A program made the position numbers and the translations under genes. This document shows, in pieces, positions 1-35,397 of a DNA stretch of 35,397 nt. The notes beneath the pieces are model-generated. The model ran no database searches. It saw only the letters and a list, made by a program, of their open reading frames with translations, and was not told the DNA's origin. The DNA is from a virus. The DNA lies in IMG/VR virus record IMGVR_UViG_3300035670_000738, positions 1 to 35,397 of that record; one strand, written 5' to 3'. The number at the start of each line of letters is the position of its first letter. The first letter of the stretch is position 1.

Positions 1-11
1 CCCCTCCTAAG
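1..11. repeat. Left copy of 11-bp terminal direct repeat (cos-like end)
   Basis: The first 11 bases, CCCCTCCTAAG, are identical to the last 11 (35387-35397). The large terminase gene begins at 83, the position expected next to a packaging site. Filled-in cohesive ends of a lambda-type phage would produce exactly such a short terminal repeat. An assembly overlap of a circular contig is the alternative, although 11 bases is shorter than common assembler overlaps. Bases 12-82 contain no ORF and no clear promoter, only the ribosome binding site of the next gene. Confidence 0.5.
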
Positions 12-82
12 TGCGGCCGAGGTAGCTCGGAACCTGTTGTTTTTCGTATTCGGACCCCTGGATTGATTTCAGTGGAGCAAGT

Positions 83-2194
83 TTGACCGAGAAAAAGCTC
101 AGCAAGGCGGAATATGACCGCCAATACCACAAGCAGCGGATTGAAAACGCCAATGATGTTGGCGAGCTCCCGGCCATTGTTGACCCGGCCCTGAGGGAGC
201 GGACCCTGGCCAGCCTCGAGACATTCCTGGTTGAGTTCTTTCCCGAGATATTCCCTGACCCGTTTGGGCCGGTCCAGAAATCATCGATTGCCCATGAGCA
301 AAAGGTTTATGAGACCGGCGCGGGGCGCCTCAACAAACTGGAGCCCAGAGGTTACGGCAAATCAACCCGGTCATGCCTGGGGGCCCTGTGGGCGATTCTC
401 AAGGGGGTCCAATCGTTTGTTGTGGTTTGCTGTGACTCAACCGAAAAATCGGATGATTTGCTCAAACTCATCCTAGCAGCGGTGAGCGAGAATGAGAAAC
501 TCCTGGGCTGTTTCCCCGAGCTCTTTTGTTTCCACAAGCTCCAGGGCAATCCCCATCGGGGGCAATATCAGACATTCAAGGGCAAGAAAACCAATGTGAG
601 CATTCGCGGGGATACGATCATGTTTCCCGAGCTCCCGGGGTTCAAATCCTCTGGGGCCATCATTGTTGCTCGGCCGTTTCGCAAAACGCGCGGCAAAAAC
701 ATCAAGGGCAAACGGCCAACGGTTGTGATTCTGGATGATGTGCAATCGAGCGATGATGCGATCAGTGAGACCGCCATCCAGAAAAACCTCAAAACCCTCT
801 ATTCCGATATTGCGTTTCTCGGCTCGAGGAAGCGCCAAATTGCCATCATCAACAATGCCACAATCATTGCCCCTGATGACTATGCCCACAGGCTGAGCAA
901 AAACCGGGCATTTGTCACGGTTCGCTATCGGATGGTTGAGGCCCCGCCCACCAACCTGGAGCTCTGGGAGCAATATCGGGCCATCCGGTCAACCTACAAT
1001 GAGACCATCCCTGGGGATGATGTGCGGGCCAAACAGGCGGCCCTCGAGTTCTACCTGGCCAACCGGCCGGCCATGGATGAGGGCTCGAGGGTGACCTGGG
1101 ACTATGCTTTCAGCCCCTCGGCCTTTCAGGCCTCGACCATTCAGGCGGCCATGGATTTCATTGCCGATTATGGCCAAGAGGCATTCGACTCAGAATGCCA
1201 GAATGACCCCCAGGAAATCAGGCTCGGGGATTTGCAACCTCTCAAGGCCAATGAGGTTGAGCGCCAGGTCAACAAGCTCGGCCGGCTGGTGGTCCCCGAT
1301 GATGCGGACTATGTGACCGGGTTCATTGACATTTCCGAAAAAGTGCTCTGGTGGGCGATGGTGGCCTGGCGCAAATCTGATTTCACAGGCTCAGTGATTG
1401 GCTATGGGGTCTATCCTGAGCAGGGAATCAATTATGTGACCCTGGGGACAGTGAGGCGCACGATTCGCCAGCGGTGGAAAGGGGACTACCCCACAGCCCT
1501 GGCCAACAGCCTCGAGGAATTGGTTGAGAGCATGGCAGGGGAGCTCCAAACCGAAACCGGGGATGTGGTCACAGCCTCGGCCATTGCCATCGATTCAGGC
1601 TGGGGCGAGTTCGCGCCGGATGTTTATAGGTTTTGCCGGCAATCCAAATTCCGGGCCATCCTCAGGCCCTCCAAGGGCATGGGCATTGGTGCCAAGCGCA
1701 ACCCATTAGTTGACCCGCAAATCAGGCCCAAGGGCAAAGAATCAATCGAGGGCCAGTGGAAGTTTGCCAAGACCAAGGCCAAAGTTTTTCTCCTGGCCTA
1801 TGATACCAATTTTTGGAAATCCAAGATTTCAAACGCGCTGAGAATCCCGGCCGGCTCGGCTGGTGGCCTGAGCCTTTATAAGGTTGGCGCCAGCCAGAGC
1901 CACAGAATGATTGCCGAGCAACTCACGGCTGAGCGGCCTGACCGGGTGGAGGCCAATGGCCGGGTGGTTGATGAGTGGTCAACCCTCCCAGGCCGAGACA
2001 ACCATTTTTTCGATTGCGTATGCGGCGCGGGAGTGCTGGCCCATACGCTCGGTTGCCGATTTGTTTCGGCCAGGTCCCAGCCTCCCAGGAATCGCAAAGG
2101 GGAAAACGCGAATCCTGAGCCCTCAAAGGCGGCAGCGGTTAAGGTGCCGAAACCAGTAGGCAAACCGAGGCGGCGCGCTGAGGTCAATTTCTGA
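83..2194 (+). CDS. terL: Terminase large subunit (TerL)
   Basis: This is the packaging motor ATPase and nuclease that pumps DNA through the portal. The start is TTG at 83, with GGAG at 74-77 five bases upstream; no in-frame ATG lies near. Walker A is RGYGKST (residues 89-95) and Walker B is VVILDD (214-219). The C-terminal half has the acidic nuclease-type segments FIDIS and AIDSGWG, and ends with the NHFFDC motif followed by a hydrophobic helix, typical of large terminases. At 703 aa it is on the long side, comparable to the lambda GpA size class. No small terminase is recognisable upstream; either it is unrecognised or the zinc-ribbon gene that follows takes that role. The stop overlaps the next start (TGATG). 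Confidence 0.9.
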   Translation: MTEKKLSKAEYDRQYHKQRIENANDVGELPAIVDPALRERTLASLETFLVEFFPEIFPDPFGPVQKSSIAHEQKVYETGAGRLNKLEPRGYGKSTRSCLGALWAILKGVQSFVVVCCDSTEKSDDLLKLILAAVSENEKLLGCFPELFCFHKLQGNPHRGQYQTFKGKKTNVSIRGDTIMFPELPGFKSSGAIIVARPFRKTRGKNIKGKRPTVVILDDVQSSDDAISETAIQKNLKTLYSDIAFLGSRKRQIAIINNATIIAPDDYAHRLSKNRAFVTVRYRMVEAPPTNLELWEQYRAIRSTYNETIPGDDVRAKQAALEFYLANRPAMDEGSRVTWDYAFSPSAFQASTIQAAMDFIADYGQEAFDSECQNDPQEIRLGDLQPLKANEVERQVNKLGRLVVPDDADYVTGFIDISEKVLWWAMVAWRKSDFTGSVIGYGVYPEQGINYVTLGTVRRTIRQRWKGDYPTALANSLEELVESMAGELQTETGDVVTASAIAIDSGWGEFAPDVYRFCRQSKFRAILRPSKGMGIGAKRNPLVDPQIRPKGKESIEGQWKFAKTKAKVFLLAYDTNFWKSKISNALRIPAGSAGGLSLYKVGASQSHRMIAEQLTAERPDRVEANGRVVDEWSTLPGRDNHFFDCVCGAGVLAHTLGCRFVSARSQPPRNRKGENANPEPSKAAAVKVPKPVGKPRRRAEVNF

Positions 2195-2505
2195 TGGTGC
2201 TAGAAATGGCTGATGAATTTGAAACGGATTTCCTGGAGCAACCTGAGCCTCAAGAGGAATTGGCGGCCAGCGGCAAACCCCTCGGCCGGCCAAAGGGTTC
2301 CAAAACCCGTTCCATCCCGGTTGATGTGATCGCGGCCAGGTGCCCGGCCTGTGGTTCCTCGAGCAAGGGCCATTTGATTGGGTCCCCTCGGCATGAGTTC
2401 ATTTCGGGTGAGCTCAATGGGGTTGTTTATACCTCGATTACCTATCGGCGCTACAAATGCAAATGCGGTCAATTGAGAGTTGAGCGCACATATAATCGGG
2501 CATGA
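2194..2505 (+). CDS. Zinc-ribbon protein following terL
   Basis: This is a 103-aa protein whose start overlaps the terminase stop, so it is translationally coupled. It has two cysteine pairs, CPAC (C50/C53) and CKCG (C89/C91), consistent with a zinc ribbon. An AT-hook-like GRPKGSK (31-37) lies in the acidic N-terminal half. A second ATG at 2206 gives a slightly shorter form. Small zinc-ribbon proteins beside terminase or portal genes occur in other phages (Com-like translational regulators of Mu-type phages are one example), but I cannot assign the function. It could serve as small terminase or packaging regulator by position. Gene call is firm; role is inference. Confidence 0.7.
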   Translation: MVLEMADEFETDFLEQPEPQEELAASGKPLGRPKGSKTRSIPVDVIAARCPACGSSSKGHLIGSPRHEFISGELNGVVYTSITYRRYKCKCGQLRVERTYNRA

Positions 2506-2557
2506 TATAGTTGACTCAAAACTTTATGCCCATTTGCATATTGCAAATTGTGATCAT
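2505..2557 (+). promoter_or_regulatory. Probable regulatory region upstream of the joining-protein/portal genes
   Basis: The 69-bp gap 2506-2574 is AT-richer than its surroundings. It has ATATAGTTGA at 2505-2514 (containing the -35-like TTGACT at 2511-2516), an inverted repeat TTTGCA-TAT-TGCAAA at 2533-2547 and GTGATC at 2550-2555. The first and last elements recur with the same 36-base offset upstream of the protease gene (28750 and 28786). GTTGACTCAA (2510-2519) also recurs exactly in the 14902 promoter. I see no convincing -10 at the usual spacing, so a phage-specific activator site is as likely as a plain sigma70 promoter. Confidence 0.4.
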
Positions 2558-2574
2558 GCCGCAAATATGGGGGC

Positions 2575-2802
2575 ATGAGCACAGCAACCCAGATCGAAAA
2601 ACTCAAAGATGATATTGCCAATCTCGAGCAAATCATCAACACCGGGGCAACTCAGGTTTCTGAGGATGGCCGGGTTACCACGTTTGATCTGGCTCATTGC
2701 CGAAACCGGCTGAGAGAATTGAAAGCAAAGTTGGCCAACCTGCAAAACAAGCGGGTCCCTCGGCCGATGTTTGGGTCCATTGATATTTCGGGGGCCCAAT
2801 GA
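2575..2802 (+). CDS. gpW-like head-tail joining protein
   Basis: This 75-aa protein has two helices around a short turn with the pattern 'NTGATQVSEDGRVTTFDLAH' (residues 22-41) and a charged coiled segment RNRLRELKAKLANLQ. This matches the small lambda gpW-type proteins found just before portal genes, which bind the connector and let tails attach. The protein is normal size for the family. The G-run upstream is very close to the ATG, so the ribosome binding site is unusual. The stop overlaps the portal start (ATGAG at 2799). Identification rests on length, pattern and position. Confidence 0.75.
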   Translation: MSTATQIEKLKDDIANLEQIINTGATQVSEDGRVTTFDLAHCRNRLRELKAKLANLQNKRVPRPMFGSIDISGAQ

Positions 2803-4226
2803 GTTTGATTTCCCGGCTCTCAAAGGTGATTGGTTTCGCCTCTGGCTCAACCTCGGGCTATGATGCGGCCAAGACAACCAGCCGAAAGCGGCAGCCCTCC
2901 AACAATCTGGGCGCTGAGGATACCATCCTCAAGAATTCTGACCGGCGCCTGGTGGTTGCCAGCGCTCGGGATGTGCGGCGCAATTTCGCGGTTGCGCGGT
3001 GGGCCATCAACAAGCATTTGGATTTTGTTGTGAGCCACAATTTCCGGTCCAGGAGCGGGGACCGGGATTTTGACCGGCGCCTCGAGAAATTTGTTGAGCG
3101 GATTTGTGAGGCTGACAAATTCGATGTTTCGGGGCGTCATCCCCATCGGCGTTTCATGCGAATGATGGAGGCGGCCCGGACTGTTGATGGGGACATTTTG
3201 GCGGTCAAGGTTTCTGGCGGCTACCTCCAGGCCATTGAGGGTGATCGCATTCGAGATGGCGGTTTCAAAACTGGGACCGATGAAACCTGGGTCCATGGCC
3301 TCAAGATTGGTTCGGCTGGTGAGGTTTCCAAATTCGCCATCCACAAGCGGACAGGCCAAAACCAGTTTGAGTTTGAGCGAATCGTCACAGCGCCTCGAGC
3401 CATTTGGTTTGGCTATTTCGACAGGTTCGACCAATACCGAGGGGTCCCCTTAATCACGAGCGCGATCAATACGCTCCTGGGGCTTTATGACGGTTTTGAT
3501 TATGCCCTGGCCAAAAGCAAGATTGCCCAACTGTTTGCCCTTTCAATCTACCGCCAGGCCGAGACCGATTGGGGCGGGGGTGTTGGGGATGAGGATGATG
3601 AGAACAGCAGCGGCTCGGCAACCAAAGATTACAACATTGATTTCAGCAAGGGCCCCATTTTCCTGGATTTGAATGATGGCGAGCGGGCCGAGTTCCTCGA
3701 GAGCAACTCCCCAGGGACCGCAACGGCAGAGTTTTGGCAAACTCTCATTTCGGTTTCGCTCAAGAGCCTGGACATTCCTTTCAGTTTTTATGATGAGGCC
3801 TACACCAATTTTTTTGGTGCGAAATCAGCGCTGATTTTGTATCAGAAATCGGCCAAAGAAAAACAACGGGATGTGCGGGAGTTCAACAATAAATGGCTCA
3901 AGTGGCGTTTGAGCCTGGCCATTTTGGATGGTGAATTTGAGGCCCCTGTTGGCTATGACCCTGGGGCCATGCTGTGGCAATGGATACCTGAGGGCGTTCC
4001 CTGGTGGAATCCGAAAGACGAAATCAGCGCCAACATTGCGGCCATTGAGGCCGGATTGAAAACCAGGTCAGAGGTTCGGACTGAGGCCTATGGTGATGAC
4101 TGGCGTGATGTGATTGATGAGTTGGCCGAAGAAAAGAAATACATGGATGAGCGGGGCATTGTTCCCGTTTCCAACAACACGGCAAACCAGGCAGCACAGC
4201 AGGAGCCTCAAAACGATGGCCAGTAA
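2799..4226 (+). CDS. Portal protein, lambda-type
   Basis: The portal forms the dodecameric ring at the capsid vertex through which DNA enters and to which the tail joins. The 475-aa sequence has the lambda-portal-family signature: a DGDILAVKV segment, a LQAIEGDRIRD stretch (the family's 'IepdRI' region), then FDQYRGVPLI, where the family has 'RGvp', followed by a long helix. The C-terminal tail is Gln/Asn rich, ending NTANQAAQQEPQN. It lies directly after the joining protein and overlaps the start of the protease gene by 11 bases, the standard head-gene order. Confidence 0.88.
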   Translation: MSLISRLSKVIGFASGSTSGYDAAKTTSRKRQPSNNLGAEDTILKNSDRRLVVASARDVRRNFAVARWAINKHLDFVVSHNFRSRSGDRDFDRRLEKFVERICEADKFDVSGRHPHRRFMRMMEAARTVDGDILAVKVSGGYLQAIEGDRIRDGGFKTGTDETWVHGLKIGSAGEVSKFAIHKRTGQNQFEFERIVTAPRAIWFGYFDRFDQYRGVPLITSAINTLLGLYDGFDYALAKSKIAQLFALSIYRQAETDWGGGVGDEDDENSSGSATKDYNIDFSKGPIFLDLNDGERAEFLESNSPGTATAEFWQTLISVSLKSLDIPFSFYDEAYTNFFGAKSALILYQKSAKEKQRDVREFNNKWLKWRLSLAILDGEFEAPVGYDPGAMLWQWIPEGVPWWNPKDEISANIAAIEAGLKTRSEVRTEAYGDDWRDVIDELAEEKKYMDERGIVPVSNNTANQAAQQEPQNDGQ

Positions 4227-5493
4227 AAACGGATTGAGAAACGCGCCGGTTTATTTTCGGGGCACAGTGGCCAAGGGCCTCCAGGCTGGCAACAAAGGCC
4301 AAGCCATTGAGCCCGATGGCGGCCGGTTTGGCGCGGGGTTCATTCCCGGGGTTGCGGTGATTACTCGAGGGGAGGCGCTCGGCCATGGGATGTGGGCAGA
4401 TCGGGAGTTCATCGCCCAGGTTGACGCGGCCCTCAAGGCTGAGGCCCAGGGTGTGAAATCACGATACACCCATCCCGATATGAGCGGGGATGCCCTGGCC
4501 AAGGGCCTCGGCCGGATGACCTTGGCCGAGAGCTCGAGCCCTGATGTTGTGCGGGCTGATTTGCACATTTGGAAATCGGCACGAAACAGCCCCGATGGTG
4601 ATATGGGGGCCCATGTGCTCGAGCGAGCGGCAGAGGACCCGGCAAGTTTTGGTGCCTCAATCAGTTTTTTCCATGACCCCCAGGCCGAAACCGAGTTTCT
4701 GTTGGCCCATGGTGCGACTGTTGACAGGAACGGTTGGGTTGACACCAGCGGTTTCAAGAGCCCTGACCCGGACAACATCAACAATTTGCCCCATGTGCGA
4801 TTGGCCAAGCTCAGGGCCATCGATGTGGTTGATGACCCAGCGGCCAACCCCGATGGGCTCTTTCACAGGGATGAGACATTTCAGGAGGCCGAGGCGCTCC
4901 TGGCGTATGTGATCGGTGAGACGAAAGGACCCAAGCCCGAGTTAGTCAAACTCGGGGTTGACCCTGACCGGGCCAGCGGGTTCATCAAACGATTTTTGGC
5001 AACCAGAGGACTTTCAATAATGAAGGCAAAAAACATCGGCCGGTTTGCTGAGGGCAACACCAGTGAAGCGGCAGAGGAAACGGTTGCTGTGGCTGAGGCT
5101 GCGGGGGATGTTGAAACCCCGGTTGCTGAGGTTGTGGCAAGTGATGAGCAAGAGGAAACCGAGGCTCATGAGCCTGGCAACAGCAATGTTGTCACAACCC
5201 GGGTGGTTGCCGAGCTCGGCGTTGACCCTCGGGCCGAGGTCAAGCGCTACATTGCGGCATTTGGTGCCCAGGGTGGTGAGTGGTATGCCGAGGGCCTGAG
5301 TTTCGAGCAATGTTTCCAAAAGCGCCTCGAGCAATTGAGCGCTGAGAATGCCGGCCTGCGCAAGCGCCTGGAGCTCTCTCAGGAGAGCGAGCCATCAGCC
5401 CTTTCCCAGGGTGGCGCCGACAAGCCCGGCAAAAAGCGGGCTGGATTTTCCAGCAAGCTCAAGATCCAAGGGGTTGCACAGCCCCAAGAGTAG
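4216..5493 (+). CDS. Capsid maturation protease fused to scaffold
   Basis: Start chosen at ATG 4216 with AGGAG at 4201-4205; the upstream extension only shadows the portal. The protein is 425 aa. Residues about 75-155 look like a prohead protease of the herpesvirus-assemblin-like class, with candidate catalytic His86 in YTHPD and Ser148 in FGASISF. The rest is a low-complexity acidic region rich in Glu, Ala and Val (about 285-335) and a C-terminal coiled coil (LEQLSAENAGLRKRLEL), the composition of a scaffold. The protease would cleave scaffold and capsid after prohead assembly. An in-frame internal start at 5020 probably makes the scaffold alone, as lambda C/Nu3 does. Confidence 0.82.
   Translation: MASKNGLRNAPVYFRGTVAKGLQAGNKGQAIEPDGGRFGAGFIPGVAVITRGEALGHGMWADREFIAQVDAALKAEAQGVKSRYTHPDMSGDALAKGLGRMTLAESSSPDVVRADLHIWKSARNSPDGDMGAHVLERAAEDPASFGASISFFHDPQAETEFLLAHGATVDRNGWVDTSGFKSPDPDNINNLPHVRLAKLRAIDVVDDPAANPDGLFHRDETFQEAEALLAYVIGETKGPKPELVKLGVDPDRASGFIKRFLATRGLSIMKAKNIGRFAEGNTSEAAEETVAVAEAAGDVETPVAEVVASDEQEETEAHEPGNSNVVTTRVVAELGVDPRAEVKRYIAAFGAQGGEWYAEGLSFEQCFQKRLEQLSAENAGLRKRLELSQESEPSALSQGGADKPGKKRAGFSSKLKIQGVAQPQE
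5020..5493 (+). CDS. Internal in-frame scaffold start within the protease gene
   Basis: ATG at 5020 is residue 269 of the protease/scaffold ORF. It is preceded by AGAGGA at 5005-5010, nine bases upstream, and by ACTTTCAATA. The product would be 157 aa, starting MKAKNIGRFAEG, and would contain only the acidic linker and the C-terminal coiled coil. Producing a free scaffold from an internal start in the protease gene is known for lambda (C and Nu3). The ribosome site is seen; expression is inferred. Confidence 0.6.
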   Translation: MKAKNIGRFAEGNTSEAAEETVAVAEAAGDVETPVAEVVASDEQEETEAHEPGNSNVVTTRVVAELGVDPRAEVKRYIAAFGAQGGEWYAEGLSFEQCFQKRLEQLSAENAGLRKRLELSQESEPSALSQGGADKPGKKRAGFSSKLKIQGVAQPQE

Positions 5494-5561
5494 CAAAAAC
5501 AGCCTGAGCGTTTCAGCAGTTTCCAGCAACAAGCAATTTCCACAATTCGGAGTTTTTTACC

Positions 5562-6497
5562 ATGGCGGATGATCCTTTTGTATTGGCTGATTTCGTGGGC
5601 GATGCCCTCGATTTGAGCCCTGCCCAGGTTACTGACTTGAGCCTGGCGGCCCCTTTCCTGATGGCCCTCCCAATGACTCCCTCGAGCAATGGGACAGCCC
5701 ACAAGTACGTTAAGGAAACCGGCGCCCCTGTGGTTGGTTTTCGTGATGTGAATGCCGGCCGGGAATTTGATTCCTCGGCTGATACGGTTGTGACCGTCAA
5801 CCTCAAGATTCTCGATTTTTCCTGGCTGGTTGACTATGCCCTGGCCAAGGCCTGGCGCAAGGGTGGAGCCCAGGCCCTCATTGCCCGGGAAGGTTTGCGG
5901 CATTTGAAGGCGGCATTTTTCGAGTTTGAGAAGCAAATCATTTATGGGACTGGCAACGCGGCTGGCGGTTTCGCGGGCCTCATTGACAATGCCCAACTCG
6001 ATGCCCTGGCTGACGCCATGGTTGTGAATGCTGGCGGCACTACCGCAAACACAGCCTCGAGTTGCTTCCTGATTCGCGCCGGTGAAGATGCAATGTCAGC
6101 GGTGATGATTGAGGACAACCCGATTGAGCTCGGGGAAACCGTGGTCATTGATGCAACCGATGGGGATGGCAAGCATTACCCAGCCTATTACACCCCTGCC
6201 TCTACCTGGTGCGGGATGCAAATTGGCGGCGCTTACGATGTTTGCCGAATCGCCAACCTGACTGCCGACAGCGGCAAGGGTTTGACCGATGCCCTCATTT
6301 ATGAGGCGATGAGCAAGTTCCCGGGCGGCCGGGTCCCCACCCACATCGTGATGAATCGGCGCAGCCAGGAGCAATTGCGGAAATCGCGCACAGCGACCAA
6401 CGCAACCGGCGCAGCGGCTCCCATCCCCCGAGAGGTTGAAGGGGTGCCCATCATTGTGACCGAGGCCATTTCGACAACCGAAGCTCTCGAAACCTAA
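5562..6497 (+). CDS. Major capsid protein
   Basis: This 311-aa protein follows the protease/scaffold gene after a 68-bp gap. The start ATG 5562 has CGGAG upstream. Features match HK97-fold capsid subunits of siphoviruses: a helical N-terminus, a YVKETGAPVVGFRDVNAG segment where the E-loop should lie, a long helix around ALIAREGLRHLKAAFFEFEK followed by IIYGTG, a central HIVMNRRSQEQLRK segment, and a C-terminal end EGVPIIVTEAISTTEAL that is common to such proteins. It forms the icosahedral shell. No cleaved N-terminal delta domain is obvious, in line with a separate scaffold. A terminator-like hairpin follows about 50 bases after the stop. Confidence 0.85.
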   Translation: MADDPFVLADFVGDALDLSPAQVTDLSLAAPFLMALPMTPSSNGTAHKYVKETGAPVVGFRDVNAGREFDSSADTVVTVNLKILDFSWLVDYALAKAWRKGGAQALIAREGLRHLKAAFFEFEKQIIYGTGNAAGGFAGLIDNAQLDALADAMVVNAGGTTANTASSCFLIRAGEDAMSAVMIEDNPIELGETVVIDATDGDGKHYPAYYTPASTWCGMQIGGAYDVCRIANLTADSGKGLTDALIYEAMSKFPGGRVPTHIVMNRRSQEQLRKSRTATNATGAAAPIPREVEGVPIIVTEAISTTEALET

Positions 6498-6514
6498 TTG
6501 GCTAATTGAGAGCA

Positions 6515-6901
6515 ATGGCAACACCTGTTGACAGAGCGACAAGCGCGGCCCGCCAGGGGCAAAAATCCCTGGCGGGGCGTTTTGTCATTCTCAAACGGTT
6601 TGTTGACGGAGTGGCGGCAACCGGCAGAGCATTGGCCACAGTTGGGGAAACCCGGGCTGATGAGTTTGTTGAGGGTGGCGCGGTGGTTTTGACCCGGTTT
6701 CGGGATTACCTCATTGACGTTTCAGATTATGTGATTGCGGGGGAGGAAACCGAGCCCTCAATTGACGATCAAATCATTGAGACCATTGACGGGGTTTCGG
6801 TGACATTCCAGGTTTTGCCAACCCCAGGGAGCGCCGGCGTTCGGCACAGTGACCGGGCCAGGCAGGTTTGGCGGCTACACACCAGGCAGGTTTCAGAATA
6901 A
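6515..6901 (+). CDS. Head completion / neck protein (putative)
   Basis: This 128-aa protein directly follows the major capsid gene, where the head-tail connector or head closure protein is expected. The C-terminal half is a predicted beta domain: DYLIDVSDYVIAG, then P..DQIIETIDGVSVTFQVLP, ending VWRLHTRQ, a pattern I know from small neck proteins. ATG 6515 is preferred over TTG 6506; neither has a strong ribosome site. The first codons overlap a strong hairpin (6549-6576). GTG 6611 is a later in-frame alternative. The stop overlaps the next start (TAATG). Confidence 0.6.
   Translation: MATPVDRATSAARQGQKSLAGRFVILKRFVDGVAATGRALATVGETRADEFVEGGAVVLTRFRDYLIDVSDYVIAGEETEPSIDDQIIETIDGVSVTFQVLPTPGSAGVRHSDRARQVWRLHTRQVSE
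6549..6584 (+). terminator. Terminator-like hairpin after the capsid gene, inside the next ORF
   Basis: A perfect 10-bp stem pairs CCCGCCAGGG (6549-6558) with CCCTGGCGGG (6567-6576), around an 8-base loop rich in A. It is followed by GCGTTTTGT. This has the form of an intrinsic terminator or attenuator 50 bases downstream of the capsid stop. It would set high capsid mRNA relative to the tail genes. Unusually it lies within the first codons of the neighbouring ORF. Confidence 0.55.
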
Positions 6902-7446
6902 TGGGATACCGTCGCGGCGCCTCAACCAGAATTGCCAGCGCATTGTTGGGCCTACTCAACAACGGTTCTGCCCCTTATTGGAGCCAATCAGGGGAAACCT
7001 CCTGGGGCTCAACCATCGCATTTTCGAGGGGCGCAATGCCCGAGCTCGACAAGCGCGAATTGACAACGGCCAAGGGGGTGATCATCCCAGCGGCCATTGA
7101 GGGGACCGAATCAGACCGAGGGGCCACAGAGTATTTTGACATTACCATTGCGGTGGGCATTTCCAAAAATGTTGGGACCCAGGCCCAGGGCCGAGAGGGT
7201 GAGATTGATGACCTGGTTTCCCTGGTTGAACAGGTCCAGGATTTCATCAGTTGGGACAGCCAACAGGTTTTGACCTTGCCAGCGGTGGTTGATGGGGCCC
7301 TGGCAGAAATTCAGCCAGCGCATACGGCGCGGCTGTTGCTCCCATTTTCAAACAGCCCGATTTTCGATCCACAGTTGTTGAGGAGTGAGGGGGTTTTCCT
7401 CTCGGTCACAAATTTCATTTACCATTTTGAGACAATAAGGGGCTGA
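6901..7446 (+). CDS. Tail terminator / completion protein (putative)
   Basis: Start at ATG 6901, overlapping the upstream stop (TAATG), giving 181 aa. The sequence begins MGYRRGASTRIASALLGLL and continues with alternating beta and helical segments, including EYFDITIAVGI, a helix around DDLVSLVEQVQDFIS, and a C-terminal strand FLSVTNFIYHFE. By position between the neck protein and the tail tube gene it should be the tail terminator that caps the tube and joins it to the head. I do not recognise a specific family motif. Confidence 0.55.
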   Translation: MGYRRGASTRIASALLGLLNNGSAPYWSQSGETSWGSTIAFSRGAMPELDKRELTTAKGVIIPAAIEGTESDRGATEYFDITIAVGISKNVGTQAQGREGEIDDLVSLVEQVQDFISWDSQQVLTLPAVVDGALAEIQPAHTARLLLPFSNSPIFDPQLLRSEGVFLSVTNFIYHFETIRG

Positions 7447-7447
7447 T

Positions 7448-7921
7448 ATGCCAACCACATTTTGCAGCGATTCGAGCGGCCGGGATGCAAAGCTCTATTA
7501 CAACTCAGGGACGGTGGCCAGCCCAACCTGGGTTGAGATCAAAGAGGCCCGGGATTTGTCCATGCCCATGACTGCCGAGAGCTATGACGACTCGGACAGG
7601 TCAACCGCAATCAAGCTGTTTGGCGCTGGCGGGATTGAAGTTTCCATCAGCGGCAAACTCAGCTACCGCAACGGCAACGCCAATTGTGAGACCATTCGGG
7701 ATTTGTTTTTCAGCCGATGCGCGGCTGAGTTTGCCCTGATGGACGGCCCAATTGCAACCTCGGGCTCGGAAGGGTTCCGGGGTGGTTTCAAGGTGTTCAC
7801 CAACTCCCATGAGTTCCCCCTGGCCGATGGCATGACCGTTGACATTGAGCTCAAGCCAGCCTATTTCGAGAATGGCTCAGGGACTCAAGTTTTGCCAGCC
7901 TGGTACACGGTTGGCAGCTAA
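7448..7921 (+). CDS. Major tail tube protein
   Basis: This is a 157-aa beta-rich protein. The early LYYNSGTVASPTWVEIKEA and late FKVFTNSHEFPLADGMTVDIEL segments match the tail-tube family seen in many siphoviruses, where the subunits stack into the hollow tube. The gene precedes the tail chaperone pair and the tape measure gene, as expected. Its first 18 bases are identical to the first 18 of the gene at 11525, so both proteins begin MPTTFC. Start ATG 7448 with AAGGGG upstream. Confidence 0.8.
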   Translation: MPTTFCSDSSGRDAKLYYNSGTVASPTWVEIKEARDLSMPMTAESYDDSDRSTAIKLFGAGGIEVSISGKLSYRNGNANCETIRDLFFSRCAAEFALMDGPIATSGSEGFRGGFKVFTNSHEFPLADGMTVDIELKPAYFENGSGTQVLPAWYTVGS

Positions 7922-8015
7922 TCAATCTTTCGTTTCGGGCTGGCCATCAGGGGGAGCGATCCTCCTGGTGGCCTTTCCCGATTCACATATCCAGTTTTCA
8001 GCCGAGAAACGAAAA

Positions 8016-8255
8016 ATGAGCAACATGAGTTTGGATGCGCTCGAGCTATTTGCCCAAAAGCTCAAGCAGTTGACCCCCTGGCCTGACAACCAGGAGGTTT
8101 TCATCAATGCCCGGGATTTGGTGGCGTTCGGTGTTGAGGTTCCCGAGGGGACCCCACCAGGCCGGCCAATGCCCATCACTGTTGGCGCTCTGCGGGCCCT
8201 GACCCCGAGCTCCCCATTGCCTGAAATCGATGATGGTTGCGAGGGGTGCCAATGA
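8016..8255 (+). CDS. Small protein between tail tube and tail chaperone genes
   Basis: This is a 79-aa protein starting at ATG 8016; a second ATG sits at 8025. The longer reading upstream shadows the tail tube gene. Residues 1-20 (LDALELFAQKLKQLTP) form an amphipathic helix, and the C-terminus ends acidic with two cysteines (DDGCEGCQ). The stop overlaps the next start (ATGA), so it is coupled to the chaperone. I do not recognise a family. Position suggests tail assembly or a regulator of chaperone level. Confidence 0.6.
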   Translation: MSNMSLDALELFAQKLKQLTPWPDNQEVFINARDLVAFGVEVPEGTPPGRPMPITVGALRALTPSSPLPEIDDGCEGCQ

Positions 8256-8710
8256 GTGACGATGCGCTCAAGACCACATTTACCGACACAGCGGGCCGGG
8301 TTTGGAATTTGCGGCTATCAGTTGCCAAAGCGCTACTGTTGAAAGACCGGCTGGGATTTGATGTTGAGCAAATCCTGGACACCCAAAACGGCCCATTGTC
8401 TCAGTTGGTTGCCGACACCTGGCAACTGGTGAAAATCCTTTGCTTACTGACTGAGGAAGCTCGGAAAGAGCAAGGGGTAAGTGAGGAACAATTCCTGGAG
8501 GGCCTCGAGGGTGAAACTCTTGATGAGGCAACCAGCGCGTTCCTCAATGGAGTTGCAACCTCACTAAAAAAGTTGAAACGTCGGACTTTGGCCGCAATGG
8601 TTCGACAGGTGGAGAATGGGACGGAGGAAGCGGCGAGGAAATTCGAGAGCAAGATTCTCGAGGAGAGCCAGAGGGTGGCCGAGAAAATAGACTCGGCTAT
8701 TGGGGGCTAG
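8252..8710 (+). CDS. Tail assembly chaperone, short form (gpG-like)
   Basis: This 152-aa zero-frame product begins MSDDALKTTFTDTAGR; GAGGGG lies just before the ATG. It is mostly helical and charged. It carries the slippery heptamer A AAA AAG at 8566-8572 in the correct phase, so a fraction of ribosomes should slip -1 and make a longer fusion. The gpG and gpGT pair chaperones the tape measure protein during tail assembly in lambda. The position between tail tube and tape measure supports this. Confidence 0.85.
   Translation: MSDDALKTTFTDTAGRVWNLRLSVAKALLLKDRLGFDVEQILDTQNGPLSQLVADTWQLVKILCLLTEEARKEQGVSEEQFLEGLEGETLDEATSAFLNGVATSLKKLKRRTLAAMVRQVENGTEEAARKFESKILEESQRVAEKIDSAIGG
8566..8572 (+). 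promoter_or_regulatory. -1 ribosomal frameshift site A AAA AAG
   Basis: The heptamer AAAAAAG lies with the zero frame read as ctA AAA AAG, which is the X XXY YYZ phase. A AAA AAG is the most efficient class of -1 slip site in bacteria (as in dnaX). The -1 frame is open from 8572 through 9036, and the zero frame stops at 8710. This is the standard arrangement for tail chaperone genes of siphoviruses. Confidence 0.85.
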
Positions 8711-9039
8711 TTTTCAGGGCTGCCGGAATGCTGGCGATTGACCCGAGGCCTTTTACATTTGGCGAGCTCCAGGGGATGCTCGAGGCAAATGAGTTGGCCA
8801 AATGGGACCATACCGCCAGCCTTTTGGCCTGTATGGCTGGGATATTCAAAAAGGGTGTGAGCCCTCTGGATTTCCACCCATACCGAAAAAGGTTTCAGAC
8901 AAAAGGCCCTCGAGCTACGGCCGGCAATTTGCGCGGATTGAAAGCGGCATTTCCAAAGTGGGTGGACCCTTATGATTCAAATCTCGGCCAAGGTCATAGT
9001 CAAAATGACCAAAGAGGTTTTGAAACAGAAATCCAGTGA
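8572..9039 (+). CDS. Tail assembly chaperone, -1 frame extension (gpT-like)
   Basis: Reading -1 after the AAAAAAG site gives an open frame of 155 codons ending at 9039, so the fused product is about 262 aa (107 zero-frame residues plus 155). The extension contains ENRLGYWGLVFRAAGML followed by IDPRPFTFGELQGM, the conserved 'YW..l.raaG.l..dP..ft..eL' start of gpT-type domains. This shows that the frame is used well before the first ATG (8728). The last 67 bases overlap the next gene. Independent initiation at 8728 is unlikely. Confidence 0.82.
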   Translation, partial: VETSDFGRNGSTGGEWDGGSGEEIREQDSRGEPEGGRENRLGYWGLVFRAAGMLAIDPRPFTFGELQGMLEANELAKWDHTASLLACMAGIFKKGVSPLDFHPYRKRFQTKGPRATAGNLRGLKAAFPKWVDPYDSNLGQGHSQNDQRGFETEIQ

Positions 9040-9433
9040 TGCCAAAGAGCGGGTTTTGAGGCGCTCCGGTGCCATTGTTCGCGGCATTATGCGGCGAATG
9101 ATTAAGTATCAGCCGGACAACAAAATCAAATCTCCACCAGGCCGGCCCCCTTATAGTCACGTTCAGCGCGGCGGAATCCGAAACCTCATTTTTTGGGAGT
9201 ACGATCATTTCACTGGGACGGTTGTGATTGGCCCCAAAAAGGATAGCAGCATTTCAAATGTTCGGCCGGTCCCTGGTGCCCTTGATAAGGGTGGCAAAAC
9301 TCTGGTGAGGGTTGAGAACAAACGAAACTCAAAACGGGTTTTGGCCCACATTCGGCCGAGGCCATTTACTGATGAGGCCCTGGCCAGGTTCCAAAATCAA
9401 TACCCAGACCTGTGGAAGGATTGCATTAAATGA
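8972..9433 (+). CDS. Minor tail / tail completion protein (putative)
   Basis: This is a 153-aa basic protein. It starts with a strand (MIQISAKVIVK) and long helices (RVLRRSGAIVRGIMRRM), then PPGRPPYSHV, IRNLIFWEYD and TGTVVIGPKKD. The pattern is reminiscent of HK97 gp10-like and minor tail proteins that sit at the head-tail or tail completion interface. The start overlaps the chaperone extension by 67 bases, with GGTGGA upstream; M12 (9005) is an alternative. The stop overlaps the tape measure start (ATGA at 9430). Confidence 0.6.
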   Translation: MIQISAKVIVKMTKEVLKQKSSDAKERVLRRSGAIVRGIMRRMIKYQPDNKIKSPPGRPPYSHVQRGGIRNLIFWEYDHFTGTVVIGPKKDSSISNVRPVPGALDKGGKTLVRVENKRNSKRVLAHIRPRPFTDEALARFQNQYPDLWKDCIK

Positions 9434-11517
9434 CAGCAAGGCAGGTTCGGGCCGGCCAGGCCAATGTTGAGCTCGGCGTTAAGGACCGGCTAGAGGCTGG
9501 TTTGAAATTGGCCGAGAAAAAGCTGAGGGCATTTGGCCAAGGGGCGGCCAAGCTGGGCGGGTTGATTTCTGCGCCATTTGCTGTGTCGGCAACAATGTTT
9601 GCCTCATTTGATGACGCAATCAGGGCAACAGCGGCCGTTTCAGGCGCAACCGGCCGGGAATTGCAAAGCCTCAACGATAGGGCTCGAGAGCTCGGGGCCA
9701 CAACCAGTTTCACAGCGGTTCAGGTTGCCAACTTAATGACCGAGCTCGGCCGGGCTGGTTTCAAGCCTGATGAAATTGAGGAAATGACTCTTGCGGTTCT
9801 CGATTTGTCCCGGGCAACTGGAACAGATGCGGCCCTTTCGGCCGGCATTATGGCGGCAACTCTGCGCCAATTCGGCCTCGGGGCGAAAGATGCGACCCGG
9901 GCGGCTGATGTGCTGACCAAGGCGGCCAACAGCACGTTTAACACGGTTGAGGGCCTGGGCGAATCTCTCAAATATGCTGGGCCTGTGGCCAAATCCCTCG
10001 GGATGAGTTTCGAGGACACAGCGGCGATCCTCGGGGTGCTCGGAAATGTCGGCATTCAAGGCAGCGAGGCGGGAACAGCGCTCAGGCGGCTCTCGGTCAT
10101 TTCAGCGGCCAGCGGTGATGAGCTCAAGCGGATTTTCAACATCGACAATGTTGACAGCGCAACCGGGCAGATGAAACCCCTGGTGCAAATTCTGGATGAA
10201 ATCAACACAGTAACGGCCAACATGCCGGTCCATGAGCGAACAGCCCGCATGGCAGAGGCTTTTGGGCTCTTGGGCATTACCTCGGCAAATGTGCTCTCCC
10301 AAACGGCTGGTGGTGTCACAGAGTTAGCCGAGGTTCTCAGGGGCGCAGAGGGCACAGCGGCCAAGACCGCAAAGGAAATGGACGCGGGCCTCGGTGGCTC
10401 GATTCGCATTGCCCTTTCAGCGGTTGAGGGGATGGCCCTGGCGGTTGGCGATGCCCTGGCCCCAAGGCTCCAGGCTGTGATTGGCAGCCTTACAGAAATG
10501 GCAGGGGTGGTTACCAAAATCATTTCCAACAACCAGGGATTTGTTGCGGCCATTGGTTTCACTGGCGCGGCTCTATTGGCGGCCGGCCTTGCCTCCTGGG
10601 GCCTTAGCTCAGCCATTGCGTTTATGACTCCAGTTTTCACGGCTTTAATCAGTGTGGCCAGCGCCTTGGGCGGGGTGTTGATTTCGGCGTTTGCAGCGGT
10701 CACCAGCCCCATCGGTTTGGTCATTGCGGGCATTGTCGGAATCGGCATTGTGGCCCAAAACCTGTTTGGGGTGTTTGACCCGGTTCTCAACTATTTGGGC
10801 AACGGATTCAATTGGCTGAGAGAGACATTCTCAACAGCCTGGGGCGGCATTTCTGATGCGATTGCAACGGGTGATCTGGCCCTGGCGGCTCAGATCGGTT
10901 TTGCCGGTTTGAAACTGGTTGTGGCCACAGCCATGGAATCGGTGATCGAGCTCTTTGGGGGCTCAATTGAAACCATGTCAGCAATGTTGGCCGAGCTCTG
11001 GAAACAAATTGGCTCGGTTTTGGCCCAACTCAATCTGGCTCGGGCCAGTGTCAGCCAATGGATTGCCGAGCGTATGGGCGATGTGATCGGCGTTCAGGTG
11101 ATGGCCGAGGACAATGCCGATTTGATGGCGGCCCAATCCTGGGGCCAATCTTTCAATCAAATTAACACTGACCAGGTTGCCAAAGACATTGCGGCAACCC
11201 TTTCCCCAGAAACGTACCAGCAAGAGCTCAACAGTTTGGTTGAGCAAGCCCGCAAGGCTCGAGAGGAAATCCAGACCGAGGTTGCCCCAGAAATCGCAGC
11301 GCCTCAAATGCAAGCTCAGACAGCGGCCGGGGGCTCAATGGCCTCGGCTGAGAAGTTCAATTCGGTTGGTTCATTTGCTGCGGCCAGCATTGCCAAAATG
11401 TTGCCAGGGGCCAAGAGCAAAGATGAAAAGTTAGTCACCAATACGGCCAACCTGTTGGTTGAGATGAAGGGACTGAGAGGCGACATTCAAAATTCCCCAG
11501 GTGTTGTTTTCGGATAA
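9430..11517 (+). CDS. Tape measure protein
   Basis: At 695 aa this protein sets tail length and is threaded inside the tube. The first 250 residues carry the characteristic tape measure signature: ELQSLNDRARELGATTSFTA, AAGIM..LRQFGL, TVEGLGESLKYAGPVAKSLG and EAGTALRRL. A block of hydrophobic segments spans about residues 365-450 (FVAAIGFTGAALLAAG through IGLVIAGIVGIG), typical of the part that enters the host membrane at ejection. Using the usual 0.15 nm per residue, the tail should be about 100 nm. Confidence 0.9.
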   Translation: MTARQVRAGQANVELGVKDRLEAGLKLAEKKLRAFGQGAAKLGGLISAPFAVSATMFASFDDAIRATAAVSGATGRELQSLNDRARELGATTSFTAVQVANLMTELGRAGFKPDEIEEMTLAVLDLSRATGTDAALSAGIMAATLRQFGLGAKDATRAADVLTKAANSTFNTVEGLGESLKYAGPVAKSLGMSFEDTAAILGVLGNVGIQGSEAGTALRRLSVISAASGDELKRIFNIDNVDSATGQMKPLVQILDEINTVTANMPVHERTARMAEAFGLLGITSANVLSQTAGGVTELAEVLRGAEGTAAKTAKEMDAGLGGSIRIALSAVEGMALAVGDALAPRLQAVIGSLTEMAGVVTKIISNNQGFVAAIGFTGAALLAAGLASWGLSSAIAFMTPVFTALISVASALGGVLISAFAAVTSPIGLVIAGIVGIGIVAQNLFGVFDPVLNYLGNGFNWLRETFSTAWGGISDAIATGDLALAAQIGFAGLKLVVATAMESVIELFGGSIETMSAMLAELWKQIGSVLAQLNLARASVSQWIAERMGDVIGVQVMAEDNADLMAAQSWGQSFNQINTDQVAKDIAATLSPETYQQELNSLVEQARKAREEIQTEVAPEIAAPQMQAQTAAGGSMASAEKFNSVGSFAAASIAKMLPGAKSKDEKLVTNTANLLVEMKGLRGDIQNSPGVVFG

Positions 11518-11524
11518 TTGACCC

Positions 11525-12394
11525 ATGCCAACCACATTTTGCGACACCTCCAAAATTGCCCAGGCCCCTAATTCACCAGAATTTGAGAGCTCTGGGCTCA
11601 ATTCCTGGATGAAACGCACATACCTAATTGATGCCGAGACCGAGGCGGCTGCGCTGGTGCTGTTGAAAGGGGCAGCGCCGGCAACGGCAACGGTTGATAC
11701 CATCCCCCTCGAGGCAACCCCGGTTTACAAAATCAAGACCATCCGCGGGTTAGATGGCGGGGTCTCGAGATATGAGGGGACTGTTGACTATCGCCATGCT
11801 GGCCGAGATGAGCAGACCGAGGCGGCCAATGAGCTCATTGAGCCTGGCCGGGAGAAGGTTTCGTTTTCATTCTCTGGGGCCTCGGCTCATCAAACGGTTT
11901 GCCTCAGCCAAACCAAATATGGGACCAATTCCCGGGATGTGGGCAAGGCCCTCAATGTCCAATACAACGGGGAGGTTGATGGGCTCGAGGTAAACTCGAG
12001 GACCGGGCAATTCACGGTCTCCACGGTGATTGAAGCGGCAACGGCAACAAACGCCTGGTTCAAAGCTCGATTTGAGCAAGTGTGGACCCTCAACAATGCC
12101 ACATTTCGCAGTTGGGGCGCGGGGAGCGTGGCGCTCATTGGAATCGATGGCCGACAACGCGCTGATGGCAATTGGGAAATTGACTATTCGTTTCAAATCC
12201 AGCCCCCTGAGACCCTGACCGAGATCGGCGGGGTTTCGCTCGGTGGCTCTGTGGCCAAAGAGGGTTGGCAATATGCCTGGGTCATGTTCAGGCCCAAAGA
12301 CGATGCCAACAAAATTGTTCCTGAGCCCATTGGCGCTTACATTGCCGACATTTACCCCAAGACCGATTTCAGCCTCCTGGGGATTTCAACCTAA
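11525..12394 (+). CDS. Tail tip or baseplate protein (putative)
   Basis: This 289-aa beta-rich protein follows the tape measure gene, where distal tail and hub proteins are encoded. It contains YKIKTIRGLDGGVSRYEGTV, a central strand-rich region, and a tail TLTEIGGVSLGGSVAKEGWQ. No catalytic motif is visible. The first six residues, MPTTFC, and the underlying 18 bases are the same as in the tail tube gene at 7448, which may reflect a shared N-terminal element. The stop overlaps the next start (TAATG). Confidence 0.55.
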   Translation: MPTTFCDTSKIAQAPNSPEFESSGLNSWMKRTYLIDAETEAAALVLLKGAAPATATVDTIPLEATPVYKIKTIRGLDGGVSRYEGTVDYRHAGRDEQTEAANELIEPGREKVSFSFSGASAHQTVCLSQTKYGTNSRDVGKALNVQYNGEVDGLEVNSRTGQFTVSTVIEAATATNAWFKARFEQVWTLNNATFRSWGAGSVALIGIDGRQRADGNWEIDYSFQIQPPETLTEIGGVSLGGSVAKEGWQYAWVMFRPKDDANKIVPEPIGAYIADIYPKTDFSLLGIST

Positions 12395-14097
12395 TGCGAC
12401 CCAAAAAGACATCGGCCGGAATGCCGTTCAGTTTCCCGGCCAGTTTCTATAATCGGCTGGTTGATACGGTTGCCTGGGCAGAGCGCCAACAATCCCTGGC
12501 CGGCTCGGGCCAAGCTGGTGCCAAATCCAGCCCAACCGAGGTTCAAATCAAAAATGAATCGGGGGCAACCGTTCCCCGGTTCGGTGTGCTCGAGGTCTCA
12601 AACTCCCTCGGGGTGGCTCAGGATTTCCAAAACCTCAAGGCCCTCAAGGGTGTGGCGCCAACCAGCGCATTGGGCCCGGTGGTCATTGTCCAGGCTGCGG
12701 TTGCTGATGATGACCTGGCCGAGGCTGTAATTGGCGGGGCAACCATGGCGCGGGTCAATGTGGTTGCCACAACTGACACCCATGCTGAGCCAGTGGCCGG
12801 GGACTCGGACAAGCTCAAGAGCGGCACAGCGGGCCGGTTTCGGATCATCAACCCGCCAACCTCAACAGGAACCCAAACTCTCCTGGTGCGGTTTGAATCG
12901 GCCAGCGCCTCGGGGTCAACCGGGTTGCCCAAGGTCAAAAACCTTTCGGGCTATACGGTCCCCGAGTGGGGTTTCCTGATGATTGATGGGGCCGAGCCCA
13001 GGCCCTCGGATGATTTGGCCGGGTTCAAAGCGGCGCCGGTGTTTCGCGGGGTGGCGCCAACCCCTCATGGTGTCAACAGCAACAAACGGCTGGTTTCGGT
13101 TCCTGGCGGCGCGGCCCCAGGGGAAACGGTTGATTGTGTGCTGGATGGCCGGGTCCCAGCGCGAATTTACTCCCAATATCATGCGGACCCGTTGATGGTT
13201 CACCTGAGCGGTGAAACCTCAATCAATGATGTCACCAGGCTCAAGGCTAAACACGATCAAAGCAACTACGGTTTCCCCGTTCTCTACCGGGAAACAGGCA
13301 CAGGGGAGAAATGGGGCCTGGTTGACCTGATGCCCCAAAACGGCCCTGCGGCCTTTTATGCGGCAATCAACGGCTACTATGGCCTGACATTTCAAACCGG
13401 CCTCTCAACCAAATGGCAGGGAAACCCGTTTCGGATCATCCAGGCAACAACGGCCAGCCTCCAAACGGCCGGCTCAACAGTTGTGGATTTGCTCAGCGAT
13501 CAAACCCATATCAGGATTGATGGGGAATCAGACTGGTTTGGGGAAATGCAATTCACCATCGATTTGACCCACCCCCTCGGCAACATCCAGGGCATTTCGG
13601 CGCTCAAACAGGCCTCGGGGGCTGCGGTTGAAGTTTCCATGGGAGCGGTTGGAGGCGGGACGGTCATTTATGGCAAGGCCATCGGCTCAGCGGCGCCAAT
13701 CGTCACCTCCTGGGTGAATTTCTCAGGCATTACCGAAACCATCACGGTGACTGTGCCCTTTTACTACAAAGCCCCTGAGGGGCGATACGTCAACAACGGC
13801 TCTGGGTTCAATGTGGCATTTGCATTGAGCAAATCGCCATTAGTCTCGGGCAATGCCACCCTCAATGTGGCCTCGGCCTCATTGTTTATGCACGAAGTTG
13901 ACCCGATGTTGAGTGGTTGGCGGCCCAACTCTGGGACGGTTCCAGGGGGTGGGGTGCTGTTTAGCTCGGGCTCTGGTGGCAACCTCGAGCAATCGGCAGC
14001 GGTTGAGGGCTCGACAGTTGCGGGGGCGCTGGTGGCGTTTTCCTCGGCCGGCGTTTCCGGCAACAGGGGAGTTGGCTCAGGTTTTGGATTTGAGTAA
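12394..14097 (+). CDS. Large tail-fibre-like structural protein with an internal duplication
   Basis: This 567-aa protein is Gly/Ala/Ser/Val-rich and beta-type. Two copies of one module are visible: residues 51-90 (QIKNESGATVPRFGVLEV then LKALKGVAPT) and 171-213 (VKNLSGYTVPEWGFLMI then FKAAPVFRGVAPT). The N-terminus has SFYNRLVDTVAWAERQQ, a helix probably used for docking to the tail. The C-terminal 100 residues are glycine- and serine-rich, as in fibre tips. Position after the tail-tip gene suggests a baseplate or fibre component. No enzymatic domain is seen. Confidence 0.6.
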   Translation: MRPKKTSAGMPFSFPASFYNRLVDTVAWAERQQSLAGSGQAGAKSSPTEVQIKNESGATVPRFGVLEVSNSLGVAQDFQNLKALKGVAPTSALGPVVIVQAAVADDDLAEAVIGGATMARVNVVATTDTHAEPVAGDSDKLKSGTAGRFRIINPPTSTGTQTLLVRFESASASGSTGLPKVKNLSGYTVPEWGFLMIDGAEPRPSDDLAGFKAAPVFRGVAPTPHGVNSNKRLVSVPGGAAPGETVDCVLDGRVPARIYSQYHADPLMVHLSGETSINDVTRLKAKHDQSNYGFPVLYRETGTGEKWGLVDLMPQNGPAAFYAAINGYYGLTFQTGLSTKWQGNPFRIIQATTASLQTAGSTVVDLLSDQTHIRIDGESDWFGEMQFTIDLTHPLGNIQGISALKQASGAAVEVSMGAVGGGTVIYGKAIGSAAPIVTSWVNFSGITETITVTVPFYYKAPEGRYVNNGSGFNVAFALSKSPLVSGNATLNVASASLFMHEVDPMLSGWRPNSGTVPGGGVLFSSGSGGNLEQSAAVEGSTVAGALVAFSSAGVSGNRGVGSGFGFE

Positions 14098-14109
14098 GGA
14101 ATTGACCTA

Positions 14110-14559
14110 ATGTTTAAGTATTACTCGGCATTTTTCGCGGCTCTTGCAACCGAAAAACATAACCTGGCCAGCGATACCATCAGGGCCCATTTGCTCTCAA
14201 CAGCCCTGGACCCGGCCGATGATACCTGGAGCGATGTTTCGGCTGATGAGCTCTCAACCTCTGGCGGCTATACCTCAGGCGGGATTGCCCTGACCGTCGT
14301 TTCGGCCAGCTACACAAATGGGGCCTATCGTGTGGTCCTTTCGGCTCCTGAGTGGACCGGCAGCGGGGGCGGGTTCACATTCAGGAGCCTGGTTCTCAGG
14401 AACGATACATCGCCGGCCGATGAATTGATCGGCGGGATTGATTTTGGGCGCAATGTGACCATTGCGAGCGGTGAGAGTACCAAAACCCTTGGCTATACCA
14501 ATTTTGACCAGGTTGATGGAATCATCATTTTTGGTGGCGGCGCTCAGGTCATTACTTAG
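14110..14559 (+). CDS. Small virion or fibre-associated protein
   Basis: This 149-aa beta-rich protein has the pattern HLLSTALDPADDTWSDVSAD followed by ELSTSGGYTSGGIAL. Such 'd.t.sd....ela.g.GYt.gG..L' segments recur in proteins coded next to tail fibre genes of many phages, and the C-terminal strand-rich part (GFTFRSLVLRN, KTLGYTNFDQVDGIIIF) fits. It closes the left structural block. Its last 8 bases overlap the convergent lipoprotein gene. Function beyond 'probably in the virion' is not known to me. Confidence 0.65.
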   Translation: MFKYYSAFFAALATEKHNLASDTIRAHLLSTALDPADDTWSDVSADELSTSGGYTSGGIALTVVSASYTNGAYRVVLSAPEWTGSGGGFTFRSLVLRNDTSPADELIGGIDFGRNVTIASGESTKTLGYTNFDQVDGIIIFGGGAQVIT

Positions 14560-14872
14560 AGCGGCGTTTGAGCTCAGCGGCAAATTTGTCTCGAGCGCCT
14601 TTGAGCTCGGCAATCCTCAGCGCCGGAAATTCTTTCGGGTCAATGTGGCGCTGAGCCTCGGGCATGAGTTTGACATAGGAGCCATCGGCAACCATCCGGT
14701 CCCAGGTTCCATCGGCAACCCGTTTTTCCCAGGCCTCGATATACCCATCAAACTCGGATTTGGCGATTGAGATCGCCATTGAATCCTGACCGGCCAGCGG
14801 GTTGGCCGGTTCAGACTTGCCACAGCCCAGGCAGAGCAGCAGCGCCAGCGCGGTGAGAATCGCGGTTTTCAT
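14552..14872 (-). CDS. Small exported lipoprotein, leftward; possible lysogeny-expressed surface protein
   Basis: Start ATG at 14872 on the minus strand, with AAAGGG six bases upstream; the longer reading to 15229 lacks support. The 106-aa product has one Lys, a hydrophobic core (ILTALALLLCL) and a lipobox-like LGC ending at Cys17, then a soluble charged domain (FDGYIEAWEKRVADGTWDRM, KEFPALRIAELKGARDKFAAEL). It is the only exported minus-strand protein and is divergent from the winged-helix regulator. Prophage lipoproteins expressed in lysogens often block superinfection (for example Ltp of TP-J34 and Llp of T5). That role here is inference from topology and position. Confidence 0.72.
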   Translation of the reverse strand: MKTAILTALALLLCLGCGKSEPANPLAGQDSMAISIAKSEFDGYIEAWEKRVADGTWDRMVADGSYVKLMPEAQRHIDPKEFPALRIAELKGARDKFAAELKRRSK

Positions 14873-14901
14873 TTGGTGCCCTTTCGTCTTTGAAACCCCT
14901 G

Positions 14902-14929
14902 TTGACTCAATAGATTGGCCTGATATATT
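14902..14929 (+). promoter_or_regulatory. Sigma70-type promoter for the winged-helix regulator
   Basis: TTGACT at 14902-14907, a 16-base spacer and TATATT at 14924-14929 form the best promoter in the window, about 60 bases before the start at 14988. The divergent lipoprotein gene starts at 14872, so the 115-bp interval is a two-way control region. The -35 block GTTGACTCAA also occurs at 2510-2519. Confidence 0.65.
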
Positions 14930-14987
14930 GCTCCCGGCTAATCGGCCAGGGAGTTCCTGGCGGCCAACTACAACGCGCGGGAGAGCA

Positions 14988-15245
14988 ATGGAAATCACAT
15001 TGAAACAAGCGGCCGTTATGGCTGCAATCGGCAAAAGCTCTGGAGCCACATTTCGGGAGATTGCCGAGGCCTCATCAAATTTGGTTCCCCAGGTCAACAT
15101 CAACCAGTTTATTGACAGGTTATCAACGCGGGGGCTGGTTCGCAAAACCAAAGATTCACAAGGGAGAGTTACTCTTTCCCTCACGGCAGAGGGCAAAAAG
15201 GCATTGGCCGAGGCGAAGAAATGCGCCAAAGATTTTTTGACCTAA
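14988..15245 (+). CDS. Small winged-helix DNA-binding regulator
   Basis: This 85-aa protein starts at ATG 14988 with GGGAGAG upstream. It is essentially one MarR-like winged helix: helices MEITLKQAAVMAAIGK and FREIAEASSN, recognition helix NINQFIDRLSTRGLV, and wing RKTKDSQGRVTLSLT followed by EGKKAL. It lies in the lysogeny block between the divergent lipoprotein gene and the excisionase and integrase genes, and has its own strong promoter. It is the best candidate for a lysogeny regulator here, since no CI-type repressor is visible. Its targets are unknown. Confidence 0.72.
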   Translation: MEITLKQAAVMAAIGKSSGATFREIAEASSNLVPQVNINQFIDRLSTRGLVRKTKDSQGRVTLSLTAEGKKALAEAKKCAKDFLT

Positions 15246-15282
15246 GGTGTCAAGCTAGGTCAGTTGACTAGAGTTTGACGGG

Positions 15283-15307
15283 AAAAAATGGCCCACCCAA
15301 TGGGCCA
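15283..15307 (-). terminator. Leftward intrinsic terminator
   Basis: TGGCCCA (15289-15295) and TGGGCCA (15301-15307) form a 7-bp stem with a 5-base loop. On the minus strand it is followed by six T residues (AAAAAA at 15283-15288 on the plus strand). It would stop leftward transcription coming from the integrase side before it enters the regulator gene. The rest of the gap 15246-15397 shows no gene; it has the closely spaced TTGACTA and TTGACGG at 15264 and 15275. Confidence 0.5.
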
Positions 15308-15397
15308 CAATGAGTTTGCTGAGCATGGTTTACGAGGCCCGGTTCAGCGTTCAACCCATAGGCGCCCCAATTTGGGTGGGCACAGGAAATTGTACCA

Positions 15398-15661
15398 ATG
15401 GACATTGAATTGAGAAATGCGATCTTAGAAATCGGCTCATTTTTTGAAAAACTCAACAGGTTGGCAGGAGGCATAGGCCAACCTGGGCCCGAGCAATCGG
15501 GAGATTTGCCAAGGTTTATCACCAGGCAGGAGGCGGCGCGAATGCTGGATGTGAGTTGCCGCACAATTGACCGTTACATACGCCAGGGACGGTTGCAGAA
15601 AAGAGAGCTCGGGCAGAGTGTTCGAGTGCTGGCCAGTGATGTTGAGGCATTGGTCAAATGA
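15398..15661 (+). CDS. Excisionase-like MerR/Xis-type helix-turn-helix protein
   Basis: This 87-aa protein has a C-terminal DNA-binding domain: FITRQEAARMLDVSCRTIDR, then YIRQGRLQKRELGQSVRV and LASDVEALVK (residues 40-87). This is the standard 'excisionase family' helix-turn-helix. The N-terminal 35 residues form a helix and a glycine/proline linker. It sits 24 bases before integrase, and an architectural role in excision at attP is the expected function. Some proteins of this class also act as transcription regulators. Confidence 0.8.
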   Translation: MDIELRNAILEIGSFFEKLNRLAGGIGQPGPEQSGDLPRFITRQEAARMLDVSCRTIDRYIRQGRLQKRELGQSVRVLASDVEALVK

Positions 15662-15685
15662 GGCTCAGACAGCAAAGGGGACCCC

Positions 15686-16801
15686 ATGGCAACATTGATT
15701 CAAAGGGCCAAACGTGTTTGGCGGATACAATACCAGGTTTTTGGGCGGCGCAACTCATTGACCTATCGGGGCTCGAGGACCGAGGCCGAGGAATTGAGGG
15801 CTCATGTTGAGCGGCTCAGCCAATACCAAAAGGCTGGAATCAAACCGGCTGCCGATGTGCTCGAGTGGGTCAGGCGGGTTGACCCGTCCATCAGGCAGCA
15901 ACTCTATGATGCCGGGCTCTCTTTGGTGCGGCCTGAGGGCTACACCCTGGCGGACCTGGTGGCATTGGCCAAAGGGCATTTCCCCGAATTGGCCGAGCGT
16001 ACAAAAATCAATTATGCCCAGGTCCACAAGCATTTGACTGAGTTTTTCGGGCCCTCGAGGCTCATTTGTGAAATCAGCCATGGCGATTGCCAGGATTTCA
16101 AACGGTGGCTGGGGCGCCAATCGTATGGGCCGGCCAGCATTGCAAAAAACCTCAAGCATTTTCGACAAATGCTCGGTTGGGCAGTTCAAAAGGAATGGAT
16201 TGCCCGTAATCCGGCCGAGGGGGTCAAAACCCCGGTGAAGGTTGACCGGGAGCGACATTTTTTTGTCCCTCGGCAATCGATTGAGGCCCTCATTGCAGCG
16301 GTCCCCGATTTGGAAACCAAATTGGTTTTGGCCCTGGCTCGATATGGCGGGTTGCGGATTGGTTCAGAGATCCGAAACCTCAAATGGGCTGATGTTGACC
16401 TGGACAGTTGGGAAATGAGAATCAGGTCACCCAAAACCAAATCCTCAAGGGTGTGCCCAATTTTTGTGGAGCTCCAGGAGCATTTCACGGCGCTGAGGCG
16501 CAAGGCCGGCCCCAGCGCTGATTTGGTCTGCCCTGGTTTTTGCCGGTCAAGTGATGCGGCCTTTCGCAATCGGCTCTGGCCCTGGTTCGCCAAAGCGGGT
16601 GTTGAGCCCTGGCGGGATTTGTGGCTCAATTGCCGGCGCTCGAGGGCCACAGAGGTTGCCGAGCAATTTGGCCCCAGGGCTGAGGCCGATTGGATTGGCC
16701 ATGGCATTGACATCAGCCTCAGGCATTACCAAATGACCCTCCAGGCAAAGGTTGATGAGGCGGTTGGCCGAGCGCGGCCGGCGTTCAAAGTGATTGGGTG
16801 A
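15686..16801 (+). CDS. int: Tyrosine recombinase / integrase
   Basis: This 371-aa site-specific recombinase catalyses integration and excision of the phage at att sites. The N-terminal 70 residues are a basic arm-binding region, residues about 90-180 a SAM-like core-binding domain, and 190-360 the catalytic domain. Visible active-site residues are Arg224 (GGLRIGSE), Lys250 or Lys252 (SPKTKS), Arg317, His339 (IGHG) and Tyr348 (RHYQ). Box II reads LNCR, so the usual His of HxxR is replaced by Leu. Substitution at this place with a following RSRATE/RSSRxTE run is a form I associate with planctomycete recombinases, and it underlies the host guess. A terminator and the attP-like region follow. Confidence 0.9.
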   Translation: MATLIQRAKRVWRIQYQVFGRRNSLTYRGSRTEAEELRAHVERLSQYQKAGIKPAADVLEWVRRVDPSIRQQLYDAGLSLVRPEGYTLADLVALAKGHFPELAERTKINYAQVHKHLTEFFGPSRLICEISHGDCQDFKRWLGRQSYGPASIAKNLKHFRQMLGWAVQKEWIARNPAEGVKTPVKVDRERHFFVPRQSIEALIAAVPDLETKLVLALARYGGLRIGSEIRNLKWADVDLDSWEMRIRSPKTKSSRVCPIFVELQEHFTALRRKAGPSADLVCPGFCRSSDAAFRNRLWPWFAKAGVEPWRDLWLNCRRSRATEVAEQFGPRAEADWIGHGIDISLRHYQMTLQAKVDEAVGRARPAFKVIG

Positions 16802-16831
16802 AGCAACCACAACCAACCGTTTTTCTCTCGA

Positions 16832-16859
16832 GGGCTGGCCGAAAGGCTGGCCCTTTTTT
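16832..16859 (+). terminator. Rho-independent terminator after integrase
   Basis: A 9-bp stem (two G-T pairs) joins GGGCTGGCC and GGCTGGCCC around a GAAA tetraloop, followed by six T residues at 16854-16859. It begins 31 bases after the integrase stop. Confidence 0.85.
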
Positions 16860-16862
16860 GTT

Positions 16863-17107
16863 GGTGCAATCCTGGTGCAACCTCTCCCGATTGGTGCAAC
16901 CTGGGTGCAAATTGCCAAAAGACACCCAAAGACACTGAGGCTAAAAAACCTCGGCAATTCAACGAAAATGGCCAGAGTTGTCTATCAGCGGTTGACAACT
17001 CTGGCCAATCTAATACCCCCAAGGGGAATAAGCGGGATCTGATTTTAACTCGGCAATGCCGGGATTTTCTAGGGGCTGTGGTCAAACCTGGTGCAATTTG
17101 GGTGCAA
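16863..17107. other. attP-like region: phased integrase arm sites around a 14-bp inverted repeat
   Basis: GGTGCAA occurs six times as three tandem pairs, each with an 11-base pitch: 16863/16874, 16893/16904 and 17090/17101. Between them lies a perfect inverted repeat, TGGCCAGAGTTGTC (16969-16982) and GACAACTCTGGCCA (16994-17007), with an 11-base spacer. One helical turn between direct repeats on both sides of a symmetrical centre is what integrase arm-type sites and a core look like, and the site lies next to int. The whole gap 16802-17271 has no gene. The remainder (17108-17271) contains two TTGAC boxes at 17166 and 17190 without a convincing -10. Confidence 0.6.
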
Positions 17108-17271
17108 TTCAACCCGGGTTTTGTGCGCTCAAGATGACAATTGAAAATTTTTTCTCGGCCAGTGAGTTGACCGGCAAAGACATTGCCCGTTGACATCCTC
17201 AGGGCCCCAAAAAAGTGCCTCTACATTTCCCCTGTGCAACGCAAGAGCGATTCGGCAAAGGGGTTTCAAAG

Positions 17272-17709
17272 ATGACCAAGCAACCAGACAAGCAAGCCCC
17301 AGGCGGAATCGAAACAGCGGTTGTTGACGTTCGTTTCAGTTCAGGCCAAAGGGTGACTCATGGAAATCAAAGTTGTGCTCGAGGTGAGCAAGACCCTCGA
17401 GGAAGCAATCAAAGTGTTTCTGGACCGTCTATTGAGTTTCGAGCCAGAGGAGTTTGGCTCAACGGGGTGCAAATCGGGATCATCATCGGTGAGCCCATCA
17501 TCGAATGGCCCTGTGACGGTGACGACAGCGGCCGAGCATTCGGCAGCGGTGACCATCCCACCAGCCAAGGCCGAGGCCCCAGCGGCCCCAGCGGTTCCAA
17601 GCATGGAGGAAATCAAGGCGCGCATTCTGGCGATGCCTGGGGGCAAGGGCCTGGCCTCCAAGGTGATAAAGGAAATGGGCCTCCAAAAGGTCACGGATCT
17701 CAAGACTGA
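17272..17709 (+). CDS. Possible overlapping ORF upstream of the small early gene
   Basis: ATG 17272 has a strong ribosome site (AAAGGGG, 9 bases upstream) and begins MTKQPDKQAPGG. The frame stays open for 145 codons but from 17360 on overlaps a better-supported gene in the +1 frame. The C-terminal half is Gly/Ser/His-rich and looks like a frame shadow, while residues 60-90 (VWLNGVQIGIIIGEPIIEW) could be genuine. Either an overprinted gene, a leader that couples translation, or chance. I do not recognise it. Confidence 0.3.
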   Translation: MTKQPDKQAPGGIETAVVDVRFSSGQRVTHGNQSCARGEQDPRGSNQSVSGPSIEFRARGVWLNGVQIGIIIGEPIIEWPCDGDDSGRAFGSGDHPTSQGRGPSGPSGSKHGGNQGAHSGDAWGQGPGLQGDKGNGPPKGHGSQD

Positions 17710-17752
17710 TGAGTTGGTTTTGGATTTCGTGGCGCGTTTGGGAGTGGCCTAG
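17360..17752 (+). CDS. Small early protein of unknown function
   Basis: This 130-aa protein has an N-terminal beta/helix unit (MEIKVVLEVSKTLEEAIKVFL), a long Ser/Thr/Ala/Pro linker (about 36-78), and a compact helical C-terminal domain (SMEEIKARILAMPGGKGLAS, KVIKEMGLQKVTDLK). AAAGGG lies 6 bases before the ATG. It opens the recombination operon, two bases before the DUF2800 nuclease gene. Proteins with this two-part layout occur in recombination clusters of other phages, often without assigned function. A DNA- or protein-binding accessory to recombination is a guess. Confidence 0.65.
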   Translation: MEIKVVLEVSKTLEEAIKVFLDRLLSFEPEEFGSTGCKSGSSSVSPSSNGPVTVTTAAEHSAAVTIPPAKAEAPAAPAVPSMEEIKARILAMPGGKGLASKVIKEMGLQKVTDLKTDELVLDFVARLGVA

Positions 17753-17754
17753 TA

Positions 17755-18948
17755 ATGGAATTTCGACCATCAGCGGCAAGCAGGTGGATGAATTGCCCGG
17801 GTTCGGTGGCCCTTTCGGATGGGATGCCAAGCAAGGCCTCAGACTATGCCATCCAAGGGACTGCGGCCCATGCGGTGTTGGAACAATGCCAGCGCCTCGA
17901 GCTCTCCCCCTGGGATTTTGTTGGGGAGTTCGTCCAGGTTGTTGAGGACGATGCCCAGCATGAGGTTGAGGTCACAGAGGAAATGGCCGAGGCGGTTTCG
18001 GTGTTCCTGGAGCACATTGAGGGTTTGCCGGCCGAATCGGCCATGATCGAAAAATCGATGGCCAGCCAGGAATTTCCCGGGCTCCAAGGGACTGCAGACT
18101 ATCTCAACCCGGTGGGCAAGGGGAAGCGCTCAACCCTGTACCTCAAAGACTACAAACACGGCGCGGGTGTGGCTGTGAGCGCTGAGGGCAACAAGCAGTT
18201 GTTGACCTATGCGGTGCTGGCATTCGAGGCCCTGGGCGAATTTGAGAGTGTTGAGCTCTCAATCATCCAACCTCGGTCCCAGGAGGATGAGGGCCCCAAG
18301 GTCAAAACCTGGCGGCTGAGCAAATCAATTGTGCTCGAGCACAAAGAGGCATTGGCCGAGGCCTACCGTTTGGCCCATGAGGCCAAAGCGGACCCGATGC
18401 CCTATCTGCAACCTGGCGACCATTGCCGATGGTGCCCGGCAAAAGTTGCTTGCCCCAAGCTCCACCAACTGGCCATTGCCGATGCCAAGGCCGATTTCAG
18501 TTTCCCCAACCCGGCTGATATGGCTCGGGAGCGGGTGCTGTTTTGGCTCAACCTGGCACCAGTGATGGCGGATTGGCTCAGGGCCATTGAGGCCCATGCC
18601 AAAAGCCTGGCCGAGCAAGGGGAGCAAATCCCTGGTTGGAAACTGGTGGAATCGATGGGCAACCGGCGCTGGCATGGTGACAGCGCTGATGTGGCTGATG
18701 CCCTCATCAAGGCCGGTTTCGAGGAAACGGCAATCTATGAGCCCAGGGAGCTCAAGAGCCCTGCCCAGGTGGAAAAGGCCTATCCCAAGGCCAAGGGCAT
18801 GAAGGCCAAACAGGCCAAAGACATTGTGAGCAATTTGACGGTGCGCCCCACCATGGGAACCAGGCTGGTGCCCGATGCGGACAAGCGCGAAGCGGTTTTG
18901 AAATCTACCCCCGAGACTGATTTTGAAAAGGTTGAAAACGATGCGTGA
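17755..18948 (+). CDS. DUF2800 PD-(D/E)XK nuclease with Fe-S cysteines
   Basis: This 397-aa protein matches the DUF2800 phage nuclease family. The N-terminus has WMNCPGS (Cys14), then HA at 39-40, GTAD (112-115), a YLKDYK strand with the Asp132/Lys134 pair, and Q148/Y153, the order of motifs in RecB-like nucleases. Cys224, Cys227 and Cys233 (HCRWCPAKVAC), with Cys14, give the four-Cys arrangement of Cas4/AddB-type iron-sulphur nucleases. It should act as the recombination exonuclease, working with the later ssDNA-binding protein. The C-terminal 140 residues are mostly helical. Confidence 0.82.
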   Translation: MEFRPSAASRWMNCPGSVALSDGMPSKASDYAIQGTAAHAVLEQCQRLELSPWDFVGEFVQVVEDDAQHEVEVTEEMAEAVSVFLEHIEGLPAESAMIEKSMASQEFPGLQGTADYLNPVGKGKRSTLYLKDYKHGAGVAVSAEGNKQLLTYAVLAFEALGEFESVELSIIQPRSQEDEGPKVKTWRLSKSIVLEHKEALAEAYRLAHEAKADPMPYLQPGDHCRWCPAKVACPKLHQLAIADAKADFSFPNPADMARERVLFWLNLAPVMADWLRAIEAHAKSLAEQGEQIPGWKLVESMGNRRWHGDSADVADALIKAGFEETAIYEPRELKSPAQVEKAYPKAKGMKAKQAKDIVSNLTVRPTMGTRLVPDADKREAVLKSTPETDFEKVENDA

Positions 18949-20095
18949 GACAAAGGTTGACCCAGGTGTTGGCTATCGGCTGTTGGGAAATGGTGAAACC
19001 ATCCTGGCAAGCGATCAATATAGGGATTACATGGGGCATTGGGTCCCAGCGTTTGAACATTCCATCGGAAAACCGTTTGATAGTCGATGTTTCAACCCAT
19101 ACCGTCGCAAGGTTGAAACGCCAGTTGAGGCCCCAGCAGTTGACCCGGGTGTTGGCTATCGGCTGTTGGAAGTTGGTGAGACTCTCCAGGATGGCGACCA
19201 ATATCAACTCTGCGGTCAGTGGGTTTCAACTGGTGACCCTGGGAGAGTGTTGCAAGTTTCGAAACAGGTTTATCGGCGCAAGCTACCACGGAAAAAAATC
19301 TACATTGCCGGCCCGATGCGAGGCATTCGGCTCTATAACTTCCCAGCCTTTGACGATGCGGCCGAGCGGCTATTCAACCAGGGCTGGGACCCTGTAAACC
19401 CGGCAGACATTGACCGGGATTGTGGGTTTGACCCTGAGAGCCTCCCAGCCAATCACGATTGGGGCACATTGCCCGAAACCCTCAACCTCAGGGACATCAT
19501 TCGGCGCGATGTTGACGCAATCTTTGGATGTGATGCGGTCTATGTGCTCCCAGGCTATGAGCGATCAAGGGGCTCAAAGGCCGAGATTGCCCTGGCTGAG
19601 TGGCTCAACCTCGAGGTCATTTATGAGGCCAAAGAGCCCGAGGCGCCAGTTGCCCCTCTCGAGGCCAACATAAAAACCGTGGGCGAAATTTTGCGGGAAG
19701 CAAATGCCGAGCTCCACCAGGCGGCCCAGGTGACCCTCGAGCCAGAATTGGCCGGTCACCAAAAGGCCATTTTCGATTGGCATGAGGGCATTGAGGCGCT
19801 CAAGGCGGCCGAGGCCCAGGCTGAGGACATTTTGGAAACTGCCCTCAGGATTACCAAGGGAGACCGCCAGGCCCAATACGGCCCTCCTGACCAAGACTTT
19901 CGGCGCACAGCGGCCATGTGGAACGGATTGTTTGCCCACATGCTCCAACCTGGTGCCTCATTTGAGCCCAGACATATTGCCATGGCTATGGTGCTTCTCA
20001 AGCTTTCCCGGTTGATGCACCAGCCAAAACGGGACTCATGGATCGATGTCGCGGGATATGCCCGATGCGGCTCAATCTGTGATGAGGTTGCATAG
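18941..20095 (+). CDS. Multidomain fusion: two phage repeats + DUF4406 + DUF6378
   Basis: Start ATG 18941 overlaps the nuclease stop; AAAAGG lies upstream. The product is 384 aa. Two repeats of about 50 residues come first (7-56 and 68-113), each starting VDPGVGYRLL and then GETxxxxDQY. Next is a DUF4406 domain (119-230) with IYIAGPMRG and a late DAVYVLPGYERSRGSKAEIA, related to nucleoside 2-deoxyribosyltransferases. The C-terminal part (about 291-384: ITKGDRQAQYGPP and HIAMAMVLLKLSRL) matches DUF6378, found next to replication genes. A 31-base DNA repeat (18956 and 19139, one mismatch) underlies the N-terminal duplication. A role in nucleotide pools or base modification is inferred. Confidence 0.75.
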   Translation: MRETKVDPGVGYRLLGNGETILASDQYRDYMGHWVPAFEHSIGKPFDSRCFNPYRRKVETPVEAPAVDPGVGYRLLEVGETLQDGDQYQLCGQWVSTGDPGRVLQVSKQVYRRKLPRKKIYIAGPMRGIRLYNFPAFDDAAERLFNQGWDPVNPADIDRDCGFDPESLPANHDWGTLPETLNLRDIIRRDVDAIFGCDAVYVLPGYERSRGSKAEIALAEWLNLEVIYEAKEPEAPVAPLEANIKTVGEILREANAELHQAAQVTLEPELAGHQKAIFDWHEGIEALKAAEAQAEDILETALRITKGDRQAQYGPPDQDFRRTAAMWNGLFAHMLQPGASFEPRHIAMAMVLLKLSRLMHQPKRDSWIDVAGYARCGSICDEVA

Positions 20096-20101
20096 TCTCC
20101 A

Positions 20102-20161
20102 GGCCGGGCAAGGCTAGGTGAGGCAATGCTGGGAATGGCGAGGCATGGCGCGGCGGGGCTA
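20102..20161 (+). repeat. Degenerate GGCNN pentamer array, copy 1
   Basis: Twelve consecutive five-base units fill exactly 60 bases between two genes: ggccg, ggcaa, ggcta, ggtga, ggcaa, tgctg, ggaat, ggcga, ggcat, ggcgc, ggcgg, ggcta. The array ends in GGTTTTTC, and the next gene's ATG follows at once (20170). GGC is nearly fixed while the last two bases vary. No stem is needed to explain the periodicity. Function unknown; see findings. Confidence 0.8.
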
Positions 20162-20169
20162 GGTTTTTC

Positions 20170-20655
20170 ATGGGCATATATGGCGACAGTTATCAACAAG
20201 CGAGGAAGCGGAGATTGTTATTTGCCGGGGGCAAATGTGAGACCTGCAAATCTGTTGATTTTCTTGAATGCCACCATGCCTCAGAGGAATCATATCGAAA
20301 AGACAGAAACAACCTTTTGGAAATGACAGACGTTGTGATTCTTTGCCGTGAATGTCACGAAGCAATCACCAACATTTTCAGAAACAGGCGATACCAGAAA
20401 CGAAAGACTTTTAAGGGAACAAGCAATGGGCGTTCAGAAATATATTGTGCGTTTGAAAGGGAAAAGCCCCTTGGTGCTCCACAACAATCAATGTGTGGAC
20501 CCGAGGAACTCCCTAAAAAAGCAGATGGCAGCAATCACCAACAAGAAAGGAAAGAAAACCGAAGCGGACCTGGAGGAATTGGAACGGTTGGAGTTTATGA
20601 GCGGCCTCTACATGTGCCCCCAAGCTGGGCCAGTGATCCCAAGAGCCAACATTAG
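20170..20655 (+). CDS. HNH endonuclease-like protein
   Basis: The N-terminal 80 residues form a zinc-bound HNH domain: Cys23/Cys26 (CETC), then ECHH (Cys34, His35, His36), an Asn-containing DRNNLL, and Cys59/Cys62/His63 (CRECH). A metal-dependent DNA nicking or cutting activity is expected. HNH proteins help terminase at cos sites in some phages, or act in recombination. The frame continues to 20655, so 230 bases overlap the next gene; the last 80 residues look like a frame shadow. Natural HNH proteins of this kind are about 80-110 aa, so a frameshift or lost stop is possible. The gene sits between a GGCNN array and the RAMP-loop gene. Confidence 0.65.
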   Translation: MGIYGDSYQQARKRRLLFAGGKCETCKSVDFLECHHASEESYRKDRNNLLEMTDVVILCRECHEAITNIFRNRRYQKRKTFKGTSNGRSEIYCAFEREKPLGAPQQSMCGPEELPKKADGSNHQQERKENRSGPGGIGTVGVYERPLHVPPSWASDPKSQH

Positions 20656-21007
20656 AAGAATGCTCATTGATGGGGCCAGGAAAGACAAAAACGGCAAAGA
20701 GTTTGAGAGCGGGATTTTCCTCTCAGATGATGCGGCAATTGAGTACCAGGGGCCGAGGGATGCCGAGGGCATGTGGGGGCAGCGGGACCAATTTGCATGG
20801 ACCACGGTTGTCAAAAATCAGCGTTCCTCAATTCTGCGGACTCGCCCCAGGTTCAAAGATTGGCAGATTCAATTTGAGGTTTTGACTGAGGACTCAATTG
20901 TTAGTCGAGACATGCTCGAGACAGCCCTGGGGCGAGCCTCGGTTATGTGCGGGATCGGTGATGGGCGGTCAATCGGTTATGGGCGTTTCTCTTTTGAGAT
21001 TTTGTGA
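20426..21007 (+). CDS. Conserved phage recombination-cluster protein with RAMP-like glycine loop
   Basis: Start ATG 20426 with AAGGGA upstream; the longer reading from 20348 is unlikely. The product is 193 aa. I recognise the pattern from phages that also carry a DUF2815 gene: YIVRLKGKSPLVLHN, a basic ITNKKGKKTEADLEEL, FMSGLYM, IPRANIRRMLIDGA, and RTRPRFKDWQIQFE. It ends GIGDGRSIGYGRFSFE (176-191), a glycine-rich loop followed by a strand, as in RAMP-fold Cas proteins. The family has no agreed function. A nucleic-acid-binding partner for the ssDNA-binding protein is a reasonable inference. Confidence 0.7.
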   Translation: MGVQKYIVRLKGKSPLVLHNNQCVDPRNSLKKQMAAITNKKGKKTEADLEELERLEFMSGLYMCPQAGPVIPRANIRRMLIDGARKDKNGKEFESGIFLSDDAAIEYQGPRDAEGMWGQRDQFAWTTVVKNQRSSILRTRPRFKDWQIQFEVLTEDSIVSRDMLETALGRASVMCGIGDGRSIGYGRFSFEIL

Positions 21008-21012
21008 TTCGA

Positions 21013-21052
21013 GGCAAGGATTCGCGTGCCTAGGCTGGGCAAGGCGAGGCTA
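21013..21052 (+). repeat. Degenerate GGCNN pentamer array, copy 2
   Basis: Eight five-base units follow directly after the preceding stop: ggcaa, ggatt, cgcgt, gccta, ggctg, ggcaa, ggcga, ggcta. The array ends with GGTTTTTG. Two central units are off-pattern. It shares its terminal ggcta-ggttttt with array 1. Confidence 0.7.
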
Positions 21053-21060
21053 GGTTTTTG

Positions 21061-21104
21061 AAACAGTGATGGTCTTTGCCCGGGTTCGACTCCTGGGGCT
21101 GTTT
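21061..21104 (+). other. tRNA-like minihelix (acceptor stem plus T-arm only)
   Basis: AAACAGT (21061-21067) pairs with GCTGTTT (21098-21104) as a 7-bp acceptor-like stem with one G-T pair. Directly stacked on its 3' strand is CCCGGG-TTCGACT-CCTGGG (21079-21097) with a 7-base loop that fits the T-arm consensus (G53, T54, T55, C56, G57, A58, C61). No D-arm or anticodon arm is present, only 11 bases. It lies between GGCNN arrays 2 and 3. Could be a chance resemblance or a remnant of a tRNA 3' end. Confidence 0.4.
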
Positions 21105-21111
21105 TTCTCAT

Positions 21112-21166
21112 GGCTGGGATTGGCATGGCTCGGCTCGGCGCGGCATGGCGGGGCGCGGCCCGGCAT
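21112..21166 (+). repeat. Degenerate GGCNN pentamer array, copy 3
   Basis: Eleven consecutive units fill 55 bases: ggctg, ggatt, ggcat, ggctc, ggctc, ggcgc, ggcat, ggcgg, ggcgc, ggccc, ggcat. The array ends with GGTTTTTC, identical to the end of array 1. It lies 41 bases before the ssDNA-binding protein gene. This copy is the most regular of the three. Confidence 0.8.
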
Positions 21167-21207
21167 GGTTTTTCTATTTCTTTGTTTCAGTGTTAGGAGT
21201 TCCTGTT

Positions 21208-21744
21208 GTGGCAAATGAAGTGTTGAGGGTGTTGACTCCCAAATTCCGTGTTTCGTTTCCTGCGGTTTTCAAGGCCGAGGCCTATGAGGGCAAAGAGCCC
21301 AAGTTCTCTATCACCATGCTTTTCGATGGCAAAACCGATTTATCGGCATTGAAAGCAGCGGCCAACGCGGCCCTGGATGAGAAATGGCCGGACAAGAAAA
21401 AGCGGCCGGCCAATCTTCGCTCCCCGTTTCGGGATGGCGCTGAGAAACCGGATCTGGATGGCTATGACGGTTGCATTTTTGTGAGGGCAACCAGCAAGAC
21501 CAAACCGGGCCTGGTTGACCAAAACCTCCAGGCCATCATTGACCCGGCTGATTTTTATGCGGGTTGTTTCGCGCGAGCCACAATTCGGGCCTATGCCTAT
21601 GACAACTCAGGCAATCGCGGTGTGGCCTTTGCCCTGGACAACATCCAGAAATTGGGCGATGGCGAGCCATTCAGCGGCAAGACAACGGCCGAGCAGGATT
21701 TCGCGCCGGTGGCCTCGGATGATGGCGGGGATGACATTTTTTAG
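21208..21744 (+). CDS. DUF2815-type single-stranded DNA-binding protein
   Basis: Start GTG 21208 with AGGAG at 21195-21199; the ATG upstream would translate the GGCNN array and is rejected. The 178-aa product has the DUF2815 layout: an N-terminal strand LTPKFRVSFPAVFKA, PKFSITMLFD, a helix (LSALKAAANAALDEKW), FRDGAEK, then FYAGCFARATIRAYAYDN and VAFALDNIQKLGDGE. The last residues are very acidic (DDGGDDIF), like the tails of ssDNA-binding proteins that contact partner enzymes. It would protect ssDNA in replication and aid annealing with the DUF2800 nuclease. A strong terminator follows. Confidence 0.85.
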   Translation: MANEVLRVLTPKFRVSFPAVFKAEAYEGKEPKFSITMLFDGKTDLSALKAAANAALDEKWPDKKKRPANLRSPFRDGAEKPDLDGYDGCIFVRATSKTKPGLVDQNLQAIIDPADFYAGCFARATIRAYAYDNSGNRGVAFALDNIQKLGDGEPFSGKTTAEQDFAPVASDDGGDDIF

Positions 21745-21762
21745 GGAAACCCCTTTGCGACC

Positions 21763-21803
21763 GGGGAGGCTGGTTGGCCTCGGCCAATTGGCCTCCCCTT
21801 TTT
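21763..21803 (+). terminator. Strong intrinsic terminator after the ssDNA-binding gene
   Basis: GGGGAGGC (21763-21770) pairs with GCCTCCCC (21791-21798), and inside it TTGGCC pairs with GGCCAA (21774-21779 and 21782-21787). Five T residues follow at 21799-21803. It separates the recombination genes from the polymerase operon, and the tRNA-like element starts at the next base. Confidence 0.85.
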
Positions 21804-21920
21804 GGTTCGGCAGCGTGGTGGGTACACGCAGAACTTCTCGGCTGGCAACCTGAGCAGACGCTTTTAGCGGTCGCGGGTGAGTTGGAGAATAGCCAAGCAG
21901 GTTCGATTCCTGCCCGAACC
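21804..21920 (+). tRNA. Atypical tRNA-like gene of 117 nt
   Basis: GGTTCGG (21804-21810) pairs perfectly with CCGAACC (21914-21920) as a 7-bp acceptor stem. A D-arm-like hairpin GCGTG-GTGGGTA-CACGC follows at 21813-21829. The T-arm GCAGG-TTCGATT-CCTGC (21897-21913) is perfect and abuts the acceptor. TTGG-AGAATAG-CCAA before it resembles a variable arm. The middle part is about 35 bases too long, and the only anticodon-loop-like motif, CTTTTAG (UUU anticodon), has a poor stem. Base 8 is C, not the usual T. So either an unusual class II-like tRNA, a tRNA pseudogene with an insert, or a structured RNA. Confidence 0.45.
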
Positions 21921-21944
21921 TCTTTCAACATGAAAGGGAAAACC

Positions 21945-22028
21945 ATGGGCAAGGATGCCGGCCAGGATGTTTTGGTTGTTGGTGATGATGTGCTCCAGTG
22001 GGTTGTTGGTTTGGGCTGGGTGATGTGA
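21945..22028 (+). CDS. Possible short leader ORF coupled to DNA polymerase
   Basis: ATG 21945 has AAAGGGA about 6 bases upstream and encodes 27 residues (MGKDAGQDVLVVGDDVLQWV and on). Its stop overlaps the polymerase start (ATGTGATG). A polymerase ribosome site is otherwise hard to see, so translational coupling is plausible. In-frame ATG 21930 is an alternative start. No family recognised. Confidence 0.35.
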   Translation: MGKDAGQDVLVVGDDVLQWVVGLGWVM

Positions 22029-23908
22029 TGATTCATCTCGATTTTGAAACCCGGTCAACCTTGGATCTCAAGTTGGTTGGGGTCTATGAGTATGCGGCCC
22101 ACCCATCCACAGACATCATTTGCATGGCCTGGGCCATCGATGATGGGCCTGTTTCTATCTGGGCCCCAGGCCTACCGGCCCCAAACTGGCCAAAAGGTCA
22201 TTTAGTCTCGGCCTGGAATGCCGCATTTGAGCGGAATATCTGGAGCCACATTTGCCAAATCCGATATGGGTTCGAGCCAATCGAGTTTGAGCGGTGGCGC
22301 TGCACCATGGCCAAAGCGGCAGCCATGGGCCTCCCCCAATCCCTTGATATGTTCGCCAGGGTCACAGGCCTCGAGGCCCAAAAGGATGAGAGCGGCAAAA
22401 GGGTCATGCTCAAACTGGCCAAGCCCAAAAAGGCCAAAGAGGGCCCGGCCCTGTTTGATGATGAGGCCCAGTGGCATGAATGCCCGAAAGACCTGGCAAC
22501 GGTCTATGAGTATTGCCGGCAGGATGTTGAGGTTGAGCGCCAGGCCGATAGGTGGATGAGGGATTTGAGCCCTCGAGAATTGCGGGTTTGGCAACTGGAC
22601 CAAACCATCAATGATCGAGGCCTCGAGGTTGACCGGGTGCTCTGTGCCAATGCGGTGCGAATCGTCAATGAGGCCCAGGAGGAATTGGCCCTCGAGCTCC
22701 AGGCCATCACAGGTGGCGCGGTCCAGGCTCCAACCGAGGTTGCCAAACTCAAAGAGTGGCTCGAGCTCCAGGGCGTTCAAACGCCAACCCTGGGGGCCAA
22801 TGATGTTGTGGCCTTGCTCAAAGGCAATTTGCCCCCAGCGGCCAGGCGGGCCCTCGAGATTCGGCAGATTGCCGGCAAGAGCTCCACAGCCAAATTTGAG
22901 GCCATGCTGGTGCGGTCTCAGGCCGGCCGGATGCGCGGCAACCTACGCTATCACGGCGCCGGCCCAGGCCGGTGGAGCGGCATGGGGGCGCAAATCCAAA
23001 ATTTCCCTCGGGGCTCGGTGAAGAAAAACAGAATCGGCCTCCTGGCCGAGCTATTCCGGGAAGGTGACCGGGAGGCCCTCGAGCTCTTTTTCGGTGACCC
23101 AATCGAGGCGGCCAAATCCGTTTTGCGTTCGGCCATTGTGGCTCCTGCCGGCCGGGTGCTCCTGGTTTGGGACTATGCCCAAATTGAGGCGCGGATTTTG
23201 GCCTGGTTGGCCGGGGAAACTCAATTGGTGCGGGAATTTGCCCAGGGCTCAGACGTTTATCGATCATTCGGCTCCAGGCTATTCAGCAAGCCCCTCGAGC
23301 GCATTGACGATGCCGAGCGGTTCATTGCCAAAACCTGTGTGCTCGGCCTGGGCTATGGGATGGGGGCGGCCAAGCTCAAGGCCACATTGGCCGGCTACGG
23401 CACCAGCATTGATGACCGTTTCGCCAAACGGTGTGTGGACACCTATCGGGCAACCTATCAGCGCATTGTCAAACTCTGGGGCTCAGTGGAGCGTCAGGCC
23501 ATTTCGGCAAATGGCATGTTTCGCAAATGGGATAAGTTCCTCGCGCTGATTCTGCCGAGCGGCCGGGAGATTCTCTATTTCGACCCGCAAGTTAAGGGCG
23601 AGGGCGAGCGCCTCAAACTGACTTACAAGACCACAACCGGCAAGAGCGTTTTTCGTGATGAGACCTATGGGGGCAAGCTGGTGGAGAACATTGTCCAGGG
23701 CCTTGCCCGGGATGTGCTGGTTGACGGGATGTTTGCCCTGACTGGTGCGGGGTTTGAGATTGTGGCGACGGTCCATGATGAGGTTATTGCCGAGAGCGAA
23801 ACTGACCGGCTCGAGGAAGGAATCAAATTGCTGACCGAACCCCAGGCCTGGGCGGCTGGGTTGCCATTGGCCGTTGAGGGTTTTGTTGCCGAGAGGTATC
23901 GCAAATGA
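22028..23908 (+). CDS. Family A DNA polymerase (Pol I-like) with 3'-5' exonuclease
   Basis: Start ATG 22028; the product is 626 aa. The exonuclease motifs are DFET (Asp5, Glu7), NAAFE (64-68) and YCRQD (162-166). Polymerase motif A is WDYAQIEARI (Asp382), motif B is the RFIAKTCVLGLGYGMG segment (431-446, Lys435, Tyr443), and motif C is VHDE (582-585). No 5'-3' exonuclease domain is present, as in T7-type replicative polymerases and many phage PolA proteins. It should replicate the phage genome with the primase-helicase at 26335 and the ssDNA-binding protein. The stop overlaps the following start (ATGA). Confidence 0.95.
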   Translation: MIHLDFETRSTLDLKLVGVYEYAAHPSTDIICMAWAIDDGPVSIWAPGLPAPNWPKGHLVSAWNAAFERNIWSHICQIRYGFEPIEFERWRCTMAKAAAMGLPQSLDMFARVTGLEAQKDESGKRVMLKLAKPKKAKEGPALFDDEAQWHECPKDLATVYEYCRQDVEVERQADRWMRDLSPRELRVWQLDQTINDRGLEVDRVLCANAVRIVNEAQEELALELQAITGGAVQAPTEVAKLKEWLELQGVQTPTLGANDVVALLKGNLPPAARRALEIRQIAGKSSTAKFEAMLVRSQAGRMRGNLRYHGAGPGRWSGMGAQIQNFPRGSVKKNRIGLLAELFREGDREALELFFGDPIEAAKSVLRSAIVAPAGRVLLVWDYAQIEARILAWLAGETQLVREFAQGSDVYRSFGSRLFSKPLERIDDAERFIAKTCVLGLGYGMGAAKLKATLAGYGTSIDDRFAKRCVDTYRATYQRIVKLWGSVERQAISANGMFRKWDKFLALILPSGREILYFDPQVKGEGERLKLTYKTTTGKSVFRDETYGGKLVENIVQGLARDVLVDGMFALTGAGFEIVATVHDEVIAESETDRLEEGIKLLTEPQAWAAGLPLAVEGFVAERYRK

Positions 23909-24222
23909 AACTGGCATTTCATCCCCATGCCCTCAAACGGATTGAGCAGCGTTTTGGGTTTGAGGACCAACCGATTCCCGCATTGCAAATGGCAGCGGTG
24001 GCCAAATCAACGCCAATTGGTAATAGGTTCAAGGTTCATTTCAAGGGAATCACGTTTGTTTGTGTTCGGGACAGTATTACGAGCGTTTTGGTAATCACGG
24101 TTTTCCCTGACCGGACAACGAAAAACGCACAGCGGCGCATAAAAAAGCAATCGAAAAAAGAGGCCAGGCGAAACCTCAAAAGGACTACAAAGAATCGGAA
24201 ACATGGAGGGCAATATAAATGA
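23905..24222 (+). CDS. Small basic protein, DUF4258-like N-terminus
   Basis: This 105-aa protein begins FHPHALKRIEQRFGF and then runs through NRFKVHFKGITFVCVRDSI and VLVITVFPDR, a pattern close to DUF4258/BrnT-like small proteins (RelE-like fold). The last 35 residues are almost all Lys, Arg, Asn and Gln (KKQSKKEARRNLKR), suggesting nucleic-acid binding. Its low GC and lack of GGCC differ from its neighbours. The start overlaps the polymerase stop, and its own stop overlaps the next start. Whether it is an mRNA-targeting protein or a replication accessory is unknown. Confidence 0.6.
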   Translation: MKLAFHPHALKRIEQRFGFEDQPIPALQMAAVAKSTPIGNRFKVHFKGITFVCVRDSITSVLVITVFPDRTTKNAQRRIKKQSKKEARRNLKRTTKNRKHGGQYK

Positions 24223-24515
24223 GCGAATTGGAAAAGGATATTGAGGAATTTGCTGTTGACTATGCCAAGCTGAGAAACCTCAGGATTGAGAAGTTGGCCG
24301 GCCCGGTGGGCTGGCCTGACCGAACAATTTTCGGTTTGCCGATGCGGGGCAAAATGGCCTATGTCGAGTTCAAAACCAAAAACGGCAAGGTGGCCAGGGC
24401 TCAACAATTCTGGCTCAACTACCTGGCCGGCTGTGGCCATGCAACGGCCATCATTCGCAGTAAGGAACAGGCCAAGCAATTCATTGACCATTTGATTCAG
24501 GAGGATGAGGAATGA
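24219..24515 (+). CDS. VRR-NUC domain nuclease
   Basis: This 98-aa protein is a minimal VRR-NUC (PD-(D/E)XK) nuclease. It has GWPDRTIF (catalytic Asp), then AYVEFKTKNGKVARAQQFWL (the ExK pair Glu and Lys, and the Q downstream) and ATAIIRSKEQA. Phage members are thought to resolve Holliday junctions or branched replication intermediates. It is of usual size and in a tightly coupled operon of replication genes with 4-base overlaps on both sides. Confidence 0.85.
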   Translation: MSELEKDIEEFAVDYAKLRNLRIEKLAGPVGWPDRTIFGLPMRGKMAYVEFKTKNGKVARAQQFWLNYLAGCGHATAIIRSKEQAKQFIDHLIQEDEE

Positions 24516-24700
24516 GCGAGCGACAAAGGGAGTTTTGCCGAATCACGGCCGGCCGAGCGCGGGACCGATTTGAGCGGGCAGTCAATCACATGGAGCGGGG
24601 TGAGATCGAGACAGCGGCCGATATGCTCGAGCGGGTCATTGCCGAATGCAAGGCGCTACGCAAGAGCCTCAAGGCCATGGGGGCCGAAAGTGAAGTTTAA
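24512..24700 (+). CDS. Small helical protein before the helicase
   Basis: This 62-aa protein is almost entirely helical: CRITAGRARDRFERAVNHME then TAADMLERVIAECKALRKSL. It overlaps the nuclease stop at its start and the helicase start at its end (11 bases), so it is part of the same operon. The helical repeat suggests a coiled-coil or helical-hairpin adaptor. No family is recognised. Confidence 0.55.
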   Translation: MSERQREFCRITAGRARDRFERAVNHMERGEIETAADMLERVIAECKALRKSLKAMGAESEV

Positions 24701-26087
24701 CCCCCACCCCTATCAGGCCCGGGGAAGCAAATTCCTGGTGACCAATCCGAGGGCCGGCCTGTTTTTTGACCCGGGCCTGGGCAAAACGGCAACAACCCTC
24801 ACAGCCATCAACGCATTGAAACGGCTGGGGATGGTGCGAAAGGTTTTGATTGTGGCCCCTCTGCGGGTCATATACTCGGTGTGGCCCAAGCAAATCGAGG
24901 CCTGGGACCAATTCAGCAATCTGAAAATCAGCATTATCCACGGCAGCCCGGCCGAGCGCCTCAAGGCCCTCCAGGCCGATGCGGACATTTACACCATCAA
25001 CCCCGAGGGCATGGCCTGGCTCGAGAGCCTGGCGGCCAGAGACCCCGAGGCGCTCCCCTCCTGGGAAATGCTGGTGGTTGATGAGAGTACCAAATTCAAA
25101 TCCCATGGGGCCAAATGTTGGAAAGCGCTGAGGGAGTTGCTTCCCAGGTTTGAGCGCCGGGTCATTTTGACTGGGACCCCATCACCCAACAGCCTCGAGG
25201 ACCTGTGGACCCAGGTTTTCATCCTGGATGAGGGCGAGCGGCTGGGCAAGAGAATCACCCATTTTCGGACCCGGTGGTTCTATCGTGGCGGGTTTCAGGG
25301 CCGAGAATGGATTGCCCACCAACACAGCAAAGAGCAAATCGAGGCCCGCATTGCCGATTTGGTTTTGCGGCTGGATGCCCAGGATTATCTAGAGCTCCCC
25401 GAGCTCATAACCAATGATGTGATGGTTGACCTGCCGGCCGATGTGCGCAAGGCCTACAAGCAACTGGAGCGGGATTTGTTTTTCAGCCTGGACCAAGGGG
25501 AATTAGTCGAAACCGAGGCGGTTGAGGTCCAGGCATTCAGCGCGGGGGCTAAGTATCTACTATGTCGCCAGGTGGCCAATGGCGGGGTCTATGTCGAAAA
25601 GGGAATCAGCGCAAAGGCCCACAGGGCCAAAATCGAGGCCTTGGAATCGATTGTTGAGGAATTGGCCGGCAAACCCTGTTTGGTTGCGTACCAATTCAAA
25701 CATGACCTGGAGCGGCTCCAGGAATGGCGGCCGGCCCCTTTCATCGGTGGAAGCGTATCGGCTCGAGAGACTGACCGATTGGTTGACCAGTGGAACGGTG
25801 GGGAGCTCCCCCTGTTATATGTTCAGCCTCGGGCCATGAGCCATGGCCTCAATATGCAAGGCGCGGGCAATGATATTGTTTGGTTTGGCCTGACCGATGA
25901 TCTCGAGGTCTATCAGCAGACCAACGCCAGAATCTACCGCCAGGGGGTGAAAAACAATGTGCGGGTCCATCGGATTTTGGCCAGGTCAACCGTTGATGTG
26001 GCCATGAGGCTGAGGATTGATAACAAAGCCCTGGCGCAGAAATCCATCCTGGATGCCCTGCGCGAATACGCAAAGGGAGTGCAATGA
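24690..26087 (+). CDS. SNF2-like superfamily 2 helicase
   Basis: Start GTG 24690 (protein MKFNPHPYQARGSKFLV), 465 aa; the longer frame has no support. Motif I is PGLGKTAT (28-35), motif II is DEST (131-134), motif III is LTGTPSPN (160-167), and the C-terminal helicase half has LNMQGAGNDIVW and motif VI QTNARIYRQG. 'QARG' near the N-terminus is the Q-motif-like start of SNF2/phage helicases. It uses ATP to translocate on dsDNA and is usual in phage replication clusters beside PolA and VRR-NUC. Confidence 0.9.
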   Translation: MKFNPHPYQARGSKFLVTNPRAGLFFDPGLGKTATTLTAINALKRLGMVRKVLIVAPLRVIYSVWPKQIEAWDQFSNLKISIIHGSPAERLKALQADADIYTINPEGMAWLESLAARDPEALPSWEMLVVDESTKFKSHGAKCWKALRELLPRFERRVILTGTPSPNSLEDLWTQVFILDEGERLGKRITHFRTRWFYRGGFQGREWIAHQHSKEQIEARIADLVLRLDAQDYLELPELITNDVMVDLPADVRKAYKQLERDLFFSLDQGELVETEAVEVQAFSAGAKYLLCRQVANGGVYVEKGISAKAHRAKIEALESIVEELAGKPCLVAYQFKHDLERLQEWRPAPFIGGSVSARETDRLVDQWNGGELPLLYVQPRAMSHGLNMQGAGNDIVWFGLTDDLEVYQQTNARIYRQGVKNNVRVHRILARSTVDVAMRLRIDNKALAQKSILDALREYAKGVQ

Positions 26088-26338
26088 GTGATGACTATAT
26101 TCTGGCGATGGCTGACCAGGAAAAAGCCCAGGCCTCAGGGATTTTTGACTCAATGATTGAGTGTTGGGGTGATGAGTTCCCAATTTCCGAATTGATGGAA
26201 TCGAGCAATTTTGCCCATGAGCAATTGAAACTCCACAAAGACCCGAGGCGAATGCTGTTTTATACGGCAACTATCGCGGGGGCAGCCCATTTGATTCAAA
26301 GAGCATTGGAAGCAAAGCAAAAGGGGAAAAAAGGATGA
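26084..26338 (+). CDS. Small acidic protein between the helicases
   Basis: This 84-aa protein starts MSDDYILAMADQEKAQASG, then an acidic helix (DSMIECWGDEFPISELME), and a second helix (RMLFYTATIAGAAHLIQRAL) ending in Lys-rich EAKQKGKKG. The start overlaps the helicase stop and the stop overlaps the primase start, both by four bases. No family recognised. A bridging factor of the replisome or an anti-host inhibitor would both fit. Confidence 0.55.
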   Translation: MSDDYILAMADQEKAQASGIFDSMIECWGDEFPISELMESSNFAHEQLKLHKDPRRMLFYTATIAGAAHLIQRALEAKQKGKKG

Positions 26339-28755
26339 TTGACGTATATCTGGAGCAATACGGCGCTCGGCTGTTTCCATTGAGGCCGAGGACCCAGATC
26401 GGGGACAGCAATTGCAAAAAGCCCCTGATTGAGGATTGGCCCAACGCAAATTTCACCAGGGAGGAATTGCTGGGCTACTGGGAGAGCGGCCATCCAATTG
26501 CCTGGGCGCTGGGCCCTGGTGACCTGGTGGTTGATGTTGATGCGGCAACCCCAGACCGGCCCGATAAAAAGGGCCTCGAGAGCCTGGCCAAGCTCGAGCG
26601 GATTTTGTCGGCGGCCCTGGATGGTGCAACGGTTGAGGTTCAGGCCCCAAGTAAGGGCCGGCATTTCTATTTCACCAAACCGGCCGAGTTGGCCATCAGA
26701 AAGAAACTCAAAGAGCTCCCAGACATCGAATTTTTGACCCATGGCCAGTATGTGGTCATTGCCGGCAGCCCGCATTGGCAAGGCGGCAATTATCATTTTT
26801 CCTCAATGACCGAATTTCTCTCGGATTACCAGCGGCAATCGGCGCCGGCCGGCCTCATGGGAATGCTCAAACGGGATGTGGCCGAGCCTGAGGACGGGGA
26901 GGAACCAACAACCGTTTCAGCGGCCCTCCTGGCCAAAATGCTGGATGAGCTCGAGGTCACAAACTACCGAGACCAACACGATTGGTTTCGGCTCATGGCG
27001 GCCAGCCACAGCGCAGCAGGCGGCAGCCTCGAGGGGATGGAGGTTTTCATTGCCTGGAGCACAAGAGACCCCCAATACAGTGAGGCGGGAGGGGAAATTT
27101 CTCATAGGTGGCAGAGTCTCAAAGAGCGGCCAGGCGGCATTTCGATTGCGACCCTGTTTGAGGAATTGAAAAAACTCGGCCGGGGTGATGTGGTTCGGAT
27201 GGTCAAAAGCCATTTGGATTTTGACCGGGTGGAGCCTGAGGCAACCATCCCCGACATTGAATACAGCCTGGATGAGATGAAGGTCAACCAGCAAGTGGTT
27301 GCGGCCCTGACCGGCGCGAAAAACCTATTCCAAAGGGCCGGGGCCCTGGTGCAAATCACGGACAGCGGCATTGCGCCAGTTTCGAGCCTGACCCTCTGTG
27401 AGATTGCCTCAAGCGTTTGCCGGTTGGTACGGTTCAAAGAGACTGACTCAGGCGGGGAGTGGGTCCCAACGCGAATCCCCGAGCGGGTTGGCCGCCAGGT
27501 GATTGCCCGAGGCTCCTGGTTTGGCGTTCCAACCCTGCGGTCTATCGTCAACACCCCTGTTTTCACGGCTCATGGGGTTTTGCAATGCCCGGGGTTTGAC
27601 ATTAAAAGCGGGGTTTTTTACCGAAAGACGGTTGAGGTTGAGCCCATCCCCGAGCGGCCAAGCTGGGGCGAGGCGCGGGCTGCGGCTGACCGGCTCTTGG
27701 ACATCGTGGTTGATTTCCCCTTTGCCGGCCCTGCCCATCGGGCCAATTGGCTGGCCGGTCTCCTGAGCGTTTTTGCTCGGCCGGCCATTGAGGGCCCGGT
27801 CCCGATTTTCTTGATTGATGGCAACCAGGCAGCAGTTGGCAAAAGCCTCCTGGTTGATGCTTGCAATTTGATTGCCTATGGTGCCCCAGCGCCTCGGGCC
27901 AAGCTCTCGAGCGATGATGAGGAAGTTGCCAAAACTCTGCTCTCGGTGGCAATGCAAAACTATGGGGTCTATGTTTTTGACAATCTCGAGAATGGCGCTG
28001 ATTTTGGTTCCCCGAGCCTGGATGCGGTGCTGACATCCAGGAGCGTTCGGGGGCGAATCCTCGGCCAAAACCGCATTGCCGATGCGGAAATCGACACCAT
28101 ATTTTGGGCAACCGGCAACCGGGTGAGCATTAACAAAGATTCGGACAGTTTCAGGCGCATTGCGTTTATCAGCCTGGTTTGCCTGGATGGTGACCCAAAA
28201 AGCAGGTCAGGGTTTCGCCATGGCGGCAATGAGGCTGAGTTTACACATTGGGTTTTGGCCAATCGGTCCCAGTTCATTAGGGATGCGCTGGTTATTCTCC
28301 AGGCGGCCAGCCAGGCAGAGGACCGGCCATTGGTCAAACCCTGGGGCTCCTATTCGGCATTCTCAGACATTGTGCGGCGCGCGATTGTTTGGCTGGGGGA
28401 ACCTGACCCGATGGAATCAAGGGCCGATGTGGAAATGTTCAATGAGGACCAAGAGGAATTGGCCACAGTGGTTTTGGCGGTCCAAAAGTTCATTGGTGTT
28501 GACCAATACAAAACGGCCGGCCAAATATATGCTGATTTGAAATTGGCGGCCGAATTGCCCAGCGAGGAATCAGAGAACATTTTGGCCAAATCGGCTCTCG
28601 AGATATTGGCCCCAAGCTATTACAAAGACCCGGCAAAGGCTGTGGCAAAGAAATTGCGGGCCAGGTTTCGAGACCGGCCTGTTGGCAATATGCGAATCAA
28701 AGCAAGCAAAGCGCCAGGGCAAAACCAACTCTCATACGGTGTTACCCATATATAG
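26335..28755 (+). CDS. Primase-polymerase / replicative helicase
   Basis: This 806-aa two-part enzyme primes and unwinds the phage DNA. Residues 1-170 form an archaeo-eukaryotic prim-pol domain: PLRPRT, the metal-binding VVDVDA (Asp67/Asp69), SKGRHFYF (His110) and DIEFLTHGQYVV (Asp130). A helical PriCT-like region follows (about 195-285: HDWFRLMAASHS and HRWQSLKERPGG). The C-terminal helicase has Walker A GNQAAVGKS (Lys503), then a VYVFDN segment near Walker B, and FWATGNRVSI (sensor-like). The arrangement matches prim-pol/helicase proteins of phages and plasmids. The stop codon lies inside the regulatory motif at 28750. Confidence 0.85.
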   Translation: MIDVYLEQYGARLFPLRPRTQIGDSNCKKPLIEDWPNANFTREELLGYWESGHPIAWALGPGDLVVDVDAATPDRPDKKGLESLAKLERILSAALDGATVEVQAPSKGRHFYFTKPAELAIRKKLKELPDIEFLTHGQYVVIAGSPHWQGGNYHFSSMTEFLSDYQRQSAPAGLMGMLKRDVAEPEDGEEPTTVSAALLAKMLDELEVTNYRDQHDWFRLMAASHSAAGGSLEGMEVFIAWSTRDPQYSEAGGEISHRWQSLKERPGGISIATLFEELKKLGRGDVVRMVKSHLDFDRVEPEATIPDIEYSLDEMKVNQQVVAALTGAKNLFQRAGALVQITDSGIAPVSSLTLCEIASSVCRLVRFKETDSGGEWVPTRIPERVGRQVIARGSWFGVPTLRSIVNTPVFTAHGVLQCPGFDIKSGVFYRKTVEVEPIPERPSWGEARAAADRLLDIVVDFPFAGPAHRANWLAGLLSVFARPAIEGPVPIFLIDGNQAAVGKSLLVDACNLIAYGAPAPRAKLSSDDEEVAKTLLSVAMQNYGVYVFDNLENGADFGSPSLDAVLTSRSVRGRILGQNRIADAEIDTIFWATGNRVSINKDSDSFRRIAFISLVCLDGDPKSRSGFRHGGNEAEFTHWVLANRSQFIRDALVILQAASQAEDRPLVKPWGSYSAFSDIVRRAIVWLGEPDPMESRADVEMFNEDQEELATVVLAVQKFIGVDQYKTAGQIYADLKLAAELPSEESENILAKSALEILAPSYYKDPAKAVAKKLRARFRDRPVGNMRIKASKAPGQNQLSYGVTHI

Positions 28756-28812
28756 TTGAGGTTTAATTTATAAGGTCAAACACAATTGCAAAGTGATCTG
28801 ATATTGCAATCA
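28750..28812 (+). promoter_or_regulatory. Probable regulatory region upstream of the protease gene
   Basis: The 107-bp gap is AT-rich. ATATAGTTGA (28750-28759) and TTGCAAAGTGATC (28786-28798) recur with the same 36-base offset seen at 2505/2541. A second TTGCAAT (28804) forms an inverted pair with ATTGCA at 28785. This suggests one regulator or sigma factor controls the capsid genes and the protease operon together. I see no strong -10. Confidence 0.4.
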
Positions 28813-28862
28813 TCACAGGTGATTTGGTTCGGTGATGGTTTTAATTTCGAGGGTCAATTTGC

Positions 28863-30590
28863 ATGTGTCGCCAAAATTCTTTTTTGAAACGGTGGCCATT
28901 TTTGGCGCTGTTTTGTTTCTCATTTGTTTCCGGCTGTTTCTCTCAATCGTATGCCCTCGGGAATGATGCCAAGGTCTTTGAGCAGATTGCTCATGCCTCT
29001 GTGAGGATTTACGCCAGGGATGGCGGCCTGGGCTCAGGCTCAATCTTTTATAAGAGCGACACCGAGCTATTGATTCTGACCAATGCCCATGTGGCTGGCG
29101 GCAAAGGCCAGCGGGTGAATGTCGAATTTTGGTATCAGGGCCGATTGAGCAAAAAGGTGCCCGGCCTGGTGACAACCTCGGTCCTCAACAACCGGTCAGA
29201 TCATGACTTTGCGGTTGTGACCATCAAGGCGGCTGATGTTGGCAATTACTTCCCATTGATTGAGCCCATCGGCCTGGCCGAGTTTGATTTTGTCCCAGAC
29301 TTCTCAAAGATTTTCTCGGCCGGTTGCCCTCAAGGGACCTGGCAAACCCACTGGATTGGCCATGGGACCGGGGTGTTGGGCGCCAACCAGGCGGTCAAGT
29401 TTGTGCCGATGCCGGCCAATGGGCGCTCGGGCTCGGCCATTTACCAATTGACCGATGAGGGCATTGTCCAGGTTGGCCTCATTACCTATCGGACCAAAAA
29501 CCCCGGGAAAGATGGCTCGAGTGAAACCGATGGTGAGGGCATTGCCCAGACCATTGCCCACATTCGGAAATTGACCCAACTCTCAATGGACACCAGCAGT
29601 TTTTCCGATGTGGTCGATGATGAGAGCTATGAGTTGGTCCCAGTTCAGGATTGCCCAGGCGGGGTTTGCCCTCCTGTTGAGCAATCAATTCTCCTGGTGG
29701 GCCAAGGCGCTGAGAAATTCAGCCTCAAGTATGTGGACCGAAGCGCCGAAGCGGCCAGCAAGCCCTCAACCGATGTGGTTGATGTGGCTGGCGATGGTGC
29801 GGGAAACGTAAAAGCCCAGGAGAGCCCCAAAAGCAATTTGGACATTTTCCCGAGCCTCCCCAAAAAGCTCGAAAATTGCCCTGATGGGACCTGCCCGGCG
29901 CCGGATGATGGCCTGGCGCTACCTCTGCCTGGTGAGCCTCAGCGCCAGGAGATTTTCCCAAACCTCCCCAAGCCCAAACGGCTGGTGCCCGAGCCTCAAG
30001 AGCTCAAGCCCGAGCGGGATAATCCGGCCCCAGCGCCAAAGATTTTGCCCGAGCGGGATATTGTGCCCCAGGTGCTCCCGAGGCTCGAGGAAAAGGCTGA
30101 AAACATCCTGGGCCGGCTGGGCGACATTCGCAAAAAGCAAGACGACACCAGCGGCCTTTTGAGCAACATTGGCGGCCGAATGGACCAGCGCCTCGATTTG
30201 CTCCAGCAGCGGCTCGAGCTCCAGCGGCAAGAGCTCGAGGAATCGATTGCCAACGGCGCTGACCGGCTCGGTGATGGCCTGTTGGCCAGGCTGTTGGACT
30301 TGCCCCTCATTCGTCAAATCCGGTGGATGGTGCGGGCCTTATTCTGGCCAATGGTGCTGTTTGCCATTTGGTGGGTCCCAGCGTTTCTTTTGAACCTGGG
30401 GCCTCTGTGGTTTCTGCCGGTGATTCGCTCAATCAAAACCTTTTTGAGCTCGGCCTGGGCGGGGCTCAAGGCCATTTTCGAGAAAAAGCCTCAGGCCCCA
30501 GCGGGCCCGGTTGTGGACCAATCCCAAATCGATTTCCTGGTTGCCCAGGCTCTCGAGCGCGCGGCCCAAGCGAAAAAGACCGATGCCTAA
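28863..30590 (+). CDS. Exported, membrane-anchored trypsin-like serine protease
   Basis: This 575-aa protein begins with a basic N-terminus and a hydrophobic signal (residues 12-24) ending VSGC, a lipobox-like site at Cys25. The protease domain (about 35-235) has the chymotrypsin-type triad: His76 in LTNAHV, Asp115 in HDFAVV, Ser189 in GRSGS. A Pro-rich stalk follows with two CPxGxCP motifs (Cys264/269 and Cys339/344), two 'IFPxLPK' repeats and a coiled coil (404-465). Transmembrane segments span 490-520. The soluble domain should lie outside the cytoplasmic membrane. No endolysin is visible in the window, so a lysis or envelope role is plausible. It is not a virion protein by position. Confidence 0.82.
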   Translation: MCRQNSFLKRWPFLALFCFSFVSGCFSQSYALGNDAKVFEQIAHASVRIYARDGGLGSGSIFYKSDTELLILTNAHVAGGKGQRVNVEFWYQGRLSKKVPGLVTTSVLNNRSDHDFAVVTIKAADVGNYFPLIEPIGLAEFDFVPDFSKIFSAGCPQGTWQTHWIGHGTGVLGANQAVKFVPMPANGRSGSAIYQLTDEGIVQVGLITYRTKNPGKDGSSETDGEGIAQTIAHIRKLTQLSMDTSSFSDVVDDESYELVPVQDCPGGVCPPVEQSILLVGQGAEKFSLKYVDRSAEAASKPSTDVVDVAGDGAGNVKAQESPKSNLDIFPSLPKKLENCPDGTCPAPDDGLALPLPGEPQRQEIFPNLPKPKRLVPEPQELKPERDNPAPAPKILPERDIVPQVLPRLEEKAENILGRLGDIRKKQDDTSGLLSNIGGRMDQRLDLLQQRLELQRQELEESIANGADRLGDGLLARLLDLPLIRQIRWMVRALFWPMVLFAIWWVPAFLLNLGPLWFLPVIRSIKTFLSSAWAGLKAIFEKKPQAPAGPVVDQSQIDFLVAQALERAAQAKKTDA

Positions 30591-31455
30591 AAATCGACTC
30601 TGGCAATTCGAGCGGCTGGCCCACAATGTCCATCGGCTGACAGTGGACATTGGCAAGGTTGACCAAACGGTTGAGCCCCTGTGGCTGGCCGATGTTCACT
30701 GGGACAACCCCAAGTGCGATTGGCGCCATTTGCGCCGGACCCTCGACCAGGCCATGGCAAAGGACTCTCCCATTTTCATCATTGGGGATTTCTTTTGCGC
30801 CATGCAGGGGAAATACGATAAGCGGTCTCACAAAGAGGATGTGCGGCCCGAGCACAGGGTTGGCAAATATCTGGATGCCCTGGTTGAGACAGCGGTTGAT
30901 TGGTGGAAACCCTACGGCTCCAACCTGGTGCTGGTGACCGAGGGGAACCATGAGAGCAAGATTTTAGAGCGCCATGAGACCAACCTATTGGACCGATTCG
31001 CGGCGGGGATGCGCTCGGCCGGTGGTATCACTGAGGCTGGGGCCTATGACGGTTTCATCCAGCAGACCCTCAAGGCCTCAGGGGTTGGCCGAGGTTCCTG
31101 GGCGGGATATTACCATCACGGCTATGGAGGCGGGGGCCCTGTGACCAAAGGGGCCATTGATTTCAACCGTTTGGCCGAACAGGTCACAGCGGATTTCTAC
31201 GTGATGGGGCACATTCATCGCAGCATGACCATTGAGAATGCGGTCAGGTGCCTCAACATTCAGGGCGTGATTGAAACCAGGCAAAGGGATTATGTGCGCC
31301 TCAGTACGTTCAAAGATGAGGGCCAGGAGGGCCATGGTTTCGCGGTTGAAAAAGGGATGGGAGTTCGGTTCCTGGGCGGCAAGTGGCAGATTATCTCAAT
31401 GCGGCATGAGAATCGGGACAAGGTTTTCAGCCGGCAATGGCTCACAGTGGTTTAA
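30583..31455 (+). CDS. Calcineurin-like metallophosphoesterase
   Basis: Start ATG 30583, overlapping the protease stop by 8 bases; product 290 aa. All metallophosphoesterase motifs are present: DVH (37-39), GD (68-69), GNHE (121-124), a histidine pair YYHHG (176-180) and GHIH (209-212). Such enzymes hydrolyse phosphodiesters or phosphomonoesters with two metals. Phage members act on nucleotides, DNA ends or RNA. The nearest meaning here is set by the coupled protease gene, so a host-directed role is as likely as DNA processing. Substrate cannot be read from the sequence. Confidence 0.85.
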   Translation: MPKNRLWQFERLAHNVHRLTVDIGKVDQTVEPLWLADVHWDNPKCDWRHLRRTLDQAMAKDSPIFIIGDFFCAMQGKYDKRSHKEDVRPEHRVGKYLDALVETAVDWWKPYGSNLVLVTEGNHESKILERHETNLLDRFAAGMRSAGGITEAGAYDGFIQQTLKASGVGRGSWAGYYHHGYGGGGPVTKGAIDFNRLAEQVTADFYVMGHIHRSMTIENAVRCLNIQGVIETRQRDYVRLSTFKDEGQEGHGFAVEKGMGVRFLGGKWQIISMRHENRDKVFSRQWLTVV

Positions 31456-31474
31456 CAATTTGAAAGGGTGAAGA

Positions 31475-31822
31475 ATGTCCCAATCCGTTGATGTCAATTA
31501 TGAGATCGCAACCATCGCCAATGGAGAGACCAACTCCAATTGGGTGAATTTCAAGGGCAAACAATTGGTGGCCATCGTGTTCCCAGCGGCATTGACATCG
31601 GCCAGCGTCAAATACAACGGCCGATACCTTTCAACCGGCAACGGCAACACCATCACCCAGAAAAACACCCCTGGGACCGATTACTCAACCTCATTTGTTG
31701 CCAGCAAAGCGGTTCCCCTGGATGTTGACGTTTTTTGCGGCTGGGGCCAAATCCAAATTGTGGCAGCCTCGGCCGAAGGCGGGGCGCGGGAAATCGTTTT
31801 GATTACTCGGCCGGTCAGCTAA
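31475..31822 (+). CDS. Small beta-rich virion-type protein
   Basis: This 115-aa all-beta protein has YEIATIANGETNSNWVNFKG, then KQLVAIVFPAAL, SASVKYNGRYLS and CGWGQIQIVAASA, ending REIVLITRPVS. The 'ngetns..v.f.gk.lv.i..p' start is common in small phage proteins coded near fibre or decoration genes, where they form trimeric or pentameric beta structures. Ribosome site AAAGGG upstream. I would place it as a decoration or fibre-associated protein; host binding is also possible. Confidence 0.55.
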   Translation: MSQSVDVNYEIATIANGETNSNWVNFKGKQLVAIVFPAALTSASVKYNGRYLSTGNGNTITQKNTPGTDYSTSFVASKAVPLDVDVFCGWGQIQIVAASAEGGAREIVLITRPVS

Positions 31823-31868
31823 GGCGGCAAGGGCGTTTCGGGCACCAGGGATTTGAGCGGGGAAGTTT

Positions 31869-32768
31869 ATGAGTATGCCATTGCTGTTGGGGGCCTCGAG
31901 TTTTCGCGGGGCCCTGGACGGACTGGAAACAGGCCTCGAATCGGCTTGGAGTGTGGGGCGCCGATTGCTAACACCATACAACGGTCCGATCATCCGGGTT
32001 CGGCGTTCGGCTGACAACGCAGAGCAAGATTTCCCAGCCGGCGCCGATGGTGCCGTTTCCCCCTCAGCAGTTGCGGCATTTTGCGGCGCGGGTGATGGGT
32101 TTTTGACGACGATTTACGGGCAGAGCGGGCTAAGCCGAAATCTCGTTCAGACCATAACCACAACGCAGCCAACCGTAGTCTTAGGCGGTGTCCCATGCAC
32201 AAAAAACGGGAGATTGGCGGCAGAATTATATGGCTCAACTTCCAACCGTCATGTTCGGGTTCTGTCCTCAGAGGCGATTTATAAATTCTTGCACGATGGG
32301 ACAACGTGGACTTTCTACGGGGTGCAAGAGTGCGTGGCGGATTTCAACGCAAAATTCCTTTTTGGGACGTTTAACGTCGGTACTGATGTTGGAGCGCGTT
32401 TTTGGAGTACGTCGGCAGAAGTGCTACAAGCAAGAGTGCAAGGGACAAGCCCAGAAGTCCCAATTGACGTTACTAAAACGGGATTGTTGGGATTTAACAC
32501 GCTTTCGGGGTTGATTGACGCCGACAACGCTACAGCGGCGGACCGGGAAAGTTTGTGGCTTGACGGTTCACTGATGGCGACAGACAACGCGCAAACTGGA
32601 ATTGTATCTTCGGCAAATTCCACTCGAATTTTTACCTATGGGGCCAACTCTAGTAACGGCTCCTCATGGAACGGGAAATTGTGCGAGCTAGTGATCTGGA
32701 GCGGTGACCGCACAGCCAATCGGGCCATTTGGGAAGCGAGCGCCAAAGCATTTTGGGGGACCCCATGA
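31869..32768 (+). CDS. Lectin-like tail fibre / receptor-binding protein
   Basis: This 299-aa protein has the arabinofuranosidase-B / concanavalin A-like pattern seen in phage fibre-like proteins: VGRRLLTPYNGPIIRVRRS, then DNAEQDFPAGADG, FCGAGDGFLTTIYGQSG and ending CELVIWSGDRTANRAIW. These domains bind surface sugars. The core of the gene differs from the genome: no GGCC for 706 bases (31936-32641), no CTCGAG, and more ACGT and GTCGG. The N- and C-terminal ends look native. This suggests replacement of the binding module by recombination. The stop overlaps the next start (ATGA). Confidence 0.7.
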   Translation: MSMPLLLGASSFRGALDGLETGLESAWSVGRRLLTPYNGPIIRVRRSADNAEQDFPAGADGAVSPSAVAAFCGAGDGFLTTIYGQSGLSRNLVQTITTTQPTVVLGGVPCTKNGRLAAELYGSTSNRHVRVLSSEAIYKFLHDGTTWTFYGVQECVADFNAKFLFGTFNVGTDVGARFWSTSAEVLQARVQGTSPEVPIDVTKTGLLGFNTLSGLIDADNATAADRESLWLDGSLMATDNAQTGIVSSANSTRIFTYGANSSNGSSWNGKLCELVIWSGDRTANRAIWEASAKAFWGTP

Positions 32769-33172
32769 TCTACGTTCCAATCCACATTTCAGCGGCCGAG
32801 GAATTAAGCCGGCAACTCTACAAACTTACTCAGCCGGATGGAGTGCGGGACCCGAGCAACACCAGCCAATTCTATTGTGCCTGGCACGTTCACCCCCAAA
32901 TTCCCTTTGCGGCCCTGGAGCTCCCCGAGACCGATACCATCCCCATCCATTTGGCAGCAGACCCGAGCGGCCTGGTTGCGGTGCTGGGGCCATTTGTTGA
33001 CCAGGGCCAAATCACCCAGGCCGAATTGGCTGGGATTGTTGGCGCGGTTCAGGCCCTCGGGGGCCAGCGGTTCAGGCCGGCCGATATGATCCCGCCATCC
33101 TGGGCACAGTACGTTTTGACCCGAGAGCAAGCAATCGCGGCGGGCTATTTGCCGGCGGACCAAGAGGGCTAA
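32765..33172 (+). CDS. Uncharacterised protein of the right-end virion block
   Basis: This 135-aa protein starts at ATG 32765, overlapping the fibre gene stop by 4 bases. It begins MIYVPIHISAAEELSRQLY and has strands around TIPIHLAADPSGLVAVLG, then a helical segment (ITQAELAGIVGAVQAL) and a C-terminus with ALYLTREQ-like YVLTREQAIAAGYL. Composition is native (GGCC-rich). Coupling to the fibre gene suggests a fibre chaperone or adaptor, but I recognise no family. Confidence 0.5.
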   Translation: MIYVPIHISAAEELSRQLYKLTQPDGVRDPSNTSQFYCAWHVHPQIPFAALELPETDTIPIHLAADPSGLVAVLGPFVDQGQITQAELAGIVGAVQALGGQRFRPADMIPPSWAQYVLTREQAIAAGYLPADQEG

Positions 33173-33175
33173 TCG

Positions 33176-33883
33176 ATGATTAAGAAAAACAGGGCTCAGC
33201 GCTGGTTTGTCAGTTGCATTGATGCCGACACCAACCGATTGGCCTCGGGCCAGGCGGCCAGCATAACGGCAACCCTCAGCAAAAATGAGGGCTCATTTTC
33301 AGCGACCTCGGACATCAACCCAACCGAGGTTGGCACCAGCGGCACCTACTATTTCGAGCTCACAGCCAATGAGACCAATGCCAACACGGTTGACATTGTG
33401 GCTGTTCATTCCTCGGCCAAATATGTGATGCGGCCTGTGGATGGGGAGCGCTGGAGCCAATTGGCGGCTGATGTGGTTGCGGCCAATGGCTCGAGCATTC
33501 TGGCCGGGGATTTCCATTTCACGGTTTCGGCCGGGGGCAAGTTGCACCAGGGAGAGTTGGAATTGGTGCCCGGGGATGATTACGTGATTGCCGATGGGAC
33601 CGGGATTTTGCTGACCGATGGCAATTTCCCAGACCTGACCGCATTCACCAGCGCCAAATTGACGGTGCGGGTTGGCGGGGTGGTAGTGATAGACCATCAC
33701 ACAACCTCGAGCCTGGACAACTCCACCAAAACGGTCAGTTTCTCAATGGCCGATACGGTTTCGGCTCTCCTGGCGGATTATGTGGGCCAGGATGCCGAGT
33801 TTGATGTTGAGGCCCACAGGGCCGATGGCTCTTGCAAAACAATTGCCCGTGGTTCGGCTGTTATTCTTGACCCATTGGATTGA
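33176..33883 (+). CDS. Baseplate/fibre-type beta protein (putative)
   Basis: This 235-aa protein contains a repetitive beta pattern. The first half reads SCIDADTNRLASGQAASITA, then EVGTSGTYYFELTANETNAN, which resembles BppU-like or adhesin 'ligand' N-terminal domains of baseplate proteins. The second half has a similar SAGGKLHQGELELVPGDDY and LTVRVGGVVVIDHHTTSS. AGAGGG upstream of ATG 33176. It closes the rightward operon; tandem terminators follow. A tail fibre or adsorption role fits. Confidence 0.6.
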   Translation: MIKKNRAQRWFVSCIDADTNRLASGQAASITATLSKNEGSFSATSDINPTEVGTSGTYYFELTANETNANTVDIVAVHSSAKYVMRPVDGERWSQLAADVVAANGSSILAGDFHFTVSAGGKLHQGELELVPGDDYVIADGTGILLTDGNFPDLTAFTSAKLTVRVGGVVVIDHHTTSSLDNSTKTVSFSMADTVSALLADYVGQDAEFDVEAHRADGSCKTIARGSAVILDPLD

Positions 33884-33929
33884 GAACAGCCCAAGGACAG
33901 GGCCCGCCATCGAATGATGGCATACCCAA

Positions 33930-33997
33930 CCCCCAGGGGCCAAATCGGCCCTGGGGGTTTTAGCCCCCAGCGGCCAAATCGGCCCTGGGGGTTTTTT
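33930..33997. terminator. Tandem intrinsic terminators between convergent genes
   Basis: Two near-identical hairpins, 34 bases apart: CCCCCA paired with TGGGGG around GGCCAAATCGGCC, with T4 after the first (to 33961) and T6 after the second (33992-33997). The second starts at 33964. They stop rightward transcription before the leftward gene at 34004. The first T run and second CCCCC could also pair, giving an alternative fold. Confidence 0.9.
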
Positions 33998-34003
33998 GTT
34001 GGC

Positions 34004-34360
34004 TCAGGCAAACAGTTCCTCAATCGAGGGCTCGGCCGGCTCGGCCTGGAGCGTCTCAAAGGCCTTGAGGACATCATCCCGCATTCGCTCGAGCTCCCCA
34101 GCCCTCTCGGCCAGGATGCCGGCGCGGCGCTCCTGGGCCAGTTTCATCAAACCCCGATATATCTCGAGAGCCCTTGAGGCCTCACGATAAAGCGCCTCAT
34201 GTTTGCGGTGGGCCAACTCGGCCTCAACAGCCTGGCGGATGAAATCCTGGAGGCCCTCTCCTGGGCCGATGTGGGCCTCGGCCTCTGCTATCAATTGCTC
34301 TTTGAGCCTGAGGACAACAACCGAGGTTTGGGCCTCTGGGGCCAGTTTTTTCCTACCCAT
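34004..34360 (-). CDS. Ribbon-helix-helix-like regulator, leftward
   Basis: Start ATG at 34360 on the minus strand, AGGAG nine bases upstream; the longer form uses TTG at 34393. The 118-aa product begins MGRKKLAPEA and then has a strand-helix-helix unit (SVVVLRLKEQLIAEAEAHIG, then GLQDFIRQAVEAEL), the RHH pattern. A long charged coiled-coil tail follows (ERAGELERMRDDVLKAFETL). It is the only leftward gene at this end. The 20-bp region upstream carries an inverted repeat (34414-34433) that could be its autoregulatory operator. Regulator or partition-type function inferred. Confidence 0.6.
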   Translation of the reverse strand: MGRKKLAPEAQTSVVVLRLKEQLIAEAEAHIGPGEGLQDFIRQAVEAELAHRKHEALYREASRALEIYRGLMKLAQERRAGILAERAGELERMRDDVLKAFETLQAEPAEPSIEELFA

Positions 34361-34403
34361 GCGGAGGGGCTCCTGTTCGGGGTCAAAAATCAATCAGTAT
34401 TTT

Positions 34404-34433
34404 AATATACAGACCTGTTTCAGGCTGAACAGG
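34404..34433 (-). promoter_or_regulatory. Promoter/operator region of the leftward regulator
   Basis: On the minus strand TATATT (34404-34409) is a good -10, about 45 bases before the ATG. The inverted repeat CCTGTT (34414-34419) and AACAGG (34428-34433), with an 8-base spacer, overlaps where the -35 would be. That is the usual arrangement for autorepression. Confidence 0.45.
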
Positions 34434-34460
34434 GCACCAGTGAAAAACCCCGCATTTTCA

Positions 34461-34755
34461 TCGGGCATTCGGGCATTCGCGGGAATTCATTTCGGCACAA
34501 TGCCCGAGGCAAAAAACCCGTAAATTTACGCTCCAAATGCTTATCTCAGGGAATTAGGGTTTTGTTTTCTTACTCCTAGACAAATCAAAAAGTAAATAAA
34601 TATATATACAGTTACAGAAATGAAACGTGATTATATAGGGGGAAGGCTCTCCCAATGCCCGAATGCCCGAAAAATGACGTAAACCCTTGAGCCTCAAGGA
34701 CTTACGGCAAAAGGCATTCAAAAAACCAATTCCCGGCAATTCCTTGAATGCCCGA
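34461..34755. other. Putative replication origin: iterons around an AT-rich tract
   Basis: AATGCCCGA (or its complement TCGGGCATT) occurs six times: 34461 and 34469 on the minus strand, 34499, 34654, 34662 and 34747 on the plus strand. Two of the pairs have an 8-base pitch. They flank an AT-rich tract at 34554-34645 containing TAAATAAATATATATACA, the most AT-rich stretch in the window. Iterons around an easily melted segment are typical of origins bound by an initiator or helicase loader. The whole interval 34394-34848 holds no convincing gene. Confidence 0.55.
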
Positions 34756-34848
34756 AAGGTGAAAAGGCCCTCGAGGGGCCGGCAACCGTGGAACCAAAAC
34801 CAGCCCCAGCTAGGATTGCCTGGGACAATTAACGGGGAGGGGGCGGCC

Positions 34849-34986
34849 ATGTTCGATTGGGATTGCGATGGGGATGATTTCGATGATTGCACAATCTGGG
34901 CCTATGCTCGGCTGGGTGGTCATGACCACAGGCCATGTGGTCACAGGTGGTCACAGCGCCAAACCCCTCGAGGCCCAAGGCCTTGA
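34849..34986 (+). CDS. Possible small acidic protein
   Basis: ATG 34849 follows the strong site GGGGAGGGGG. The 45-aa product starts MFDWDCDGDDFDDCTIWAYA. The DxDxDGxxxD spacing resembles a calcium-binding loop. The C-terminal half is basic (GHRWSQRQTPRGPRP) and may simply be chance. The palindromic repeats at 34916-34956 lie within it. I cannot confirm that it is expressed. Confidence 0.3.
   Translation: MFDWDCDGDDFDDCTIWAYARLGGHDHRPCGHRWSQRQTPRGPRP
34916..34956. repeat. GTGGTCA palindrome and tandem repeats
   Basis: GTGGTCATGACCAC (34916-34929) is a perfect 14-bp palindrome. It is followed by two tandem copies of GTGGTCACAG (34937-34956) with a 10-base pitch. All share GTGGTCA. This resembles a cluster of binding sites for a dimeric regulator near the origin. 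Confidence 0.45.
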
Positions 34987-35022
34987 TTGTTGTATTGACA
35001 ACAACACCCAGCCCGATACCAT
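34987..35022 (+). promoter_or_regulatory. Promoter with operator for the right-end regulator gene
   Basis: TTGACA (34995-35000), a 16-base spacer and TACCAT (35017-35022) make a fair sigma70-type promoter. The inverted repeat TTGTTGT (34987-34993) and ACAACAA (34998-35004), four bases apart, overlaps the -35 box, so repression is likely. The gene at 35089 is 67 bases downstream. The interval 35023-35088 holds nothing else visible. Confidence 0.45.
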
Positions 35023-35088
35023 TTGCCTGAGCCTGGCCGATGGGGCCGAGGGAGCTCATAGGGCAAAGGGGCAAAGCGGCGCGAATCG

Positions 35089-35286
35089 ATGCAAGAGAAC
35101 AAACGGCCAGGCCGGCCGCCAACAGAGCGAGGGGCCTATAACCCAAACCCTCCTAGGCAATTGGGCCGGGTGAGTGATGAGGATTGGGCCACATTGCAAG
35201 AGGCGGCCAAGGCCTCGGGCCAATCATTCACCCAATGGGCATTGGGCCATTTGTTGAAAGCAGCTAGGGAACAAATCTCAAAATGA
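35089..35286 (+). CDS. Small RHH/Arc-like DNA-binding protein
   Basis: This 65-aa protein begins MQENKRPGRPPTERGAY, basic and AT-hook-like, and ends with a helix-turn-helix-like or RHH-like unit (VSDEDWATLQEAAKASGQSF, then TQWALGHLLKAAREQI). This matches small regulators or mobilisation-type proteins that pair helices. The first of three operators overlaps its stop codon (35276-35288), which suggests that it or a relative binds there. By position next to the terminus and terL it might also serve as a small terminase. Ribosome site is weak. Confidence 0.5.
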   Translation: MQENKRPGRPPTERGAYNPNPPRQLGRVSDEDWATLQEAAKASGQSFTQWALGHLLKAAREQISK

Positions 35287-35338
35287 GATTTTCAGGTTGT
35301 CTCAAAATGAGAATTTTTAATCCTGTCTCAAAATGAGA
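35276..35338. promoter_or_regulatory. Three 13-bp palindromic operators
   Basis: TCTCA-AAA-TGAGA occurs three times, exactly: 35276-35288, 35300-35312 and 35326-35338, spaced 24 and 26 bases. The arms are 5-bp perfect inverted repeats. The spacing of about 2.3-2.5 helical turns suggests cooperative binding of dimers. If the genome circularises, they lie about 140 bases upstream of terL, so they could control late packaging genes or serve terminase. Confidence 0.65.
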
Positions 35339-35350
35339 TTTTTTATCTCG

Positions 35351-35397
35351 CCCCCCACCCGGGGGGTAGGTTCTTCCCCCTGTTTCCCCCTCCTAAG
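35351..35397. other. GC-rich hairpin and pyrimidine-tract terminus, with right terminal repeat
   Basis: CCCCCC (35351-35356) and GGGGGG (35361-35366) form a hairpin with a 4-base loop. Then TTCCCCCT occurs twice, ten bases apart (35374 and 35384), and the last 11 bases (35387-35397) are the right copy of the terminal repeat. The mix of hairpin, short repeats and terminal repeat at a genome end resembles a cos/packaging site more than a coding sequence. Confidence 0.5.

Follow-up and report, generated by a model that had tools for sequence, protein, structure and literature searches.

Pentamer arrays in the replication module of an uncultivated phage are very likely guide RNA genes of a VIPR system

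Introduction

What are the three arrays of GGCNN pentamers that occupy successive gaps between replication and recombination genes of an uncultivated phage, and what might they do? The window analyzed here is the whole of IMG/VR record IMGVR_UViG_3300035670_000738 (35,397 nt). An earlier note on this DNA, made from the letters alone, had described the arrays and proposed a structured 5' leader, a protein-binding track, a recombination hot spot or a Rho-type transcription signal. A search of the literature on phage repeats of the GGCNN or pentanucleotide kind returned nothing useful.

VIPR (Viral Interference Programmable Repeat), a phage-encoded relative of CRISPR that recognizes DNA with RNA guides, was first reported in a 2026 preprint and is, as of 2026, a known kind of system (PMC13142463). 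According to the preprint's main text, its guides (vrRNAs) consist of 9-16 GGY/NN pentamers and follow a 1-nt skip rule, whereby the NN pairs recognize double-stranded DNA and one base, mostly the codon wobble base, is skipped per unit; in nature it targets competing phages and satellites, and an accessory vap gene is typical, though not universal. The main text also names pseudoknot tails, staggered arrays and hammerhead-interspersed arrays, and the Vipr homologue studied there has stable RNAs of ~100 nt and targets dsDNA in an NN-dependent manner (PMC13142463). Here we present evidence that the window locus is very likely a VIPR system and its arrays vrRNA genes.

Results

Three pentamer arrays within a replication and recombination module

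A recount confirmed the 31 units, the strict five-base period throughout and the array starts (20102, 21013 and 21112) given in the earlier note, with the units split 12, 8 and 11 across the three gaps. The triplet is exactly GGC in 24 of the 31 units, the exceptions being GGT, TGC, GGA (three times), CGC and GCC. All three arrays are non-coding, lie on the strand of the adjoining vipr gene (+) and are followed 3' by GGTTTTT; as described before, this end stands just ahead of a gene start or structured element, here the HNH ATG, the tRNA-like element and the Shine-Dalgarno (SD) sequence with GTG in turn, and a structured element comes after vrRNA2 only. With its 8 units vrRNA2 is short and degenerate against the 9-16 units given in the preprint's main text (PMC13142463). 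Folding of the array RNA was no better than that of shuffled sequence. The features of the locus are as follows, with vrRNA names used for the putative guides.

17755-18948, DUF2800 exonuclease gene, neighbour of the locus
18923..20095, + strand, DUF4406 + DUF6378 gene, directly upstream of vrRNA1 and ending 7 bases before it; vrRNA1 is predicted to target homologues of this gene in other viruses
20024..20058, + strand, own copy of the DUF6378 motif, DSWIDVAGY; best own-genome vrRNA1 site at a 1-nt skip, 18/24
20102..20161, + strand, vrRNA1 array, 12 GGCNN-type units, NN = CG AA TA GA AA TG AT GA AT GC GG TA
20162..20168, + strand, vrRNA1 end GGTTTTT (short 3' tail), directly 5' of the HNH start codon (ATG 20170)
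20170..20655, + strand, HNH endonuclease-like ORF, 3' part overlapping vipr in another frame
20426..21007, + strand, vipr, 193 aa, phrog_4652 (function not assigned there), a RAMP protein with an RRM core and a C-terminal Gly-rich loop
21013..21052, + strand, vrRNA2 array, 8 units, three of them degenerate, NN = AA TT GT TA TG AA GA TA
21053..21059, + strand, vrRNA2 end GGTTTTT, followed by the tRNA-like element
21060..21105, + strand, tRNA-like element
21112..21166, + strand, vrRNA3 array, 11 units, NN = TG TT AT TC TC GC AT GG GC CC AT
21167..21173, + strand, vrRNA3 end GGTTTTT, upstream of the SD and GTG (21208) of the ssDNA-binding protein gene
21208..21744, + strand, Enc34-type ssDNA-binding protein gene, downstream of vrRNA3
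21998-23908, DNA polymerase A gene, neighbour of the locus

The locus sits within a replication/recombination module, of which the Enc34-type gene is probably a mere neighbour outside the VIPR system. The first 230 bases of vipr also belong, in a different frame, to the HNH ORF, whose last ~75 codons may be spurious; lying upstream of vipr, this ORF is a possible candidate for an accessory gene. Next to the window vipr we found no homologue of the genes located downstream of vipr in relatives (the vap kinds). Elsewhere in the window, positions 33930-33995 hold a 34-base direct repeat that looks like a tandem terminator, and positions 35276-35345, close to the end of the record, hold a 26-base tandem repeat.

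Pentamer arrays accompany one protein family

Scanning IMG/VR for four exact GGCNN units followed by GGTTTTT yielded 49 contigs, nearly all of which carry long arrays in several gaps, with the remaining sequence unrelated. When the ORFs of these contigs and the window were compared all-against-all, a single family was present in 31 of the 50 loci, namely that of the window's phrog_4652 protein. Retrieval was then based on protein only, through four scans with the Vipr family (a first family alignment, too divergent for searching, had been replaced by four sub-alignments), and gave 320 viral loci. A period-5 array was present in 281 of these, as against 2 after the DNA was shuffled, a check that the earlier note had proposed, and 3-6 for periods 4, 7, 8 and 11; periods 6, 9 and 12 were raised, as expected from coding DNA, and period 10 is the double of 5. 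Of 675 arrays, 665 share the orientation of the vipr gene. The earlier note had held that related phages lacking the five-base period, or equal runs elsewhere in this genome, would speak against its reading; the relatives do show period 5, and elsewhere in the window there are only chance four-unit GGNNN runs at 9444 (+), 33664 (+) and 29955 (-).

Among isolated phages, vipr-linked arrays occur in LittleE, Trine, MakoManhole and LESphi2; the period test overlooked phage BWHA-1, in which just a weak run adjoins a tRNA-like element. Across the family the triplet varies while the period of five is kept: GGT in Felixounavirus ESCO50 (L064), GGA in L118, GCA in phiHSIC and GTY in L078. Arrays of the non-GGY kinds (GGANN, GCANN, GTYNN) were seen in L118 (3553-4355), L059 (5612-5881), L078 (3889-3957) and L085 (2557-2745), the last possibly on the reverse strand. 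Some of these variants may be new when set against the preprint's main text (PMC13142463), and together they offer natural covariation material for how Vipr reads its triplet.

Array architecture varies as well. Locus L033 carries very long GGCNN arrays on the minus strand (4849-5544, 6078-6328, 6880-7502), whose phase slips by one base (a GGCA unit) every 5-18 units and which are probably the staggered arrays of the preprint (PMC13142463). In locus L034, 15 tandem GGCNN arrays with ~35-base AG-rich spacers (347-2121) lie upstream of a vipr gene at 2257. The Mycobacterium phage LittleE (L053) carries between its tail genes a reverse-oriented cassette (4670-6451) made up of vipr, one further gene and five arrays.

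The encoded protein is a homologue of SUSP1 Vipr

A profile of 24 relatives searched against the PDB matched 36pp, 'SUSP1 Vipr protein' (chain 36pp_D), over its full length at E=5e-31, with Csm5 at E=0.01; the window protein alone also retrieved 36pp_D, at E=6e-18. The AlphaFold model (pLDDT 94) displays an RRM-type core and a C-terminal Gly-rich loop. Its best Foldseek matches were Csm3 and type VII Cas7 (E about 1e-6), VIA-align gave Z 11-12 to Csm and type VII subunits, and PADLOC reported a weak Cas7_IIIg match across the G-loop. Residues W146, G176, R181 and G186 are invariant in the family. The phylogenetic tree leaves the position of the window protein loosely resolved, and tRNA-like elements are scattered across the same tree; the window adds an uncultivated phage whose Vipr appears deep-branching, a placement that is not firm.

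vrRNA1 matches a conserved motif of DUF6378-like proteins

Read as codons under the skip rule, the nine tail-proximal NN pairs of vrRNA1 give D/E-N/K-W/C-I/M-D/E-I/M-A-G-Y, which fits DNWID[IM]AGY, a conserved motif of DUF6378. The corresponding 18-base core pattern found at least 120 exact stretches in a viral scan, as against 7 for vrRNA2 and 3 for vrRNA3 with patterns of equal size. All 119 of the vrRNA1-core matches checked were codon-aligned, and the peptides displayed all read DN[WC]ID[IM]AGY, which is the segment conserved among DUF6378-like proteins. Over the same 119 matches the three distal units scored at chance level (mean about 19.6/24, best 22/24).

No match to a 22-base vrRNA1 pattern was obtained in bacterial genomes, nor to the vrRNA3 pattern in a genome scan. 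The 7 viral matches of vrRNA2 were not read in frame and those of vrRNA3 were near chance, two of the 3 being one tape-measure gene; neither array yielded a convincing target. In a pooled test of skip rules 0-3, with 563 arrays against 2.3 Mb of VIPR neighbourhoods, there was no excess at skip 1, and the perfect matches seen at skip 3 probably stem from array copies that had escaped masking.

A tRNA-like element separates vrRNA2 and vrRNA3

The element between vrRNA2 and vrRNA3 reads GAAACAGU-GAUGGUCUUUG-CCCGGG-UUCGACU-CCUGGG-GCUGUUUU. It is predicted to form an acceptor-like stem stacked without a gap on a T-arm with loop GUUCGACUC; an 11-nt linker (GAUGGUCUUUG) joins the two on the 5' side, the 3' strands are contiguous, and the result is a 12-bp acceptor/T-arm stack with a T-loop and with the anticodon arm missing. 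In tRNA the acceptor/T stack likewise measures 12 bp (7+5), and RNase P and RNase Z need no more of a substrate than such a stack with a T-loop. ARAGORN and Rfam each returned 0 matches in the window, and the elements of relatives were likewise unrecognized.

The same design adjoins arrays in about 19 other loci. Among 26 distinct elements, the stack measures 12 bp in 16 and 11 bp in 7, the linker 9-12 nt, and an ANGG-type motif is present in 25. Compensatory changes occur at every level of the stem except one that was fixed by the search motif, in counts biased towards structure by a detection rule that included pairing. A covariance model retrieved 40 copies at E<=1e-4, with the next match only at 0.6; all 40 lie on the vipr strand and several were outside the training set, to which the window element itself (E=6.6e-8) belongs.

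Other structured RNAs were also encountered. Across the 36 loci examined, no hammerhead match reached the gathering score. Locus L008 has a Type-P5 twister ribozyme match (3087-3151, minus strand, 46 bits) kilobases from the VIPR arrays of the same contig, and in locus L310 a complete tRNA (3705-3775, Rfam 67.5 bits) directly follows a GGCNN array ending in GGTTTTT.

Discussion

Collectively, Vipr homology, the RAMP fold, the linkage between protein and arrays, the kept period, the literature and the vrRNA1 target match lead us to identify the window locus as a VIPR system with high confidence. Its testable sequence features agree with VIPR, except that a clear vap gene is missing and vrRNA2 is short. 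The protein-binding track proposed in the earlier note came close, in that homology indicates that the array RNAs are bound by the product of the gene lying between them, but the role of the arrays as guides had gone unrecognized.

The arrays could in principle be cis operator tracks in mRNA leaders, bound by a TRAP-like regulator with one triplet per subunit and NN as spacers, for autoregulation. They share with the (G/U)AGNN leader sites of TRAP (MtrB) the five-base period, the layout of triplet plus NN and a number of about 11 units; they lie on the sense strand, and GGTTTTT frequently stands right before an SD and start codon. We nevertheless regard this explanation as very improbable. The protein is a RAMP of unrelated fold with no TRAP ring, no TRAP family match for the locus proteins was found in Pfam, and TRAP does not read NN, whereas a homologue has stable ~100-nt RNAs with NN-dependent targeting of dsDNA according to the preprint's main text (PMC13142463). 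Long array series without intervening genes (L034, L032) and inverted cassettes (L053) also argue against operators. The proposal of a 5' leader fails, since arrays also adjoin genes unrelated to replication, such as those around the inverted cassette in the LittleE tail operon. A Rho-type signal is unlikely, as such a signal should not be linked to a single protein family and the C-rich, G-poor composition that it calls for is lacking in GGC-rich RNA, and a recombination hot spot would leave the shared orientation of arrays and vipr unexplained. The chance that the arrays form a G-quadruplex or another self-structured RNA or DNA, with GG every five bases, is close to nil: GGN3GGN3GGN3GG would suit a two-layer form, but C is conserved as much as GG, the arrays fold no better than shuffled sequence, and the GCANN and GTYNN arrays of relatives are unable to form one, the GCANN arrays refuting the quadruplex as a general explanation.

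Within the VIPR reading, two parts call for separate weighing. vrRNA1 might regulate the phage's own DUF6378 gene rather than competitors, given that this gene holds its best own-genome site, a score equalled by shuffled unit orders in 33 of 1500 cases. That own site, however, has 6 mismatches, which affect two core units, while at least 120 sites in other viruses are perfect over all nine tail-proximal units, and we consider self-regulation quite unlikely. Because the core is mismatched to the own copy and matches the common form, the sequences point to action on related phages, and vrRNA1 most likely serves to exclude those with the commoner DNWID[IM]AGY form of DUF6378. As for the tRNA-like element, it might be the remnant of a tRNA gene or a hairpin arisen by chance, with no role in the system: tRNA genes occur in viral genomes, a true tRNA adjoins an array in L310, and the window element alone folds no better than shuffles (z -0.6). 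This too seems unlikely, since 40 of the 47 such structures in all DNA examined adjoin arrays (several of the rest resemble real tRNA ends), arrays lie on both sides in 28 of 37 cases, the stack is a constant 11-12 bp with compensatory changes, and the covariance-model copies keep to the vipr strand.

The stack and T-loop, as a minimal RNase P/RNase Z substrate, instead suggest vrRNA excision as the probable role of these elements, and the window element probably frees vrRNA2 and vrRNA3 through RNase P/Z. We see about an even chance that the locus represents a VIPR variant in which guides lie between minimal tRNA-like elements (12-bp stack, T-loop, ANGG linker, anticodon arm missing) that recruit host RNase P/Z, in effect a natural tRNA-guide array. 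If so, the elements would account for the release of individual vrRNAs from a shared polycistronic transcript. The word tRNA appears nowhere in the preprint's main text, relative to which tRNA-like spacing of guides may be new (PMC13142463).

On the model of the preprint (PMC13142463), Vipr in the window phage would polymerize on each vrRNA, such that each subunit covers five bases, holds the GGC-type triplet and exposes the NN dinucleotide; the NN series would pair with dsDNA as NNx NNx ..., the skipped base usually being a codon wobble base, and the guided ribonucleoprotein would shut off transcription of its target and so repress competing phages. VIPR has been proposed as an RNA-guided ancestor of CRISPR with a non-contiguous code, and the window supplies a concrete predicted target for it, a DUF6378 motif that is altered in the phage's own copy.

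Compared with the VIPR systems of Escherichia phage SUSP1 and a P. fulva prophage, as presented in the preprint's main text (PMC13142463), the window shares a homologous Vipr, GGY/NN vrRNAs both up- and downstream of vipr, their sense orientation and a phage-borne location. Its Vipr is about 30% identical to theirs, its arrays end in a short GGUUUUU where theirs have a pseudoknot tail, and it differs further in the tRNA-like element between two arrays, the lack of an adjacent vap1-like gene and the replication/recombination setting. With hammerhead-interspersed VIPR arrays and polycistronic tRNA-gRNA constructs it has in common structured spacers between guides, self- or host-processed there and putatively so here; unlike those ribozyme- or tRNA-flanked arrays, the window's spacer is neither a ribozyme nor a full tRNA but a minimal tRNA-like element without an anticodon arm. 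By comparison with class 1 CRISPR-Cas, the window has no CRISPR repeats and spacers (Tandem Repeats Finder detected no repeat-spacer array in it) and no other cas genes, and the RNA period is five bases and sequence-specific rather than six bases and non-specific. What it shares with the Cas7 subunits Csm3 and type VII Cas7 is the RRM/RAMP fold, the G-loop and, on the VIPR model, a guide that would be read with periodic skips.
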